NCBI GenBank assembly: GCA_003330885.1
Contig: CP030277.1
Location: forward strand, 2,232,001 to 2,296,000
Direction: 5' to 3'
DNA from: Rhodobiaceae bacterium
GTDB taxonomy: Bacteria; Pseudomonadota; Alphaproteobacteria; Parvibaculales; Parvibaculaceae
DNA: 64,000 nt
The translations under genes were made by a program, and so were the position numbers. Positions within the stretch are counted from its first letter, which is position 1, and each line of letters opens with the position of its first letter. Below the pieces are notes generated by a model, which was not told where the DNA came from, ran no database searches, and saw nothing but the letters and a program-made list of their open reading frames with translations. Of this stretch, positions 1-64,000 are shown piece after piece.

Positions 1-20
1 TTAATCAACCGCACCTGATG

Positions 21-52
21 CAACGCCCCCGGATGTGAGTTCGGGGGCGTTG
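21..52 (+). terminator. Intrinsic terminator of the gene upstream of the window
   Basis: Perfect 11-bp inverted repeat (arms CAACGCCCCCG and its complement) around a 10-base loop, followed by TCGTTT. It lies before pgk and most likely ends transcription of the preceding gene. By the usual gene order that would be a glyceraldehyde-3-phosphate dehydrogenase, but this gene is not visible here. Confidence 0.75.
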
Positions 53-101
53 TCGTTTAAGCGCAGCGATATCAGCAGATACATTTTCGGAAAGAAGACA
101 G

Positions 102-1313
102 ATGGCAAACCACAAGACGCTTGACGATCTATTCGGACAAGGCCCCCTCACAGGTAAGCACGTGCTTGTCCGCGCGGACTTGAATGTTCCCGTCAATGAG
201 GCCGGTGAAGTAAGCGACGCCACCCGTCTGGAGCGTCTTCTGCCGACACTGAAAGATCTGAGCGCCAAAGGAGCCAAGATCGGCATTCTCTCGCATTTCG
301 GTCGCCCCAAAGGCGAACGCAAGCCGGAGATGAGCCTGAAACCCATCGCAGCGGCATTAAGCGACCTTCTCGGGAGCCCCGTGGCCTTTGCCGAAGACTG
401 CATCGGCCTTGCCGCAGGTGATGCCCTGTCTGCACTCAGCGACGGCGGTGTTGTGGTCCTGGAAAACACCCGCTTCCATGCAGGCGAAGAGAAAAACGAC
501 CGAGAATTTGCGGAAGCCCTCGCCGCAAATGCAGAGATCTACGTGAATGACGCCTTCTCTGCCGCCCACCGCGCTCATGGCTCAACGGAAGGCGTTGCGC
601 ACCTGTTGCCAGCGTTCGCAGGCCGCGCCATGGAGCAGGAACTCGATGCCCTTGGGAAGGCGCTCGGACAGCCCGAACGCCCAGTGGTTGCCATTGTGGG
701 TGGCGCTAAGATCTCCACCAAGCTGGACCTCCTTGGCAATCTGGTCTCCAGAGTCGACGCTCTCGTGATCGGCGGCGGCATGGCAAACACCTTCCTCGCT
801 GCCAAAGGCGTGAATGTGGGCAAGTCGCTCTGCGAACATGACCTGGCGGACACCGCCCGGGAAATCATGGGCAAAGCTGACGCCGCGGGATGCACCATCA
901 TCCTGCCGACAGACGCAGTTGTTGCGGCAGAGTTCAAGGCACATGCAGCCTCAAAGACAGTTCCAATTGATGCGGTGCCTGAGGATCAGATGATCCTCGA
1001 CGTAGGCACCGATACCTTGGCGACCCTCGCCGGACATTTTGAAACCGCCAAAACTGTCGTCTGGAACGGGCCGCTCGGTGCTTTTGAAGTCGAGCCCTTC
1101 AATATCGGGACAGATACCGCCGCGCGCCACGTGGCCATGCTCACCAAAATGGGAGCCATGGTCTCCGTTGCCGGCGGTGGCGACACCGTCGCTGCGCTTA
1201 ATGGTGCAGGTGCCGCTGACGACTTCTCCTATGTTTCCACAGCAGGTGGCGCGTTCCTCGAATGGCTCGAAGGAAAAACCCTTCCAGGCGTCGCAGCCCT
1301 CGAAAACGGGTGA
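102..1313 (+). CDS. pgk: Phosphoglycerate kinase
   Basis: Cytoplasmic glycolytic and gluconeogenic enzyme that interconverts 1,3-bisphosphoglycerate plus ADP with 3-phosphoglycerate plus ATP. The 403 residues match the usual bacterial length. The substrate-binding motif RADLNVP sits at residues 24-30, and the nucleotide-binding GGGDTVAA lies near the C terminus. The ATG follows a purine-rich GGAAAGAAGA stretch. A terminator just upstream separates it from the preceding gene. The ThiE-like gene begins 46 bases downstream on the same strand, so the two may be co-transcribed. No fructose-bisphosphate aldolase follows, unlike in many relatives. Confidence 0.98.
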
Positions 1314-1359
1314 CACAAAACGGATGACAGAGGGCCTCTGGTCGCGATAAACCGGCTGC

Positions 1360-2028
1360 ATGACTGAGCCAACACACCCTGACTGTCGCCTCTACCTCAT
1401 CACGCCACCGCGCCTTGAGCCTGACGGCTTTGCTGAAACGCTGAAAGCGACCTTGGGCGCGGGCGATGTCGCTTGTGTTCAGCTGCGCCTCAAGCAGGAA
1501 GACGGCGAAACCACCGCTGACGCTGATACCATCGCGCGTGCGACCGAGATCCTGATGCCTGTCACTCAGGCGGCAGGCGCTGCCTTTCTGATCAACGATA
1601 GGGCGGACCTCGCAGCTGAACTCGGCGCAGATGGAGTCCATATCGGCCAAAACGACACCCCCTATGACGAAGCCAGAAGACTACTGGGTCCCGACCATAT
1701 TGTCGGCGTCACCTGTCATGCGACCCGCCATCTCGCCATGGTCGCAGGCGAAGCAGGCGCAGATTACGTCGCCTTTGGTGCCTTTCATAAAACCGACACA
1801 AAGGCGGCTATAAGTAAGGCCGAACCAGAGATCCTGACCTGGTGGTCGTCACTGTTTGAAGTTCCCTGCGTCGCCATTGGCGGGATCACGGTTGAGAACG
1901 CTGCACCATTGGTGACAGCGGGTGCTGACTTTCTGGCGGTTTCTGCTGGAGTTTGGGGCCATGCGCACGGACCTGCGGCAGCCGTGGCTGATTTCAACCG
2001 CATCATCAGTGAGACCGCCAGGTCCTAA
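1360..2028 (+). CDS. thiE: Thiamine phosphate synthase family protein
   Basis: A 222-residue TIM-barrel protein of the ThiE/TenI family. ThiE couples hydroxymethylpyrimidine diphosphate with thiazole phosphate to make thiamine phosphate. Family landmarks seen are QLRLK near residue 45, LINDRADLAAELGADGVHIGQ in the middle, and GGITVENAA plus a phosphate-binding AVSAG near the C terminus. The canonical GPIFPTxTK loop is diverged to GAFHKTDTKA, and no other thiamine genes lie nearby. A TenI-like or salvage role is therefore possible. It sits between pgk and a SEL1 gene. Confidence 0.8.
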   Translation: MTEPTHPDCRLYLITPPRLEPDGFAETLKATLGAGDVACVQLRLKQEDGETTADADTIARATEILMPVTQAAGAAFLINDRADLAAELGADGVHIGQNDTPYDEARRLLGPDHIVGVTCHATRHLAMVAGEAGADYVAFGAFHKTDTKAAISKAEPEILTWWSSLFEVPCVAIGGITVENAAPLVTAGADFLAVSAGVWGHAHGPAAAVADFNRIISETARS

Positions 2029-2082
2029 AATGGCAGTCTCGATCAGACTAACGCCGGCCTTATGTTTAGAGAAAGTTCGCCC

Positions 2083-3111
2083 ATGCCCCGCTTCACCCTC
2101 TCCTGCCTTGTTCTGAGCTTAAGCCTGGCCTTCTTGCCCACAGGCGCGGCGAGCGCGCAAACTTTTGAAGAAGCAGCTGAGGCCTATCAGGCAGGCGACT
2201 ACACAACAGCCCTGGCGGGTCTGAGAGAGATCGCCCTTGGCGGCAACGCAGACGCACAGCTGCTGCTCGGGACAATGCTCTTTAACGGTGAAGGTGTTGA
2301 GGCGGACTATATTGAGGGGCTTCGCTGGTTCAAGTCTGCAGCAGATGCTGGCAACCCAACCGCAGCCTTCGCGCTTGCCTCTGCCTATCGCACCGGCGCT
2401 GGCACAGCACGCAACGATGCGGAAGCCCGGCGCTATTTCGAACAGGCAAGCTCCGGCGGCCTTATCGCCGCCAAATTCGAACTCGCAAACATGTTGGCTG
2501 CAGGACAGGGCGGAAGCGCCAACTCAGACCGCGCCGTCGAGCTTTTTCAGGAAGCAGCTGATGCCGATCATCCAGGCGCGCTTTACTCAATGGGTGCCAT
2601 CTATGCAGCCGGAGAACTCAAACCCCGGGATATGAGCCGCGCCGCCACCTACTTCCGCAAGGCTGCTGAAAAGGGCCAGGCCGATGCCGCCTATAATCTG
2701 GGTCTGATGATGGTTGAAGGCACTGGTGTTGAAAAACACCCCGCTGGCGCGCTCGAATTCTTCCAGTTCGCCGCCGCTGAGGGCTTGGCAGAAGCACAAA
2801 CCGCCCTCGCATTTCTCTATGCGAATGGGACAGGCGTTGAGAAAAGTGATGAAAAAGCGGCCACTTGGTTCAACGAAGCCGCACTGCGCGGCGATACACT
2901 GGCCCAGACGCGGCTTGCCCGAATGTATTTTCTCGGCAAAGGCGTCGAAAAGGATCTCATGGCTTCCTATACCTGGCTCAGCATAGCGCGTGCGGGGGGC
3001 CAGGATGATCCAGAACTGGCAGCTTTGCTCGAACCCGAAATGACGCCAGAGCTTCTGGCCCAGGCAGAGGAAGCTCTGAAAGACTGGGAAGCAGCAACCC
3101 GCCCGCAATAG
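2083..3111 (+). CDS. Secreted SEL1-repeat (tetratricopeptide-like) protein
   Basis: About 342 residues. A signal peptide (MPRFTL then a hydrophobic stretch ending at ASAQ) is followed by roughly seven SEL1 repeats with the GxGVxxDxxxAxxWFxxAAxxG pattern, and a short acidic tail. SEL1 arrays are alpha-solenoid scaffolds for protein-protein contacts, so the mature protein is probably periplasmic. I chose the ATG at 2083 over the in-frame one at 2062 because the signal peptide begins cleanly there. It is 54 bases after the ThiE-like gene. The partner and exact role cannot be deduced. Confidence 0.85.
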   Translation: MPRFTLSCLVLSLSLAFLPTGAASAQTFEEAAEAYQAGDYTTALAGLREIALGGNADAQLLLGTMLFNGEGVEADYIEGLRWFKSAADAGNPTAAFALASAYRTGAGTARNDAEARRYFEQASSGGLIAAKFELANMLAAGQGGSANSDRAVELFQEAADADHPGALYSMGAIYAAGELKPRDMSRAATYFRKAAEKGQADAAYNLGLMMVEGTGVEKHPAGALEFFQFAAAEGLAEAQTALAFLYANGTGVEKSDEKAATWFNEAALRGDTLAQTRLARMYFLGKGVEKDLMASYTWLSIARAGGQDDPELAALLEPEMTPELLAQAEEALKDWEAATRPQ

Positions 3112-3162
3112 GTCCTGACAAGCACCCCCGGAGCTTTTTTCCCGCGATTTGGTCAGGTTTTC

Positions 3163-3241
3163 GGTTCAACCAGCGATTCCGGTTGGAACCAACCCCGCTC
3201 AAGTGCTATCCAAGCGCCGGACAGGGCGTTCCAAGACGCCC
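3163..3241. other. Inverted repeats in the efp leader region
   Basis: The gap between the SEL1 gene and efp holds GGTTCAACC (3163-3171), a perfect GGTTGG-AA-CCAACC palindrome (3181-3194) and a GGGCGT / ACGCCC hairpin with a six-base loop (3224-3241). No U-run follows any of them. They could be a leader structure or operator for efp. The evidence is only the symmetry. Confidence 0.3.
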
Positions 3242-3306
3242 AAGTCCTTTGTTTTCTGCCAGCTTTGGCCTAGTCGCTCAAACCTGGCCCTTCCGGATGT
3301 AAGCGC

Positions 3307-3870
3307 ATGAAGATCAACGGCAACGAAATTCGCATTGGCAACGTCATTGAGCACAAAGGCGGACTTTGGGTTGCGGTCAAAACGCAGCACGTGAAGCCTG
3401 GCAAGGGTGGGGCGTTCGCGCAGGTTGAGCTGAAAAACCTGATCGACAATTCAAAGCTGAACGAGCGCTTCCGGTCCGCCGAAACGGTCGAAAAGATCCG
3501 GTTGGAACAGAAAGACTACCAGTACCTCTATGAGGTAGACGGCATGCTGACCTTCATGGACACCACCACCTACGAGCAAATCGAACTGCAAACAGATTTT
3601 GTAGGTGAGCGTGCGGCCTTCCTGCAGGACGGCATGGAAGTAACAGTTGAAAGCCACGAAGGTCGCCCACTGGGCATCAGCCTGCCCGACCACGTGACTC
3701 TGGAAATCACCGACACAGAACCCGTCGTCAAAGGCCAGACAGCCACGTCATCCTACAAACCCGCAATGATGGAGAACGGGGTCCGCGTCATGGTGCCGCC
3801 CTTCGTCAACACGGGCGACAAAATTGTTGTCGACACAAACGAAGTCACTTATGTGAAGCGCGCTGAATAG
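3307..3870 (+). CDS. efp: Elongation factor P
   Basis: 187 residues, the normal EF-P length, with the three beta-barrel domains expected of the family (KOW-like N domain, OB domain, C-terminal OB domain). EF-P enters the ribosomal E site and rescues ribosomes stalled on polyproline. The tip of the N-domain loop reads PGKGGAF with Lys33, the residue that EpmA lysylates in bacteria of the EpmAB type. No epmA is in the window. A proline-rich OmpA protein encoded 1 kb downstream would be a natural EF-P-dependent product (inference). A phosphatase gene follows 54 bases later. Confidence 0.97.
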
Positions 3871-3924
3871 CACGACCGCACGAGACGACCCGACCGACTA
3901 TCCTCTGACCCGAAGGCATCCCAT

Positions 3925-4725
3925 ATGAGCCGCCACTCTCCTACCCTCACCGTGATGGTGCAGGCTGCCCGCAAGGCCGCCCGCACACTGATCCGCGACT
4001 TTGGGGAAGTGGAAAACCTTCAGGTATCCGTTAAGGGCCCCGGCGACTTTGTCTCCGCAGCTGACCTGCGCGCGGAGGAAACCCTGCGCGAAGAATTGAC
4101 TCGCGCCCGGCCTGGATACGGCTTTTTGCTGGAAGAAGGTGGCACTGTTGAGGGAACAGACAAAAGCCACCGCTGGATTATCGACCCGCTGGATGGCACC
4201 ACTAATTTCCTTCACGGCATCCCACTCTTTGCGATCAACATCGCGCTGGAACGAGAAGGCGAGATCATTGCTGGTCTCACCTACAACCCGATTTCCGATG
4301 AACTCTTCTGGGCAGAAAAAGGCAAAGGCGCATTTGTGAATGACCGACGCCTGCGTGTCGCCGCCCGTCGTGATTTATCACAAGCCGTCGTGTGCACAGG
4401 GATCCCCCATATCGGTGGCAAGAGCCACGCCGTTTTCTCAAATGAACTTGCGACCCTCATGCCGCAGGTTGCAGGTGTCCGTCGCACAGGCTCCTGCGCC
4501 ATAGATATGGCCTTCGTCGCTGCAGGACGTTTCGACGCTTATTGGGAACGAGGCCTGAATCCCTGGGACCTGGCCGCAGGTATTATTCTGGTTCGCGAAG
4601 CCGGCGGCACCATCACAGACCTCAATAACAAATCGGATGTTCTGGGCACTGGAAGTGTGCTGGCGACCAATGAAACGCTGCACCGGCCTCTCATGAATAT
4701 CCTGAAAAAGGCTGGAAGCGTCTGA
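3925..4725 (+). CDS. Inositol monophosphatase family protein
   Basis: 266 residues of the SuhB/IMPase superfamily, Mg2+-dependent phosphatases that act on inositol-1-phosphate and related sugar phosphates. Family metal and substrate motifs are visible: LLEEGG, WIIDPLDGTTNFLHGIP in the first half, and NPWDLAAGIILVREAGG near the C terminus. The gene directly follows efp on the same strand, an arrangement found in other alphaproteobacteria. SuhB of enterobacteria also binds the transcription antitermination complex. Whether this protein does so cannot be told from sequence alone. Confidence 0.93.
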   Translation: MSRHSPTLTVMVQAARKAARTLIRDFGEVENLQVSVKGPGDFVSAADLRAEETLREELTRARPGYGFLLEEGGTVEGTDKSHRWIIDPLDGTTNFLHGIPLFAINIALEREGEIIAGLTYNPISDELFWAEKGKGAFVNDRRLRVAARRDLSQAVVCTGIPHIGGKSHAVFSNELATLMPQVAGVRRTGSCAIDMAFVAAGRFDAYWERGLNPWDLAAGIILVREAGGTITDLNNKSDVLGTGSVLATNETLHRPLMNILKKAGSV

Positions 4726-4925
4726 CGGGCAGCCACCCGCCCCAATTCTGCCCCCTTCATGCTCAACCTTGACGCCCTTGACCCTGGCTTCCTTAACCTT
4801 GGCAGGGGAAAATATCCGTCTGAGACTGGCAGCGCCTGCAAGAGGCGGCAATAATGTCAAGTGAGTCGGGATTTGGTAGCCGGTGACGCGACACGGCCAA
4901 GCTCGGAATCTAAGGAACGTTAAGA

Positions 4926-5867
4926 ATGCGCCCAGCAGGCCACACCACCTTTGTTATGCCAGCACTATTGCTTGCATTGACCACAGTGCCGGCACTGGCC
5001 GATGTGCAAGTGGACCTGACCGCTATCGGTGGGCAGACTGCGGCGGATGCTCGCATCGCACCGGGAAAGGCACCCGTGCAGCTGCGCTATCCCGGCGAAA
5101 CCCCGCCAACACGGATATTGCTCACCCCACCTGCGTCGGTGCGCCAATCACAAGAAACACCAAAAATTTTGGGACCCGCTGACGCCACGGCAATTGAGGT
5201 ACAACCAGCGACAGCTTCACCGGTTCCGGCACCCGTTCCAACACCGCCAGCAAGAGCAACCGCACCAACCCCTGTTACAACGCCGACCATAAGCGCGGCC
5301 GCCCCGACACCGCAGCGTGTCGAGGCCCTTCCGGTACCCTCAGTTGAGCAGGCAACACAAAACGTCCAGCCTACGCCTTCCGTGGCACAACAAGCACCTG
5401 CCGCCGCTGCGGCTGCACGAGCACCTTTGGTCCCCCCTGCTCCCCCTGCGCTGAGTGCGGCACCCGTATCCCCGGTAACCGCACCGACATTGACACAAAC
5501 TCCAGTGGAAACCGTCCAGGAGCCACCTGTTCAGGTAGCAAGCCTGCCTGCCCCGCAATCAGCAAGCCATCGCCTAAACTTTGAAGGAAGCACAGCTGAT
5601 ATTCTGGGCGGAGCCCGTGACGAATTGGAAATGATCGCCATAGAGCTGATGCGTCATGATGATCGGATCGAGATCCAGGCCTTTGCGGGAACAGCCGGAG
5701 ACGTGAGTTCCGATGCCCGCCGCCTGTCCCTTAAGCGGGCACTCAATGTGCGCAAGTTCCTCGTTGAACGAGGCGTGTTGCAAAGCCGCATTGATGTCCG
5801 CGCACTCGGCGGCACCCGCGACAGCGGCCCTGCTAATCGGGTCGATATTCTATTGAGCAGTCGATAA
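4926..5867 (+). CDS. OmpA-family envelope protein with proline/alanine-rich linker
   Basis: 313 residues: a signal peptide ending near ALA at about residue 22, a long low-complexity linker rich in Pro, Ala, Thr and Val (about residues 50-200), and a C-terminal OmpA-like peptidoglycan-binding domain (about 215-313, with NFEGSTADI and RRLSLKRALNVRKFL). The ATG has an AAGGA motif nine bases upstream. The MotA-like and MotB-like genes follow at once, so the three proteins probably form one envelope system linking the inner membrane to the cell wall. The linker should need EF-P for efficient translation (inference). Confidence 0.85.
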   Translation: MRPAGHTTFVMPALLLALTTVPALADVQVDLTAIGGQTAADARIAPGKAPVQLRYPGETPPTRILLTPPASVRQSQETPKILGPADATAIEVQPATASPVPAPVPTPPARATAPTPVTTPTISAAAPTPQRVEALPVPSVEQATQNVQPTPSVAQQAPAAAAAARAPLVPPAPPALSAAPVSPVTAPTLTQTPVETVQEPPVQVASLPAPQSASHRLNFEGSTADILGGARDELEMIAIELMRHDDRIEIQAFAGTAGDVSSDARRLSLKRALNVRKFLVERGVLQSRIDVRALGGTRDSGPANRVDILLSSR

Positions 5868-5893
5868 CACCAAGCAAGCCGAGGGGAGAGAAT

Positions 5894-6799
5894 ATGGACA
5901 GTCAGGATGGCGTGACTTTATCGCGACCTCGCCCCTATCTCACCCGCATGCTGCTCTTCTTAACGTTGGTGGGCTTTCTCGGACTTATTCTGCTGCCGCA
6001 ATTCTCCGAAGCCTTTATGGCCAATCCGGGCCTCAATGGTCTGATTGTCGGCGTCTTGATCATCGGCACGCTTTATGCCTTTCGTCAGATCCTGGTTCTC
6101 GGACCAGAAATCCGCTGGGTGAATTCCTTCAGACGGTCTGATCCAGGCCTCGCGCTTCCAAAGCCGCCTAAGCTTTTGGCCCCCATGGCGACCATGTTTG
6201 GGAACCGCACCACCCACGTGGTGCTCAGCGCCTTGTCCATGCGCTCCCTGCTCGACAGCCTGGCCTCGCGCCTGGAAGAACAGCGTGAAATCTCGCGCTA
6301 TATGATTGGGCTTCTGATTTTCTTAGGGCTTCTGGGCACCTTCTGGGGCCTGCTCGCCACTGTCTCCTCCATCGCCGGCACGCTCGACTCCCTGGATGTC
6401 GACGCCGCAGACAGCCTCACGGTTTTCAGCACGCTTCGCGAAGGCTTGCAGGAGCCACTCCGGGGCATGGGCACAGCCTTCTCCTCCTCACTCTTTGGTC
6501 TTGCAGGATCGCTCATTCTGGGTTTCCTCGACCTCCAGGCAGGTCAGGCGCAAAACCGCTTCTACAATGAGCTGGAAGAATGGCTCTCCACAGTCACCGA
6601 CATTGTCGGCACCAATGGGGACACAGCGCCCTCAGCTGACCCAAGTCAGACACTCATGGCGCTCGCCAATCAGATCGCCGCGCTTACCGAGCAAATGCGC
6701 GCAGAACAACATCTGGTCAACGGTCTTGCACGCAACCAGGAAGCCCTGCAGCCCGTGCTGGAGCGCCTCACCCGCGCGCTGGAGCAAGAGGGCCGTTAA
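5894..6799 (+). CDS. MotA/TolQ/ExbB-like proton channel protein (ZorA-like)
   Basis: 301 residues with about four membrane segments (around residues 17-36, 45-62, 138-160 and 190-212). The third and fourth flank a cytoplasmic stretch that resembles the MotA/TolQ/ExbB core (GLLGTFWGLLATV and GMGTAFSSSLFGLAGSL). A charged C-terminal helix follows. Proteins of this class form pentameric ion channels around a dimer of a MotB/ZorB-like partner. The partner is encoded 15 bases downstream. There are no flagellar genes nearby, so a non-flagellar role is likely. The strong SD GAGGGGAGAG precedes the ATG. Confidence 0.87.
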   Translation: MDSQDGVTLSRPRPYLTRMLLFLTLVGFLGLILLPQFSEAFMANPGLNGLIVGVLIIGTLYAFRQILVLGPEIRWVNSFRRSDPGLALPKPPKLLAPMATMFGNRTTHVVLSALSMRSLLDSLASRLEEQREISRYMIGLLIFLGLLGTFWGLLATVSSIAGTLDSLDVDAADSLTVFSTLREGLQEPLRGMGTAFSSSLFGLAGSLILGFLDLQAGQAQNRFYNELEEWLSTVTDIVGTNGDTAPSADPSQTLMALANQIAALTEQMRAEQHLVNGLARNQEALQPVLERLTRALEQEGR

Positions 6800-6814
6800 G
6801 CCCCGGTAGATCCC

Positions 6815-7834
6815 ATGGCCATTTCCCACCGCATCAGAAGCAGAGCACCAAGCGCCGACTATTGGCCGGGCTTTGTGGACGCTATGGCGACGCTTTTGCT
6901 GGTGCTGGTCTTTCTGCTCTCCATCTTCATGCTGACTCAGTTCTTTCTTGCGCAGTCCATCACCGGCAAGGACAGCGCGCTCGATCGCTTGCGGTCCCAG
7001 GTTTCTGAATTGGCTGATCTGTTGGCCTTAGCCCAGCTTGAGAACGCTGACCTGCAATCCACCGTGGCGTCCCTCTCCAGCGCCCTTGCAAGCGCGGAGG
7101 ATGAACAGTCCCGGCTCGCGGGCCTGCTTGCAGAAGGTGCCGGGTCAGGCGATCGCGAGGCGGGGCTTCTCTCCGAACTTGACGAGGAACGGCAAATCAG
7201 TGCGCAAGCTCTCGCACAGGTGGAGCTGGTGAACCAGCAGCTGGCAGCGCTCCGCCGTCAGCTGGCGGCACTCGAACAGGCACTCGAAGCCGCCGAAGCA
7301 AAAGACAGAGAGTCCGACGCGCAGATCGCTGATCTCGGCCGCCGTCTCAACTCCGCACTTGCCCAAAAGGTTCAGGAGCTCGCCCGCTATCGCTCTGATT
7401 TCTTTGCCCGCCTGAAAGAAGCCCTCGGCAATCGCGACGACATTGAAGTTGTCGGCGACCGCTTTGTGCTCCAATCGGAAATTCTCTTCGCGTCAGGGTC
7501 AGCAGACATCAGCCCGGCCGGTCAGCGGGAGCTTCGCAAAATCGCTGTGGCCATTCGGGAAATCACCGCGGAGATCCCCGGTGACATCAACTGGATCCTG
7601 CGGGTGGACGGGCACACAGATTCCACCCCTATCCGCACCTCGGAGTTTCCATCAAATTGGCATCTGGCCAATGCCCGCGCCCTGTCAGTGGTTCAATACC
7701 TGATCGAGGGCGGCGTCAGCGAACGCAGGCTCTCATCTGCCGGCTTTGCAGAATTCCATCCGCTGGCTGACGGCACAGGTGAAGCCACCAACCGCCGCAA
7801 TCGCCGTATCGAATTCAAACTTACCGAGCGCTGA
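6815..7834 (+). CDS. MotB/ZorB-like stator with OmpA peptidoglycan-binding domain
   Basis: 339 residues. A single membrane helix (about 20-45) opens with GFVDAMATLLLV. Asp22 sits at the position used for proton conduction in MotB and ZorB. A long coiled coil (about 50-190) and an OmpA-like domain (about 205-335, with VDGHTDSTP and NRRNRRIEFKL) follow. This is the architecture of a peptidoglycan-anchored motor stator. The coiled coil is far longer than in flagellar MotB. It is translated just after the MotA-like gene and should form its partner. Confidence 0.88.
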   Translation: MAISHRIRSRAPSADYWPGFVDAMATLLLVLVFLLSIFMLTQFFLAQSITGKDSALDRLRSQVSELADLLALAQLENADLQSTVASLSSALASAEDEQSRLAGLLAEGAGSGDREAGLLSELDEERQISAQALAQVELVNQQLAALRRQLAALEQALEAAEAKDRESDAQIADLGRRLNSALAQKVQELARYRSDFFARLKEALGNRDDIEVVGDRFVLQSEILFASGSADISPAGQRELRKIAVAIREITAEIPGDINWILRVDGHTDSTPIRTSEFPSNWHLANARALSVVQYLIEGGVSERRLSSAGFAEFHPLADGTGEATNRRNRRIEFKLTER

Positions 7835-7835
7835 A

Positions 7836-7878
7836 GCGTTTCCAGGATAAGTAGAGCCGGTTATCCGTCGGGAATCGC
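7836..7878. repeat. Intergenic palindromic element, copy A
   Basis: Nested hairpin directly after the MotB-like stop codon. The outer arms are GCGTTTCC and GGAATCGC (one mismatch), the inner arms GGATAA and TTATCC are perfect, the loop ends in GCCGG, and GTCG precedes the last arm. It shares layout with the elements at 21212 and 24983, while the arm sequences differ in a compensated way. It may also help end transcription between these convergent genes. Confidence 0.7.
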
Positions 7879-7918
7879 GGACAAGTAATGTGTCAAAACT
7901 CAGCGCTCAGCGTGTTTA

Positions 7919-9169
7919 TTAGGCGGCTGTCGCGTTAGACGCCGGTGCCTCCAGGTCTTCTTTGGGTCCAAAGAACTCAAAGTGTATTTGAGAGCGTGGG
8001 ACATTCCAGCCAACCAGAGTTCGGTTTACAGCTGCCATAAACAGTTTTGGCCCACAGAAATAATAGTCCGCATCCCGCTGACCCACGACGCTTTCAATAA
8101 GCTCAGCATCGACAAACCCATCACTCACATTTGCCGACACCCCTTTTGCGATCTCGTCGGAGGGACGGTCACTATACCGGAAGTGAACCTTCAGATTGGG
8201 ATGGTCCTTCTGCAACCGGTCAATATCCGCCTTGAATGCCTGATGCTTTTCATCAATGCACCCATAGATGAAGCTGATATCGCGTGCGGGCATCGTTTCC
8301 AGAGCAACGAGGAGCATGCTGAAGACTGGCGTAATCCCAACACCACCAGCGAGCAATACGAGCGGGCGGTCTGCCCCCATTGACTGGTCGAGGACAAACT
8401 CACCGCTCGGTGCTGCAAGCTCAACCGTCTGGCCAACATCCACCGATTTATGCAGCAGATTGGAAACATATCCGTCCGGCACGCCCTGACCTGCTTCCCG
8501 CTTCACGCTGATGCGAAAATGCGCCTCGCCTGGTCTGCCCGACAGGCTGTAGTTCCGCATTGTCGTTGAGCCATCTTCGGATGGAACTCTAAGCGAAATA
8601 TACTGACCTGGCTTGAACGGCGGCACTGCTGTGCCATCATCGGGTGCGAGATAAAGCGAAGTGATGACCTCGCTTTCCTTCTCCTTCTTCACAACCTTGA
8701 ACTCTTTGAAATCTCGCCACCCGCCGGGCGCGGCCGCCTGTTCGTCGTAAATTTCGCGCTCACGCCCTGTTAGAATACCTGTAAGCACGCCATACGCCGC
8801 CGCCCAGGCGTCAATCACCTCATCGGTCGCAGCCTCTCCAAGAACCTCTTTGATGGAAGCCAACAAGTTCTCACCAACAATCGGATAATGCTCCGGCTTG
8901 ATCTGCAGCGAAGCATGCTTCTGCGCAATAACCTCGACGGCTCCCGTCAACGCCCCGAGATTGTCGATGTTTGCAGCATACGCACAGATCGCCGCCGCAA
9001 GCGCCTGCTGCTGTCCACCAGATGCCTGGTTCGCAGGGTTGAAGAAGGCACGGACTTCCGGGTTCTTTTCAAACATCCGTACATAGAAATGGCGCGTCAG
9101 CGTCTCTCCATTTTCCTGAAGAGCGGGTACTGTAGACTTGACGATAGATATTTCTTTTTCACTGAGCAT
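7919..9169 (-). CDS. hmp: Flavohemoprotein, nitric oxide dioxygenase
   Basis: 416 residues aligning end to end with Hmp: a globin domain (1-140) with proximal heme ligand His85 (IAQKH), Tyr29 and an IKPEHYPIVGE helix, then an FAD domain (RNYSLSG) and an NAD domain (GGVGITP, CGPKLFM, and EFFGP at the C terminus). It oxidises NO with O2 and NADH to nitrate in the cytoplasm. It is divergent from nsrR across a 39-bp palindrome. A TTGACA -35 (9230-9225, minus strand) places the -10 inside the palindrome, so repression by NsrR and induction by NO are expected. The SD is AAGGTGG. Confidence 0.96.
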   Translation of the reverse strand: MLSEKEISIVKSTVPALQENGETLTRHFYVRMFEKNPEVRAFFNPANQASGGQQQALAAAICAYAANIDNLGALTGAVEVIAQKHASLQIKPEHYPIVGENLLASIKEVLGEAATDEVIDAWAAAYGVLTGILTGREREIYDEQAAAPGGWRDFKEFKVVKKEKESEVITSLYLAPDDGTAVPPFKPGQYISLRVPSEDGSTTMRNYSLSGRPGEAHFRISVKREAGQGVPDGYVSNLLHKSVDVGQTVELAAPSGEFVLDQSMGADRPLVLLAGGVGITPVFSMLLVALETMPARDISFIYGCIDEKHQAFKADIDRLQKDHPNLKVHFRYSDRPSDEIAKGVSANVSDGFVDAELIESVVGQRDADYYFCGPKLFMAAVNRTLVGWNVPRSQIHFEFFGPKEDLEAPASNATAA

Positions 9170-9175
9170 GTTTGA

Positions 9176-9214
9176 CCACCTTAAATATGTATTTCAAATA
9201 CCTATTTAAGGTGG
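9176..9214. promoter_or_regulatory. NsrR operator, 39-bp palindrome
   Basis: Two 19-base arms around C9195 match at 18 of 19 positions. The core AAATATGTATTT-C-AAATACCTATTT has the 11-1-11-type spacing and AT-rich TTT/AAA centre known for NsrR operators. It covers the hmp SD and the probable hmp -10, and lies 33 bases before the nsrR start. The assignment as an NsrR site rests on context and layout. Confidence 0.85.
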
Positions 9215-9247
9215 TAGAGATTATTGTCAAGTGAAGACAGGTGGAAA

Positions 9248-9682
9248 ATGAAACTGACTGCATTCACAGATTATTCGCTGCGCGCCCTGATGTTCCTTGC
9301 CGTACATCCAGACCGCCTCTGCACGACCAAAGAAATCGCAGAGACGTTTCAGATATCCCAAAACCATATGGTCAAAGTGGCCTACCAACTTTCCAAGTTG
9401 GGGTATGTCGAAACTCAAAAAGGGAAGAATGGCGGCATGAAACTGTCGCGTCCGCCAGAAGACCTAAACTTGGGCGAAGCAATTCGGGGACTGGAACCAG
9501 ACTTTCATCTCGTTGAATGCTTCAACCGGAAAGACGACAACTGCAGGATCAGCAGCGCGTGCCAGTTCAAATCGGTACTCTTTGAAGCCCAGAGCGCCTT
9601 CCTGAATGTGCTCGACGACTACACATTGGCGCAAATCACTGAAAACGAACTTGACCTGCTGGGCGCACTCGGCACCGCTTAG
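9248..9682 (+). CDS. nsrR: NO-sensing Rrf2-family repressor NsrR
   Basis: 144 residues with a winged helix-turn-helix N domain (TDYSLRALMFLA, TTKEIAETFQISQNHMVKVAYQLSKLGYV) and three cysteines at 91, 99 and 105. The expected [Fe-S] ligand cluster of NsrR has this arrangement. The holo-protein represses hmp, and nitrosylation of the cluster relieves repression. I chose the ATG at 9248, which has AGGTGG just upstream, rather than a TTG at 9224. Divergent pairing with hmp supports the assignment over the related IscR and RsrR. Confidence 0.93.
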   Translation: MKLTAFTDYSLRALMFLAVHPDRLCTTKEIAETFQISQNHMVKVAYQLSKLGYVETQKGKNGGMKLSRPPEDLNLGEAIRGLEPDFHLVECFNRKDDNCRISSACQFKSVLFEAQSAFLNVLDDYTLAQITENELDLLGALGTA

Positions 9683-9749
9683 GGACCTGACCCTCTCGCC
9701 GCTCCGAAAGGCAGCATTCCTACCTGCTCAAACGAGAAAGGCTCAATTT

Positions 9750-9789
9750 CAAACAAACGTTTGACTTAAACGATCGTTTGATTTACTCA
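9750..9789 (+). promoter_or_regulatory. Promoter with overlapping TetR-type operators
   Basis: CAAACGTTTG (9755-9764) and AAACGATCGTTT (9768-9779) are perfect palindromes sharing AAACG/CGTTT half-sites. They overlap a -35 TTGACT (9761-9766) that is spaced 17 bases from a poor -10 TACTCA (9784-9789). This layout predicts autorepression of the TetR gene and a start of transcription at about its ATG. Confidence 0.6.
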
Positions 9790-9795
9790 TAGATC

Positions 9796-10416
9796 ATGAC
9801 CAAGCCAACAAAAGAACGATTGCTCGATGCCGCCGAACGGCTCTGCGCAGCCAATGGCATCGACGGCACCTCTATTCGCGCCATCACGGACGCAGCAGGC
9901 GCCAATGTTGCAGCGGTAAACTTTCACTTTGATGGCAAGTCGGGGCTCATTCGAGAGATGTTCGCCCGGCGCCTCGTGCCGCTGGCTGAGCGACGCCTAG
10001 AACTTCTTAAAGCCCTGCAGAGCGATGAACGCACCGCAAACGCAGGCGAGCTGCTGGACGCTTTCATGACCCCTCTCTTGGAACTCATGTCAAAAGCCGA
10101 TCCGAACACCCAGGCATTCGCCAAGCTGTTCGCCCGCACCGTTGTCGAACCAACCGACGCCATCAAAGAGATTTTCGGCGGTGAGCTCACGGCCTATTCT
10201 GAGACGTTCCTCAATGCCTTTGAAAAAGCCCTCCCCCACCTCAGTCGCCTGGAACTCGTCCTGCGGCTGGACTTCGCCATCGGCGCTATCGCTCACGCAT
10301 TGAGCGATCAGACACGCCTCGCTGCGCTAGGGGCGACTCCGGACCCGAAGCGAACACATGCAAGCCTTCGAGCCTTCCTCATTGCAGGTCTCGAAGCGCC
10401 GGCTTTCAGTGAGTGA
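9796..10416 (+). CDS. TetR-family transcriptional regulator (CecR/DUF1956-like)
   Basis: 206 residues. The N-terminal TetR helix-turn-helix (KERLLDAAERL, GTSIRAITDAAGANVAAVNFHF, about residues 5-50) is typical, and the effector domain resembles the CecR (YbiH) group. No Shine-Dalgarno sequence precedes the ATG and the predicted transcription start coincides with it, so the mRNA may be leaderless. Six bases separate it from the downstream hydrolase gene, which is the likely regulated target. The ligand is unknown. Confidence 0.9.
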   Translation: MTKPTKERLLDAAERLCAANGIDGTSIRAITDAAGANVAAVNFHFDGKSGLIREMFARRLVPLAERRLELLKALQSDERTANAGELLDAFMTPLLELMSKADPNTQAFAKLFARTVVEPTDAIKEIFGGELTAYSETFLNAFEKALPHLSRLELVLRLDFAIGAIAHALSDQTRLAALGATPDPKRTHASLRAFLIAGLEAPAFSE

Positions 10417-10422
10417 CCCACC

Positions 10423-11577
10423 ATGTCCAATCGGTTTGAATTTCCCGTCGGCTACCTGCAGCTCCACGACGATGCCAACTACAATTTTCAACTGAACCGG
10501 TGGCTGACTTATTGGGACGAGGATGAAGTCCGGCGTGTCGCCGCCAACATATCCGATCTGGCAACATGGAAGTCTGAGTTGCTACAGACGGCAAAAACCT
10601 GTGAAGCCGACAACAGGGCACTCAATGCGGCTTTTTACTACCGTGCCGCCGAGTTCTTCATTGCGCCCAATGACCCAGATAAACTCATTGCCTACAACCG
10701 CTTTAGAGAATTGTTCTACAGCGAAATAGACGACCTGCCGATGACCCGCGTCGATATTCCCTACGAAGGCGCCACCCTGCCCGCTCTCATATTCCCTGCC
10801 GACGGTCCCAAGCGTGAGACAGTGTTGGTTCATGGCGGCTTTGACTCGTTCAAAGAAGAGTTCATTGAGATGGCGGCGACATTCACCCGCCAGGGCATTG
10901 AGTTCATCCTGTTTGAAGGCCCCGGGCAGGGCGAGCCTCTGATGCTGAGCCACATCTCCATGCCAAACGATTGGGAACGACCCGTCAGCGCAATCCTGGA
11001 CCACCTGCAAATCTCGTCCTGCAGCCTCATCGGCATCTCATTGGGCGGGTACCTTGCACCACGCGCCGCGGCCTTTGACAAACGCATCCAAAGAGTTGTT
11101 GCCTATGACGTGCTCGAAGATTTCCTGGGCTGCCTGTCTGCAAAGCTCGACCCCGGCGCTCAAAAGCTGCTCGGCTTCCTCATGCGTATTCGCGCGAGGA
11201 AGACGATCAACACGCTAATGTCCGGTGTGATCAAAAAGGACGAATTCGCCAGGTGGGCATTTGGCCATGGCATGCATGTGAGCGGAACAAACAAACCCTA
11301 TGACTACCTGAAATGGGTCGAGAGCTTTACGACCAAGCCATTCGCCCATCTCATCGACCAGGACTTCCTGCTCCTGGGCGGAACGGAAGACCACCTGGTC
11401 CCCCTGCCGCAATTTTTCAGTCAGGCTGGCAACCTGCCCAACGCCCGCTCACTCACAACACGTTTGTTTACTGACAAAGAACAGGCAAGCAGCCATTGCC
11501 AGGTGGGCAACCTGCAACTTGCAGCGGATTGGATCGCGAACTGGCTGGTCTTTCAGCTGGAGCATCCAGACAAGTAA
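10423..11577 (+). CDS. Alpha/beta hydrolase with N-terminal helical extension
   Basis: 384 residues. An alpha/beta-hydrolase core (about residues 110-380) carries an oxyanion-region VHGGFDSF, a nucleophile elbow GISLGG with the candidate serine, and late acid and histidine candidates (GGTEDH and SSHCQVG). About 110 residues precede the core, as in the 2,6-dihydroxypseudooxynicotine hydrolase / FrsA-like group. The substrate cannot be named. It is the second gene of the TetR transcription unit, so it is probably induced by the compound that the TetR protein senses. Confidence 0.85.
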   Translation: MSNRFEFPVGYLQLHDDANYNFQLNRWLTYWDEDEVRRVAANISDLATWKSELLQTAKTCEADNRALNAAFYYRAAEFFIAPNDPDKLIAYNRFRELFYSEIDDLPMTRVDIPYEGATLPALIFPADGPKRETVLVHGGFDSFKEEFIEMAATFTRQGIEFILFEGPGQGEPLMLSHISMPNDWERPVSAILDHLQISSCSLIGISLGGYLAPRAAAFDKRIQRVVAYDVLEDFLGCLSAKLDPGAQKLLGFLMRIRARKTINTLMSGVIKKDEFARWAFGHGMHVSGTNKPYDYLKWVESFTTKPFAHLIDQDFLLLGGTEDHLVPLPQFFSQAGNLPNARSLTTRLFTDKEQASSHCQVGNLQLAADWIANWLVFQLEHPDK

Positions 11578-11582
11578 GCTGA

Positions 11583-12677
11583 TTACTCGGCGCGTGGCGG
11601 CAACATCTCACAGACCAGGATCTTCGGGTCAAAGACGCCGCTGATCAGCATCTTGTCGCCATAGGAAGCAGCGGTGCTCGAACCCGACAGCTGGTCACCC
11701 AGATTGAGGTATACCGTGTCAGCAGTACCGCCGCCCCCTTCTCTTGGACTGAGCCGAACAACCTGGCTTGGCGAAATCTGCTTTGCGTCGGCCGCGTGAT
11801 TGATGAAATCAACAAGCTTTGGATGTGCCCCAATCAACAGCGTGCCATCAGGTGCCACGTCCACATTATCGAGGCCGGATCCGAGAGAGACAAAATCAAA
11901 AGCGGTTAGGTCGCCTGTCTCAATGTTTCGATCATAGATATTAAGTGCCATGCCGCTTGTCTCAGCTACATACACCGTCTTGCCATCTGGAGAGACATTG
12001 ACGCCATTGGCATAGCCCAGATCACCGGCCACTTCGCGTACAGACGTACCATCAAAATAGACAAGGTTCGCCTGGCTCAGGATCAGAACATCACTCAACG
12101 CGTTCCAAAACTCTGAAGCGCTGCCATGATCATTTGTCGCGTAAAAAGCGCTGTGACCAACAGGCTGCACATCATTCAATGCGAACATTCCTTGGTCTTT
12201 CACCGTTGCCCGATGAGACAGGATGCCGTCTTCCGCAACATCAAACAGCTCAACGCTATCGACATTGCCTGTATGATTGACAACGGCGAGAGTGCGCACA
12301 CCTGCCTCATCCACATAAAGACCGAGACCATGGGGTTGGAATGCCGCCGGCACATGGGCCGTAACCGGTCGCAGCGCCCAGGTCGAGGGATCGCCCTTAA
12401 GGTCGATCACGTAAATGCCGCCACGCACATTCTCTGCGCCTGCCGTGATGGCCCGACGGTCCGTCGCGGACACAAAAGCCATGCCCCGTTCATGATCAAT
12501 CACGAGATCTTCAGGCCCCGGCGGTGATGTCAGCACCGTGCATTGAGGAGAGACCTCCATGGCCGCTGTCAGCGTCGTGAGCTGACCCGCATTTGTAAAA
12601 AACCGCACGCCGATAAAGCTCAACGTGGCGATAATGATAATGACGGTTACAACGATGTTACGAGTAAGCGATGTCAT
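11583..12677 (-). CDS. Membrane-anchored paraoxonase-type lactonase/arylesterase
   Basis: 364 residues: an uncleaved-looking hydrophobic N terminus (9-28), then a six-bladed propeller. Every PON1 landmark is present: GPEDL (Glu56), QPHGLGL (His116), VVNH (His135), LND (Asn168, Asp169), FYATNDHG, ANGVNVSPDG (Asn224) and LDNVD (Asp270, Asn271). In PON1 these are the catalytic-calcium ligands and the His115/His134 dyad. The expected activity is Ca2+-dependent hydrolysis of lactones or aryl esters at the cell envelope. The gene is convergent with the alpha/beta hydrolase, and 33 bases separate it from the ABC exporter upstream in its operon. Confidence 0.9.
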   Translation of the reverse strand: MTSLTRNIVVTVIIIIATLSFIGVRFFTNAGQLTTLTAAMEVSPQCTVLTSPPGPEDLVIDHERGMAFVSATDRRAITAGAENVRGGIYVIDLKGDPSTWALRPVTAHVPAAFQPHGLGLYVDEAGVRTLAVVNHTGNVDSVELFDVAEDGILSHRATVKDQGMFALNDVQPVGHSAFYATNDHGSASEFWNALSDVLILSQANLVYFDGTSVREVAGDLGYANGVNVSPDGKTVYVAETSGMALNIYDRNIETGDLTAFDFVSLGSGLDNVDVAPDGTLLIGAHPKLVDFINHAADAKQISPSQVVRLSPREGGGGTADTVYLNLGDQLSGSSTAASYGDKMLISGVFDPKILVCEMLPPRAE

Positions 12678-12710
12678 AAATTCCCCTAAACCTGGAATGT
12701 CCCTTGGAGG

Positions 12711-14567
12711 CTAGTCATTGGCGGCAAAGGCAGGCGGCGCTGTCTCTCCGGCCGCAAGTGCCAGTGCATCGGCACTGAACTGCAAAGACGCAAGGCGGGC
12801 ATAAAGCCCTCCTTCCGCAACAAGTGCATCATGAGTGCCTTCCGCAACAATCCGTCCGTGATCCATCACAATAATACGGTCAGCTTTACGCACCGTGGCG
12901 AGACGGTGAGCGATGACGATCGTCGTACGCCCGGCCATGAGCCCTTCAAGGGCTTGCTGCACGAACTTTTCACTCTCAGCGTCAAGCGCACTCGTCGCTT
13001 CATCCAAAAGAAGTACCGGCGCGTTCCGCAAAATGGCCCGCGCAATGGCAATGCGCTGACGCTGACCGCCCGAAAGCGTCACCCCACGCTCTCCAAAAAC
13101 CGTGTCATATCCCTGCGGCAGATCGCCTAGAAACTCATCAATGTGCGCAGCTTTTGCAGCGGCGCGCACTTCTTCGTCGCTCGCATCCGGACGCCCATAG
13201 CGAATGTTCTCCCGGGCACTCATCCCAAACACAACCGTCTCCTGCGGCACCAGCGCAAAGCGGCGACGCACCTCGCTTGGGTCTCCATCTGGAAGGGCAA
13301 CACCATCAAGCTGGATACGGCCTGATTGAGGATCAAAGAACCGCAGAAGGAGTTGAAAGAGCGTACTTTTGCCAGCACCGGAGGGTCCGACAATCGCAAC
13401 CGTCTCGCCCGGGCGCACAGAGAGGGTTAAGCCATCCAACGCGGAAACATCAGGGCGGGTCGGATAGGAGAAGCCGACATTCTCAAACCGAAGATCACCC
13501 AGCGAGGGTTCTGGCAAGGCAACGGGATTGGCCGGCACTTTGATTTCCGGCTCAATATGCAAGAGCTCCATCAAGCGTTCTGTCGCGCCCGCCGCCATCT
13601 GTACATCACCCCAGACCTCAGATAGGGCGGCCATCGACATGGCTGCCATCAATGCATATAGGGTGAATTGCAGAAGCTCACCACCGGTCATCGTACCTGT
13701 GATGACTTCCTGCGCACCCACCCACAAAACACCAAAAACGCTTGAGAGTCCCAAAAACATGACCAGCGCTGTGAGCACAGACCGCGCCTGGATACGGCTG
13801 CGGGCTGCAATGAAGGAAGCCTCAACCGTCTGCGCAAAGGAAGATCGGTCAATCGCTTCATGATTAAACGCCTGCACGGTCTGCATGGCGTTCAGCGTTT
13901 CACCACCAAAGGCGCTGGTATCGGCAATACGGTCCTGACTGAGGCGCGAAAGGCGGCGCACCCAACGACCGAAAACAATCAGCGGCAGCATGATGACCGG
14001 TATCGCAAGCAACACGAGGCCGGAGAGACCAGGGCTCGTATAGGTCATCATCGTCGCGGCACCGAAAAACAGAAACATATTGCGCAGTGCAATCGATGCG
14101 CTTGAGCCAACCACTGTCTTGATCAGCGTCGTGTCCGCGGTCAGACGGGAGAGCACTTCCCCTGTTCGCATGGTTTCAAAAAAGGCCGGCGAAAGCCGCG
14201 TCACATGATCGTAAACCGCCGAACGCAGGTCAGCGACCACCCTCTCGCCAATCCAACTAACAAAATAGAAGCGCGCGGCACTCGATATGCCGAGCAGAGC
14301 CGCGACCAAAATGAGCACAAGGAAATATTGATCAATGAATTGGACATCGCCCTCACTGATCGCATCCATCACCCGCCGAGCCGCAACAGGAAAAGCCAGG
14401 GTCGACAGGGTGGCGATAACAAGCATCACGAAGGCGCCAGACAACATGCCCTTGTAGGACAGGACAAACGGGATCAGGCCCATAATAGGTCGCACAGCAC
14501 GGCTCTTCGTCCGTCGCAGGGCTTCTTCTTCGATCGCTTCCGCGACCGTGTTGGCACTCTCGCTCAT
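12711..14567 (-). CDS. MsbA-like ABC exporter, fused permease and ATPase
   Basis: 618 residues from the ATG at 14567, preferred to one 20 codons upstream because the upstream extension is not family-like. A six-helix type I exporter domain (about 45-340) is followed by an ATPase domain with Walker A GPSGAGKS, signature [10 protein letters not shown] and Walker [12 protein letters not shown]. Half-transporters of this class dimerise in the inner membrane and export lipids or hydrophobic compounds. In related genomes an ABC exporter of this kind precedes rpmE and the rcdA group, as here. The substrate is unknown. Confidence 0.92.
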
Positions 14568-14880
14568 ATATGTCCGGCTTTGGCTGGCTTGTGGTCGACC
14601 CAAAAGGGTAAGGAGGAGATATAGCAACAGCGCCTGGTAGAAACTAGGGCCAGGCTGCTTGAATCCCGCTGAATCCCACCCTGACTACCTGCGCGAAAGG
14701 CCACAGAAGACCAACCAGCCCCATTCCTTCTTCAGGACCCCGATCAGAGCTCAGCGAGAGGGTCCACCAGGGCCTTGCAATAGGCTGAAAGCTCCGCTAT
14801 ACACCCGCTTTCCCGGGCGCTTTGCGCGCCTGAACGGGCGGATTTGGCCGCCTGACACTTCTTTTGAGCGAGCAAGCGTT
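14568..14880. other. Intergenic region between ABC exporter and rpmE
   Basis: 313 bases between divergent genes. It must carry both promoters. I see an AAGGAGGAGA stretch on the plus strand (14618-14627) and a CCCGGGCG/CGGGCGG GC-rich zone just before rpmE (14815-14850), but no convincing promoter, coding region or RNA gene. Confidence 0.5.
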
Positions 14881-15102
14881 ATGAAAAAGGACACCCATCC
14901 TGACTACCACATGATCACCGTGGCAATGACGGACGGCACCACCTATCAGACTCGGTCCACATATGGCGCCGAAGGGGACACGCTGACGCTGGATATCGAT
15001 CCAACGACACACCCAGCCTGGACAGGTGGCACAGGCGCATTGCTCGACCGCGGTGGTCGCGTGAGCCGGTTTAAGAAAAAATACGACGGTCTCGGCGTCT
15101 AA
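14881..15102 (+). CDS. rpmE: 50S ribosomal protein L31, zinc-free type
   Basis: 73 residues starting [10 protein letters not shown], with the family core [27 protein letters not shown]. The cysteines that form the zinc ribbon in C+ L31 proteins are absent, for example a Tyr in RSTY where C+ forms have Cys. This is therefore the zinc-independent form. The true start is the ATG at 14881 because the preceding in-frame codons do not resemble the family. A perfect terminator follows 42 bases after the stop codon. Confidence 0.95.
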
Positions 15103-15144
15103 GCCCAGACGGCTTCCGGAGGTTCTACCTCCGACACACCAACA

Positions 15145-15172
15145 AAAAAGCCCCGGCATGCCGGGGCTTTTT
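15145..15172. terminator. Bidirectional terminator between rpmE and rcdA
   Basis: Perfect 14-base-arm palindrome (AAAAAGCCCCGGCA and complement) with A-run and T-run ends. It can terminate rpmE on the plus strand and rcdA on the minus strand. Confidence 0.92.
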
Positions 15173-15195
15173 GCTGTTTGGAACGCCAAACAATG

Positions 15196-15735
15196 TCAGT
15201 GCCGAGTTGGCCGGCTGCCGAGCGCTTCCTGGAAAAAGGCTTCTGCCCTCTCCCGCTGTTCAGCAAGGCTCGAGTGGTCAACCTCTTCACCTGTACGCAT
15301 CTGGGCATCCAACCGGTCGATCCGACGATAGATATTCTCAGAGCGCACAATCAATTCTTTCAGCGCATCGGGTAGAAGATCCGTCCCATTAAGCTTCTTT
15401 GCCCGCCCGAGCTCACGTCCGCCCAGCGCATATTTATCTGACAGCGCATCGTTTTCAGTCATGTCGCCTTCGTTGACCGCCTTCTGAACCAAAAGCCACG
15501 CGGCAACCTGCATCAATCGTGTCGTCAGGCGCATGCTTTCAGTGGCATAGGCCAGAGCTGTGGCCCTGGGAAGGTCCTTCGCTTGGTCCCGACCAGGACC
15601 ATCAAGATAGGTCGCTGCCTCTTCCACAAGCGCCATGCCTTCACGATAGGTCCGCTGAAAGAGCTGCGACCCGCCAAAAGGCGACCGACCATCTCCGTTT
15701 TCACCACCACCGCTTGTTTTGTTGCCGAAACTCAT
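15196..15735 (-). CDS. rcdA: RcdA-like protein (DUF1465), cell-cycle proteolysis adaptor
   Basis: 179 residues of the DUF1465 family, to which Caulobacter RcdA belongs. RcdA is a three-helix-bundle dimer that works with CpdR and PopA to deliver CtrA and other substrates to ClpXP during the cell cycle. Conserved stretches are FQRTYREGMALVEEAATYLDG and ESMRLTTRLMQVAAWLLVQKAV. The ATG at 15735 is preferred over a GTG four codons upstream. An intergenic gap of nearly 480 bases with unusual structures precedes it, and DUF1192 and trcR lie nearby. Confidence 0.88.
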   Translation of the reverse strand: MSFGNKTSGGGENGDGRSPFGGSQLFQRTYREGMALVEEAATYLDGPGRDQAKDLPRATALAYATESMRLTTRLMQVAAWLLVQKAVNEGDMTENDALSDKYALGGRELGRAKKLNGTDLLPDALKELIVRSENIYRRIDRLDAQMRTGEEVDHSSLAEQRERAEAFFQEALGSRPTRH

Positions 15736-15859
15736 AAGACCACTCACTGTTAATCATGTTGCCGACGCCCATGAGCAAGCAGACACCAGCACGTAGCCAG
15801 CGACCGTACCAACCAAGGACGCGTTGCGCTTCAACTATCAACAAGCATGCCATCCGGTT

Positions 15860-15882
15860 TTGTCTCAAATTGAGACAAAAAG
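15860..15882. promoter_or_regulatory. 23-bp perfect palindrome upstream of rcdA
   Basis: Arms TTTTGTCTCAA and its exact complement around a single central A (15871), about 125 bases upstream of the rcdA start. No U-run follows the minus-strand hairpin and the plus-strand one has only its own A/T ends, so an operator is likelier than a terminator. The regulator is unknown. Confidence 0.55.
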
Positions 15883-15981
15883 TCGGGCGTCAAAACCCTG
15901 CCAGGGTTGATCAAATTGGATTTGAACTAGATGTAGTGGGGGAGTCGCTGAAAGGCGGAACGTGTAGTTGGAGCACCACAC

Positions 15982-16011
15982 AAAAAATGAGCCACAGTTG
16001 CCTGCGGCTCA
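15982..16011 (-). terminator. Intrinsic terminator with GNRA loop
   Basis: As minus-strand RNA, arms TGAGCCGCAG and CTGTGGCTCA (one G-U pair) close a GCAA tetraloop and six Us follow (bases 15987-15982). It ends either the candidate small RNA or the DUF1192 transcript. Confidence 0.88.
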
Positions 16012-16081
16012 AGTTCTAACAGGGAGGCGTCAAACAGAGTGGATAGGAGCCACTCAAATCCAGATGACTGGATTACGCCTC
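15982..16081 (-). ncRNA. Candidate structured small RNA
   Basis: On the minus strand a perfectly paired three-way junction is followed by a strong intrinsic terminator. P1 pairs GAGGCGT (16081-16075) with ACGCCTC (16030-16024). P2 pairs AATCCAG (16074-16068) with CTGGATT (16063-16057) across a TCAT loop. P3 pairs GAGTGG (16055-16050) with CCACTC (16042-16037) across a CTCCTAT loop. All 20 base pairs are canonical. The P3 loop holds CTCCT, the complement of a Shine-Dalgarno AGGAG, as in C-rich loops of alphaproteobacterial sRNAs. I found no convincing promoter, so it might instead be a processed 3' UTR of the DUF1192 transcript. The family is not recognised. Confidence 0.6.
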
Positions 16082-16186
16082 TAAACAATACATAAGGACT
16101 GGCTAACAAATAGTTAAAATTGAGCGAGAGCGCAGTCACAAGACCTAAAATAGCCGCTCTATACTTGATCAGAATCAAAAGAACTC

Positions 16187-16210
16187 ATTTGTTACAAGGA
16201 CTTAACAAAT
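16187..16210. other. AT-rich inverted repeat downstream of the DUF1192 gene
   Basis: Perfect 8-base arms ATTTGTTA (16187-16194) and TAACAAAT (16203-16210) with an 8-base spacer. It begins 16 bases after the DUF1192 stop. No U-run follows, so an mRNA-end structure or operator is possible. Confidence 0.45.
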
Positions 16211-16225
16211 CCCTTGGCAGAATCA

Positions 16226-16423
16226 TCATTTTCGAAAAACTGCCTCAGCTTCACTCAAACTGCCCTGCTTTGAGGCGATCATGGCTTCGGAACGCGCAAT
16301 TTCGTCCGTAAGCAAAGTGATTCGTTCTTTGAGCTCATCGACACCCAGAAGAGAAATATCCTCTTTCGCCAGCACCTGAAGGCTGTCAGGCACGCGTTTG
16401 GGCTCCAAGTCTTCTTTGTCCAT
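16226..16423 (-). CDS. DUF1192 family protein
   Basis: 65 residues starting MDKEDLEPKRV, with the DUF1192 core SLLGVDELKERITLLTDEIARSE, a short coiled coil. The ATG at 16423 has GAGGAG seven bases upstream, and in-frame codons further up are not family-like. DUF1192 genes are small, of unknown function, and commonly sit between rcdA (DUF1465) and a quinone oxidoreductase in alphaproteobacteria, exactly as here. Confidence 0.88.
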   Translation of the reverse strand: MDKEDLEPKRVPDSLQVLAKEDISLLGVDELKERITLLTDEIARSEAMIASKQGSLSEAEAVFRK

Positions 16424-16543
16424 GCGCCCTCTCCTCATCGTTGGATCGTGATCCGCTGCCCTGTTGCGCGAACCGCCCAATCATTGAATGGTGAGCCACT
16501 TTGCCATTTCATATCCTCACCTCAAAGACAAAGAGTGTTCTGA

Positions 16544-17545
16544 ATGTCCTCAAATCTGCCGACCAATATGACCGCCATCAAAATTCCAGAGCCCGGCGGA
16601 CCGGAAGTCCTCACCCCAACCGAAGTGCCGCTGCCAACACCAGGACACGGCGAAATTCTGGTGAGGATTGCAGCCGCAGGTGTGAACCGCGGGGACCTTG
16701 TGCAGCGCATCGGCCTCTACCCTGCCCCGAAAGGCGTCACAGATACGCCGGGCCTGGAGTTTGCGGGAGAGGTTGTCGCGCTGGGCACCGGCACATCCCG
16801 CTGGTCCCTCGGCGACAATGTCTGTGCCCTGGTTGCCGGTGGCGGTTATGCCGAGTATGCCATCGTTCACGAAACCCATGCCCTGCCTATCCCAGATGGC
16901 TACTCAATGGTGGAAGCTGCTGCGTTGCCAGAAACCATCATGACGGTCTGGACCAATGTCTTTGATCGCGGCCGATTGCAGCCCGGCGAAACACTTCTGA
17001 TCCATGGCGGCACCAGTGGCATTGGCACCACCGCCATTCAGATGGCTGTTGCCTGGGGCGCGAAGGTCTTTGCCACAGCCGGGTCAGACGAAAAAGCCCG
17101 CAAATGTGAAGAGCTGGGCGCCCGGCGCGGCATCAATTATCGCGCAGAAGATTTTGTCATGGTGATGGATGAAGCAACCAGCGGCCAGGGGGCCGACGTG
17201 ATCTTTGACATGGTCGGCGGCGATTACATCCAGCGCAACATTACCTGCGCAGCGCGCGGTGGTCGGATCGTCAACATCGCCTATCAGCAGGGCTCGGTGG
17301 CAGAGGTGAACTTTCTGCCCTTGATGTTGAAACAAGTGACCCTCACCGGCTCTACCTTGCGCGCACGACCGCTGGAGGAGAAAACCGTCCTCACAGAGAC
17401 AGTCCTCCGAGAAGTATGGCCCTGGATCGCCGCAGGCCGCCTGAAGCCCATCGTGGACAGCACGTTCCCGCTCAGAGACGCAAAAGCAGCCCATGAGCGC
17501 ATGGAAAAGGGCGGGCATATTGGAAAAATCATCCTGACTGTTTAA
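16544..17545 (+). CDS. NAD(P)H quinone oxidoreductase, zeta-crystallin type
   Basis: 333 residues of the zinc-free medium-chain dehydrogenase family. A GroES-like N domain (GVNRGDLVQRIGLYP) is followed by a Rossmann domain with GGTSGIGTTAIQMA near residue 150. Members reduce quinones with NADPH in the cytoplasm. The start could also be the ATG at 16568 (MTAIKIPEPGG), which fits many homologs. The first ATG is kept because neither has a clear SD. It is divergent from DUF1192 and 129 bases upstream of trcR. Confidence 0.9.
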   Translation: MSSNLPTNMTAIKIPEPGGPEVLTPTEVPLPTPGHGEILVRIAAAGVNRGDLVQRIGLYPAPKGVTDTPGLEFAGEVVALGTGTSRWSLGDNVCALVAGGGYAEYAIVHETHALPIPDGYSMVEAAALPETIMTVWTNVFDRGRLQPGETLLIHGGTSGIGTTAIQMAVAWGAKVFATAGSDEKARKCEELGARRGINYRAEDFVMVMDEATSGQGADVIFDMVGGDYIQRNITCAARGGRIVNIAYQQGSVAEVNFLPLMLKQVTLTGSTLRARPLEEKTVLTETVLREVWPWIAAGRLKPIVDSTFPLRDAKAAHERMEKGGHIGKIILTV

Positions 17546-17674
17546 TTGGCCGCCAGAGGTCTTCCCAGAACGCCCGGAAAGGCTTATAAGACCCGTATTC
17601 CGTTCATTTTCAGTGGCATACGCCGATCTCAGGCGCCAATCTCAGGGGATGGCCCCTGAGGCAAAGGAGAAGAT

Positions 17675-18523
17675 ATGTCTAAGCCGCTCATGCCAAAGGC
17701 TGCTGCCGTCTGGCTCGTAGATAACACCTCACTGACCTTCGATCAGGTCGCCGACTATTGCGGTCTGCATCCACTTGAAGTGAAGGGCATTGCCGATGGC
17801 GACGTCGCCCAGGGCATCAAGGGCATGGACCCTGTCGCCTCTGGTGAGCTGACGCGTGCCGAAATTGAGCGCTGCCAGGAAAATCCAAACGAGCGGCTCC
17901 AGTCTGCGGAGCGCAAGCATGAAGTGCCTGCGCCAAAGCCCCAGAAGGGCCCCCGCTACACACCTGTGTCGCGCCGTCAGGATCGCCCGGACGCCATCGC
18001 CTGGCTGCTGCGGAACCACCCTGAGCTCCCAGACGCGCAAGTGGGACGCCTTGTGGGCACAACCAAACCAACCATCCAGTCAATCCGCGACCGGACCCAT
18101 TGGAACTCCCAGAACATCAAGCCGGTCGATCCGGTCACGCTCGGCCTCTGCAGCCAGATGGAGCTGGATGCTGCGGTACAGAAAGCCGCTGACAAGCTGG
18201 AACGCGCTCGCAAGAAAGCAGAAAAAGCCGCCCGCAAAGCTGGCACGCTTCTTCCTGCAGAAGAAACAACAGGCGAAGCAACAGCCGATCCGTTGGGTCT
18301 TGCGCGTCCTGCAGCCCACGAAGTTCCGGCCGATCAGTTGAACGTGCCATCCATCGATGACGCCGATCCATCAGAGCCAAAACCATTTGCGGTGAGCGAT
18401 GTATCGGATGCCTTTACAGCGGCACCGAAGCCCAAGGAAGTTGAAGCCGCACCAGACGTCGACTCTGTCTTCGCAAAGCTCAAAGACCTGAAGGTTGAAG
18501 GCGACGACGAAAACAAAGAATAA
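17675..18523 (+). CDS. trcR: Cell-cycle transcriptional regulator TrcR (DUF1013)
   Basis: 282 residues. The DUF1013 core (about 1-170) is conserved: MPKAAAVWLVDNTSLTFDQVADYCGLHPLEVKGIADG, a second HTH-like unit DAIAWLLRNHPELPDAQVGRLVGTTKPTI, and RTHWNSQNIKPVDPVTLGLCSQMELDAAV. A charged, Ala/Lys-rich and then acidic tail (170-282) is longer than in many homologs. Related proteins are annotated as the CtrA-linked regulator TrcR. A strong SD (AAAGGAGAAG) precedes the ATG and a terminator follows. Confidence 0.9.
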   Translation: MSKPLMPKAAAVWLVDNTSLTFDQVADYCGLHPLEVKGIADGDVAQGIKGMDPVASGELTRAEIERCQENPNERLQSAERKHEVPAPKPQKGPRYTPVSRRQDRPDAIAWLLRNHPELPDAQVGRLVGTTKPTIQSIRDRTHWNSQNIKPVDPVTLGLCSQMELDAAVQKAADKLERARKKAEKAARKAGTLLPAEETTGEATADPLGLARPAAHEVPADQLNVPSIDDADPSEPKPFAVSDVSDAFTAAPKPKEVEAAPDVDSVFAKLKDLKVEGDDENKE

Positions 18524-18551
18524 CGCTCACCAAGCGGAGCGATAATGATCA

Positions 18552-18579
18552 GGGGCTGCCATCACGGCGGCCCCTTTTT
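18552..18579 (+). terminator. Terminator of trcR
   Basis: Arms GGGGCTGCC and GGCGGCCCC (one mismatch) with an ATCAC loop and a TTTTT run (18575-18579), about 30 bases after the trcR stop. Confidence 0.85.
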
Positions 18580-18646
18580 AGTTGAGGTAACGACCAGACA
18601 CTCAAACGTCAGTCCGCCCCTGCCCGAGCTGATAGATCATCAGATA

Positions 18647-19108
18647 TCAGCTGCTTTTTCCAGAGTCCCGCGCAAAGACCCAAAGGAGAAAACTGGTCCC
18701 ACCAGTAAGAAAAAGGAACAAAGGTATGATCCCCAGTCCGACATCTGGCAATGCTGACGGATCGCAGCCACAGGGCACATAAGGTCGTCCAAATGTGACG
18801 AACATAATGATCGTCCAGAGCATCGATCCAGCAATCCCAACACCTACATAGTTAGACCAATGGGTTAGACCCAAACGGCGAAGCACCAGATGCGACGGCA
18901 CTCCGATTGTCAGCGTAATATGATAGGCGTGAAATGTTATCCCAGAGAGATAGGCGGCAATTGCCCAGGGAAACGTAAGTCGCACCTGTGGCTCAACCCA
19001 ATCGTAGATTGGCGCGCCGGTTGAAAGCCAATATGCGGCCAACAACAAAGTCAGAAGCGCTCCGACAATCAGCGGAACGAGAATGAAGCTCCGAACAATG
19101 TGCGGCAT
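18647..19108 (-). CDS. Small integral membrane protein of unknown family
   Basis: About 153 residues from the ATG at 19108 (MPHIVRSFILVP). An upstream in-frame ATG at 19207 would add 33 unlike residues. Four hydrophobic segments are visible (about 5-25, 45-65, 80-100 and 125-145), with a Cys-x-Cys (PCGCDP) in a loop between the last two. I do not recognise the family. It follows no obvious operon and ends 124 bases after trcR on the opposite strand. Confidence 0.65.
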   Translation of the reverse strand: MPHIVRSFILVPLIVGALLTLLLAAYWLSTGAPIYDWVEPQVRLTFPWAIAAYLSGITFHAYHITLTIGVPSHLVLRRLGLTHWSNYVGVGIAGSMLWTIIMFVTFGRPYVPCGCDPSALPDVGLGIIPLFLFLTGGTSFLLWVFARDSGKSS

Positions 19109-19232
19109 GCATTGTGACCCTTCAAGCTTTCGACCACTGACACCAACCGTGATCAGCTGTGAGAGATAGACTTGAAACGCGCCAATGAAAGGGCAACGAA
19201 AAGGCAAATTTGGGGCATCATCCCCCTCTTGG

Positions 19233-21140
19233 CTATCCGCCGGACACCAATCCCGCCTCGGCCATTACCGCCGTGATCTCATCGAGGATCGCAGGATCAT
19301 CAATGGTCGCGGGCATCTTCCATGTCTCTCCATCGGCGATCTTGCGCATCGTGCCGCGCAGGATTTTGCCTGACCGTGTTTTCGGCAGACGTTGAACCAC
19401 CAGCGCCGTCTTGAAAGCCGCCACAGGTCCGATCTTATCGCGAACAAGCTGCACCGCTTCACGCGCAATATCGCCGTCGCTACGATCAACGCCTGCATTG
19501 AGCACCAGCAGTCCGACGGGCACCTGGCCTTTGAGTTTGTCAGCGATGCCCATGACGGCACACTCGGCAACATCCGGGTGCCCCGCCAACACTTCTTCCA
19601 TACCGCCCGTGGAGAGCCTGTGCCCCGCCACGTTGATGATGTCGTCGGTGCGGCTCATGATGTAGAGATAGCCGTCTTCATCCATGAAGCCCGCGTCGGC
19701 GGTTTTGTAAAAACCTGGATAGTCTTCAAGGTAGGAAGACCGAAAACCCTCATCATTTTCCCAGAGCGTTGGAAGACATCCCGGCGGCAAGGGAAGTTTT
19801 ACAACAATCGCGCCGGTCTCACCGGTCGCAACTGGCTTTGCCGCTTCGTCCACCACCTGAACGTCATAGCCGGGCATAGCTACCGTCGGCGAGCCATGTT
19901 TGACCGGCAGCGCACCGAGGCCAACAGGGTTTGCCGCAATCGACCAGCCAGTCTCCGTCTGCCACCAGTGATCAATAACAGGCACCTTAAGCGCGTTTTC
20001 AGCCCACTGGATCGTGTCCGGGTCTGCCCGTTCGCCTGCAAGGAACAATGTTTCAAAACCACTCAAGTCATAGTTCGCAATGAGGGAGGCTTTCGGATCC
20101 TCCTTTTTGATCGCCCGGAATGCCGTTGGTGCGGTGAAGAAGGCCCGGACTTTATGTTCGGAAATCACCCGCCAGAAGGTGCCCGCATCCGGCGTCCCCA
20201 CGGGTTTACCTTCAAACAGGATGGTCGTGCAGCCGTGCAACAGCGGTCCATAGACGATGTAGGAGTGTCCCACGACCCAACCCACATCAGACGCGGCCCA
20301 CCAGACATCGCCCGGGTCCATTCCATAGACGTTCTTCATGGACCATTTAAGTGCCACCATGTGGCCGCCATTGTCCCGCACAACACCCTTGGGTTGGCCT
20401 GTCGTGCCGGAGGTGTAGAGCACGTAAAGCGGGTCGGTCGCCGCAACATCAACGCATGCCGGTTTGTTGTCGCTTGCCGCCGCCTTCTCCATCTCCTGTT
20501 TCCAGTCGAGATCGCGACCAGGCGTCAATTCAGCAGGTTCTTGTTCGCGCTGCAGGATGATGCACGTTTCAGGTTTGTGGGAGGCCAGCTCAATCGCGCC
20601 ATCAAGAAGAGGCTTGTAGGCAATGACGCGACCAGGCTCGATCCCGCAGGAGGCCGTGACAATCAGCTTTGGTTTCGCGTCATCAATCCGTGTCGCAAGC
20701 TCATTAGCCGCGAAGCCACCAAACACGACTGAATGCACAGCACCAAGACGCGCACAGGCAAGCATCGCCACCGCCGCCTGAGGCACCATCGGCATATAAA
20801 GGATTACCCGGTCACCAACACCCACGCCATTGGCCTGCAGCACGCCGGCAAAGGTTGCAACTTTGTCCAGCAACTCCGCATAGGTGAATGTTTTCTGTTT
20901 GCCCGTAATGGGGGAATCATAGATGAGAGCTGCTTGTTCACCGCGGCCGGCCTCCACATGACGGTCGAGACAATTGTAGCAAGTGTTGCAGGTGGCTCCA
21001 GAAAACCAGTTGGCACCGCCGCCATCTGTTTCCAATACGCTGTCCCAGGGACGTGACCAGTCAATTTCCTGCGCGGCATCTGCCCAGAAACCTTCTGGAT
21101 CACTTTTCCAAGCCTCATAGGTTTCAGCGTAACGACTCAT
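19233..21140 (-). CDS. prpE: Propionate--CoA ligase
   Basis: 635 residues. The N terminus (MSRYAETYEAWKSDPEGFW, then ANWFSGATCNTCYNCLDRH) is the PrpE signature that separates it from acetyl-CoA synthetase. ATP-grasping YTSGTTGQPKG and the catalytic lysine region TRSGKILRGTMRK near the C terminus are intact. It activates propionate to propionyl-CoA via an adenylate in the cytoplasm. Neither prpBC nor propionyl-CoA carboxylase genes are in the window. A GGGAGGG SD precedes the ATG. Activity on acetate or other short acids is possible. Confidence 0.93.
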   Translation of the reverse strand: MSRYAETYEAWKSDPEGFWADAAQEIDWSRPWDSVLETDGGGANWFSGATCNTCYNCLDRHVEAGRGEQAALIYDSPITGKQKTFTYAELLDKVATFAGVLQANGVGVGDRVILYMPMVPQAAVAMLACARLGAVHSVVFGGFAANELATRIDDAKPKLIVTASCGIEPGRVIAYKPLLDGAIELASHKPETCIILQREQEPAELTPGRDLDWKQEMEKAAASDNKPACVDVAATDPLYVLYTSGTTGQPKGVVRDNGGHMVALKWSMKNVYGMDPGDVWWAASDVGWVVGHSYIVYGPLLHGCTTILFEGKPVGTPDAGTFWRVISEHKVRAFFTAPTAFRAIKKEDPKASLIANYDLSGFETLFLAGERADPDTIQWAENALKVPVIDHWWQTETGWSIAANPVGLGALPVKHGSPTVAMPGYDVQVVDEAAKPVATGETGAIVVKLPLPPGCLPTLWENDEGFRSSYLEDYPGFYKTADAGFMDEDGYLYIMSRTDDIINVAGHRLSTGGMEEVLAGHPDVAECAVMGIADKLKGQVPVGLLVLNAGVDRSDGDIAREAVQLVRDKIGPVAAFKTALVVQRLPKTRSGKILRGTMRKIADGETWKMPATIDDPAILDEITAVMAEAGLVSGG

Positions 21141-21211
21141 GGTACTTTCCCTCCCGGCCTTGATCTTCTTCGCACAGCATCACGTGAAGCTGTGTTTTTT
21201 CTTTTGATATA

Positions 21212-21309
21212 GCATTTCCAGGTGAAGTGGGTGCCGGTTCACCGTCCGGAAATGCGGCGACTTAAAGTCTAGATCGGTTCATCCGATTCATGCAGAAAGT
21301 GGACCGATC
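21212..21309. repeat. Composite palindromic intergenic element, copy B
   Basis: Two adjoining hairpins. The first (21212-21255) has outer arms GCATTTCC and GGAAATGC, inner arms GGTGAA and TTCACC, and a GTGGGTGCCGG loop. The second (21272-21309) has arms GATCGGT and ACCGATC. From memory, such GCxTTTCC...GTGGxTGCCGG...GGAAAxGC elements are common between genes in Hyphomicrobiales. This is the best-preserved copy in the window and fills most of the prpE-TauE gap. Confidence 0.8.
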
Positions 21310-21385
21310 AAATGACTGTTTCAAGCCTGCTGGAGCTTTGCAAGCCTCACGTGGCGGAAGTCAGGCCTGACGGAGAAAACGCTCG

Positions 21386-22150
21386 ATGGATATGATTGTT
21401 GACCCCTGGTTCTACGCAGCAGCCATTCCCGCCGTCCTGCTTGTCGGGCTCTCGAAAGGCGGCTTTGCAGGGGGGCTGGGCATTCTGGGCGTGCCCATGA
21501 TGGCGCTGGTTATTTCTCCGCTACAGGCCGCCGGCATCCTGCTGCCTATTCTCATTGTCATGGACCTGATTGGCGTCTGGGCCTATCGCAAGAGCTTTCA
21601 TCTGAAGAACCTGATGATCATGGTACCGGGCGCAGCCATCGGCATTCTGATTGCCGCGCTGACCGCAAGCTACGTCACCGACAATTTCGTGCGTCTTCTC
21701 GTTGGGGGCATTGCTGTCGCTTTTGCTCTCGACCATTGGATCGGGCGACGCGCGGAGGCAGCCCCGAAGCAAGTTAATCAGACAAAGGGGACTGCCTGGG
21801 GCGCTGTCGGAGGCTTCACCAGCTTTGTCGCCCATGCGGGCGGCCCACCTTTCCAGATTTACATGCTCCCGCAGAAGCTAGACAAAAGACTCTATGTCGG
21901 CACCAGCGTCATGTTCTTCTGGGCGGTAAACCTGATCAAGGTGCCACCCTATGCGCTGCTAGGACAGTTTGAGATTACCAACCTCTCCACATCGCTCATG
22001 CTGATGCCTTTGGCCCCCATTGGCATGTGGATGGGCATCAAGGCGCTCGACCTGATCCCGGAGAAACCATTCTACCGCTTTGCCTACATGGCCCTGTTTC
22101 TGGTGGGCTGCAAACTCGTCTGGGACGGCGGCACCGGCGCCTTCCTCTAA
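21386..22150 (+). CDS. Sulfite exporter TauE/SafE family membrane protein
   Basis: 254 residues and about seven to eight membrane helices, with the duplicated family pattern (LVGLSKGGFAGGLGILGVPMMAL at the start, and TSFVAHAGGPPFQIYMLPQKL in the second half). Members are thought to export sulfite, sulfoacetate or other organic anions. No sulfur-metabolism genes are adjacent, so the substrate is open. It is convergent with the LysE gene 20 bases away. Confidence 0.9.
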   Translation: MDMIVDPWFYAAAIPAVLLVGLSKGGFAGGLGILGVPMMALVISPLQAAGILLPILIVMDLIGVWAYRKSFHLKNLMIMVPGAAIGILIAALTASYVTDNFVRLLVGGIAVAFALDHWIGRRAEAAPKQVNQTKGTAWGAVGGFTSFVAHAGGPPFQIYMLPQKLDKRLYVGTSVMFFWAVNLIKVPPYALLGQFEITNLSTSLMLMPLAPIGMWMGIKALDLIPEKPFYRFAYMALFLVGCKLVWDGGTGAFL

Positions 22151-22169
22151 CCGACGCGGCCACTGCTAC

Positions 22170-22763
22170 TCAGATATAGAGCAGGACAATGGAACCGACG
22201 ATCAAGCTCGCCATTGCTCCATTAAAGAGGCGCAACGAACGCGGTGACGTCAGGAACCGCCCAATGACCGTGCCGAATGAACACCAGAAGCTCGACAGGG
22301 GAAAAGACACCGCGAGAAAGACACCCGCAATGATGAGTGTCTGGAATTCGTAATTTCCTTCATCGGACGTGAACGCCGTAAGGCCCGCAATCCCGACCAT
22401 CCAAGCCTTTGGATTGACCCACTGAAACAAGGCGGCTTGCACAAAGGTAAGGGGCGCACTTTTCGCCTGTGCGTCTTCTGGCTTCGCCGCAGTCCCTATC
22501 TTCCAGGCAAGAAACAACAGATAGGCCGTGCCCAGCCATTTGAGGATTTCGTGCACCTGAGGATAGACCGCGAACAGCTGTGAGAAACCCAAGCCGAGTG
22601 CAACGACCATCCCGGAAAACCCCAATGCAATGCCGAGCATATGGGGAATAGTCCGCCAGTAGCCGAAATTGGCACCGGACGCCATCACCATAATATTGTT
22701 GGGACCCGGCGTTCCTGTACTGGCAATAGCGAACGCGAACATGGGCAGAAGAACAGACAACAT
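22170..22763 (-). CDS. LysE-family amino acid exporter
   Basis: 197 residues with about six membrane helices and the LysE/RhtB opening STGTPGPNNIMVMASG at residues 16-31. The middle FQWVNPKAWMVGIAGL is also typical. These proteins export amino acids or their analogues from the cytoplasm. The ATG at 22763 has GAGGTGA upstream. A GTG one codon before is less likely. The specificity cannot be predicted. Confidence 0.9.
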   Translation of the reverse strand: MLSVLLPMFAFAIASTGTPGPNNIMVMASGANFGYWRTIPHMLGIALGFSGMVVALGLGFSQLFAVYPQVHEILKWLGTAYLLFLAWKIGTAAKPEDAQAKSAPLTFVQAALFQWVNPKAWMVGIAGLTAFTSDEGNYEFQTLIIAGVFLAVSFPLSSFWCSFGTVIGRFLTSPRSLRLFNGAMASLIVGSIVLLYI

Positions 22764-22880
22764 CACTCACCTCAAACGCTAAGGCCGTAATATTGGTTCT
22801 TTCTCCCGGATTACAAACCGGCTGCGCAACATGCGCTCTTATACAGGCACGGTGTCGGCATCGGTCGTTTTGATCGCCGC

Positions 22881-23153
22881 TCAAGCACGCCCTATACGCG
22901 GCTCCCCGCCATCAGCGGCAGAGCTTGGGCCAAAAGACTTATCAAGCACATGGGTAGAATCTTCCGCGAGCTTGATGGCCTCGCTCAACAGCGATAGCAC
23001 GCGGATGTTGTTTTCCAGCACGTGATGCGCTTCTTCGCGATGATCATCCACAATCTTCCCACACCGCTTAACGACATCGGCGCGCACCGCGGTGAGAATG
23101 TCTTCCAGGCGATAGCCGTTTTCATTGTCATCGGAGACGAGGAAACGGGTCAT
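22881..23153 (-). CDS. Small conserved protein of unknown function
   Basis: 90 residues (MTRFLVSDDNENGYRLEDIL ...), predicted mainly helical, with charged heptads (KCGK is absent but RCGKIVDDHREEAHHVLENNIRVLSLLSEAIKLAE is amphipathic) and a Gly/Ser-rich tail. A near-perfect SD AAAGGAGG sits six bases before the ATG, which supports real and strong expression. I have the impression of close relatives in Parvibaculum-like genomes but cannot name a family. It is divergent from the acyl-CoA ligase. Confidence 0.75.
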   Translation of the reverse strand: MTRFLVSDDNENGYRLEDILTAVRADVVKRCGKIVDDHREEAHHVLENNIRVLSLLSEAIKLAEDSTHVLDKSFGPSSAADGGEPRIGRA

Positions 23154-23326
23154 GATCGGCCTCCTTTCTGAGGTCTGAGAGGCCTTTATTCTCCGATGTC
23201 CGGCTTAAAATGGCCTGAAAAAACACGGTTACCGTCAAACAGGGTACGGGCCGAAATTCGCCCCGATCCTGCGAACTTCATGGTAAAAAGCCCCTAAACA
23301 AAAAGGTCAAACAGGGGAGAAAAGCC

Positions 23327-24982
23327 ATGACCGGCATCTATGATCAGGATCTGGACAAGAACGCCGCCAACCATCAATCGCTTTCTCCCATCTCCTTTTT
23401 GCGCCGTGCCGCACGCATTTATCCTGACAAGACAGCCGTCATTCACGGGGATCTGCGCCGCACCTATGCGGATTATTACGCCCGCTGCCGCAAGCTTGCG
23501 AGTGCGCTTGCCGCCAAAGGCATTGGTAAAGGCGACACGGTCGCAGTCCTCGCGCCAAACGTGCCGGCTATGCTTGAGCTTCACTACGGCGTGCCCATGC
23601 TCAAAGCCGTGATCAACACATTGAACATCCGCCTGGATGCCGCCGCGCTCGCCTTCATCCTGGATCACGGGGAAGCCAAAGCCCTCTTTGTGGATCGGGA
23701 GTTTTCCGCGCTCGCCCATGAAGCAGTCTCACTCGCCAAGTGCGACCCGCTCATCATCGACATTAACGACCCGGAATATGACGGCCCCGGCGAAATGATT
23801 GGCGAAGCAGAATACGAAACCTTCATCGCCGGTGGCGATCCAGAGTTTGATTGGTCCCTGCCCGATGATGAGTGGGACGCAATTGCGCTCAACTACACAT
23901 CCGGCACCACCGGCAATCCCAAAGGTGTTGTCTATCACCATCGCGGCGCTTATCTGCTCGCCGCTGGCAATATCGTGACGGCCGAGATGACCCGCGACAG
24001 CGTCTATCTCTGGACGGTGCCCATGTTCCACTGCAATGGCTGGATCTTCACCTGGTCCATGAGCGTGGTCGCAGGCACCCATGTCTGCCTGCGCAAAGTC
24101 GCTGCCCCCAATATTTATGCGGCAATCGCAGAGCACAAAGTCACCCATATGGGCGGCGCGCCCACCGTCATGAGTTTCCTGATCAATGCGGACGCAAGCG
24201 AAAAACAGAAACTGCCCAATGTCGTGAACTTTTTTGCTGCTGCCGCGCCACCACCAGCAGCCACCATCCGCGCGTTGGAAGAGGAAGGCTTCAACGTCAT
24301 CCACGTCTATGGCCTCACCGAAACCTATGGCCCAGCCGTTGTGAATGCGTGGCATGAGGAATGGGACGCCCTGCCCGATGGCGAACGCGCCCAGGTGAAA
24401 GCCCGCCAGGGTGTGAACTACCCCGTCCTAGAAGACCTTGCCGTCATTGATCCTGAAACCATGCAGCCCGTGCCTCAGGACGGCGAAACCATGGGTGAGG
24501 TCATGTTCCGCGGCAATGTGGTGATGAAGGGGTACCTCAAAAATCCAACAGCCACTCAAGACGCTTTCGCTGGGGGCTGGTTCCACTCAGGCGATCTCGG
24601 CGTCTGGCACGCAGACTCTTACGTGCAGCTCAAAGACCGTTCCAAGGACATTATCATCTCGGGCGGCGAAAACATCTCGTCGATTGAAGTGGAAGACACG
24701 CTCTACAAGCATCCCGACATTCTGGAAGCAGCCGTTGTCGCTATGGCCCACGAACGCTGGGGTGAAACGCCCTGTGCCTTCATTACATTGAAAAGCACCG
24801 CACCAGAGATGACCGAGGCAGATCTCATCGCTTACTGCCGCGAGAATTTGGCCCACTTCAAATGCCCGACCAAGGTCGTCTTCTGCGACCTGCCGAAAAC
24901 CTCTACAGGCAAAGTGCAGAAATTCAAGCTGCGCGGCATGGCTGAAGACCTGGCGGGCGGTAAATCTTTCATGCCGGACTAA
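23327..24982 (+). CDS. Acyl-CoA ligase (AMP-binding, medium-chain/DmdB-like)
   Basis: 551 residues of the adenylate-forming family. Motifs visible are YTSGTTGNPKGVVYHHRG, VYGLTETYGP, HSGDLGVWHADSYVQLKDRSKDIIISGGENISS, and the catalytic lysine in KTSTGKVQKFKLR near the C terminus. The whole resembles the medium-chain fatty acyl-CoA ligases and methylmercaptopropionate-CoA ligase (DmdB) group. It activates carboxylic acids to CoA thioesters for beta-oxidation. AGGGGAG precedes the ATG. A palindromic element begins at the stop codon. Confidence 0.92.
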   Translation: MTGIYDQDLDKNAANHQSLSPISFLRRAARIYPDKTAVIHGDLRRTYADYYARCRKLASALAAKGIGKGDTVAVLAPNVPAMLELHYGVPMLKAVINTLNIRLDAAALAFILDHGEAKALFVDREFSALAHEAVSLAKCDPLIIDINDPEYDGPGEMIGEAEYETFIAGGDPEFDWSLPDDEWDAIALNYTSGTTGNPKGVVYHHRGAYLLAAGNIVTAEMTRDSVYLWTVPMFHCNGWIFTWSMSVVAGTHVCLRKVAAPNIYAAIAEHKVTHMGGAPTVMSFLINADASEKQKLPNVVNFFAAAAPPPAATIRALEEEGFNVIHVYGLTETYGPAVVNAWHEEWDALPDGERAQVKARQGVNYPVLEDLAVIDPETMQPVPQDGETMGEVMFRGNVVMKGYLKNPTATQDAFAGGWFHSGDLGVWHADSYVQLKDRSKDIIISGGENISSIEVEDTLYKHPDILEAAVVAMAHERWGETPCAFITLKSTAPEMTEADLIAYCRENLAHFKCPTKVVFCDLPKTSTGKVQKFKLRGMAEDLAGGKSFMPD

Positions 24983-25025
24983 GCGTTTTCAATAAAAGTT
25001 GCAGACTTTTATGGTCCGAAAACGC
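24983..25025. repeat. Intergenic palindromic element, copy C
   Basis: Nested perfect hairpin just after the acyl-CoA ligase stop codon. The outer arms are GCGTTTTC and GAAAACGC, the inner arms ATAAAAGT and ACTTTTAT, and GGTCC precedes the last arm. The layout matches copies A and B, with wholly different inner arms that still pair. Confidence 0.7.
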
Positions 25026-25092
25026 GACGAGATATGGGATGAGAGTATTCTCAACAAAAGTTGTGAGAGCTCTGTGTTCCCCAAAAACACAA

Positions 25093-25119
25093 AACGCCGG
25101 GCCATCCTGGCCCAGCGTT
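25093..25119 (-). terminator. Terminator of the minus-strand DUF465 gene
   Basis: Arms AACGC and GCGTT, one mismatch, then GGGCCA and TGGCCC with a 3-base loop. On the minus strand the stem is followed by TTTGTGTTTTTGG. It lies 34 bases past the stop of the 59-residue DUF465 gene. Confidence 0.75.
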
Positions 25120-25152
25120 AAAACGCACTCAGAAACTGTGGGGACGCGATTA

Positions 25153-25332
25153 TCAGGCGGCTTTGGCCTCTGCCGATAATCGCTCAATCTCTTCCTTTAT
25201 TCGGAGTTTTTGTCGCTTCAATTGCGTGACCTGCAAATCGTCACTTCCAGGACTGAGTAACTCGTCCTCAATCGCTCGTTCCAGGAGTTCGTGCCGCTTT
25301 TCCAACTCGGCGATGCGCGACTCAACAGCCAT
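25153..25332 (-). CDS. DUF465 family protein (59 residues)
   Basis: Short ORF starting MAVESRIAELEKRHELLERAI and ending SAEAKAA. The pattern of an opening coiled coil, then LKRQKLRIKEEIERL, is typical of DUF465 (YdcH-like) proteins, which are about 55-75 residues long. A good SD (AAGGAGATAT) precedes the ATG, and a terminator follows. The function is unknown. A second DUF465 gene lies 237 bases away on the other strand. Confidence 0.88.
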   Translation of the reverse strand: MAVESRIAELEKRHELLERAIEDELLSPGSDDLQVTQLKRQKLRIKEEIERLSAEAKAA

Positions 25333-25568
25333 ACATATCTCCTTCTGTCTTCTTCGGTTGACCTGAGAAGTGTGACTCTTTCTTATCCGCCTGTCGAGTT
25401 TGGCGGAAATCTGCGCCGGATTTTAGTCGAATTCTTCCTTGACACGATTCGGAAAAATCGGAGGTGCCCTTGCACTAACAGGCTTGTTTGCAGGCCCTGA
25501 GGCCGCTAGAACGCTTCGAGGGGCCACAGCAAATCCGCCCAGGAAAACAAAGCGAGCCGGGCATACCC

Positions 25569-25769
25569 ATGGACGACGAAGCAGAGCTCAGAAAAGAACT
25601 CATCCAGCTGAAGCAGGAACACCGGGACCTCGATGGTGCGGTGCAAGCGCTTGAAGCCATGCCCTATCCGAACCATTTGCAGCTGCGCCGCTTGAAGATC
25701 AAGAAGCTGGCGCTCCGCGATCGTGTTCTGGAAATTGAAGACCGACTGACGCCCGACATAATTGCCTAA
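25569..25769 (+). CDS. DUF465 family protein (66 residues)
   Basis: 66 residues, MDDEAELRKELIQLKQEHRDLDGAV followed by HLQLRRLKIKKLALRDRVLEIEDRL, the DUF465 two-helix pattern. The ATG at 25569 is preferred to an upstream in-frame start because the extra residues are unlike the family. It is a paralog of the gene at 25153-25332 and divergent from it. No function is known beyond the small coiled-coil fold. Confidence 0.85.
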   Translation: MDDEAELRKELIQLKQEHRDLDGAVQALEAMPYPNHLQLRRLKIKKLALRDRVLEIEDRLTPDIIA

Positions 25770-25803
25770 GGCATTTTCACGCAATCAGCAAAATCACAAA
25801 GAT

Positions 25804-26538
25804 CTAGTGCGACGACCGTGAGAACCGTTTGGCGGTGTACATCGCCTTATCAGCCCGGGCCAGCGCCCCTTCCGGCTCATCGTCAGGGCCAATCATCACT
25901 GCCCCAATGGAAATTGTCACCGCAAGGCTCTGGCCTTCCATCAGCACCGGATCACGAGCCACAACATCTGAGATGGAGCTGGCTTTGGCCCGCGCGGATT
26001 TCTCTGCCGCGTGGGGAAGGATAATCCCGAACTCATCGCCACCCAGACGACCGGCAATATCCGACTCTCGAATATGCGCGATGATCTTGCGCGCGACATC
26101 GTTCAGGACAGCATCCCCTGCCGCATGGCCATAGGTGTCATTGATCGCCTTAAAGCCGTCAATATCGATGTAAAGAAGACTGAGCGGTGTCTGGTACCGC
26201 TTGGCATAGGAAATGGCAGTCGAGAGTTCCCGGACAAACGCGCGGCGGTTGAGCAGCGGCAGGAGAGCGTCATGATCAGCCAGAGCCTCCGCGCTGCGCA
26301 GACGTTCGCGCACAGAGCGCATTTCCTTGCGCATCTTATCCACCTCACCCATGAGGGTCATGATGGCAGTGCGCACGCTTGGGGTGAGCTCGGGCTCGGG
26401 AATACCCATGATTGATGTGCTGTCTTTGATCACACGGCCATCTACACCGACAACATCAGAGGGTGTCGTATTGGCTGCTGGCGCAGCTGCACCACGGATG
26501 GTTGCCTTCCCAACAGGCCTTTTCTCACCAATCTTCAT
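25804..26538 (-). CDS. Diguanylate cyclase (GGDEF domain)
   Basis: 244 residues from the ATG at 26538, with AGGGGGC upstream. An unstructured N terminus and a short coiled coil (55-88) lead into a GGDEF domain. The active-site GGDEF is at 166-170 and the product-inhibition site RESD at 157-160, correctly spaced by five. It should therefore make cyclic di-GMP from two GTP and be feedback-inhibited. There is no membrane or recognised sensor domain, so the input signal may act through the N-terminal helix or dimerisation. Confidence 0.93.
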   Translation of the reverse strand: MKIGEKRPVGKATIRGAAAPAANTTPSDVVGVDGRVIKDSTSIMGIPEPELTPSVRTAIMTLMGEVDKMRKEMRSVRERLRSAEALADHDALLPLLNRRAFVRELSTAISYAKRYQTPLSLLYIDIDGFKAINDTYGHAAGDAVLNDVARKIIAHIRESDIAGRLGGDEFGIILPHAAEKSARAKASSISDVVARDPVLMEGQSLAVTISIGAVMIGPDDEPEGALARADKAMYTAKRFSRSSH

Positions 26539-26780
26539 CGCCTGCCCCCTTTGTTGAGCTCCACCTGACCCCTGCAAAACCCGCAGAAAACTGAGTGATT
26601 CGGCGTGACTTCCCGCCCAGAATAGGGCGAAGGATGATGCGCCGCCACCCCTTGATCACACAGGCTTTGCGGAGCTCCCATCACTGCTTGCCAAGCCGGA
26701 CCCCATGCCTATAATCCGCCGCTTTCCGCGCACCGCCGCCATTTTCGGCGCATCGCGCGTTTCGCGAACGGAACCGGACG

Positions 26781-27290
26781 ATGGCCGAGCCAACAGCCCC
26801 CCAAACACCACAGGTCGGTATCATTATGGGCAGTCAATCAGATTGGCCAACCATGAAGCATGCGGCTGACATTTTGGAAGCGCTGCAGGTTCCCCACGAA
26901 GTCAAAATCATCTCCGCCCATCGCACGCCCGATCGCATGGCCGACTATGCCAAGACGGCAAAGCAGCGCGGGATCAATGTGATCATTGCAGGCGCAGGCG
27001 GCGCGGCCCACCTGCCCGGCATGACAGCATCCATGACACCATTGCCGGTACTGGGCGTGCCCATTCAATCAAGAGCGCTGAGCGGGCAGGACAGCCTTCT
27101 TTCGATTGCGCAAATGCCTGGCGGCATCCCCGTCGGGACTTTGGCCATTGGGGATGCAGGTGCAAAAAACGCAGCCCTGCTGGCAACCAGCATATTGGCC
27201 CTGCACGATGACGCACTCGCCGCCCGATTGGATGGCTGGCGCCAGGCACAAACGGATGCGGTTGCAGAAACACCAGACCGCAATGGCTGA
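26781..27290 (+). CDS. purE: N5-carboxyaminoimidazole ribonucleotide mutase
   Basis: 169 residues with the class I PurE fingerprint: GSQSDWPTM at 18-26, SAHRTPDRM near 45, and [25 protein letters not shown] in the middle. It moves the carboxyl group of N5-CAIR to give CAIR in purine synthesis, in the cytoplasm. Its 3' end overlaps the purK start by eight bases, so the two are translationally coupled. Confidence 0.97.
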
Positions 27291-28395
27291 TTTGAGCTCA
27301 GTAGAACCGCTTCCCCCCGGCAGCACCATCGGCATTTTGGGCGGTGGTCAACTAGGCCGCATGCTGGCGCTGGCTGCTGCGGAGCTTGGCCTGCGCGTTC
27401 ACATCTACGCACCAGAAGAGACAAGTCCAGCAGCTGAAGTAGCCGGCAGTGCAACCCGGGCGGCTTATGAAAACGAAGCAGCCTTGATCGCGTTTGCAGA
27501 CGCTGTCGATGTGGTGACGTATGAGTTTGAAAACGTTCCAGGCGAAACAGCACGCATCCTCAGCGAACATGCACCGGTCCGTCCAGGGCCCAAAGCATTG
27601 GCCATTTCCCAGGATAGGCTCGACGAGAAGAATTTTCTGAACGGTCTTGGGATCGCAACGGCGCCCTTCGCGCAGATAGACACACTCGATGACCTTGTCA
27701 GCGCATTGGCGAAACTGGGCACACCAGCTGTTCTGAAAACCCGCCGCTTTGGGTATGACGGCAAAGGCCAGGTCAAAATAGATGACCCGTCAGAAGCAGC
27801 TGCTGCCTTCGATGCCATCGCCAGCGCACCGGCGATCCTTGAAGGCTTCATGCCCTTTGAAAAAGAAGTCTCAGTTATTGCAGCCCGCGCCTTGGATGGC
27901 GCCTCAGCGGCCTATGATGTGGGTGAAAATGTTCACCGCGATCACATATTGCACACGACGACCGTTCCAGCGGACCTTGATGGAGCCACCGCAGACGACG
28001 CGCGGACGATTGCTGAGCGCATCGCCCATGGCCTCGACTATGTCGGCGTGATCGGTGTCGAGTTTTTCGTGCTCGCAGATGGCGACAAGCGCCAACTCTG
28101 CGTCAATGAATTCGCCCCGCGCGTTCACAATTCTGGCCACTGGACTTCAGACGCCTGCACAGTGAGCCAGTTTGAACAACACGTAAGAGCCATTGCGGGC
28201 TGGCCTTTGGGCAACCCTTCCCGTCACAGTGATGCTGTAATGACCAACCTGATCGGCACGGAAGCCAGTGAGTGGATCACTCATGCATCAGTGCCACAGT
28301 GCGCCGTTCATCTCTATGGCAAACGGGAAGCGCGGCCCGGCCGAAAAATGGGGCACGTGACAAAACTTAATCCCGGTTTTACCAAACCTGAATAG
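27283..28395 (+). CDS. purK: 5-(carboxyamino)imidazole ribonucleotide synthase
   Basis: 370 residues of the ATP-grasp family ([20 protein letters not shown] at the N terminus, [12 protein letters not shown] in the middle, [14 protein letters not shown] near the end). It makes N5-CAIR from AIR, ATP and bicarbonate, the substrate of PurE. I set the start at 27283 (MADLSSVEP), which overlaps the end of purE. An open frame continues 59 codons upstream inside purE but is a shadow. Confidence 0.96.
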
Positions 28396-28545
28396 TTAGA
28401 CCAGGTAGATCGCCCGACCTAGTTTTTTGCAAATTAGTGCCATTTCCAATTGCAATAGAAACTGAGAAACTGTCACCCAAGTTGAGTCGGTTCGGCCGCG
28501 TATTGGCCAGAGCTTAGAGTTGAGTTGCGTACGAGTCGGGGGACC

Positions 28546-29133
28546 ATGACAGAAAAAGACGACAAAGCAGACAACCCCAAATCGACAAGCGGTAAGATAA
28601 CGGATCAAGTCCACAATCCGGCTCTCAAGCCATTGTGTGAATTTTGGGATGAAGTCCGCGGTGACAGACTACTGCCCAACACCAGCGACATTGATCCCTC
28701 TCAGATCGCATACATCTTGAAAGACATTGCCATTCTGGATGTCATTGATCCCACGAACATTCTGTACCGCCTTGCGGGCACAGGTATTGCTGAGCGGATG
28801 GGCGAGGACCCAACAGGGAACAACCTCATAGAAATGACGGCGCCAGACACACGCGCCATGGTCTCAAAAATTCTTCACCTGATCGTATCCCATCCGGTGG
28901 GAGCGATCGCCTCGTATGAGAATGTGTACAACACCGGGAAAAGAGCTGTGGTCGAAAGCCTCTACTTGCCGCTCCAAAGGACAAAAGACCAATCAGACCG
29001 CATCGTCAGCGTTCACTCTCGAGAGAAAACGGTTACCTATCAAGACGAACAGTCTCACTCCACGGTCGCCGCGAAAATCCGTGAACTCAAATGGATTGAT
29101 TTGGGCGCAGGCATACCGGACGAGACAATCTGA
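28546..29133 (+). CDS. PAS_5-type sensory protein, first of a tandem pair
   Basis: 195 residues from the ATG at 28546, with CGGGGGA just upstream. After about 30 polar residues comes a single PAS-like domain of the alphaproteobacterial PAS_5 family (LCEFWDEVRGDRLLPNTSDIDPSQIAYILKDIAILDV, YRLAGTGIAERMGEDPTGNNLIE). There is no output domain. Such proteins may sense small ligands or redox and act on partners. The next gene encodes a paralog. Confidence 0.82.
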   Translation: MTEKDDKADNPKSTSGKITDQVHNPALKPLCEFWDEVRGDRLLPNTSDIDPSQIAYILKDIAILDVIDPTNILYRLAGTGIAERMGEDPTGNNLIEMTAPDTRAMVSKILHLIVSHPVGAIASYENVYNTGKRAVVESLYLPLQRTKDQSDRIVSVHSREKTVTYQDEQSHSTVAAKIRELKWIDLGAGIPDETI

Positions 29134-29234
29134 CGCTTAACTTACCTGCTCCCAAAACCATGTCTTGAAGCTTTACCCAAAGTGAAGACATTGCGGGTCA
29201 AACTGAGGATCCTGCAACATGGTATTTGAAATCA

Positions 29235-29840
29235 ATGGTTTACTCAGCCAGTTTTGATAATGCGTCACAGTCCCCTGGAGAGCGACTATTTAACATCGAT
29301 ACGATAGCGACGCTGAACCAACCTGGTTTCGATGCTCTTGCCAAAGCGTGGCTACATCAGCGAGGAGATGCCTCTGCGCCGGATGCAGACACATTCGATC
29401 TTCTTGAGATCGGTCAGCATCTTGAAAATGCAATGTGCATCCAAATCAACGGCAACAACCGAGCAATATACAAATTTGTTGGGCCGGCTATCTGCGAAAG
29501 GCTGCAAACAGACCCAACCGGGGAAGATTTCGCAGAAAGCTTAAAGCATCTACCCTTCGACGCGATGGCAGCAGTGCGGATGGGCCTCTCTATGCCAGTC
29601 GGCCTTCACACGATTTATCGCATTACCTATAGCTCAGGCAAACACACCGAAAATCAATCTCTCTACCTACCGCTAATTTCAGCTTCCGGGGGGGACCATC
29701 ATCTTTTGAGCATGCAGGCAATGGGTACAACCATCCATTACAAAACGGGATCTCCAACCTCATCGGTCGTCAAACAGACGGTAGCTGCCAACTGGGTTGA
29801 TGTAGGCTCAGGCTCTCCATCAACTCCCCTGTCACGCTGA
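29235..29840 (+). CDS. PAS_5-type sensory protein, second of a tandem pair
   Basis: 201 residues. The domain (LAKAWLHQRGDASAPDADTFDLLEIGQHLENAMCIQI, YKFVGPAICERLQTDPTGEDFAE) follows the same plan as the preceding gene but the sequence is strongly diverged. No clear SD precedes the ATG at 29235. A TTG three codons upstream is an alternative. Its stop overlaps the end of coq9 by nine bases. Confidence 0.75.
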   Translation: MVYSASFDNASQSPGERLFNIDTIATLNQPGFDALAKAWLHQRGDASAPDADTFDLLEIGQHLENAMCIQINGNNRAIYKFVGPAICERLQTDPTGEDFAESLKHLPFDAMAAVRMGLSMPVGLHTIYRITYSSGKHTENQSLYLPLISASGGDHHLLSMQAMGTTIHYKTGSPTSSVVKQTVAANWVDVGSGSPSTPLSR

Positions 29841-30506
29841 CGGATAGCGAAGCCGCGCAATCAATCCCAGCGGATCTGGCAACGCATCCATCACCTTCGT
29901 TGCCTGGGCTTTGATTTTTTCGATCTGCATCACATCGGAAATACGACGATCAAGGAACGCCCATGTATCGGCATGCCCATCACTCTCATCGGCAAACCAG
30001 CACGCCAGTGTGGTCGTAAAGACGCCCGCGAGCGTCGCCCGCTTGGTATAGAAATTATAGTCGGTTGATGTGTCGCCAATCGCGACCCAAATCGCATCAA
30101 CCGTATTGTAGAGAGATTTCGCGGCGCTGCCTGAGGCAGGCGGGATGAGCAGCGACGTACTCGCACGGCGCAACGCCTCTCTGTTGGCCGTATCCACTTC
30201 AAGCCGGGTACGAACAGCAAATGTGATTTTCTCTCTAATCTTCATCGAGGCAAGGTCGCTCTTCGCCAACCGCTCGATCATGCGGCGATCACCGTCAGCG
30301 AGAAAATACTCAGCGAGATCACGTGCGCCGTTCGGGAAGGCCAGCCGAGCAAGACCGTGATCGACCCCTGCTGTTTTCGCAGCACGCATCAACACAGCGC
30401 CCGTCCATCCATCAAAGGGAACATCCGGAAGAGCCGCTTCAAGGACCTTGTCACGCACGCTTTCCAGCCGATCTTTCTTCGCCTCAGGTTTCTTTCGCTC
30501 AGTCAT
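29832..30506 (-). CDS. coq9: COQ9-family ubiquinone biosynthesis protein
   Basis: 224 residues with the COQ9 fold, a TetR-like helical bundle whose family binds isoprenoid lipids (VLEAALPDVPFDGWTGAVLMRAAKTAGVD, then a C-terminal WFADESDGHADTWAFLDRRISDVMQIEK). In mitochondria COQ9 presents the precursor to COQ7. In alphaproteobacteria the gene commonly sits near rpsU, as here. The ATG at 30506 overlaps the end of def by eight bases, so translation is coupled. Confidence 0.88.
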   Translation of the reverse strand: MTERKKPEAKKDRLESVRDKVLEAALPDVPFDGWTGAVLMRAAKTAGVDHGLARLAFPNGARDLAEYFLADGDRRMIERLAKSDLASMKIREKITFAVRTRLEVDTANREALRRASTSLLIPPASGSAAKSLYNTVDAIWVAIGDTSTDYNFYTKRATLAGVFTTTLACWFADESDGHADTWAFLDRRISDVMQIEKIKAQATKVMDALPDPLGLIARLRYPSA

Positions 30507-31071
30507 CGTCTGGTACCTTTTCACTTGTTTCTTCGAGCCAGTGTTTAACTTCGCTCTCGAAGATCAGCGCTCGCATGTCTGGCATGCGCTGGGGATATAA
30601 AATGCCGTCCAGGTGGTCGCATTCATGCTGCACGACGCGCGCATGAAAGCCCTGTGCCCGGCGTTCGATCGGTTGACCATCCAAATCCACACCACGGTAA
30701 ATGATGCGGCGGTGGCGCGGCACGAGACCACGCAGACCCGGGACAGAGAGGCACCCCTCCCAACCGAGCTCCAACTCTTCACCAACCGGTTCGATCTCCG
30801 GGTTGATCAACACAGTGAGCGGCGCTGTCGGGTCGAATTCCTCTTCCGCGTCAATTTCAGCAGTTGCCCGAGCGCCAGGTGCCTGGAAAATCACGACACG
30901 TTGGGGAACATAAACCTGCGGTGCCGCAAGGCCGGCGCCGTTCGCATCTTCCATCGTCTCGATCATATCGGCCACGAGATCGAGGATTTCCGGCGCAGTC
31001 GGCTCAGAAACGGCTTCAGCGACACCCTGGAGAACGGGGTGGCCCATGCGGGCAATTTTGCGGATCGTCAT
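30499..31071 (-). CDS. def: Peptide deformylase
   Basis: 190 residues with all three catalytic motifs: GAGLAAPQ (45-52), EGCLSVP and QHECDHLDG, giving the metal ligands Cys, His, His and the catalytic Glu of HECDH. It removes the formyl group from nascent proteins. No fmt is adjacent, in contrast to the usual def-fmt pair, so this is probably a second deformylase. It is coupled to coq9 by an overlapping start. Confidence 0.93.
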   Translation of the reverse strand: MTIRKIARMGHPVLQGVAEAVSEPTAPEILDLVADMIETMEDANGAGLAAPQVYVPQRVVIFQAPGARATAEIDAEEEFDPTAPLTVLINPEIEPVGEELELGWEGCLSVPGLRGLVPRHRRIIYRGVDLDGQPIERRAQGFHARVVQHECDHLDGILYPQRMPDMRALIFESEVKHWLEETSEKVPDDD

Positions 31072-31298
31072 GGAGGGAATATGGGCTTGGACCCTTCAGG
31101 GGTAAAGTTACCAATCCGCCGCAGAACCAGGATTTAGAAAGCTCGCCCTAAAAGAGCCCGGTATCAGAGAGAGAAAGCCCCGCAATCAGCCAAAATTCTC
31201 AATTGCGAAGGTGGACAGCCCCCGATTCTTTTGCTACCTATCCGGCCTCGCTGCGCAGGAAAGGCCCCGCTGCAGCGTTTGGCGGTGAAAATCCGCTA

Positions 31299-31335
31299 TT
31301 TTTGGCCAATTTTGGCCATTTCTGACCCAATTGGG
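31299..31335. other. Repeated TTGGCCA motifs and palindrome in the rpsU leader
   Basis: Two copies of TTTTGGCCA in tandem (31299-31319) and a perfect CCCAATTGGG palindrome (31326-31335) stand directly before the rpsU SD. They may be part of a leader or operator for autoregulation. This is only a symmetry observation. Confidence 0.35.
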
Positions 31336-31353
31336 AAAAGGCAGGGATAGCTC

Positions 31354-31575
31354 GTGCAGGTACTCGTTCGCGACAATAACGTCGATCAGGCTCTCAAAGC
31401 GCTCAAAAAGAAAATGCAGCGTGAAGGGATTTTCCGCGAAATGAAGCTGCGGAATTTCTACGAGAAGCCATCTGAGAAACGCGCACGCGAAAAAGCTGAA
31501 GCTGTTCGCCGGACCCGTAAGCTGGCCCGCAAGAAAATGCAGCGTGAAGGCCTTTTGCCAGGCAAGAAGCGCTAA
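31354..31575 (+). CDS. rpsU: 30S ribosomal protein S21
   Basis: 73 residues beginning with a GTG start ([21 protein letters not shown]), with the typical basic C-terminal helix [23 protein letters not shown]21 binds the platform of the small subunit and affects Shine-Dalgarno pairing. No ATG fits the start. AGGGATAG lies before the GTG. The gene is followed by a terminator that overlaps the end of the SufR-like gene. Confidence 0.96.
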
Positions 31576-31604
31576 TCCAGCTTCTGATAGCGAAATTCCA
31601 AATG

Positions 31605-31629
31605 AGCCGCCTTAACGGGCGGCTTTTTT
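31605..31629 (+). terminator. Terminator of rpsU
   Basis: Arms AGCCGCC and GGCGGCT with a TTAACG loop and six Ts. It contains the stop codon of the converging SufR-like gene on the minus strand. Confidence 0.88.
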
Positions 31630-32295
31630 GCGTTTAGGGCAGACCCGATAGGCACAGCGCCTGGCGCCACTCAAAATGTGCTCTTCCCGGGTGACATCCA
31701 CGCCCCGGCCGACGACGCTTTGAAAAAGCTCCAGTTCATACTTACAAAGACCCTGGCAGGTGGCGGCTGCGCTGCAGACGGGACAATGGTTTTCGACCAG
31801 GAGGTAGGCACCCTCTTCATCTGGCGCAGGCATAGAGGTGGCCATATAGCCTTCCTCAGAGCGAATTTCAGCCAGGGCACCTAGCTTTGCTTCCAGCGTC
31901 TCAGCACCCTTCAGCCGCTTCTTATAGCTCTTCTTCTGATCCTCTGTCCGCGCGGCAAGCAGGCGCTCCAAGCCGGCCTCGCCAAACACCTCCCGCATCT
32001 CAGTCAGAAGGCTCACCGCCAGGTCTCCATGGGCGTCGGGGAAATAGCTGTTTGCTGCGTCTGTGAGAGCCCAATATTTTGTAGGGCGCCCTCGTCCCTC
32101 GGCTTTTTCCTCAAAGGAAACGAGCCCCTCATCCTGCATCGCATAGAGATGCTGGCGCACGGCCATGGGGGCGACCCCCAATTCCTCGGCCATTGTCGAG
32201 GCATCTGCAGGGCCTGAATTCTTCAGGATTGTCCGGATTGCCGCGCGGCTGCGACCGGCACCCCGTGACCCGCTTTGTGAGGAAGCTTTAGTCAT
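31612..32295 (-). CDS. SufR-like winged-helix regulator with Fe-S type cysteine cluster
   Basis: 227 residues. A DeoR/ArsR-like winged helix (21-80, TMAEELGVAPMAVRQHLYAMQDEGLVSFEE) is followed by a linker and a cysteine-rich C-terminal domain with Cys171, 174, 180, 184, 214 and 219. The same plan is seen in SufR, the [4Fe-4S] repressor of the suf operon. No suf genes are in the window, so the regulon is open. It stands alone between rpsU and a GNAT gene. SufR itself or a related redox sensor are the candidate identities. Confidence 0.82.
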   Translation of the reverse strand: MTKASSQSGSRGAGRSRAAIRTILKNSGPADASTMAEELGVAPMAVRQHLYAMQDEGLVSFEEKAEGRGRPTKYWALTDAANSYFPDAHGDLAVSLLTEMREVFGEAGLERLLAARTEDQKKSYKKRLKGAETLEAKLGALAEIRSEEGYMATSMPAPDEEGAYLLVENHCPVCSAAATCQGLCKYELELFQSVVGRGVDVTREEHILSGARRCAYRVCPKRKKAAR

Positions 32296-32349
32296 CCAAA
32301 ATAGATAAACAGTTTTCTTTAGAAAAACAATTGCGAGCGTTGATGGGCT

Positions 32350-32832
32350 CTAGAGATTCTTCCGATAGACCTGCTCATAGGAATGCCAGCCAAGACGCTC
32401 ATAAAAAGACCGCGCTCGCTTATTCTCGCTCAGCACACCAAGCCGAATATTGGTGAGGCCTTTTTCACGGAAATAGTCTTCCGCCGCCTGCATCAGCGCG
32501 TCAGCAACACCTGTTCCACGTGCTTTTTGACCGACATAGAGATCATTCACATAGCCATATCGGCGATGTTGGGGCTTCACATATTCCCCATTATCTTCGT
32601 CCATCGTGCACATGAGACAGCCGACCCGCTGCTCCTGAAACTCAGCAACAAACACCGCACCATCTTTCGCGGCAACCTGCTCCAGCACCCAGTTGAGGTG
32701 GGGTTCAGCGGCCGCCTCAACGGAGTTTCTATTCGCTTCGACCTCTATCTCAGCTTCCTGCAAACCACCCATGCAGGCAGCCAGAAAAGCATGGTCCTCC
32801 GGCAGAGCAACCCTCACAGCAATTTCACTCAT
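32350..32832 (-). CDS. GNAT-family N-acetyltransferase
   Basis: 160 residues with the GNAT acetyl-CoA signature (YVNDLYVGQKARGTGVADALMQAAEDY, residues about 95-121) and a C-terminal LGVLSENKRARSFYERLGW. It transfers an acetyl group to an unknown amine. Its start overlaps the stop of the upstream DUF6614-type gene (TGATG), so the two are translationally coupled. Confidence 0.9.
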   Translation of the reverse strand: MSEIAVRVALPEDHAFLAACMGGLQEAEIEVEANRNSVEAAAEPHLNWVLEQVAAKDGAVFVAEFQEQRVGCLMCTMDEDNGEYVKPQHRRYGYVNDLYVGQKARGTGVADALMQAAEDYFREKGLTNIRLGVLSENKRARSFYERLGWHSYEQVYRKNL

Positions 32833-33182
32833 CAAAAGAGTTCTTCCCCTTGGACACGCCCGGCATCAGGAAAGTCACGATAGAGCGCAAACCGAACATT
32901 TGCGATGAGGGAGTTGACCGCAAAGTGCGGTCCCTCAATGGGAGCCGCCCGCGATGCCACCAAACCAAAAGCTTCATCCAATTGAGCCAGGCCTTCCACT
33001 TCGATCATGAAATGAAACTCACCAAGTCCCTCTCCGCCTAACCCAAGCTTTCGCCGTGTCAGGCGATAGCCTTCGATAAAGCCGTCTGACCTGAGTTTCT
33101 CCATATAAGTCGTGAAAGCTTCAGCGAAATCGATATCGCTCACACCGTCTTTGAGGTCGCACCACCCGTGATAAATGTCCAT
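32832..33182 (-). CDS. DUF6614-like protein
   Basis: 116 residues (MDIYHGWCDLKDGVSDIDFAEA, YRLTRRKLGLGGEGLGEFHFMIEVEGLAQLDEAF), an alpha/beta fold with a ferredoxin-like dimer-like pattern. I recall the DUF6614 family as matching, but this is from memory. It starts two bases after the hexosaminidase ends and is followed by the overlapping GNAT gene. The function is unknown. Confidence 0.7.
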   Translation of the reverse strand: MDIYHGWCDLKDGVSDIDFAEAFTTYMEKLRSDGFIEGYRLTRRKLGLGGEGLGEFHFMIEVEGLAQLDEAFGLVASRAAPIEGPHFAVNSLIANVRFALYRDFPDAGRVQGEELF

Positions 33183-33184
33183 GT

Positions 33185-35263
33185 CTAATGCCTTTCCCCG
33201 GAAGCCATTTCCAATAGATGGGCGACGCCGGGCAGAATTGCAATATTGTGACGGTTAAGAACGTCTGGCTTGCTCAAGTCGCGAACAATGCGTCGCAACA
33301 CGTCTTTGTCGAGATAGAAAATCTCGTAGGTATAAGCCTTTAAACGCTGTTGGCACCACCAGACACGAAGCGGCGATAAAGAACGTCCTTTCTGCAGCGC
33401 ACGTAAACAACTGGAACCAATCCGCGCAATGCGCCCCAATCCAATGGCGAGTCTTTCTAGACCGTCTGACCGCATTGCGGAATTTTGACGCGCAAGTGTC
33501 TGAACCTCTTTTGCGAGCGCTTCCCAGGCCAAAAGACGTTTTGCAATGCTGCGCGCCAGGTCCGGATCGCCCTTCTTTGCAAACTCCTCTACGTCTATCC
33601 GAAACTCTCGGCCCGTCATACTTTCGGCAGGCAAGTGATCAACAAACCGTCGCATATCGGAATACCGCTCCACATCCGGTGCCGGGAATAGCCGTGGCAG
33701 CATGCGCTCAAGAAGCAATCGTCGACGACGCAAAAAGGGATAAGCCGCAGGTTCAATAAGATCAGCGAAACATCCAAGCGCCTCCTCATCAGCGCCCTCG
33801 TAAAGCTCCACGCAGGCACGCGCCGCATGTCCTTGATGCCGTGACCCCGCTGCGGTTAGGTAACGCTCAAAAACGTCAAGTCGGGCGTAAAGCGTGTCCG
33901 CCCCTCGCTCATCACAATAAGTCCGCGGGCTCCAGAACCTTTCAGCGATCGCAGCCCCTCTAGGCCAGGTTCGCATATCCAGATTGCCACCGTGGATCGT
34001 CTCCGCCCAATTGGTCATCTCCGCACCAACCATATCAAGGCCCTCAGGCGGCGCATCGCCATCGATGGTGAAATCAAGGGGATCCTTGCGGTAAAGCCAG
34101 TCAGATGGTTGTTGAAGATCAAGATAGGTGTTCCACGAGGTGAGAACTGGATGGCGCGCAAGGTCTTTGGCATAAGCCCCATCTTTCCAAAGGTGCACAA
34201 TCACATCTTCCGGCACGTCACTATGCAAAACCTCTTCCCAGCCGATGGGGATTTTCCCGTGTTTCGCCACGAGCGCCGCATAGCGTCCGGTAAAATAAGC
34301 TTGCAGGTCCCGCCCGCGTTTAAAGCCCCGTGCATCCATGAACGCCTTGATACGCGGGTTTTCTTTCCAGGCCGTCGGATTCACTTCATCGCCACCGGTA
34401 TGAAAATGGGGGTCCGGGAAAACCTGGGCCATCTCAGCGACGAACTTGTCGATAAACCCATATGTTTCTTCGAGGGATGGATCGATGGGGATAGAAAAAG
34501 CCCCCCGCGTTTCGCCGATGCGTGTCGGCGGATCATCCGACGCTGAAAGCTCTGGATAGGCGACCTGCCAGGAAACCGCGTGACCCGGCAGGCAGAATTC
34601 CGGCACGACACGAATGCCCCGGTCCGCTGCAAAAGCGATGATCTCCGCCATGTCCTCCTTGGTGTAGTACGCCCCTTCACTGCCCTCTTCATGCAGCTTG
34701 GGAAACGTCTCACACTCCATCCGAAATCCCTGATCATTAGCCAGGTGAAAGTGGAGCACGTTGAGTTTTGCCACTTCCATACAATCGAGAAGGCGGAGCA
34801 CATGTTCCTTCTGCATAAAATGTCGGGATGTATCGAGCAACATGCCACGCCAGGAAAAGCGGGGACGATCTTCTATTTCACAACAAGGAAGCCGCCAGGA
34901 CCCCTCCACATAATCGAACAATTGAAGCAGGGTTTGCAGTCCACGGAGTGCCCCTACGTCGCTCTCAGCGGTCAAGCGAACCCCGTCAGCGGCAATGCTC
35001 AGGCGATAGCTCTCATCCATATCGGGCATGGGATGAGCGGAAACGACAGCCTGCACCTCCATCAGAAAGGGCGTGCCTTGCCCTTCCTCCACGATGGGAA
35101 GGGTAGAGCCCCCCGAGTTCTCCAGACGCCCCAGAAGACGAAGGAGTGCAGCGTGAAGACGTGGCGTCGGGGCATCAACAGCCAGACCCCTGAGAACAAG
35201 TGTGTCGCCACTGGGCTTCACAACCACCGGCATAGGCATCAGATGTTCAAGTGAGCTTTCCAT
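33185..35263 (-). CDS. Glycoside hydrolase family 20 (beta-N-acetylhexosaminidase)
   Basis: 692 residues. An N-terminal GH20b domain (about 10-125) is followed by the catalytic barrel (about 130-440) with the Asp-Glu pair in HTGGDEVNPTAW, the acid/base residues of the substrate-assisted mechanism, and DTSRHF and HWANDQG-like features. A further helical region (about 450-692) is unusual. No signal peptide is seen at the N terminus, so the enzyme is probably cytoplasmic and may act on imported chito- or murein-oligosaccharides. Two small genes follow in the operon. Confidence 0.88.
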   Translation of the reverse strand: MESSLEHLMPMPVVVKPSGDTLVLRGLAVDAPTPRLHAALLRLLGRLENSGGSTLPIVEEGQGTPFLMEVQAVVSAHPMPDMDESYRLSIAADGVRLTAESDVGALRGLQTLLQLFDYVEGSWRLPCCEIEDRPRFSWRGMLLDTSRHFMQKEHVLRLLDCMEVAKLNVLHFHLANDQGFRMECETFPKLHEEGSEGAYYTKEDMAEIIAFAADRGIRVVPEFCLPGHAVSWQVAYPELSASDDPPTRIGETRGAFSIPIDPSLEETYGFIDKFVAEMAQVFPDPHFHTGGDEVNPTAWKENPRIKAFMDARGFKRGRDLQAYFTGRYAALVAKHGKIPIGWEEVLHSDVPEDVIVHLWKDGAYAKDLARHPVLTSWNTYLDLQQPSDWLYRKDPLDFTIDGDAPPEGLDMVGAEMTNWAETIHGGNLDMRTWPRGAAIAERFWSPRTYCDERGADTLYARLDVFERYLTAAGSRHQGHAARACVELYEGADEEALGCFADLIEPAAYPFLRRRRLLLERMLPRLFPAPDVERYSDMRRFVDHLPAESMTGREFRIDVEEFAKKGDPDLARSIAKRLLAWEALAKEVQTLARQNSAMRSDGLERLAIGLGRIARIGSSCLRALQKGRSLSPLRVWWCQQRLKAYTYEIFYLDKDVLRRIVRDLSKPDVLNRHNIAILPGVAHLLEMASGERH

Positions 35264-35280
35264 GTCCGCCCCGCAATAAA

Positions 35281-35306
35281 AAAGGGCGGTGTTTCCACCG
35301 CCCTTT
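35281..35306 (-). terminator. Terminator of the pnt operon
   Basis: Perfect 11-base arms AAAGGGCGGTG with TTTC loop. On the minus strand the stem is followed by TTTTTTTATTGC, 41 bases past the pntB stop. It also separates pntB from the hexosaminidase gene. Confidence 0.93.
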
Positions 35307-35346
35307 CAAAACTCGCATGAGATAGCTCTCAACGTCAAAGCGCTCC

Positions 35347-36753
35347 TTAAAGAGCCTTGACGATCTCCTCAACCATCTTCTTCGCATCAGAGAACAGCAT
35401 CATCGTGTTATCGCGGAAGAAGAGTTCGTTCTCGACACCGGCATAACCTGCCGCCATGCCGCGCTTAATGAAGAGAACCGTTGCCGCATTCTCAACATCG
35501 AGAACCGGCATGCCGTAAATCGGGCTTGCCGTGTCCGTCTTCGCAGAAGGGTTGGTCACATCATTGGCACCAATAACGAAGGCAACGTCTGCCTGTGAGA
35601 ACTGACTGTTAATGTCTTCCAGTTCAAACACTTCGTCATAAGGAACGTTGGCTTCAGCCAGGAGCACATTCATGTGGCCTGGCATACGACCCGCAACAGG
35701 GTGGATCGCGTAGGAGACTTTAACGCCTTCCTTCTTCAGCTCATCAGCCATTTCACGAAGTGCGTGCTGCGCCTGCGCCACCGCCATGCCGTAACCAGGC
35801 ACGATGATTACAGAAGACGCATTCTTCATGATGAAGGCTGCATCATCCGCAGAACCCTGCTTCACAGGGCGCGTTTCCACATGACCACCACCAGCTGCAG
35901 CTTCTTCGCCGCCGAAGCCGCCGAGGATCACGCTGAAGAAGGAGCGGTTCATACCCTTACACATAATGTAAGAGAGGATCGCCCCGGACGAACCGACAAG
36001 CGCGCCCGTGATGATGAGCGCCATATTGCCAAGCGTGAAGCCGATACCTGCCGCTGCCCACCCGGAATAGGAGTTGAGCATCGATACAACCACTGGCATG
36101 TCAGCACCGCCGATAGGGATGATGATCAGGAAGCCGATGACGAATGACAGAAGCGTCACGATCAGGAACATCTCAACCGTTTGGTTGGCAGGGTCAATGC
36201 AGATGTAGGCGATACCGCCGACAATCGCCGCAGCCAGCAAACCGTTGATCAGATGACGACCTGGCAGCATGATCGGCGCACCGGACATATTCCCATTGAG
36301 CTTCGCAAACGCGATGACCGAACCAGAAAATGTGATGGCACCAATTGCAACACCGATCGACATTTCAACAAGGCTAGCAACTTTGATATTGCCAAATGTG
36401 CCGATGCCGAAAGCATCAGGTGCCATAAAGGCTGCCCAGGCAACTAGAACTGCCGCCATACCAACAAGCGAGTGAAACGCCGCCACAAGCTGTGGCATAT
36501 CGGTCATCGCGATCCGGTTGGCAATGATGGCGCCAATACCGCCACCCAGCACAATACCACCGGCAATCATGCCCCAGGTAAGACTGGTCGTTGACTGCAG
36601 CAGCGTGAGCGTCGTGCCAACAGCAATGGCCATACCGACCATGCCATAAACGTTCCCCTGCCGAGATGTTTCAGGAGAGGACAGACCCCGAAGAGCCATA
36701 ATGAAGAGTACGCCAGAGGCGAGATAGAGCAGCGCGATTACGTTCGCAGACAT
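35347..36753 (-). CDS. pntB: NAD(P) transhydrogenase subunit beta
   Basis: 468 residues: about nine membrane helices (1-265), then the cytosolic NADP(H)-binding domain III (about 290-468, with VPGYGMAVAQAQHALREM and VIGANDVTNPSAK). Together with the two alpha polypeptides it forms the proton-translocating transhydrogenase, which uses the proton gradient to make NADPH from NADH. The three-gene split is typical of alphaproteobacteria. It is the last gene of the operon. Confidence 0.97.
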   Translation of the reverse strand: MSANVIALLYLASGVLFIMALRGLSSPETSRQGNVYGMVGMAIAVGTTLTLLQSTTSLTWGMIAGGIVLGGGIGAIIANRIAMTDMPQLVAAFHSLVGMAAVLVAWAAFMAPDAFGIGTFGNIKVASLVEMSIGVAIGAITFSGSVIAFAKLNGNMSGAPIMLPGRHLINGLLAAAIVGGIAYICIDPANQTVEMFLIVTLLSFVIGFLIIIPIGGADMPVVVSMLNSYSGWAAAGIGFTLGNMALIITGALVGSSGAILSYIMCKGMNRSFFSVILGGFGGEEAAAGGGHVETRPVKQGSADDAAFIMKNASSVIIVPGYGMAVAQAQHALREMADELKKEGVKVSYAIHPVAGRMPGHMNVLLAEANVPYDEVFELEDINSQFSQADVAFVIGANDVTNPSAKTDTASPIYGMPVLDVENAATVLFIKRGMAAGYAGVENELFFRDNTMMLFSDAKKMVEEIVKAL

Positions 36754-36765
36754 GATGTCGCCTCC

Positions 36766-37071
36766 TTACTTTTCTTTTTTCTTGTACATGGCAAGCATGC
36801 GTTGCGTGACGAGGAACCCGCCAAAGATATTGACCGAGGCCAACACCACCGCACCAAACCCGAGCCACTTGGAAACTGTTGCACCGTCGCTAAGCGCTTC
36901 GACACCCACAGCAGTCACTGCACCCACGATGATCACGGAAGAAACCGCGTTCGTCACAGCCATCAGCGGTGTGTGGAGCGCTGGCGTCACCGACCAGACC
37001 ACGTAATAGCCAACAAAGATGGCCATCACAAAAATTGAGAACAGAAAGATAAATGGAGCAATCTCACCCAT
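36766..37071 (-). CDS. pntAB: NAD(P) transhydrogenase subunit alpha, membrane part
   Basis: 101 residues and three to four membrane helices ([26 protein letters not shown], then [16 protein letters not shown]), ending KKKEK. This is the membrane part of the alpha subunit, separate from the NAD-binding part as in most alphaproteobacteria. Its ATG shares one base with the pntAA stop (TAATG). It works with PntAA and PntB. Confidence 0.95.
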
Positions 37072-38207
37072 TATGCAGTCTCCCCAGTTAGGGCCGGATG
37101 GATGATCGCGCCATCGCGCGTCAATGCCGTGCCGGTAACAGTTTCGTCTTCCCAATCAAGGTTCAGGCTTTTTGCTTCCTGATCGATCTGGGGCGTAATG
37201 AAATTGAGCAGGTTCTTGGCATAGAGCGAAGACGCATCAACCGGGATGCGGCCCGCCATATTAGTCATGCCAACGATAGACACACCGTGCGCCACCACCG
37301 TCTCACCTGGTTTGGAGAGTGGGCAGTTGCCACCCTGCTCCACCGCCAGGTCAATGATGATCGAGCCAGGCTTCATGCTTTTCACCATATCTTCGGTGAC
37401 CAGCACAGGCGCCGCACGACCTGGGATTAGCGCGGTCGTGATAACAATGTCCTGCTTCTTGATGTGCTCAGCCACAAGCTCTGCCTGACGGCGCTTATAG
37501 TCTTCGCTCATCTCTTTCGCATAACCCGCAGCGGTCTCGCCATCTTCATCGTCGCTCTCGACCATAATGAAGGTGCCGCCCAAGCTTTCAATCTGCTCAC
37601 CCGCAGCGCGGCGAACGTCTGTCGCACTCACAATAGCGCCAAGACGTTTGGCCGTTGCGATGGCTTGAAGACCCGCAACACCTGCACCAAAGACAAAGAC
37701 ACGGGCCGGGGCCACCGTCCCGGCCGCCGTCATCATCATGGGCATGGCGCGGGAGAAGGCGTTTGCGCCTTCCAGCACGGCTTTGTAGCCCGCAAGGTTG
37801 GACTGCGAAGACAGAACGTCCATCGACTGCGCACGTGTGATACGTGGCATGAATTCCATGGCTATGGCGACAATGCCGGCATCAGCATATTTCTGGACAC
37901 GTTCCTTGTCCCCATAAGGGTTCAGGATCGCGGCAAGAAGAGCGCCTTTTTTCATGGCGCCCAACTGTTCGTCATCCAGACCGCGCACGGCAAAGACCGC
38001 ATCCGCGTCCTTGATGGCATCTGCAGAAGAGCCCGCAATACTGGCGCCAGCTTCCTTGAACACATCGTCCGAAATGTGAGATCCCGCACCTGCACCTGTT
38101 TCAACGACAACGTCAAAACCAAGCCCAGTGAGTTTCTTCACCGTTTCAGCAGAAGCCGCTACACGCGGTTCTCCTGCAGTTCTTTCCTTGGGAATTGCGA
38201 GCTTCAT
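37071..38207 (-). CDS. pntAA: NAD(P) transhydrogenase subunit alpha, NAD-binding part
   Basis: 378 residues, the soluble domain I. The Rossmann motif [18 protein letters not shown] lies about residues 170-190, and the N-terminal alanine-dehydrogenase-like domain ([22 protein letters not shown]) is intact. It binds NADH and passes hydride to NADP+ in PntB. It starts the three-gene operon. The small cytochrome oxidase subunit lies 167 bases upstream on the same strand. Confidence 0.96.
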
Positions 38208-38374
38208 GGATTAATCGCCACCCTTTCAACACGGTCGTTCTTGAAGACGCCGTTGCCTGATAGTGGAACAGTGACAAACGCACACGTCCCACGTCGATTG
38301 CACAATGCTAATGCTTGAACCACATGAGGCGCCGTACGGAAATCCGCAACCGACCTCACGAAAAAGAGACCTGA

Positions 38375-38524
38375 TTAGACGAGAAACACAGCCATCAGGA
38401 TCAAAAGAACCGTACACCCGATGGTGCCGTACTTTGTCAAAGCGACAAAACCGTCAAACGTGCGTTCGTGTTCTGCCTCGTCCATGGTGTCGCTCCAAAC
38501 GCTGTCGGATTTTCCTTCGCTCAT
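38375..38524 (-). CDS. aa3-type cytochrome c oxidase subunit IV
   Basis: 49-residue ORF (MSEGKSDSVWSDTMDEAEHE, then TFDGFVALTKYGT and a C-terminal membrane helix CTVLLILMAVFLV). The motif HERTFDGFV resembles the small bacterial aa3 COX IV family, single-helix accessory subunits of the aa3 oxidase. It is commonly found upstream of pntAA in alphaproteobacteria. The main oxidase subunits are not in the window. Confidence 0.88.
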   Translation of the reverse strand: MSEGKSDSVWSDTMDEAEHERTFDGFVALTKYGTIGCTVLLILMAVFLV

Positions 38525-38645
38525 TGCCCTATGCCTTTCAAAAAACCGCGTATTTGCGCGGACTATAGCAAAAGCGGCCCCTCCGGCAACCTTCGCTGAT
38601 GCACTAATTCTAGTCGAAAATGATCAGACAGGAGAGCACTGGTGA

Positions 38646-39644
38646 TCAACCAACTCTGTGGGTGGGGTCAGAATGCTCCCAATCCGCCAAAAGCGCCCGG
38701 ATCGCCGCCACAAAGGCGAGCGGTTGGTCCAGCATAACGTGATGCCTCGCCTGGGGAATCTCGATCACTGGAGCCGCCCGGCCCAGCAAATCGAACATAT
38801 ATTCCCCGATTTCCACAGGCATCAGGACCGAATATTCGCCCCTCATCAGCGCGATTCGACATTTTGTGGCTTTCAATCGGCCCGCTGTGTCCCCGATCTC
38901 GAACCTTTGCCAGATTTTCGGGTCAAATTTCCAGGTCCAGCCCCCCTCAACCCGCTTGAGCGAGGTCCGAGCGATGTAATCGGTGGCATAGAGGTTTTCA
39001 CACGGCTGCGGCGGTGCCAGTCGGAACCGCGAAACCGCCTCATCCAGCGTTTTGTAGACCCTGTGAGGGCGCACTTGTCTGTCAGGTGGACCGCCGGGGC
39101 GATCTGGTGGGTTTACAGGGCTATCTACAATCACCGTCCCAGCGAGCCGGTCTCCATAGAGAGCCCCCGTCAGAATGGCGATAAAGCCACCAAAGGAGTG
39201 GGCCACAATGATCGGCGGCTCAGAGTTTTCGAAAAAACCAGCCGCCTCACAAACCGCCATTTGCTCCTCTGCAAACATTTCGACGGAATACGTATCCCGG
39301 AACCCGCTATCGCCCATGCCCGACATATCCATGGCGACGACGGAATACTCCCGCGCCAGGAAAGGCGCAATGAAGGACCACCAGCGCGCATGCGCCCCGT
39401 TGCCATGCACCAACAAGAGACCGGGTTTCGTGCGCTCGCCCCATTGCAGGTAATGTATGGGGCATCCTTCAACATCGACCTTGTGGCTTGTTGGCTCCGT
39501 ATCGAGCGCACGGGTGAACCAGGAAGGGGGCTGGATGACATCGGGACCGACGCTATCGCCGGGTGCCAGATCAAACGCTTTTTTGTCGACCGGCTGATCG
39601 ACAACCAGCCCGTCCTTGGGCTTATTCGTCACATCGTCGCTCAT
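38646..39644 (-). CDS. Alpha/beta hydrolase (paralog of the gene at 62814)
   Basis: 332 residues. A 50-residue N-terminal extension precedes an alpha/beta-hydrolase fold with [11 protein letters not shown] (oxyanion region), AHSFGG (nucleophile Ser) and a C-terminal [13 protein letters not shown] with the candidate His. The same blocks recur in the hydrolase at 62814-63833. Its ATG overlaps the PaaI stop by four bases (ATGA). The substrate is unknown; a lipid, ester or C-C bond hydrolase are options. Confidence 0.88.
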
Positions 39645-40078
39645 GGACGTTCTCCGAGCGCTTTGAAGACACCGCTCCCTGTCATAACGGTGCGCTCTCC
39701 GACCCAGATCTTGCCCGACACAGTGATGAAGCCGTCTTCTTCCCCGGTAATCTCAGCCGAGCCTTCCACCCAGTCACCCAAATGGGCGGCGGAGACAAAG
39801 TCCGTCAACAGGCGGACAGTCACCCAATAACGGTGATGCGCGACAGTGACGGCATGGCCAAAGGCCGTGTCAGCAAAAGCCATCAACATTCCCCCATGGC
39901 AATTGCCCATACCATTGGTGTGATGTTCTTCAACGCGAAATGCCCGAGAATAAGCCTGCCCTTCGCCCTGGCGTTCATAGAGAGGACCAATCTGGCGGCC
40001 AAATCCTCGCGACCAGTTCATTTGCTCATAACCGTCTGGTACAGGCAGCAGTGTTTCTTCTAAAAGATCATCAGTCAT
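39641..40078 (-). CDS. PaaI-type hotdog thioesterase
   Basis: 145 residues. The hotdog core reads [23 protein letters not shown], with the HGG substrate-binding loop and an Asp shortly after, the PaaI pattern. It would release free acids from acyl-CoA. It lies between the ABC1 kinase (16-base gap) and the alpha/beta hydrolase (4-base overlap), within one minus-strand operon. Confidence 0.88.
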
Positions 40079-40093
40079 AGGGCGCCGTTTAAG

Positions 40094-41461
40094 TTAGGGT
40101 GCTGAAAAATCGGGGGTCGGCACACCTGCTTTTGCAAGGGCCGCGGCCTGACGCTGCTGAAGCTGTGCGAACTCAAAATCTGCGATCGTCTCATTAAAGA
40201 GCCGATAGAAATTAAGCTCAGCACCGAGATGCAGAAACACCCCACCCAAACCAATCGCCGCACGGTCCATAAATACAAATTCGCGGGGCGGTGTTACCGG
40301 CCCATGTTCCTTAAGCGCTGCATGCACAGAACTCGCTTGCTTGCGCCCATAATCTCCTGGCGAAATGCCATCCGCAATGGAGCGAACCCGGTCATCCAGG
40401 AGCGGCCCATAAATAAAGCCCGCCCAAAGGTTGAGAATATCGATCAGTTCATTCGATAGGTTGCGAAAGCCCCAGGTTTCATATGCCGCAACAGACATAT
40501 CTCTATCATCCGCTTCCAGGGATCGGTAAAGCTCAATCACCCCCTGCACGAAAGTCGGTGGGAAAATACGAATACAGCCATAGTCGAGAAGATTGATCCC
40601 GAGATCTGGTCGCACACTATAATTGCCAAGATGCGGGTCCCCATGGATCACACCGTAATGACTGAACGGATACCACCAGGCGGTGAACATGGCTTCAGCG
40701 ATCGCATTGCGGTCTTCAAGGGAGTGTTCGGTGAAGTCGAGAAGTGGCTTGCCATCCAGCCAATCCATCGTCAGCAAACGTTCTGTCGACAGGCTGTCAT
40801 GCACACCTGGAACGGCAATCCGGGATTCATCTGCAAAAACATTTGAGTAGAGACGCATATGTGCCGCTTCGCGCTCATAGTCCAACTCTTCACGAAGTCT
40901 GAGGCCAATCTCATCAGCCATCTCACTGGTATCGATGGAGGCATCCATGCGCCGGTGAATGGAGAAGATGAGGGACAGCTGACTGAGATCAGCTTCCACA
41001 GCTGATTGCATATCCGGATATTGCAGCTTGCAGGCAACAGCTTCGCCTTCAAGTGTCTCAGCTTTGTGGACCTGCCCCAGCGACGCCGCAGCGGCTGCTT
41101 CACGCTCGAAGGTGGTGAACTTCTTTTTCCAACCCGGCCCGAGTTCTGCCGCCATGCGCCGCTTTACAAACGGCCATCCCATGGCAGGCGCCATAGACTG
41201 AAGTTGAGAGAGCTCGGCGGCATATTCTTTCGGCAAGGCTTCAGGAATGGTCGCCATCATCTGGGCAACCTTCATGATGGGGCCTTTTAGTCCCCCAAGT
41301 GCTGCCTTCAGATCTTGCGCGTTTTTATCAGACGATCCATCACCGCCCATCAAGCGTTGACCGGCAACCTTGGCCGCGACGCCGCCAACATTGACGCCGA
41401 CTTTTGCATAGCGGGCGACCCTGGCGCTTAGCCTGTTTTCTTCAGCATCCCGTTTGCTCAA
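40094..41461 (-). CDS. ABC1/UbiB-family atypical kinase
   Basis: 455 residues of the ADCK/UbiB (ABC1) family. The family's KxGQ-like motif appears as KVAQMMATIPEALPKEYAAELSQLQ (near residues 65-90), and the kinase-like fold has VACKLQYPDMQ (lysine), ELDYEREA and HGDPHLGNYSV (about 275, with HxD catalytic loop). No C-terminal membrane helix is visible, unlike E. coli UbiB, so it may be a soluble ADCK-like protein. It supports ubiquinone synthesis or other isoprenoid lipid handling. Its ATG overlaps the M3 peptidase stop by four bases. Confidence 0.9.
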   Translation of the reverse strand: MSKRDAEENRLSARVARYAKVGVNVGGVAAKVAGQRLMGGDGSSDKNAQDLKAALGGLKGPIMKVAQMMATIPEALPKEYAAELSQLQSMAPAMGWPFVKRRMAAELGPGWKKKFTTFEREAAAAASLGQVHKAETLEGEAVACKLQYPDMQSAVEADLSQLSLIFSIHRRMDASIDTSEMADEIGLRLREELDYEREAAHMRLYSNVFADESRIAVPGVHDSLSTERLLTMDWLDGKPLLDFTEHSLEDRNAIAEAMFTAWWYPFSHYGVIHGDPHLGNYSVRPDLGINLLDYGCIRIFPPTFVQGVIELYRSLEADDRDMSVAAYETWGFRNLSNELIDILNLWAGFIYGPLLDDRVRSIADGISPGDYGRKQASSVHAALKEHGPVTPPREFVFMDRAAIGLGGVFLHLGAELNFYRLFNETIADFEFAQLQQRQAAALAKAGVPTPDFSAP

Positions 41462-43266
41462 GAGAGCGTCTCCAACTCATCAATAAAGCCCTCGATCACG
41501 CCAAGCCCCTTGTTCCAAAAAGCAGGGTCCGACGCATCAAGCCCGAAGGGCGCCAACAATTCCTTATGACGCCGCGATCCACCGGCCCTCAACATATCGA
41601 AATAGCGTTCCTGGAACCCGTCTTCTGAAGATTCATAAACCGCATAGAGCGAGTTCACCAGACAATCCCCAAACGCATAGGCATAGACATAGAAGGGCGA
41701 ATGAATGAAGTGGGGAATGTAGCACCAGAAGGTCTCATACCCTTCAGACAAACGCACGGAGGGACCAAGACTTTCGGTCTGCACCTCCATCCAGATCTTC
41801 CCGATATCCTCTGATGTGAGCTCACCCTCACGCCGCGCGACATGCAACCGGCGTTCAAATGTGTAAAACGCAATCTGGCGCACACAGGTGTTGATCATAT
41901 CCTCGACTTTCGAGGCAAGCATGGCTTTGCGTGAAGCCGCGTCCACCGTCTCCGACAGCAAACGTTTGAAGGTGAGCATCTCTCCAAAGACGGAGGCTGT
42001 CTCCGCCAGTGTCAGCGGTGTTTCTGCCATCAAAGCGCCCTGGTCAGCCGCCAGCACCTGATGCACGCCATGCCCCAGCTCATGGGCGAGCGTCATCACA
42101 TCGCGCGTCCGGCCCATATAGTTGATCAGAATAAACGGGTTCGCCGAAGGCACTGTCGGGTGAGAAAATGCCCCACCGGCTTTCCCTTCGCGCGGTGCCG
42201 CGTTGATCCACCTGCGATCAAAGAAAGGCGCTGCATGCGCCGCCAAATCCGGTGCAAAATCGCCATAGGCCGAGAGCACAATGTCCTTGGCCCTGTCCCA
42301 AGGGATGAGATCTGTCTTCTCTTCTGGAAGCGGCGCATTCCGGTCCCAGGTCTCCAGCTTGTCGAGACCGAGCCATTTGGCCTTCAGCGCATAATATCGG
42401 TGCGACAGCCTGGGATAGGCGTCTTGCACCGATTGCATGAGAGCATCAACGACAGGCGCCTCAACCCGGTTGGCGATATGGCGGGCCTCTGCCACATCGG
42501 CGTAACCCCGCCACTTGCCCTCAAGCTCAAGGTCTTTCGACAGCGTATTCGTAATGTGCGTGAAGAGCGGTTGATCGGCCTGAAAGCGGGCAGTCAGCGC
42601 CTCAACAGCTTTCTGACGCAATGCGCGATCCGGATCAGAGAGTTTATCAAGCACCTGCTCAAGGGAGACCGTGCTTCCTTCGAACTCAAACTGCATCCGC
42701 GCCATCGTCTCATCGAACAGGCGCGTCCAAGCAGACCGCCCTGTAAGGGACTTATCTTGCAGGAGCTGCTCAGATTCCGTCGACAAGTCATGCTCGCGGT
42801 GAAGCCGCAAATCATTCACCCAAGGCAGGTAGTGGGTAAATGCCGACGAGGACTCAGCGAGCTGTTCAATCTCCTTGTCGTCGAGACCATTGAGTTCCAA
42901 ACCAAAGAACAGGAGGTCAGAATTCAGTTCCGTAAGAGCGGTCTGCATATCGCCGTAAAAACGCGCATGTTCTGGCACTGTTGACGACGTCGCAAACAAA
43001 AGCCCTGCATAGGAGGCGATGCGACCCATCCGATCTTCCAGCGCCTCATATGTGGTGATTGCGGACGCAAGCGCATCACCCCCACCTGAAAACGCAGCAT
43101 GCTCTGCGAGCTTTCCACGATAGGTTTTGGCAAAATCAGCCACTTTTTCCTTAAGCGAGGCAATATCAGCAGCGATTTGTGGGTCGTCGACCCCCTGATA
43201 GAACACACGGAGGTCCCACTCTGGCAGATTACCCAACTTTTCTGTGGGTGACGCACTCATATCCAT
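41458..43266 (-). CDS. M3-family oligoendopeptidase (PepF-like)
   Basis: 602 residues, normal for PepF. The zinc-binding active site LAHELGHGVHQ (HExxH) lies about residue 397, and the downstream ETASVFGEML glutamate completes the Glu-Zn site. It cleaves short peptides in the cytoplasm. It heads a minus-strand operon with the ABC1 kinase, PaaI thioesterase and hydrolase, linked by overlapping stop/start codons. Confidence 0.93.
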   Translation of the reverse strand: MDMSASPTEKLGNLPEWDLRVFYQGVDDPQIAADIASLKEKVADFAKTYRGKLAEHAAFSGGGDALASAITTYEALEDRMGRIASYAGLLFATSSTVPEHARFYGDMQTALTELNSDLLFFGLELNGLDDKEIEQLAESSSAFTHYLPWVNDLRLHREHDLSTESEQLLQDKSLTGRSAWTRLFDETMARMQFEFEGSTVSLEQVLDKLSDPDRALRQKAVEALTARFQADQPLFTHITNTLSKDLELEGKWRGYADVAEARHIANRVEAPVVDALMQSVQDAYPRLSHRYYALKAKWLGLDKLETWDRNAPLPEEKTDLIPWDRAKDIVLSAYGDFAPDLAAHAAPFFDRRWINAAPREGKAGGAFSHPTVPSANPFILINYMGRTRDVMTLAHELGHGVHQVLAADQGALMAETPLTLAETASVFGEMLTFKRLLSETVDAASRKAMLASKVEDMINTCVRQIAFYTFERRLHVARREGELTSEDIGKIWMEVQTESLGPSVRLSEGYETFWCYIPHFIHSPFYVYAYAFGDCLVNSLYAVYESSEDGFQERYFDMLRAGGSRRHKELLAPFGLDASDPAFWNKGLGVIEGFIDELETLS

Positions 43267-43367
43267 AAAACAACTCGCTGCTTGTTAGTGACAGGAACAT
43301 GGAATATGGCCCCGAGAGCATGAGTCTCAAAGAGGCAAAGTGCGGGAAACGGTATCCCCAAAAAGAA

Positions 43368-43395
43368 AAGGCCCCGGTTTTTCAACCAGGGCCTT
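43368..43395 (-). terminator. Terminator of the OmpA lipoprotein gene
   Basis: 12-base arms AAGGCCCCGGTT and AACCAGGGCCTT (one mismatch), TTTC loop. On the minus strand the stem is followed by TTCTTTTTGGGG, 23 bases past the OmpA stop. Confidence 0.88.
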
Positions 43396-43417
43396 CCCAA
43401 AGTCTATGTGTGTCGGT

Positions 43418-44260
43418 TTAGTCGACCGTCACAACCGCACGGCGGTTGAGAGGCTCACGCACACCATCACCTGTTGAGACAGCAAGATTGCTCTCACCAG
43501 ATGTTGTTGAGCTTGACACGCCTGCGTTACGAGCCTGCAGAGCGCTAGACACTGCATTGGCGCGACGCTGACCAAGTGCCGTGTTGTAAGCAGAGCTACC
43601 TGAGGTATCGGTGTGACCGACAACGCTCACGGAGCGGCTTCCAACAGTGTTGGCAATTTCGTCAACAACAGACTGAGCTGCAGCTGTCAGGTTCGACTTA
43701 TCGTAGCCGAAATAGATGGTCCAAGGACCAGCTGGAGCTTGTTCGCATTCAGCAAGAGCTTCGTAGAAAGCTGCTTTTTCTGCTTCAACACGGTTTGGCT
43801 GTACTGGACCGCCAACGCCACCGAAGTATGAGCCGTCAATGCCCATGTCGTTGTCGCTAGCTTGTTCAACCCAACCATCATAGTAGCGCTGAGCTTTTGC
43901 ACACTGACAAGCGTTGTCGCCTTCGCGACCACCATTGTCGAGCGCGGCAAGAAGACGTGAACGGCCTTCCTGCAATTCGCCAAGAGCTTCAGGCAAAACT
44001 GCGAAATTCGCTGGGTCATACGGCATTACCGTCTGACCGGCAGCTGCAGCGCGGCCTTTTTCTACGATGCGTGCTGTATCGATCCAGTCGCAATCAACAT
44101 ATGCTTCTGAAGTAGCACGGTCTTGATATTCCCGCGCGAGACAGGCGTTGAAGTCACTACCTGAAATTTCCTCGCTGAGGTAGGACTCAGCATGCCAGGT
44201 ACCGCAAGCGGCCAAACCCAACATCGCCCCTACCGCAATCATCCGGGATAGAATTTTCAT
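43418..44260 (-). CDS. OmpA-family lipoprotein
   Basis: 280 residues. A lipoprotein signal peptide ends with LAAC at Cys19, then a variable helical region (about 40-175) and an OmpA-like peptidoglycan domain (about 178-280) with FGYDKSNLTAAAQSVV, VVGHTDTSGSSAYN and GQRRANAV. It should be anchored in the outer membrane and bind the cell wall. I chose the ATG at 44260 (with GGAGAGTGGG upstream) rather than one 31 codons earlier, because the signal peptide begins there. Confidence 0.9.
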   Translation of the reverse strand: MKILSRMIAVGAMLGLAACGTWHAESYLSEEISGSDFNACLAREYQDRATSEAYVDCDWIDTARIVEKGRAAAAGQTVMPYDPANFAVLPEALGELQEGRSRLLAALDNGGREGDNACQCAKAQRYYDGWVEQASDNDMGIDGSYFGGVGGPVQPNRVEAEKAAFYEALAECEQAPAGPWTIYFGYDKSNLTAAAQSVVDEIANTVGSRSVSVVGHTDTSGSSAYNTALGQRRANAVSSALQARNAGVSSSTTSGESNLAVSTGDGVREPLNRRAVVTVD

Positions 44261-44676
44261 CCCACTCTCCGTCGTCGTTTTAAGCACACCCCCCGTACAT
44301 ACGGAGGACCCGGACCCCACCGGACTGCCATTCATGAAACCAATTGGTCGCACGTATCGGCACGTTCCATCAAGGTGGTTTCAGGTTTTAGCCTTAATTG
44401 CGAGCGCAGAGTCACCCCTCCGCAACACCTATGGACCAAAATGTGACAGTTTTACGCACCCCGCACATACATTAACCATTATTGGCTGGGATCAGCGAAA
44501 AAAACGGGCACGAAACAATCGAATCTCCCCCTCTTTAAACCCGCCTTTACCTGTCTGCCCCATATTGGGTCACAGCCGCTGAGGGGTGCGAACACTCGTT
44601 TCCTATCTCAGTGGCCTCGTTTTGTGATTCGTCGCCCGCGGCAATAAGCGGACCGGCAGGGGAACTAGAGGTAGGC
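44261..44676. other. Divergent intergenic region
   Basis: 416 bases between the OmpA lipoprotein and the response regulator. It must hold both promoters. I see a CtrA-like half-site TTAACCAT at 44472-44479, but only one half, and no convincing gene, palindrome or promoter. Confidence 0.4.
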
Positions 44677-46179
44677 ATGGCTCAAACGGTATTGGTCGTC
44701 GATGATGACCCAGCACAGCGGCGCATTCTGGAAGAAGTCGTCAGCCGTGATGGCTACCGCGTTGTGAGCGCTGACGGGGGCGATCCAGCTCTCGATATCC
44801 TCAATGGCCCCAACGGCAAGGACATTTCCTGCATGATCCTCGACCTGGTGATGCCAGGCATGGACGGCATGGAAGTGCTCGAAGCCATCGCCCCAACCCA
44901 CGGCGAGCTACCCGTCATCGTTTTGACGGCGCAAGCAGGTGTAGAGACGGTTGTAAAGGCCATGCGGGCCGGCGCAGATGATTTTGTGATGAAACCGGTG
45001 AGCCCAGAGCGGCTCTATGTCTCTATTCGCAACGCACTGAAGGTGACCGCACTTGCAGGCGAAGTGAACAGGCTCAAGAAGAAAGCCAAAGGTCAGCTGA
45101 CCTTTGAAGACATTATTGCAGGCGCCCCCTCCATGAGCTCCGTGCTCAAACTTGGACGGCGAGCAGCACAATCCAACATTCCAGTCCTCATTGAGGGGGA
45201 AAGTGGTGTCGGTAAGGAATTGATCGCCAGCGCAATCCAAGGCGAAAGCGACCGGGCCGGCGGGCCACTCATTACGGTCAATTGTGGGGCCATCCCTGAA
45301 AATCTGATTGAGAGCATTCTCTTCGGCCATGAAAAAGGGGCCTTCACAGGTGCCTCTGAAAAACATGCCGGTAAATTTGTGGAAGCGAGCGGCGGCACTC
45401 TTTTCCTTGACGAGATCGGCGAACTGCCATTGGAAATGCAGGTGAAGCTTCTCCGCGCCATCCAAGAAGGGGAAGTTGACCCTGTTGGTGCCAAGCGACC
45501 AGTGAAAGTTGACATTCGCCTCATTTCAGCGACCAACCGTGACCTCATCCAGATGGTGACCGACGGGCGCTTCCGCGAAGACCTCTATTACCGACTAAAC
45601 GTCTTCCCAATCTTCCTGCCACCGGTTCGCGACCGCAAAGAAGATGTACCAGACCTCGTCACCCATTTCGTTCAGCGCATTGCCGTTGAAGAAGGCAAAA
45701 AAATTGCCGGTGTCGCATCCGATGCCATGGGCATGTTGGCCGCCTATGACTGGCCAGGCAATGTGCGCCAGCTCGAAAACACTGTCTTCCGCGCGATCGT
45801 ATTATGTGATGGTGACATGCTGACCATCGCGGACTTCCCGCAGATTGCCGCCCAGGTCGAGGGATATGACCCGATCGTGGCAACAGCCCCAGCATCACCG
45901 ATGGTCCAAGCAGAACCTCAACCTGCCATGATCACCGGCGATCCTGCGACATCGTCAAATGGAATTGCTGCGTTTGCCCGGTCCACCTTTGGTGAAGGCA
46001 TCACTGTGACAGATGATGGTGGCGAACTGCGCAAACTGGAAGACATTGAAGCGGATCTCATCCGCATGGCCATCGACAAGTACAAAGGCCATATGTCTGA
46101 AGTTGCCCGGCGCCTGGGCATCGGACGCTCTACGCTCTATCGCAAAGTCCGTGACCTCGGCCTCGATGTAACGCGCTAA
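44677..46179 (+). CDS. Sigma-54-dependent response regulator (NtrC family)
   Basis: 500 residues: a receiver domain (1-120) with phospho-acceptor Asp56, a sigma-54 AAA+ domain with GESGVGKE (Walker A) and the sigma-54 contact loop GAFTGA, then a long linker and a Fis-type helix-turn-helix (SEVARRLGIGRSTLYRKV) at the C terminus. It activates RpoN-dependent genes after phosphorylation. No histidine kinase gene is adjacent, so the partner is unknown. I chose the ATG at 44677, with GAGGTAG upstream. Confidence 0.94.
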   Translation: MAQTVLVVDDDPAQRRILEEVVSRDGYRVVSADGGDPALDILNGPNGKDISCMILDLVMPGMDGMEVLEAIAPTHGELPVIVLTAQAGVETVVKAMRAGADDFVMKPVSPERLYVSIRNALKVTALAGEVNRLKKKAKGQLTFEDIIAGAPSMSSVLKLGRRAAQSNIPVLIEGESGVGKELIASAIQGESDRAGGPLITVNCGAIPENLIESILFGHEKGAFTGASEKHAGKFVEASGGTLFLDEIGELPLEMQVKLLRAIQEGEVDPVGAKRPVKVDIRLISATNRDLIQMVTDGRFREDLYYRLNVFPIFLPPVRDRKEDVPDLVTHFVQRIAVEEGKKIAGVASDAMGMLAAYDWPGNVRQLENTVFRAIVLCDGDMLTIADFPQIAAQVEGYDPIVATAPASPMVQAEPQPAMITGDPATSSNGIAAFARSTFGEGITVTDDGGELRKLEDIEADLIRMAIDKYKGHMSEVARRLGIGRSTLYRKVRDLGLDVTR

Positions 46180-46231
46180 CAGCCAAAAACAACCCAACTA
46201 CTCATTCTTGACAGGACATCCTGCTTCACTT

Positions 46232-46250
46232 AAACGTATGTTATACGTTT
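46232..46250. promoter_or_regulatory. Zur box upstream of zur-znuD
   Basis: Perfect inverted repeat AAACGTAT-GTT-ATACGTTT (8-base arms, 3-base spacer). A TTGACA -35 (46208-46213) stands 18 bases upstream, so the palindrome occupies the expected -10 region. Position and symmetry fit a Zur operator controlling the zur-receptor pair. Confidence 0.75.
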
Positions 46251-46265
46251 CTATTGGAGGGAAGA

Positions 46266-46652
46266 ATGGCGCGCGCGCGAACCATTGATGACGATGTACT
46301 CATCAAAGCAATGAAAAGAGCCAACCAGCCTCTTTCTGCATACGACCTTCTCGATCTCTTGCCCGAAGGCCCAAAGCCGAAGCCACCGGCTATCTACCGG
46401 GCGCTCGACAGATTAAGCGCAGAAGGTCGGGTGCATCGCATTGAAAGCCTCAAGGCGTTTGTTCCCTGCGACGGACATCACCACCACCACGAGACTGTTT
46501 TCGCGGTCTGTAGCGACTGCAACCAAGTGCAGGAAATAGAAGACCACCAACTTTGTGATTTGCTTGGCGAATGGAAAAAGAAGACCGGCTTCATGCCGTC
46601 ACAAAAGACATTTGAAATTCTCGGCCAATGTGCCGAGTGCAGACCAGCATGA
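46266..46652 (+). CDS. zur: Fur-family zinc uptake regulator
   Basis: 128 residues of the Fur superfamily: winged helix (about 1-75, KPKPPAIYRALDRLSAEGRVHRI), then a zinc site (CDGHHHHHETVFAVCSDC, with CAEC near the C terminus). The poly-His stretch and paired Cys-xx-Cys sites fit Zur. Zn2+-Zur would repress the linked TonB receptor via the palindrome at 46232. A good SD (TTGGAGGGAAGA) precedes the ATG at 46266. A Fur function is the alternative, but the neighbour is a ZnuD-like receptor. Confidence 0.85.
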   Translation: MARARTIDDDVLIKAMKRANQPLSAYDLLDLLPEGPKPKPPAIYRALDRLSAEGRVHRIESLKAFVPCDGHHHHHETVFAVCSDCNQVQEIEDHQLCDLLGEWKKKTGFMPSQKTFEILGQCAECRPA

Positions 46653-46665
46653 CGGTCTGACCTGA

Positions 46666-46689
46666 GCGGCCCCGAGCAGTTAGGGCCGC
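46666..46689 (+). other. Hairpin between zur and znuD
   Basis: Perfect arms GCGGCCC and GGGCCGC with a 10-base loop, 14 bases after the zur stop. No U-run follows. It may set the ratio of the two products or mark a processing site. Confidence 0.5.
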
Positions 46690-46755
46690 AACTCTGAATT
46701 TGAACCATCCCCTTTACCGGGGACACGAACTCGCATGTAACAACAGGGGGTAAGG

Positions 46756-48852
46756 ATGAAACACGCCTACGATTTGAAATACCGCAATCTGACGCGCGGA
46801 GCAGGAGCAGCACTTCTAGCGTCTCTCTCTCTTGCATTTCCAACAAGCGCAACCGCAGAACCAGCCAGCGCTCCATCAATCGTGATCACCGCGTCACCGC
46901 TCGCGCGTACAACCAGTGAGCTTGCACAGCCAGTAACCATTATTGAAAAAGACGAAATCTCCCGGAGTGGTGCCTCAACACTTGGAAGCCTGCTCGGTGC
47001 TAAACCGGGCGTCGCCCAATCCTCTTTCGCAAGAGGCGCAAGCCGCCCCATCATACGCGGGCTGGACAATTCGCGGATCCGCATTCAGGAAAATGGCCTC
47101 GGCGCCCATGATGCATCAGCCTTGAGCGAGGACCATGGTGTGCCCATCGACCCTTCCGCAGCCGAACGCATTGAAATCATTCGTGGCCCTGCAGCGCTGC
47201 GCTATGGCAGTGAAGCCATCGGAGGCCTCGTGAGCGTTCTGAACAATCGCATCCCTGATCACGCGCCAACCGACGGCTTTGAAGCAGAGATTGAGGCAAA
47301 CACAACTACCGTCGACAGCGGTGTCATGGGCCGTGGGTCGGTTGATGTGGGCGACGGGCCGATCGCAGTTCATATTGACGCGTTTGCTCGCTCCGCAGAC
47401 GACTATTCAACACCGCAAGGCACGCAGGCAAACAGTGCTGCAGAAGCCTCAGGACTATCGGCAGGTGTGAGCTACCTCTTACCCAACGGCCATGTTGGCG
47501 TCTCCATCACTCAATACGAGAGTGACTATCGCGTGCCGGGTGCTGAAGCCGCCGCAAACCGTCTCGCCATCGATCTGGAGCAAACGCGGTATGCCGCTGC
47601 TGCCCGTCTTGAAGATCTCGGTGGTTTTTTCACCGGTCTGAATGCAGATGTTGGTTATTCTGACTACACCCATGACGAAGTCTCAAAAGTCGCGGGCACC
47701 ATTGGCTCCCGATTCGACAATGAGGAATGGGAAGGTCGGCTGGAACTCCTTCACCGTGCCATCGGTAACGTGGAAGGTGCCTGGGGCATCCAGGCAGCAA
47801 CACGTGACTTGAGTGCCACAGGTGAAGGCGGTGAACTCATTGCGCCCTCTACGCGCGACGCCCTCGCCGCCTTCATTTTTGAAGAATGGAAAATCAATCC
47901 AGCTCTTCGGCTCCAGGTTTCCGGGCGCATTGAGCAGGTTGAACTGGAAGGGTTGGGTGTAGCACCACCCACCCTGCAAGGCGTCACCTTGCCGGGCCAG
48001 GAACTGGCTGATTTCGGAAGCCGCCGCTCCCTCGACTTCACTCCGGTAAGCGGCGCGGCAGCCCTGGTCTTCGATCTGACCGACGACATCACGCTCGGTC
48101 TCAACACGCAATATGTTGAGCGCGCGCCAGATCTATTGGAACTGTTTGCCAAAGGACCACATGAGGCCACCGAAACTTTTGAAGTTGGGGACCCGACTTT
48201 GGGCAAAGAAAGTGCAACCTCATTCGACCTGAGCTTAACGCAGAACACCGGCAATCTGTCACTGGAAGCCAACCTCTTCTACACATCTTTCAGCGACTTC
48301 ATCTTCAAACAAAACACGGGCTTTGTCTGTGGTGAAGAATTCGACACATGTGGGGTCGACGGCGCACCAGGTGTCGAAGACGAACTCACCCAAATTGCCT
48401 ATCGCCAATCCGATGCAGACTTCCACGGTGCCGAATTTGGCGCGCGCTGGTCAGCGTTCGATGTAGCAGACGGACGTCTGGGCTTTGACGGCCGCTTCGA
48501 CTATGTCCGCGGCAAATTGGACGCAGGTGGAAATGTGCCTCGCATCACGCCACTTCGCTATGGCGCGGGCGTCTTCTTCGAAAACGACAATCTGTTCAGT
48601 CGCATCAGTTTCTTGAGAGCAAATGAACAGGACGATGTCGCAACCAACGAAACCAGCACCAGCGGTTACACAGACCTGCGGGCCGAAGCGACTTATACGT
48701 TCTTCCTGCCTGACTCAGACCGTGAAATCGAGCTTGGTGTGGTCGGCACAAACCTGCTGGATGACGACATTCGCAACCATGTATCGTTCAAGAAAGACGA
48801 TGTTCTTGAGCCAGGCGCAAGCGCACTCTTCTTCATCCGCGCTAAGCTCTGA
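46756..48852 (+). CDS. znuD: ZnuD-like TonB-dependent zinc receptor
   Basis: 698 residues: a signal peptide (ends near SATAEPA), a plug domain (about 35-150, PIIRGLDNSRIRIQENGL) and a beta barrel ending in Leu. An extracellular-loop-like stretch with CGEEFDTC and then GVDGAPGVEDEL matches the Cys-paired loop of ZnuD-type receptors. It would take up zinc across the outer membrane with TonB energy. It follows zur by 103 bases and is expected to be derepressed under zinc limitation. Another metal or heme ligand cannot be excluded. Confidence 0.85.
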   Translation: MKHAYDLKYRNLTRGAGAALLASLSLAFPTSATAEPASAPSIVITASPLARTTSELAQPVTIIEKDEISRSGASTLGSLLGAKPGVAQSSFARGASRPIIRGLDNSRIRIQENGLGAHDASALSEDHGVPIDPSAAERIEIIRGPAALRYGSEAIGGLVSVLNNRIPDHAPTDGFEAEIEANTTTVDSGVMGRGSVDVGDGPIAVHIDAFARSADDYSTPQGTQANSAAEASGLSAGVSYLLPNGHVGVSITQYESDYRVPGAEAAANRLAIDLEQTRYAAAARLEDLGGFFTGLNADVGYSDYTHDEVSKVAGTIGSRFDNEEWEGRLELLHRAIGNVEGAWGIQAATRDLSATGEGGELIAPSTRDALAAFIFEEWKINPALRLQVSGRIEQVELEGLGVAPPTLQGVTLPGQELADFGSRRSLDFTPVSGAAALVFDLTDDITLGLNTQYVERAPDLLELFAKGPHEATETFEVGDPTLGKESATSFDLSLTQNTGNLSLEANLFYTSFSDFIFKQNTGFVCGEEFDTCGVDGAPGVEDELTQIAYRQSDADFHGAEFGARWSAFDVADGRLGFDGRFDYVRGKLDAGGNVPRITPLRYGAGVFFENDNLFSRISFLRANEQDDVATNETSTSGYTDLRAEATYTFFLPDSDREIELGVVGTNLLDDDIRNHVSFKKDDVLEPGASALFFIRAKL

Positions 48853-48913
48853 GTTCACAGAGACACCCTGTCTCGCATGCCCAGACTTCAATCGTCACTC
48901 TGCAATGGTTTGG

Positions 48914-48939
48914 AGGCCGCGTTTCCTTAAACGCGGCCT
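48914..48939. terminator. Hairpin between convergent znuD and LuxR genes
   Basis: Perfect 11-base arms AGGCCGCGTTT with a CCTT loop. It contains the LuxR stop codon. It has no long U-run on either strand, so termination is plausible but not certain. Confidence 0.7.
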
Positions 48940-49373
48940 TCGTCGTTCCCCAACAAGGCAATCCGCACCACGTCCGCTTGGTCGCGGGCACCGAGCTTTC
49001 CACGCACCTGAACAAAATGGGTTCTGACCGTATTGATGGTCACGCCCTGTGCATCTGCAATCTCCTGCAGTGTCTGCCCCGCAAGGAAGGCACAAAGAAC
49101 TTTTGCCTGAGCGGACGTAAGGTCGAACCGCACCGCAAGAAAATCTTCCGGCGGGATCTTTCCGTTAAGCGCATCCGGATCATTTTCCTGGATAGCCTTG
49201 GACCGGGCATTCAGAAACTCGAAGATCCAGTCTTCTCCGTGGGTCGCGGCCCAGTCCATAATCTCCGTTAGACGTCGGTCCGTTTCAGGCACCAACCCCT
49301 CATGAATACCCGGCCATACACGGGCACTCAGCCGGTCCTTGGAGCGTCGGTCTTTGGTATCTTTATCCGCCAT
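48927..49373 (-). CDS. LuxR-type DNA-binding regulator
   Basis: 148 residues. The C-terminal LuxR helix-turn-helix (about 85-145, LTSAQAKVLCAFLAGQTLQEIADAQGVTINTVRTHFVQVRGKLGA) is complete. The N-terminal region has no recognised sensor domain. The ATG at 49373 lies four bases past the stop of the upstream esterase gene, so the two form an operon. Much of the longer frame upstream lies inside the esterase gene. It may control the esterase and the divergent barrel gene through the palindrome at 50446 (inference). Confidence 0.85.
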   Translation of the reverse strand: MADKDTKDRRSKDRLSARVWPGIHEGLVPETDRRLTEIMDWAATHGEDWIFEFLNARSKAIQENDPDALNGKIPPEDFLAVRFDLTSAQAKVLCAFLAGQTLQEIADAQGVTINTVRTHFVQVRGKLGARDQADVVRIALLGNDEGRV

Positions 49374-49377
49374 CGTG

Positions 49378-50412
49378 CTAGCCGACCCGCCGTTTGTCTT
49401 CGCGCTGTCCCGGAAGCATCTCGCTGAGAAAGTCACCAATCTCTTTGATTGATCGTTTTGTCTCTGGCAGCAAAAGCCCCAATCGATGCCAGACATGGGG
49501 CATACGCGGATAAATATCGCACCACGCGTCCACCCCGGCCTCGCGAAGGCGTGTCGCGAGCCGCGTGGAGTCATCCCGTAGAATTTCCGGAGCACCGACA
49601 TGAATAAGCGTCGGTGGTAGACCAGCAAGATCAGCAAACAGAGGTGACGCCAACGGATCGGTCGGGGAGTGCCCTTGCAAATAGAGCCTGGAGCACATGT
49701 TCAGCCCTTCCAGCGAACTCACCATGGGGTCGTTCTCCAGATTGCTCAAAATCGAATTTCCCGAAAGCGTCATGTCTACCCAGGGACCGAGCAACACCAT
49801 GGCCCCCGGCATCGCCACTCCTTCATCGCGGAGTGCGATAAGAGCGGCAAGTGCCAGGCCACCGCCGGCCGAGTCCGCAACCACACCCAGAGTCTCAGGG
49901 AGAGTGCCCTCTTCAAGCAACCAGCGATAGGCAGTCTTCACATCCTCAATTCCTGCCGGAAAGGGGTTTTCTGGTGCCAGGCGATAATCCAGCACGAACG
50001 CTGTTGCGTCGGCCTCTTTGCAGATATTGGCAATCAATGCGTCATGAACACCTGAACGCTCCAGCATAAACGAGCCCCCATGGACGTAGAGAAGCGTGCG
50101 AGTCTGGGGTGCACCCTCAATACACACCCAAGGTCCTGCAACCGGAGCGCCTGTCACTTCTTCAAAATTCGCATTCGAAGGAACCATGGCAATAATGTTC
50201 TCAAGAAATTTCACCCGCTTACGAGCGGTGACCACATCGAAGGGTTTCTGTTCTGCACCTTCAGCACCAACAGACTTTCTAAGCAGCTTATTGACCGTCT
50301 GAACAAGACCAATCCAGAAACGCGCGCGAAAGCTGGCTGCATTCACCTGCGGTCGCCAGCTGGGCGCTTTCTCGTACACAGTCTGGTCCAGAACACCTCT
50401 CCTCAAACACAC
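49378..50412 (-). CDS. Hormone-sensitive-lipase-type esterase
   Basis: 344 residues of the bacterial HSL family of alpha/beta hydrolases. The oxyanion motif HGGSF and the nucleophile elbow ADSAGG are present, followed by an acidic residue region (VGAPEILRDDS) and a late His (MPHVWHRLG). It hydrolyses short acyl esters, probably in the cytoplasm. The start is a GTG at 50412 and is uncertain. It is co-transcribed with the LuxR regulator and is divergent from an outer-membrane barrel gene. Confidence 0.88.
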   Translation of the reverse strand: MCLRRGVLDQTVYEKAPSWRPQVNAASFRARFWIGLVQTVNKLLRKSVGAEGAEQKPFDVVTARKRVKFLENIIAMVPSNANFEEVTGAPVAGPWVCIEGAPQTRTLLYVHGGSFMLERSGVHDALIANICKEADATAFVLDYRLAPENPFPAGIEDVKTAYRWLLEEGTLPETLGVVADSAGGGLALAALIALRDEGVAMPGAMVLLGPWVDMTLSGNSILSNLENDPMVSSLEGLNMCSRLYLQGHSPTDPLASPLFADLAGLPPTLIHVGAPEILRDDSTRLATRLREAGVDAWCDIYPRMPHVWHRLGLLLPETKRSIKEIGDFLSEMLPGQREDKRRVG

Positions 50413-50445
50413 CTAATGGCTTAGAGGCTAAAACATGCTCCCGCC

Positions 50446-50461
50446 TCATACAAATGTATGA
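50446..50461. promoter_or_regulatory. 16-bp palindrome between esterase and barrel genes
   Basis: Perfect TCATACA-AA-TGTATGA (7-base arms) in the middle of the 128-bp divergent intergenic region, 34 bases from the esterase start and 80 from the barrel start. It could be a shared operator of both genes. Confidence 0.6.
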
Positions 50462-50540
50462 CGAAGGCATGATTTCCGACTCGTAGGTTTTAACCCTGTC
50501 TCAGGTCAGCGCCTCGATGGCGTCATAACAGGGGTTTCAC

Positions 50541-51869
50541 ATGGTCCTTCTAACGCAAACACGCAGAATAGCGGCAATCGCCGCAGTCACTTGCATTGCC
50601 CTCGCTCACTTCGCAGTGCCTGCCACCGCACGCGACAACAGTCACAATCCGGCACTTCCACAATTCGAGGTCGCAGGCGCTGTAATCATGCTTCACAGCA
50701 GCGTCCGCGCGGAAAGAATGGCAGCCTTGGTGAAGGCGGCAGAGGCAGCAATCGCAAGCTGCGATGAAGCGAAATTCAAGCAAGCGGCCGGTCGCATCGA
50801 CAATGTAAGTGTCGATGCACGTAGTCAGCGCGGAGGTATCATGGCCTATACTTCAGTGGACACAGACCGAGAAGATGAAAAGGCTATTGATGGATATTCA
50901 AGATACATCCGGGCGGAATGGGAAGACAAATGTGCCAAACGAGTAGCCGAGAGTACTGCCACAAGTTTCACAGCGGGCGGCAGTCTGTCCGTCGGTCAAT
51001 TGAGCCTGCCGCAGCAAGCTTTTCTCGGGTTCGAAGCATTGGGAACCCTGATACAAACGCTCGGCGTGGCAAGCATCGAAGAAGACGCCCGCGTAACATC
51101 TGGCTCTTTCGATGGCAGCGCTCATTTTGCGGATGCTGATGTCTTCGGCTCAAACGGAATATGGACAGCCCTAGGATATTCCCGCACGACAGCCAATGCC
51201 TCCACCAGTGTAACCAACATCGATCCAGCAGGGGATCGTCTCCTGATACCAGGTCCGCTCGGCGGGGCGTCGGGTTTTTCACTCGTTAGCGCCGGTGGCC
51301 TTAACGTCGTGACCCAGGCTGACTATGAAGCCAACTACGAATGGGACAGCTTTTACGCAAAGGCAGGTCTGCCATTTGTTTGTGAAGAATGGCTCTTCAT
51401 GCCTTTCTTCGGGGCGGCTTATACCGATCAGGCACAAACCTCGAGCTTCTCCGGCAACATTCCAGGCTTCGGACGGAACTTCGCCTACAATACCCAGGTC
51501 GATGTTGAAACCATCAGCCCCTTCATTGGCTTCGATGCTGTTCGCCATTTCAACGGCATCAGTGTCCACGGGGGTGGCCTACTCTCGGCAGATTTCAATG
51601 ATGCCGATGGATGGGACCGCTTGTCCTTCACCGGTGTCGCCAACAGCCAGGCATCCCTTAGTGGGGACGACACAAGTCTCGGCGGACGAGCCTGGGCAGG
51701 CATCACCTTCGGCACGCCGCAGTCGCCCTTCAAGCTGTCGCTTGATGCGTCGTATGTTTATGTCGACAACATCCCCGTTATCACACGGGATGGAACAAAC
51801 CCCTCATCCCTGGGCTTTGAAAGCGCAGATGGTGTGCTTGGAACCATTCGCGCCACCTTCCGCTTCTAA
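50541..51869 (+). CDS. Outer-membrane beta-barrel protein of unknown family
   Basis: 442 residues. A signal peptide ends with ATA at about residue 30. An N-terminal helical region (about 45-160, two cysteines) precedes an alternating beta pattern (about 175-442) ending in an aromatic Phe (RATFRF), the usual barrel end. The barrel part resembles autotransporter-type barrels, but no passenger or known domain is recognised. It is divergent from the esterase/LuxR pair and possibly regulated with it. Confidence 0.75.
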   Translation: MVLLTQTRRIAAIAAVTCIALAHFAVPATARDNSHNPALPQFEVAGAVIMLHSSVRAERMAALVKAAEAAIASCDEAKFKQAAGRIDNVSVDARSQRGGIMAYTSVDTDREDEKAIDGYSRYIRAEWEDKCAKRVAESTATSFTAGGSLSVGQLSLPQQAFLGFEALGTLIQTLGVASIEEDARVTSGSFDGSAHFADADVFGSNGIWTALGYSRTTANASTSVTNIDPAGDRLLIPGPLGGASGFSLVSAGGLNVVTQADYEANYEWDSFYAKAGLPFVCEEWLFMPFFGAAYTDQAQTSSFSGNIPGFGRNFAYNTQVDVETISPFIGFDAVRHFNGISVHGGGLLSADFNDADGWDRLSFTGVANSQASLSGDDTSLGGRAWAGITFGTPQSPFKLSLDASYVYVDNIPVITRDGTNPSSLGFESADGVLGTIRATFRF

Positions 51870-51890
51870 GAACAATCCTCAGACAACAAA

Positions 51891-51922
51891 AAGCCCGGCG
51901 GGGTAATTCCTCTGCCGGGCTT
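51891..51922. terminator. Terminator between the barrel gene and gapR
   Basis: Perfect 9-base arms AAGCCCGGC and GCCGGGCTT with a 14-base loop. On the minus strand it is followed by TTTGTTG. It can serve both converging genes. Confidence 0.85.
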
Positions 51923-51946
51923 CTTTGAGATTCAAGATAGGTAGCT

Positions 51947-52213
51947 TTAGCCCAGCATGCCGAGCGCATGTAGATAAAGCTCGAGCATCGCTTCTTCTTC
52001 CTGGCGCTCAGCCGAATCTTTCTTCCGAAGAGAAATCACCTTGCGAAGAACCTTGGTATCAAAACCGTTCCCCTTGGCTTCCGCATAGACTTCCTTGATA
52101 TCGGCGGCAAGCGCAGCCTTCTCTTCTTCCAACCGTTCGATCCGCTCAACAAATGAACGCAGCTGACCCTGCGCGATCGTTGTTGACCCTTCGGGCGTGG
52201 TGCCATCCGCCAT
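51947..52213 (-). CDS. gapR: Nucleoid-associated protein GapR (DUF2312)
   Basis: 88 residues ([53 protein letters not shown]), which is the DUF2312/GapR family almost unchanged. GapR is a tetrameric clamp on overtwisted DNA ahead of RNA polymerase and replication forks in Caulobacter. The ATG at 52213 is preferred because residues upstream are unlike the family. It follows a terminator shared with the barrel gene. Confidence 0.95.
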
Positions 52214-52394
52214 GTATCTGACTTCCTTGAACTGGTATCGAAAAAAGGAGGAGCAACCATCTGCTCCGAGCCGCGCACCATATCGACGAGACACCACGCC
52301 AGCAAGAGACTGAGGCTATAAAGCTGTGGATTATTTGGAGTACCGGTCGTGCTAAGCTGGAGGCACTTAAATAGGGTCTCCAGGAGGACAGGAA

Positions 52395-52841
52395 ATGCGC
52401 GCGATTTTGGTCAGTTTACTATTGGGGTTTTTCACAATATCCAGCCATGCAGCGACCGTGGAGCGCTACACAGACCCCACCATGAAGGACGCCAATCTGC
52501 CCTTTTCTCAAGCCGTCCGCGTAGGGGACATGCTCTACCTGTCCGGTCAGATCGGTAACATTCCTGGAACCCTCGATCTGGCACCTGGCGGCATGGAAGG
52601 CCAGGCCCGCCAGACCATGGACAATATCGAAGCTGTCCTCGAAGCGAACGGCGCCTCGTTCGCGAACGTCACAAAATGCCTGGTCATGCTCGCCGACATG
52701 AGCCAGTGGGCGGACTTCAACAAAGTCTATGTCACCTATTTCGAACCGGGTCAGTTTCCGGCACGTTCGGCTTTTGGCGCCAATGGTTTGGCCCTTGGCG
52801 GCGCGCTGGAAGTGGAGTGCGAAGCCTACCTAGGCGACTAA
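52395..52841 (+). CDS. Secreted RidA-family protein
   Basis: 148 residues. A signal peptide (MRAILVSLLLGFFTISSHA) precedes a full RidA/YjgF domain (LPFSQAVRVGDMLYLSGQIG, NIEAVLEANGASFANVTKCLVML, and RSAFGANGLALGGALEVECEAY). The arginine used for substrate carboxylates in RidA is present as RSAFG. Cytoplasmic RidA proteins deaminate reactive enamines and imines; this copy would act in the periplasm. A strong SD AGGAGG precedes the ATG. It is convergent with the DUF1244 gene. Confidence 0.9.
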   Translation: MRAILVSLLLGFFTISSHAATVERYTDPTMKDANLPFSQAVRVGDMLYLSGQIGNIPGTLDLAPGGMEGQARQTMDNIEAVLEANGASFANVTKCLVMLADMSQWADFNKVYVTYFEPGQFPARSAFGANGLALGGALEVECEAYLGD

Positions 52842-52859
52842 GCGATCAAGAAAGCCAGA

Positions 52860-53159
52860 TCAGGAATGGTTTTCCTGAGCGGCTTTGAAGGCAGCCATCT
52901 GTTCAGGCGTCGCTTCGCTCTGGTGCTTTTTCTTCCAGTCTGAAAACGGCTCGCCATAAATATGCTCTCGCGCTGCGTCCTTGCTCATCTCCAGCCCTTG
53001 AGCTTCTGCAGCGTCTTTGTACCAGTCCGCCAGACAGTTTCGGCAGAAGCCTGACTGGATCATCAGGTCAATATTCTGAACGTCAGTGCGCTCCATGAGA
53101 TGAGACACCAATCGACGAAAGGCAGCAGCTTCGAGCTCAGTTTGTGTTGATTTATCCAT
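52860..53159 (-). CDS. DUF1244 family protein
   Basis: 99 residues (AAAFRRLVSHLMERTDVQNIDLMIQSGFCRNCLADWY, GLEMSKDAAREHIYGEPFSDWKKKHQ), the DUF1244 pattern with a conserved CxxC (CRNC). The function is unknown; relatives are small helical proteins common in alphaproteobacteria, often near pyruvate kinase as here. It is the last gene of a minus-strand unit with the YbdK-type ligase. Confidence 0.9.
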   Translation of the reverse strand: MDKSTQTELEAAAFRRLVSHLMERTDVQNIDLMIQSGFCRNCLADWYKDAAEAQGLEMSKDAAREHIYGEPFSDWKKKHQSEATPEQMAAFKAAQENHS

Positions 53160-53188
53160 GTCAGTTCATCCTTCCATCGCAGGGGGGG

Positions 53189-54319
53189 TCAAAGCCCCGC
53201 TGCTGTTTCCTCAATTAGGTGGTCAACAATCGCTGTCAGGGCTTCTGTGCTTTCCGCACCATCCTTTATCGCTCTCTCATATATCCGTCGCTGCTGATCG
53301 GCGCTCGTGCCACGCCGGGCGATCCGCTTGATATGGGATATCTCATCACGCGATCCAAGCCTGGCAGCATCTTCTGCCGTCATCTCAATAATCTCATCAC
53401 ACAAAGCATCAAATGACGTAAGCGTGCCCTTGCCGAAATCGATCAGCTCACCGCTCACCCCATAGCGCTGGGCCCGCCATCGATTTTCACCCATGAGTGT
53501 CGCCGGATAGAGCCGCCAGCGCTGGTTTTGCTGGCGTAAGCGATAGAGCATGGAGAGAAGCGCTTGGTAGGTCGCGGCAATCGCAATGCCATCATCCAGA
53601 CTGGTGCAAATATCGGTAATCCGGCTTTCCAGTGTCGGAAAGCGTCCAGACGGGCGAATATCCCACCAGAGCATTGTCGCATCGGGAATAATGCCTGTCT
53701 CAACGAGCTGTTGAACAAGCCGCTGATATTCAGAATAGCCGTCAAACGTATCCGGCAATCCAGTCCGCGGGAGCGCGTCCCAGATGGTCCGACGGTAGGA
53801 CTGGAGCCCCATATCTTCCCCCTGCCAGAAAGGAGAGGATGTGGAGAGAGCAAGGAGATGTGGCAGGAAATAGCGCACCTGGTTCATGAGATCGATCCGC
53901 AGATCATCATCCTCAATACCAACATGTACATGCATGCCGGAAATCACCATACGCCGTGCCGCACCTGCGAGATCACGGGCAAGCGTGTCATAGCGCTCTT
54001 TCTTCGTGTGCTCCTGCTCGTCCCAGTGACTGAAGGGATGGGTGCTGGCCGCGATAGGCGCATATCCAAAACCATCGGCTACCTCTACGACCAACCGCCG
54101 CAGGCGCGCAAGTTCAGCGCGAGCTTCATCAATCTCCGTGCAGACCTTGGTGCCCACCTCCACCTGACAGCGTAGAAACTCTGACGTGACCTGCTCGCCA
54201 ATTGCTTTGTGGAGCTGATCCATCAGCGCGTCCGGTGGGTTCCGCACCAGGTCACGCGTTTGACGATCCACAAGAAGATATTCTTCTTCTATTCCAAGGG
54301 TAAGTGTGGGTGCATCCAT
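53189..54319 (-). CDS. Carboxylate-amine ligase (YbdK/GCS2 family)
   Basis: 376 residues from the ATG at 54319 (MDAPTLTLGIEEEYLLVDR). The GCS2-type core is present: GIEEEYLL at the N terminus, SGMHVHVGIEDDDLRIDLMNQ and DIRPSGRFPTLESRITD. Family members have weak glutamate-cysteine ligase activity or ligate other amines to carboxylates using ATP. It is preceded by the N-formylglutamate amidohydrolase homolog (25-base gap), suggesting a link to glutamate or amino acid amides. Confidence 0.88.
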   Translation of the reverse strand: MDAPTLTLGIEEEYLLVDRQTRDLVRNPPDALMDQLHKAIGEQVTSEFLRCQVEVGTKVCTEIDEARAELARLRRLVVEVADGFGYAPIAASTHPFSHWDEQEHTKKERYDTLARDLAGAARRMVISGMHVHVGIEDDDLRIDLMNQVRYFLPHLLALSTSSPFWQGEDMGLQSYRRTIWDALPRTGLPDTFDGYSEYQRLVQQLVETGIIPDATMLWWDIRPSGRFPTLESRITDICTSLDDGIAIAATYQALLSMLYRLRQQNQRWRLYPATLMGENRWRAQRYGVSGELIDFGKGTLTSFDALCDEIIEMTAEDAARLGSRDEISHIKRIARRGTSADQQRRIYERAIKDGAESTEALTAIVDHLIEETAAGL

Positions 54320-54344
54320 CGCATCTCGTTCCTGAGCTGGTCCG

Positions 54345-55193
54345 TTAGGTCGGGTCGGTTCTGGAACCATAATGAGTGATTTCGCGTACACCGTCTGCAG
54401 CAATCAGGTCTGGCAATATCCGCGCAAGGCGGTCCGCCCACTCGGCCTGACCTTTTTCCGTATCGATCAGATCCTGCCTGATCTCCAGAAGCGCATGCGG
54501 CAAGCCTATCTTCGTGCAATGTCTGTAGAGCGTGTCGCCTTTGAGAAACCCCCCATAAGGTTCATTGTCCCCAACGGAGAGTTCCTCCTGGTCTGCCAAA
54601 GCACGCAATAAAGGCATTGCCAGACGAGGGTCTTTGTCCCACAGCACGCCCGCATGCCATTGCCGGGCCTTGCCCCGCCAAAAGGGCGTGAAACTATGGA
54701 TCGAGATGACTACCGGCACATGGTCTTGCGCGAGCGCGGACTTGATCTGAGCATCAACGGCACCGTGATATGGCTCATGATAATGCGCGATCCGGGTTTG
54801 GAACTCTTCTCCATCGCGAAAGCGATCCACATCTGCATTGGCAGGAATGACTGACCCGTCTGAAAGCTTCATCACAATGGTCGGATCATCCGGCCCGCGG
54901 TTCAAATCCACCAAAAGACGTGAATACCGACCAAGGATTGCAGGGCAATTCAGGTGAGAAGCCAAAGCACGAACCACTTCGGCACACCCAATGTCGTAGG
55001 CGATATGACGATGAAATTCCGTCGCGGGTAGGCCCAACGTGTCATACTTCGACGGCAGAGCCGCAGACGCATGATCACAGAGGATCAAAATATCTGGATT
55101 ACCTTGTGCGTTAACCAGTTCAAAAGGTGATCCATCTGCGGCTGAATCAAGAGGCGCTTTGCTGGTAGACTTGGACGAACTCATATCGGGCAT
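54345..55193 (-). CDS. N-formylglutamate amidohydrolase family protein
   Basis: 282 residues from the ATG at 55193. The family core is visible: ILILCDHASAALPSKYDTLGLP, DIGCAEVVRALASHL, GRYSRLLVDLNRGPDDPTIV, VVISIHSFTPFWRG and LLEIRQDLID. Enzymes of this family hydrolyse N-formylglutamate to glutamate and formate at the end of one histidine-degradation route. No hut genes are here, so other formyl or acyl amides are possible. It begins a minus-strand unit and is divergent from glycerate kinase. Confidence 0.88.
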   Translation of the reverse strand: MPDMSSSKSTSKAPLDSAADGSPFELVNAQGNPDILILCDHASAALPSKYDTLGLPATEFHRHIAYDIGCAEVVRALASHLNCPAILGRYSRLLVDLNRGPDDPTIVMKLSDGSVIPANADVDRFRDGEEFQTRIAHYHEPYHGAVDAQIKSALAQDHVPVVISIHSFTPFWRGKARQWHAGVLWDKDPRLAMPLLRALADQEELSVGDNEPYGGFLKGDTLYRHCTKIGLPHALLEIRQDLIDTEKGQAEWADRLARILPDLIAADGVREITHYGSRTDPT

Positions 55194-55287
55194 TGCCGGA
55201 CTATAATCGGACCAGACTGGGAATGCGACACCAGGCTTCAACCTCAACGGCCCAAACATCGTTTGCCAAGAAAGAGCACCGTTCAGA

Positions 55288-56574
55288 ATGACGCTTCATG
55301 AAGACCCAAGAAGATTTCTGCTGAACCTGTTCGAGGCGGCCGTTCGGGCCGTGCAACCGGCTGCATGCCTGCGCAAACACTTGCCCGCTCCGCCTGAAGG
55401 ACGCCTGGTTATTCTCGCAGCGGGTAAGGCCGCAGCTGCGATGGCAGCTGAGGCCGAGGCCTTCTATGAAGAACGCTGGCCGGGCACGGAAATCGAAGGC
55501 ATTGCCATCACACGGTACGGCCACACGGTTCCAACAAATCACGTGGCGGTTCACGAAGCAGGCCATCCCTTTCCAGACGGCGCAGGAGAGAACGCCAGCA
55601 GGGGCATGCTCTCCCTCGCAAATTCTCTGAGAGAGGAAGATCTTGCGGTCGTGCTTCTATCAGGCGGCGCCTCTGCCTTGCTCTCCTTGCCACCAGCGGG
55701 AGTCAAAATTGAAGAGAAGCAGAAACTCACCCGCGCCCTTCTCTCAACCGGCGCACCCATCGCAGACATAAACTGCGTGCGGCGCCACCTCTCCTGCATC
55801 AAGGGCGGACGGCTGGCCGATGCGATCTACCCGGCGCGCTCCATCACCCTCGCCATTTCGGATGTCGCGGGCAACGACCCAAGTGTCATCGCCTCCGGTC
55901 CAACAGTACCCGCCCACACCACGGCACTTGATGCCTTAAGCATCATTGAGCGTTTCCGTGTGCCCATCGCAGAACCCATCATTGAGTGCTTCAAACAGAA
56001 CTTGGCCTTGCCAGCTCCGGATGCCCCCTGTTTTGACCGTGCCACTTTCAGGATCATCGCGACGGGGTCCCACGCGTTGAGCGCAGCTGCCGCCCTCGCC
56101 CGAGAAGCCGGTTGCGAAGTGTCTATCGTTGGCGACGAACTAGAGGCGAGCGCCCTGGAACTCGCAACATCCCATGCGCGCATGGCCAGATCCCATACCA
56201 ACCCAGGCGTGCCCCGGATCATCCTCTCCGGCGGTGAAGCAACCGTGGCGCTTGGCAAAACGCATGGCGCTGGTGGACCGAACCAGGAGTTTGCCCTCGC
56301 GCTGGCTTTGGAGCTTCAGGGTGAACGCAACGTCCATGCGCTTGCCTGTGATACAGACGGCATTGATGGAGGATCAGGCGCCGCCAGCGACCCGGCAGGC
56401 GCCGTCATTTCATCTAGAACGTTGTCACGGGCAAAAAGGCTGGGACTTGATGCAGAAATGGCCCTTGCAGGCCACGACGCGGGAACCTTCTTCCAGACAT
56501 TGGGAGATCTGATAACCACCGGTCCTACACTCACAAATGTGAATGATTTCCGGGCCATCCTCGTCTCTGCTTGA
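55288..56574 (+). CDS. Glycerate 2-kinase (MOFRL family)
   Basis: 428 residues. The N-terminal DUF4147 part (VRAVQPAACLRKHLP, ILAAGKAAAAMAAEAE, LLSGGASALLSLPPAG, CVRRHLSCIKGGRLA) and the C-terminal MOFRL domain (GGPNQEFALALALEL, ALACDTDGIDGGSGAASDPAGA) are complete. It phosphorylates glycerate at C2, giving 2-phosphoglycerate for lower glycolysis. It also used to be annotated as hydroxypyruvate reductase. It stands before pyruvate kinase, which is two steps downstream in the same pathway. Confidence 0.93.
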   Translation: MTLHEDPRRFLLNLFEAAVRAVQPAACLRKHLPAPPEGRLVILAAGKAAAAMAAEAEAFYEERWPGTEIEGIAITRYGHTVPTNHVAVHEAGHPFPDGAGENASRGMLSLANSLREEDLAVVLLSGGASALLSLPPAGVKIEEKQKLTRALLSTGAPIADINCVRRHLSCIKGGRLADAIYPARSITLAISDVAGNDPSVIASGPTVPAHTTALDALSIIERFRVPIAEPIIECFKQNLALPAPDAPCFDRATFRIIATGSHALSAAAALAREAGCEVSIVGDELEASALELATSHARMARSHTNPGVPRIILSGGEATVALGKTHGAGGPNQEFALALALELQGERNVHALACDTDGIDGGSGAASDPAGAVISSRTLSRAKRLGLDAEMALAGHDAGTFFQTLGDLITTGPTLTNVNDFRAILVSA

Positions 56575-56611
56575 GCACTCAGGTAAATCTACACGCCAAT
56601 TTAACAAGACA

Positions 56612-56651
56612 TTGACAGGTCACAGCTAGGCTTAGGGTAAAGTAACCTGTC
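56612..56651 (+). promoter_or_regulatory. Probable pyk promoter with inverted repeat
   Basis: TTGACA (56612-56617) is a perfect -35, with a weak GGGTAA at the right distance. GACAGGT (56614-56620) and ACCTGTC (56645-56651) form a perfect 7-base inverted repeat around the -10 area. The repeat could be an operator. The regulator is unknown. Confidence 0.5.
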
Positions 56652-56764
56652 TTGATCCCGTGACATTTGACCTTCAGGGTCAAGAGGCGCAAGAAGACGG
56701 GACTATTCCCAAGAGGCCACCGGTGAGGCCAATCCCGGCGGTTGAAGAAGGAGCGAAAGCAAAC

Positions 56765-58201
56765 ATGCGGCGCCGCAACGTCAAAATCATCGCAACACTT
56801 GGACCCGCCTCAAGCTCAGCGGAAATGATCCGCACACTTTTCGCCACGGGCGCGGATGTGTTCCGGCTCAACATGAGCCACCTGGACGCCGACGGCCTCC
56901 GCAAGGTCCACAGCACAGTACGGAGCGTAGAAGAAGAGCTGGGCCGCCCAATAGGCATTCTTGCAGACCTTCAGGGTCCCAAGCTTCGCGTCGGCGCCTT
57001 CGCAAATGACAGCGTGGACCTCAAATCAGGCAACGACTTTCGGATCGACCTGGATGAAACACCAGGCGATGTGACCCGTGTTTGCGTGCCCCACCCAGAA
57101 ATTTTCGCGGCCATCGAAGAAGGCAGTCAACTCCTGCTCGACGATGGGCGTATCCGGTTGCGGGTGAAAGAGGTCCAAAAGGATCACGCCATCACCGAAG
57201 TCACCATTGGCGGGAAGCTGTCCAATCGCAAGGGTGTCAACTTGCCAGACACATTGCTGCCGCTCACAGCTCTCACCGAAAAAGACCGGAGAGACGCTGA
57301 GCTCGCTCTTGAGTTGGGCGTGGACTGGTTGGCACTGTCCTTCATCCAGCGGCCAGAAGACGTCGCAGAGGCTCGAAAGATTGCCCGTGGGCGTGCCGCT
57401 ATTATGGCCAAGATCGAAAAGCCACTCGCCCTCACACATCTGCAAGAGATTGCAGATATTGCAGACGGCATGATGGTCGCACGGGGCGACCTGGGTGTTG
57501 AACTTCCCATTGAGCAGGTACCGGGATGGCAGAAACAGATCACCCGCCTGTGCCGCAGAAACGGCAAGCCGGTTGTGGTCGCCACCCAAATGCTGGAGTC
57601 CATGATCACATCGCCCTTGCCAACACGGGCTGAAGTGTCCGATGTGGCCACCGCCGTGTTTGAAGGCGCGGACGCTGTGATGCTATCTGCTGAATCCGCG
57701 GCAGGCGAATTTCCTTCTGAGGCCGTCGAGATGATGAACAGGATCGGCGCTCAGGTGGAATCCGATCCTACCTACCCAAGCATTATGTACGCCCGCGAGA
57801 CACAGCCAGAAGCAACGGGTGCCGATGCCATCAGTGCGGCAGCGCACTCTGTTGCTGACACGCTGAATGCTGCCGCTATTGTCTGCTGGACAAATTCCGG
57901 CTCCACAGGGCTTCGCGCAGCACGGGAACGCCCTCAGCTCCCCATCGTGGTGTTGACACCGATTGTGGAGACAGCTCGGCAGCTGGCGCTCGTGTGGGGC
58001 GTCCATTGCGTTCTAACCGAAGACGCCAAGGATCTGGACGATATGGTCGACCGGGCCTGCAACATCGCCTTCAAGGAAGGGTTTGCTCAGCCTGGCCAAC
58101 GCATTGTTGTCATGGCAGGTGTGCCACTTGGAACACCGGGCGCCACCAACATGCTCCGCGTTGCCTATGTAGGATCGACGTCAGCCGCACCTTCTGAATA
58201 A
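56765..58201 (+). CDS. pyk: Pyruvate kinase
   Basis: 478 residues from the ATG at 56765 (MRRRNVKIIATLGPASS), with GAAGGAG upstream. An in-frame GTG at 56660 would add 35 atypical residues. Motifs GADVFRLNMSH, IMAKIEKPLALTHLQEI and MVARGDLGVELPIEQVP, and the C-terminal effector domain are intact. It makes ATP and pyruvate from phosphoenolpyruvate. Together with the glycerate kinase and distant pgk it covers lower glycolysis. Regulation at a palindromic promoter is possible. Confidence 0.97.
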   Translation: MRRRNVKIIATLGPASSSAEMIRTLFATGADVFRLNMSHLDADGLRKVHSTVRSVEEELGRPIGILADLQGPKLRVGAFANDSVDLKSGNDFRIDLDETPGDVTRVCVPHPEIFAAIEEGSQLLLDDGRIRLRVKEVQKDHAITEVTIGGKLSNRKGVNLPDTLLPLTALTEKDRRDAELALELGVDWLALSFIQRPEDVAEARKIARGRAAIMAKIEKPLALTHLQEIADIADGMMVARGDLGVELPIEQVPGWQKQITRLCRRNGKPVVVATQMLESMITSPLPTRAEVSDVATAVFEGADAVMLSAESAAGEFPSEAVEMMNRIGAQVESDPTYPSIMYARETQPEATGADAISAAAHSVADTLNAAAIVCWTNSGSTGLRAARERPQLPIVVLTPIVETARQLALVWGVHCVLTEDAKDLDDMVDRACNIAFKEGFAQPGQRIVVMAGVPLGTPGATNMLRVAYVGSTSAAPSE

Positions 58202-58209
58202 GCCTGGGG

Positions 58210-59214
58210 TCAGGCGACAGAAGCTTTCTGTGCAGCGCTTTGCGGCGGGTGCACATGGGCGCCTGCAGCAGGTATCTGGCCGCTCGCAAGACGCTCCAGC
58301 GCATCAATGACAATGTCAGGCCGCACATGATGGGGCATATGCCCAACGCCCTGAAGTTTGATGAGTTCAGAGCCTGAAATCTGCTCATGCAAAGCGTAGG
58401 AATGGAGCTTGGCCATCACTGTCTGATCACGATTGCCGGTTACAATAATCGTCGGAACTTTGATTTCGTTGTACCGCGTCGATTGGCGCGCAAGATGCGT
58501 ACGAAGGTTGGACGTGTCCACGCTATTGTTTCGGAAATGGTTTGGCCGGAAGAGCAACGAAAGACCAAGCGCCTCCTCATAGCCTACGGGGGCACTGTCC
58601 GGCGTGAAGGTTGATTGCACACCAGCAGATGCCATCAATCGCCCGAAGGGCAACACAACCAGCCACAGAAAAATCGACCCAAGGATCGGTTTCGCAAGTA
58701 CCCGATGATACCAGGCTACAGGTCCTTTCCAGGGATGAGTTGCACCAGCCAAAACCAGGAGCCCCGACAGATCGGCACCAAACCGTGTGGCAAAAGCTGT
58801 TGCCACAGCGCCACCCCAGGAATGCCCAAGCAGCACCGGGCGCTTAACGCCCAATTTTTTCAGCGCTGCATGGATCAACGCCGCCTGGCGCGCAGGGTCA
58901 TGTGCATCGGCGACATCTGGACGTGCGCTCCATCCATGTCCCGGTCTGTCAAACGCCAGCACGCGATGTGTTTTGGCAAGCTCCGGAAGAATACTCGCTT
59001 CGAAATCACGCAGGTTTCCGCTGGCCCCGTGAATGAGAACAATCGGCGCGTTAACTGTGCCCGTCGGATCGTCGGGACCCACATCGACATAGTGCAAATC
59101 CACACCATCGACCGTCACAAGATGTCCGTGTCGGCCATAGCGGTGCTCCGCACGCCAAACATTGATATACGCAAAAGCAACGACGGCAAGAACCGCAATC
59201 AACACCCAAGACAA
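58210..59214 (-). CDS. Membrane-anchored alpha/beta hydrolase
   Basis: 334 residues. An N-terminal hydrophobic helix (2-19) precedes an alpha/beta-hydrolase core with IHGASGNLRDF (oxyanion), GHSWGG (nucleophile), TGNRDQTV (acid region) and GVGHMPHH (His). It belongs to the broad epoxide-hydrolase/haloperoxidase-like group with an unknown substrate. The next gene upstream in the operon encodes a TPR protein three bases away. Confidence 0.88.
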   Translation of the reverse strand: MSWVLIAVLAVVAFAYINVWRAEHRYGRHGHLVTVDGVDLHYVDVGPDDPTGTVNAPIVLIHGASGNLRDFEASILPELAKTHRVLAFDRPGHGWSARPDVADAHDPARQAALIHAALKKLGVKRPVLLGHSWGGAVATAFATRFGADLSGLLVLAGATHPWKGPVAWYHRVLAKPILGSIFLWLVVLPFGRLMASAGVQSTFTPDSAPVGYEEALGLSLLFRPNHFRNNSVDTSNLRTHLARQSTRYNEIKVPTIIVTGNRDQTVMAKLHSYALHEQISGSELIKLQGVGHMPHHVRPDIVIDALERLASGQIPAAGAHVHPPQSAAQKASVA

Positions 59215-59217
59215 TTT

Positions 59218-59823
59218 TTAGATTCCCCGGCCTTCAATTTCCACAGTGAGGCGGCTCTCAGCTTCTCCCGCACCTTCGAGGTAAGGATAGACCGCCAGCA
59301 CCCTGCGATAGGCATCAAGCGCACCTTTTTTATCGCCTAAATCCTCCAGAACCAAAGCTAGGCCGGCAATAGCGCCGAAGTGGCGAGGTTCAAGAGCCAG
59401 TGTCGCTTCCAAATCATTCAGTGCGCTCGCATAGTCGTCTCGCAAAAAATGAACGGTCGCCCTTTTATTCCAACCTTCGGAATATCCAGGCGCAAGATCG
59501 ACGATTTCATCCAGGAAGGTCAGAGAATTCTCATAATTCCCAGCCGCCAATGCCTCGAGCGCCCGGTCCATCAAGAGATCGACACTGACACTCCCGGATT
59601 GGTTCCAGACATTCCAGATGAGGTTTTCTACGACCTTGGCATCTTCAGGGGTCTTCGAGTGCGCTAACTCACTGAAAAGGCGATCCAACGTCACAGACGC
59701 AGCACTGGCTGGCGTCAATTCGGTATCAGCGATAGGTGGAGCTTCATCAGCATGCGCCAGAGGGACAAGGACCGAACTGGTCAGTCCAATGAACAAGAAA
59801 AAAGGGGCGCGTCGTAGTTCCAT
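59218..59823 (-). CDS. Periplasmic TPR-repeat protein
   Basis: 201 residues from the ATG at 59823. A signal peptide (MELRRAPFFLFIGLTSSVLVPLAHA) is followed by an N-terminal helical region and about three TPR repeats (ALEALAAGNYENSLTFLDEIVDLAPGYSEGWNKRATVHFLRDDYASALNDLEATLALEPRHFGA forms two of them). TPRs are protein-binding scaffolds. It starts the unit with the anchored hydrolase. Confidence 0.85.
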   Translation of the reverse strand: MELRRAPFFLFIGLTSSVLVPLAHADEAPPIADTELTPASAASVTLDRLFSELAHSKTPEDAKVVENLIWNVWNQSGSVSVDLLMDRALEALAAGNYENSLTFLDEIVDLAPGYSEGWNKRATVHFLRDDYASALNDLEATLALEPRHFGAIAGLALVLEDLGDKKGALDAYRRVLAVYPYLEGAGEAESRLTVEIEGRGI

Positions 59824-59885
59824 GCCCTTGAAGATAGAGTGCAAGACAAATTCCGCAAGCGTTCAAAATCACACTTTCGCGAGGC

Positions 59886-60941
59886 CTATGCGTTCAAATC
59901 CTCACGCACGCACCCATCGAATGTGGTGATGAAGTCAGGCCCAAGAAGCGTAGAAGGTGTTTGAAAACCAGGTTTCGCCTCACCTGCCAGAACCCGCTCA
60001 ACAATATCGAGACCCGTCTGAATGGTGAGCGAATAGCCCTCCGGGGTCCGAAGGCGGGAAACCACCTTCTCTCCAGCTTCATTGGTGGCCTCCCCGATCA
60101 AAACACTGGAGCCTGCCGCACGCTCCTGCTCCGTGGGTCCATCAGGCTCTGCATCAACTTTCGCCTTAAGCCGTCGCTGCATAAACCCTCGGCTCAAGAT
60201 GAAACGCATAAAGCCGCCTATGCTTGCCATCTGCTGCAGCTGAGGGCTTGCTTCAAAATAGACGGTGATATTGGGAATACCGGTTGAGTGGTAGGCTGTG
60301 GAGACATCGCCCCAACCAACGCCGACCGATGGTTTGTCGCCATCCCCGAAATTCATTTCCCGTTGGGGCGCTGCGCCAAGCGATACGATCCGGCCGTCTC
60401 GGCGCACGCGAGTGCCCGCGCCAATGCTCTCAATCATTGTCTTGGATGTACCCCGCGAAGCCGTCCCGATTCCAGAAATCCCCAGAACGAGATCTGTAGC
60501 ATCTGGCATACGCCGTTTCATATGCGCAGCCAGGCAGTCGCTCGGCACAACGTCAAAGCCAACGCCCGGCAAGATCATAATGCCAGCTTCTTTGGCCGCC
60601 TCGTCCCTACGCGCGCAGGCTTCGAAGACGCTGATCTCACCTGTAATGTCTAGATAGTGAGTTCCCGTCCTGAGACAGGCATCGACCATGGGTTTTGATG
60701 TGGCTGAAAAAGGCCCCGCCGCATGCAGAACCACATCGACATCATCCAGTGCCTCATCAAGAGCTTTGCGGTCTGAAAGGTCAAATGCGCGAAACTCCGC
60801 CCCATATTGGTTTGCGAGACTTTTGAGCTTTGCCTCACTTCGCCCTGCGATAATCGGAGACAGGCCTTTGTCACGGGCCAAGCGCGCCAACAGTCTCCCG
60901 GTATACCCTGTCGCCCCGTAGATCATGAACCGGTCAGTCAT
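59886..60941 (-). CDS. Saccharopine-dehydrogenase-like NAD(P)-binding enzyme
   Basis: 351 residues. A Rossmann motif GATGYTGRLLARLA is at the N terminus (residues 8-21) and the sequence resembles the saccharopine dehydrogenase / trans-acting enoyl reductase family (DVVLHAAGPFSATSKPMVDACLRTGTHYLDITGE, GVGFDVVPSDCLA). The reaction cannot be given. Known members reduce lipids or act with polyketide synthases. The ATG at 60941 is chosen, with AGGTGAG directly upstream. It is the last of the minus-strand genes after two HAD genes. Confidence 0.88.
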   Translation of the reverse strand: MTDRFMIYGATGYTGRLLARLARDKGLSPIIAGRSEAKLKSLANQYGAEFRAFDLSDRKALDEALDDVDVVLHAAGPFSATSKPMVDACLRTGTHYLDITGEISVFEACARRDEAAKEAGIMILPGVGFDVVPSDCLAAHMKRRMPDATDLVLGISGIGTASRGTSKTMIESIGAGTRVRRDGRIVSLGAAPQREMNFGDGDKPSVGVGWGDVSTAYHSTGIPNITVYFEASPQLQQMASIGGFMRFILSRGFMQRRLKAKVDAEPDGPTEQERAAGSSVLIGEATNEAGEKVVSRLRTPEGYSLTIQTGLDIVERVLAGEAKPGFQTPSTLLGPDFITTFDGCVREDLNA

Positions 60942-60989
60942 CTCACCTGTTCTCTTTGCTATCATGGTCTGGACGCATACTCTTGACCA

Positions 60990-61619
60990 TCAACGGCTCT
61001 GAAGCAAGCCAAGGCCTTCCAGTTCGTCCCTAAGTGCTTTCGCATTGGTAAACCGAATTCCATGCAGCCCCAGACGATCAGCGGTCGCAATGTTTTCGCT
61101 CAAATCATCGACAAACACCGCCTGCTCCGGCAGCAATCCAAACTGCTTAAGCGCATGGTCGTAAATGTCATCATTGGGTTTATGCATCTGCACCTGCCCG
61201 GACACGACAATATCTGCAAAATGGCCCAGAAAATCATAGGCCTGCGGCGCATCTGCTGGAGGGCGCGGTGGCCAGGTTTGATGGGGCCAATTGGTCAAGC
61301 CGTAGAGCGGGACGCCCGCGTCGACCAGCTCATGCAGCACCTCTACCGTCTCGGTCAGAGGGCCGCGTACAAACTCATGCCAGCGGTGCTCAAACACTTC
61401 GATCAAATGAACCATCTCAGGCTCTTGGCACTTCAACGGCGCGAGTGCATCCGTGAAAGATCCCCGAGCATCATGAGCGGTATGATGCATACGAGGAAAC
61501 AGCCCCGCAAAGAACATCAGCTGTTCCTGTTTGTTTGCAAAATGAGGCTGATAGACCGCTTGCGGGTTCCAATCGATCAGAACATTGCCCATGTCAAAAA
61601 TTACAGCATCTCGCATCAT
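60990..61619 (-). CDS. HAD-superfamily phosphatase, second of a tandem pair
   Basis: 209 residues. HAD motif I (FDMGNVLIDW, catalytic Asp), motif II (GLTNW), a Lys (KPNDD) and motif IV (FVDDLSENI) are all present. Phosphatase or dehalogenase activity is expected on an unknown phosphorylated compound. Its start overlaps the previous gene's stop by four bases (ATGA). It is a paralog of the upstream gene, with the same order of motifs. Confidence 0.9.
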   Translation of the reverse strand: MMRDAVIFDMGNVLIDWNPQAVYQPHFANKQEQLMFFAGLFPRMHHTAHDARGSFTDALAPLKCQEPEMVHLIEVFEHRWHEFVRGPLTETVEVLHELVDAGVPLYGLTNWPHQTWPPRPPADAPQAYDFLGHFADIVVSGQVQMHKPNDDIYDHALKQFGLLPEQAVFVDDLSENIATADRLGLHGIRFTNAKALRDELEGLGLLQSR

Positions 61620-62233
61620 CCCGCCCCCAACACACCAAGCTCTTCGAGATGGGCTTCCAATCCAACGGCATGCTTAAAGTGATGCGAAACCATACCAAGC
61701 TCAGCCGCGGCATTTGCATTGACCAACGTGTCATCCACATAAAGCGTTCGCGTCGGATCTGTCCCCATGCGCGTCAACGCGCGCCGATAGATTTCCAGAT
61801 CTGGCTTGCAAATTTTCTCATCCCCAGAAACCACGACGGTCTTAAGTCGCGCGACTGGTGGGAAAGCTTCCGTAAGAAGCGGATAGATGGAGGATGGCAT
61901 ATTGGTGAGCCCGTGAAACTCAAGGCCTGCACTCTCCGCGCGGTCCATGAGCGCGCTCACGCCTTCAATCTCTCCAGGCGACATTTCAAGATAGCGCGCG
62001 CCCCAGACATCAATGAGCTCTGCGTGATCAGGATGCGCCTCCTTAAGGGACGCGGCGTTCTCCTCAAACGAGGTTCCCTGATCATGAGCGAAATGCCACT
62101 CCAGGGTGCAAACATCCTTCAGAAAGGTCTCAACAGCCGCCTCGTCTGGCAACAGCTTGCGATAGAGATGCCTTGGGTCCCATTGAACCAACACATTGCC
62201 CACATCGAACAGAATGGCATCAATCATTGCCAT
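61616..62233 (-). CDS. HAD-superfamily phosphatase, first of a tandem pair
   Basis: 205 residues. FDVGNVLVQWDPRHLYRKLLP at the start, GLTNMPSS, KPDLEIYRRAL, LYVDDTLVNANAA near the end: all HAD motifs are complete. The ATG at 62233 (MAMIDAI) is preferred over one nine codons upstream. The paralog follows with a four-base overlap, so the two are co-translated and may act on related substrates. Confidence 0.9.
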   Translation of the reverse strand: MAMIDAILFDVGNVLVQWDPRHLYRKLLPDEAAVETFLKDVCTLEWHFAHDQGTSFEENAASLKEAHPDHAELIDVWGARYLEMSPGEIEGVSALMDRAESAGLEFHGLTNMPSSIYPLLTEAFPPVARLKTVVVSGDEKICKPDLEIYRRALTRMGTDPTRTLYVDDTLVNANAAAELGMVSHHFKHAVGLEAHLEELGVLGAG

Positions 62234-62290
62234 GAAGCTGGACCCCCCACTACTCACCAAGTTCTAGGACTTGAAAAAGACAAAATAAAA

Positions 62291-62313
62291 GGCCGCCTCC
62301 AAAAGGAGCGGCC
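62291..62313 (-). terminator. Terminator of rpmJ
   Basis: GGCCGCCTCC and GGAGCGGCC pair with one bulge and an AAAA loop. On the minus strand TTTTATTTTGT follows, 98 bases past the rpmJ stop codon. Confidence 0.85.
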
Positions 62314-62410
62314 TCTCAAGATTAGTTTCGGTCTTAGATCAAATTAAGGCGTAAAGAACCGAGTTCAGGCAGATACCCACCCTAGACTCAAGTTTAGCCC
62401 AGGTTTTTGC

Positions 62411-62536
62411 TCAACCCTGGCGCGCCTTGAACCGGCGGTTTGTCTTGTTAATCACGTAAAGACGACCTTTGCGACGGACCAAACGGTTATCCCGATGGCG
62501 ATCCCGGAGCGATTTCAACGAGTTACGGACTTTCAT
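62411..62536 (-). CDS. rpmJ: 50S ribosomal protein L36, zinc-free type
   Basis: 41-residue ORF ([41 protein letters not shown]). It lacks the three cysteines and one histidine of zinc-binding L36 and belongs to the long, zinc-free form (YkgO-like), which is the usual L36 of alphaproteobacteria. Its own terminator follows. Confidence 0.96.
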
Positions 62537-62813
62537 AGTGCTCTACCTTGGGCTCGGACGGGATACGCGGGTGCCTTGCAGCCCCGGACATATCGCCGGT
62601 AAATGTCTGAAATTTGGCCGGAAACTAAGCCCCTGAAGCGCCCCTGTCAACAGCCCGTTCAAAGCCCCATATGCAATCAACCATGAACCTTTGGATCACT
62701 TTACAAGGACCCGTCCAGGACATAGGACTGAGCCCAACCGAAAATGACGCTGGCGCCACTTTTACCCCCTAAAAGTCGAGCCCATATACCCAGCACAACG
62801 CAAGAGATCACCC

Positions 62814-63833
62814 ATGAGCGAAGAAGAATACGAGAATCAGGGTCCAGATATCCTGCCGCTACCGGCAGAAGACTTCATCACCCACGAGCCGCGCTGGTTT
62901 CAGGATGTGTTGGCAGAAACACCCGAAACGCGCTGGGTAGACTCAGAAGATACGAAGATTCACTACCGGAAATGGGCCTCCAAGGCGGAGAATCGCCCAG
63001 GCTTATTGTTCGTCCATGGCAATGGGGCTCACGCCCGTTGGTTTGACTTCATAGCACCGCTCCTAACCGACCGCTATGAAGTTGCGTCCATTGACCTGCC
63101 CGGCATGGGCGACAGCCATTGGCGAGACGAATACACCCGCGAGACCTATGCCCATGCCATCAAGACGGTTGCCTTTGATGCGGGCCTCGGCCCTCGCCCG
63201 GTCATTGTTGGCCATAGCTTCGGCGGATTCGTGACACTCATTACAGGAGCCCTTTATGGCGCTGACCTCGGCGGTGTGATTCTTGCCGACTTTAAAGTCC
63301 GCCCGAAACACGACGCCGTTGAATGGTTCTTAGGCGATGCGCCCCGGCGCCCGACGCGCATTTATCCGGACCTGGAAACAGCACTCGGTCGTTTTCGTCT
63401 CGCGCCACTCCAGGAATGCGCCAACAAGTTCATTACAGACTATATCGGGAAGCATTCACTGAGAGAGGTTACCGTCGGCGAAAACGAAGGACGCCGCCCG
63501 GCTGAGGAAGCCGGCTGGAGTTGGAAATTCGACCCCTTCGCCTTCAACGGCTTGCGCATGGGTGGGGATGAGCATGAAGACATGTTCAAGAACCTCGCCT
63601 GCAATGTGGGCGTCATGTATGGCGACATCTCAAAAGACCATGACCTTGAGACCATGGCCTTTATGAGGGGATTGCGCCCTGAAGCACCAATCTTCACTGT
63701 TCCCTTCGCCCAGCATCACATCATGCTGGACCAACCAGTGGCCTTTGCGTCCGCAGTAGGTTCGTTGATGGCGGATTGGGAAGCCAAGGGCGCTTTGTCC
63801 GCCAGTAAGAGCAGCGCTACCGCCGCGGCCTAA
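62814..63833 (+). CDS. Alpha/beta hydrolase (paralog of the gene at 38646)
   Basis: 339 residues: a 60-residue acidic N-terminal extension, then a hydrolase core with [18 protein letters not shown] (nucleophile Ser) and AQHHIMLDQPVAF (His). The blocks [25 protein letters not shown] and MLDQPxAF are shared with the hydrolase at 38646. The C terminus is Ala/Ser-rich. Its substrate is unknown. It stands alone, divergent from rpmJ. Confidence 0.88.
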   Translation: MSEEEYENQGPDILPLPAEDFITHEPRWFQDVLAETPETRWVDSEDTKIHYRKWASKAENRPGLLFVHGNGAHARWFDFIAPLLTDRYEVASIDLPGMGDSHWRDEYTRETYAHAIKTVAFDAGLGPRPVIVGHSFGGFVTLITGALYGADLGGVILADFKVRPKHDAVEWFLGDAPRRPTRIYPDLETALGRFRLAPLQECANKFITDYIGKHSLREVTVGENEGRRPAEEAGWSWKFDPFAFNGLRMGGDEHEDMFKNLACNVGVMYGDISKDHDLETMAFMRGLRPEAPIFTVPFAQHHIMLDQPVAFASAVGSLMADWEAKGALSASKSSATAAA

Positions 63834-63845
63834 CTCACCCAACAA

Positions 63846-64000
63846 TCAATGAGGATGAAGCTCTGCGTCTTCATCCTCTTCCACATTCGCCTGAATGCGC
63901 CGCACGACGGGATGGAACATCGCCATCAGCAGAATGATGACCATGAGGCCCATGGCGAGCATGAACGGCGCCTGTGGCATCACTTCTAGGAGTGGCACCC
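63846..64000 (-). CDS. C-terminal end of a membrane protein (partial, runs off the window)
   Basis: At least 50 residues of an open frame ending at 63846: LEVMPQAPFMLAMGLMVIILL, a membrane helix, then PVVRRIQANVEEDEDAELHPH. The pattern PQxPxxYxxM followed by a helix and PxxRR near the end resembles the tail of alkane 1-monooxygenase/AlkB-type desaturases, but this is weak. A perfect GAGGATGAAG / CTTCATCCTC inverted repeat lies in its last codons. Confidence 0.6.
   Translation of the reverse strand, partial: VPLLEVMPQAPFMLAMGLMVIILLMAMFHPVVRRIQANVEEDEDAELHPH

Follow-up and report, generated by a model that had tools for sequence, protein, structure and literature searches.

The window, a stretch of 64,000 nucleotides from a Rhodobiaceae bacterium (contig CP030277.1), carries on its minus strand a structured RNA set between two conserved protein genes. 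The neighbours named in the initial annotation, DUF1465 (the RcdA family, PF07323) and DUF1192 (PF06698), were both confirmed. rcdA is the gene of a regulator of CtrA degradation. Read in the direction of the RNA, the features of the locus are as follows.

17675-18523, plus strand: TrcR-family cell-cycle regulator gene, beyond DUF1192
16544-17545, plus strand: oxidoreductase gene, beyond DUF1192
16226-16480, minus strand: DUF1192 gene, the upstream neighbour (PF06698, E 5.5e-17; conserved synteny)
16103-16117, minus strand: CtrA-type box TTAACTATTTGTTAG, TTAA-N7-TTAG, 7/8 of TTAA-N7-TTAA (from sequence and a positional test)
16090-16095, minus strand: weak -10-like hexamer TTATGT (by eye)
15982-16081, minus strand: sRNA proper, about 100 nt (fold z-score and Rfam match; 5' end predicted, uncertain by several nt)
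16024-16081, minus strand: three-way junction of P1 (16081-16075/16030-16024), P2 (16074-16068/16063-16057) and P3 (16055-16050/16042-16037)
16043-16049, minus strand: exposed, anti-Shine-Dalgarno-like P3 loop CUCCUAU (identical in 27/30 members from the order, UUCCUAU in 3/30)
16018-16031, minus strand: class-wide conserved core GACGCCUCCCUGUU, the likely seed (alignment A1, 28 sequences)
15982-16011, minus strand: intrinsic terminator, 10-bp hairpin with GCAA loop and six U (fold and alignment)
15196-15747, minus strand: RcdA-family gene (DUF1465), the downstream neighbour (PF07323, E 2e-51; conserved synteny)

The minus-strand fold proposed for 15982-16081 was borne out by a minimum free energy of -45.6 kcal/mol (z -6.84), as compared with a mean of -24.47 (sd 3.09) in shuffles of the same stretch, of which 0/200 were as good. 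All 20 pairs of the claimed 7+7+6 bp junction are standard upon inspection and agree with the predicted fold, and the claimed terminator is a 10-bp hairpin with one G-U pair, a GNRA loop and six U. The initial annotation knew of no matching Rfam family, a statement that does not hold: RF02356 (BjrC1505), an alphaproteobacterial sRNA family in Rfam, fits 15982-16126 of the minus strand over model positions 1-140 of 140 at 91.8 bits versus a cut-off of 50. It is the one above-threshold match in an Rfam 15 scan of the 64-kb window, and the one RF02356 match in the genome. The minus-strand RNA is a well-supported Parvibaculales member of this known family, judged from its sequence. BjrC1505 is said to come from Madhugiri et al. 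2012.

Within the order Parvibaculales, RF02356 was matched at E <= 0.001 in 35/40 genomes (over the cut-off in 34/40), including 27/27 of those that are near-complete and clean. In the class sample, searched at Rfam settings, the same E-value was reached in 40/385 genomes and the cut-off in 17/385. A 3'-core model built from 28 sequences (alignment A1, R1) matches 220/385 class genomes at E <= 0.01, the weaker matches being a mixture; among 40 of the weaker-match loci that were fetched, Rfam gave no name to the first 20, and to the second 20 SorX three times, suhB once and two tRNAs. A pattern scan of named genomes returned 27 records, including Parvibaculum, 'Alpha proteobacterium Mf 1.05b.01' and two Microvirga species, the others being MAGs labelled Rhodobiaceae, Parvibaculaceae or Alphaproteobacteria. 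No function of RF02356 was found in the open-access literature searched, in which BjrC1505 appears only as a table entry and RF02356 itself is unnamed.

Conservation of the helices was assessed in a structure alignment of 37 sequences, 28 of them distinct, with 30 from the order and 7 from elsewhere. In the junction and terminator 84.7% of cells are paired, compared with 37-42% when the structure is slid along the alignment. Pairs changed on both sides number 6 versus 3.3 in shuffles (reached in 8/500), double-change cells 19 versus 4.6 (0/500), and the covariation score is 0.094 versus 0.064 (0/500), but further pair types number 14, fewer than the shuffles' 17.4 (499/500 as high), which counts against covariation. 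The doubly changed pairs fall in P2 (three), P3 (one) and the terminator region (two). With respect to the covariance check proposed in the initial annotation, the RNA is conserved in relatives, with compensatory changes in P2 and P3 and none in P1. The proportion of cells paired is 96.4% in P2, 96.4% in P3, 94.4% in the terminator (scored as a single helix of nine out of the ten pairs) and 59.7% in P1, whose inner 4 bp are kept in 25-27/28 sequences and whose outer 3 bp are kept in 3-7/28. Among 30 loci of the order P1 has 7 bp in four, 6 bp in one and 4 bp in 25; all five longer helices belong to the window's genus, where 4/7 genomes have the 7-bp form. P2, P3 and the terminator therefore have some covariation support, while P1 is backed by conservation only, its full length being local. 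An alternative hairpin, UUUGACG-CCUCCC-UGUURRA with CCUCCC in its loop, is predicted in several relatives; in 29 sequences it fails to form in the more distant members and has almost no compensatory changes, and it was dropped.

The P3 loop had been singled out as the anti-Shine-Dalgarno element. It is indeed kept in the order, but it differs in many other groups, and the class-wide element is GACGCCUCCCUGUU, downstream of the loop. In fact, 8 of the 12 invariant columns of alignment A1 (28 sequences) lie within this core (G9 A10 G12 C13 C14 T15 C16 T19), and GACGCCUCCCUG, complementary to the Shine-Dalgarno-like AACAGGGAG, is the most strongly constrained stretch in the sample. Partition functions were computed for 28 sequences, all truncated 53 nt upstream of the core. 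In 25 of them, four or more of the six bases of CCUCCC have an unpaired probability above one half; the exceptions are L054, L016 (P1 pairs CCU) and the window's own RNA (P1 pairs CCUC). A caveat on the seed thus applies to the window's genus: since P1 pairs the first four bases of CCUCCC, the exposed anti-Shine-Dalgarno-like elements in the window's genome are the P3 loop and the CCUGUU left free.

The gene order DUF1192 - sRNA - RcdA recurs well beyond the family. At least one neighbour was found in 37/54 loci from at least 19 family-rank groups, and both in 15; because some loci end at contig ends, 37 is a lower bound. The 54 loci comprise five of the window's own family, the fetched other-family loci matching RF02356, L092, L093 and L094-L115; outside them stand 18 weaker loci, L116-L133, in which no neighbour was found, and 26 further loci of the own order. 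The 54-locus count used a strand filter, and when this filter was removed 83/83 neighbour matches (95 loci) lay on the RNA's strand. A first DUF1192 profile had picked up antisense frames of the adjacent oxidoreductase gene and was rebuilt; L020, L039, L042 and L054 are still counted through the older profile, as a same-strand frame of less than 700 nt lying 100-700 nt upstream. In L050 and L051 (genomes G413 and G247) the core of the rcdA-linked sRNA occurs twice in tandem, 200 nt apart.

The motif TTAA-N7-TTAA was first seen by eye in DNA that Rfam models as the RNA 5' end. It was scored as the best match to the eight fixed bases within 115 nt upstream, using 500 dinucleotide shuffles and one locus from each of 24 genera that retain a neighbouring gene, four of these genera belonging to the own family. 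The mean score was 7.08/8 versus 5.72 in the shuffles (sd 0.14, highest 6.125); a box of 7 or 8/8 was present in 20/24 genera versus 3.6 expected, and just 6/8 in the other 4/24. Between 61 and 77 nt upstream of the core, an interval picked after the first box result was seen, boxes of 7-8/8 occur in 17/24 genera versus 0.77 expected (highest 5 in 1000 shuffles). In the same interval all 30 loci of the order reach at least 6/8 and 22 at least 7/8. Three genera then without detected neighbours, scored apart, all reached at least 7 (3/3), L054 among them later becoming syntenic via the older profile. Outside the 24, Microvirga aerophila and M. alba carry 8/8 boxes 69 and 68 nt upstream of the core, and L092, of a syntenic genus, has a 7/8 box at 59 nt, beyond the tested interval.

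A first control, made up of 23 sRNAs that lack the synteny but resemble the RNA at the 3' end, scored at background level (5.17 versus 5.04 shuffled); these were hand-picked by eye, omitting six neighbour-less loci that resemble the syntenic kind by eye. The full control of 27, being every non-syntenic fetched locus at one per genus, gave a mean of 5.70 versus 5.13 (sd 0.13), with 8/27 at 7 or above versus 1.4 expected and 4/27 within the interval versus 0.27. Since the full control is itself raised, the box also occurs beyond the syntenic set; it is much commoner within the interval in that set (17/24) than in the non-syntenic one (4/27). The control excess comes mainly from L094, L100 and L108-L111, which have the CUCCCUGU core and a 7-8/8 box with no rcdA or DUF1192 close by, and which may be unlinked family members that left the neighbourhood.

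The window's own box TTAACTATTTGTTAG lies 21 nt from P1; with 16081 as the start of the RNA, the 5' base of the box would be at -36. Such spacing is the activating one for full CtrA motifs of Caulobacter, according to the part of the report available (PMC4287350). CtrA is encoded in the genome of the window (426.3 bits versus a cut-off of 350). From their sequence, the first ~45 positions of the Rfam model look like promoter rather than RNA, which suggests that the RF02356 model, whose 5' third appears to be promoter DNA, should be trimmed. Upstream of ctrA itself in the same genome (L056), several TTAA half sites including TTAACCTTTGTTAACC were seen by eye, consistent with autoregulation.

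Based on these features, the locus probably encodes an RF02356 sRNA that is activated by CtrA and acts in trans by pairing with Shine-Dalgarno regions; the control by CtrA and the targets are the inferred parts. Family membership, conserved structure, gene neighbourhood and the CtrA-type box are directly supported. In the proposed mechanism, the gene between DUF1192 and rcdA would be transcribed from its own promoter, with CtrA binding the TTAA-N7-TTAA-type box overlapping the -35 region and activating transcription at high CtrA~P. This would yield a separate transcript of about 100 nt, with its 3' end set by the terminator of the sRNA gene itself. The sRNA is then predicted to act in trans, CUCCCUGUU, helped by the CUCCU of the P3 loop, pairing with Shine-Dalgarno regions (complement AACAGGGAG), so that translation or stability of the target mRNAs would be lowered. 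Most likely, the RNA would be produced while CtrA is active and would repress translation by antisense pairing. Where the transcript starts, whether CtrA binds and activates the promoter, and how and with which mRNAs the RNA pairs are predictions from sequence patterns. RF02356 has a match in 0/14 control genomes, which is counted against the CtrA-activated sRNA; Caulobacter vibrioides is named among the controls.

Other explanations were weighed against the same evidence. A reading as the 5' leader of rcdA, with the CtrA box as the rcdA promoter, the hairpin and U-tract as an attenuator and the short RNA as a by-product or cis-regulator, is unlikely, even though the RcdA gene, where found within the flanks, always lies downstream on the RNA's strand and the available portions of two reports place a CtrA motif upstream of rcdA in Caulobacter (PMC4287350) and in Sinorhizobium (PMC3616915). 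Where RcdA was not found, other genes lie downstream, namely a PF01053 Cys/Met-metabolism PLP enzyme gene in L032, L034, L036 and L046 (f41, f2, f64) and a thioesterase-like PF13279 gene in L052 (f80), with neither gene on that strand in L049 (f41); since the flank searched was 1.5 kb, rcdA may be farther off in these loci. The core, the terminator and a 7-8/8 box persist in L032, L036, L046 and L052 (L034 lies outside the scored set), which speaks against a leader.

The initial annotation offered a stable 3' UTR fragment processed from the DUF1192 mRNA as an alternative, and DUF1192 does lie upstream on the same strand in many loci. This origin has become the less likely one, and a decidedly poor prospect, because a position-conserved CtrA-type promoter element separates the DUF1192 stop from the RNA. 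Furthermore, the RNA is kept with RcdA but without a detected DUF1192 in L037, L038, L045, L051, L053, L096, L098, L102, L104 and L105, although L037 and L051 are truncated by contig ends and in others the gene could have diverged beyond recognition. There is also a small chance that the RNA is an independent trans-acting sRNA of the same family whose box is a CtrA repressor site or the AT-rich palindrome of another regulator, as imperfect boxes in several genera would allow; the -36 spacing and the presence of CtrA in the genome point the other way. The preferred reading remains the CtrA-activated sRNA, and the claim of a conserved structured sRNA beside cell-cycle genes, most likely trans-acting, is supported, the compensatory changes of P2 and P3 included.

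Candidate targets were sought through the complement of the core. Across 40 Parvibaculales genomes, the motif AACAGGGAG was counted 368 times at a distance of 4-13 nt upstream of ATG, as compared with 181 for ACAAGGGAG and 190 for CAAAGGGAG, composition-matched 9-mers counted at the same position in the same genomes (paired tests p < 1e-6, with related genomes not independent). In the window's own genome the counts are 13, 4 and 1, respectively, the 13 matches to AACAGGGAG-N4-13-ATG being 12 sites, one counted twice. Because other alphaproteobacterial sRNAs share CUCCCUGU, the AACAGGGAG excess is not assignable to the present sRNA. Open frames of at least 150 aa follow 8/12 of the sites (L216-L221, L223, L224) and encode two enoyl-CoA hydratases, two SDR oxidoreductases, a quinone-reductase-like enzyme, a TAXI-TRAP binding protein, a glyoxalase-like protein and a CMD-family protein. 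The hydratase genes lie near positions 432187 and 803097 of the genome, and one SDR gene near 2947022. SDR and acyl-CoA genes turn up behind the control motifs as well (one gene per genome, 30 genomes, each motif); an enrichment in function is not put forward, and the genes preceded by AACAGGGAG would serve as leads only. The pattern ACAGGGAGG-N3-11-ATG occurs at four places in the genome, the one convincing gene being nitrile hydratase beta.

The family itself was already in Rfam; the recurrent gene neighbourhood and the conserved CtrA-type promoter box are what the present analysis adds. The box and the recurrent place beside rcdA lead to a direct hypothesis, that of a CtrA-regulated riboregulator common to many groups of the class. 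A wider proposal is more tentative: rather than being restricted to rhizobia, RF02356 might be an old sRNA of the alphaproteobacterial cell cycle, activated by CtrA and kept in its place between DUF1192 and rcdA, that couples CtrA activity to the translation of mRNAs with a AACAGGGAG ribosome-binding site, in this order often those of catabolic and acyl-CoA enzymes, and the extended P1 in part of the window's genus might be a seed-hiding switch.

Among known sRNAs, BjrC1505 (RF02356) matches over its full length, with the same core GACGCCUCCCUGUU, the same P3 hairpin and the same terminator. Its Rfam model differs in pairing ~45 initial positions that are read here as CtrA box and -10, and in drawing no helix between the RNA 5' end and ACGCCUC; L031, the closest relative of the RF02356 consensus in the sample (125.9 bits), folds with a 4-bp P1. 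SorY (RF02651), SorX (RF02784) and suhB/mmgR (RF00519) resemble the RNA in a CUCCCUG-like stretch followed by a terminator, and their models score far below cut-off on the window (22.3 versus 111, 16 versus 46.6 and 17.1 versus 41 bits, respectively). Loci like SorX, SorY or suhB (L114, L124, L127, L131, L133) have no rcdA or DUF1192 neighbour and a best CtrA-box match of 5-6/8. Kinship with SorY was rejected, the best SorY-like loci L134-L136 (f22) being the places of L114, L131 and L127, which lack rcdA and DUF1192, so that SorY is an analogue only. A SorY-like match elsewhere in the own genome (C1:1523454, 31.9 bits), considered as a second CUCCCUGU sRNA, proved to be sequence without such a core. 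A second alphaproteobacterial sRNA layout, ACGUCUCCCAGACGUGAAGCCUCCCUGUU (with variants) plus a terminator, was observed in many genera (L097, L106, L112, L113, L116-L118, L121-L123, L125, L126, L129, L130, L132); these loci have no small-RNA match in Rfam above threshold, and rcdA and DUF1192 are absent within their flanks.

In the literature searched on CtrA with sRNA and rcdA, or on CtrA with anti-Shine-Dalgarno, no report of the present RNA was found in the portions available, and part of what is given here may already have been published. The SmelC671 family of Rhizobiales, compared by its description in the accessible part of PMC3927594, may be an orthologue or another CUCCCUGU sRNA. EcpR1 is likewise a cell-cycle sRNA, of Rhizobiales, with the loop motif UCCGCCGCAUCU and a place downstream of divK-pleD, as described in the part of the report available (PMC4414408). 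EcpR1/SmelC291 was rejected as the family, since upon inspection UCCGCCGCAUCU is absent from 15982-16126, as is the divK-pleD placement here. CcnA of Caulobacter crescentus, 182 nt and encoded inside the replication origin according to the available part of PMC8959179, is probably a different gene, to judge by locus, the present RNA lying between DUF1192 and RcdA. Both have a CtrA box in the promoter, the window's RNA a 7/8 box at -36 if it starts at 16081, which is a shared trait rather than proof of kinship. Among the sRNAs described with a CtrA box in the literature searched, CcnA comes nearest, as far as the accessible texts go.
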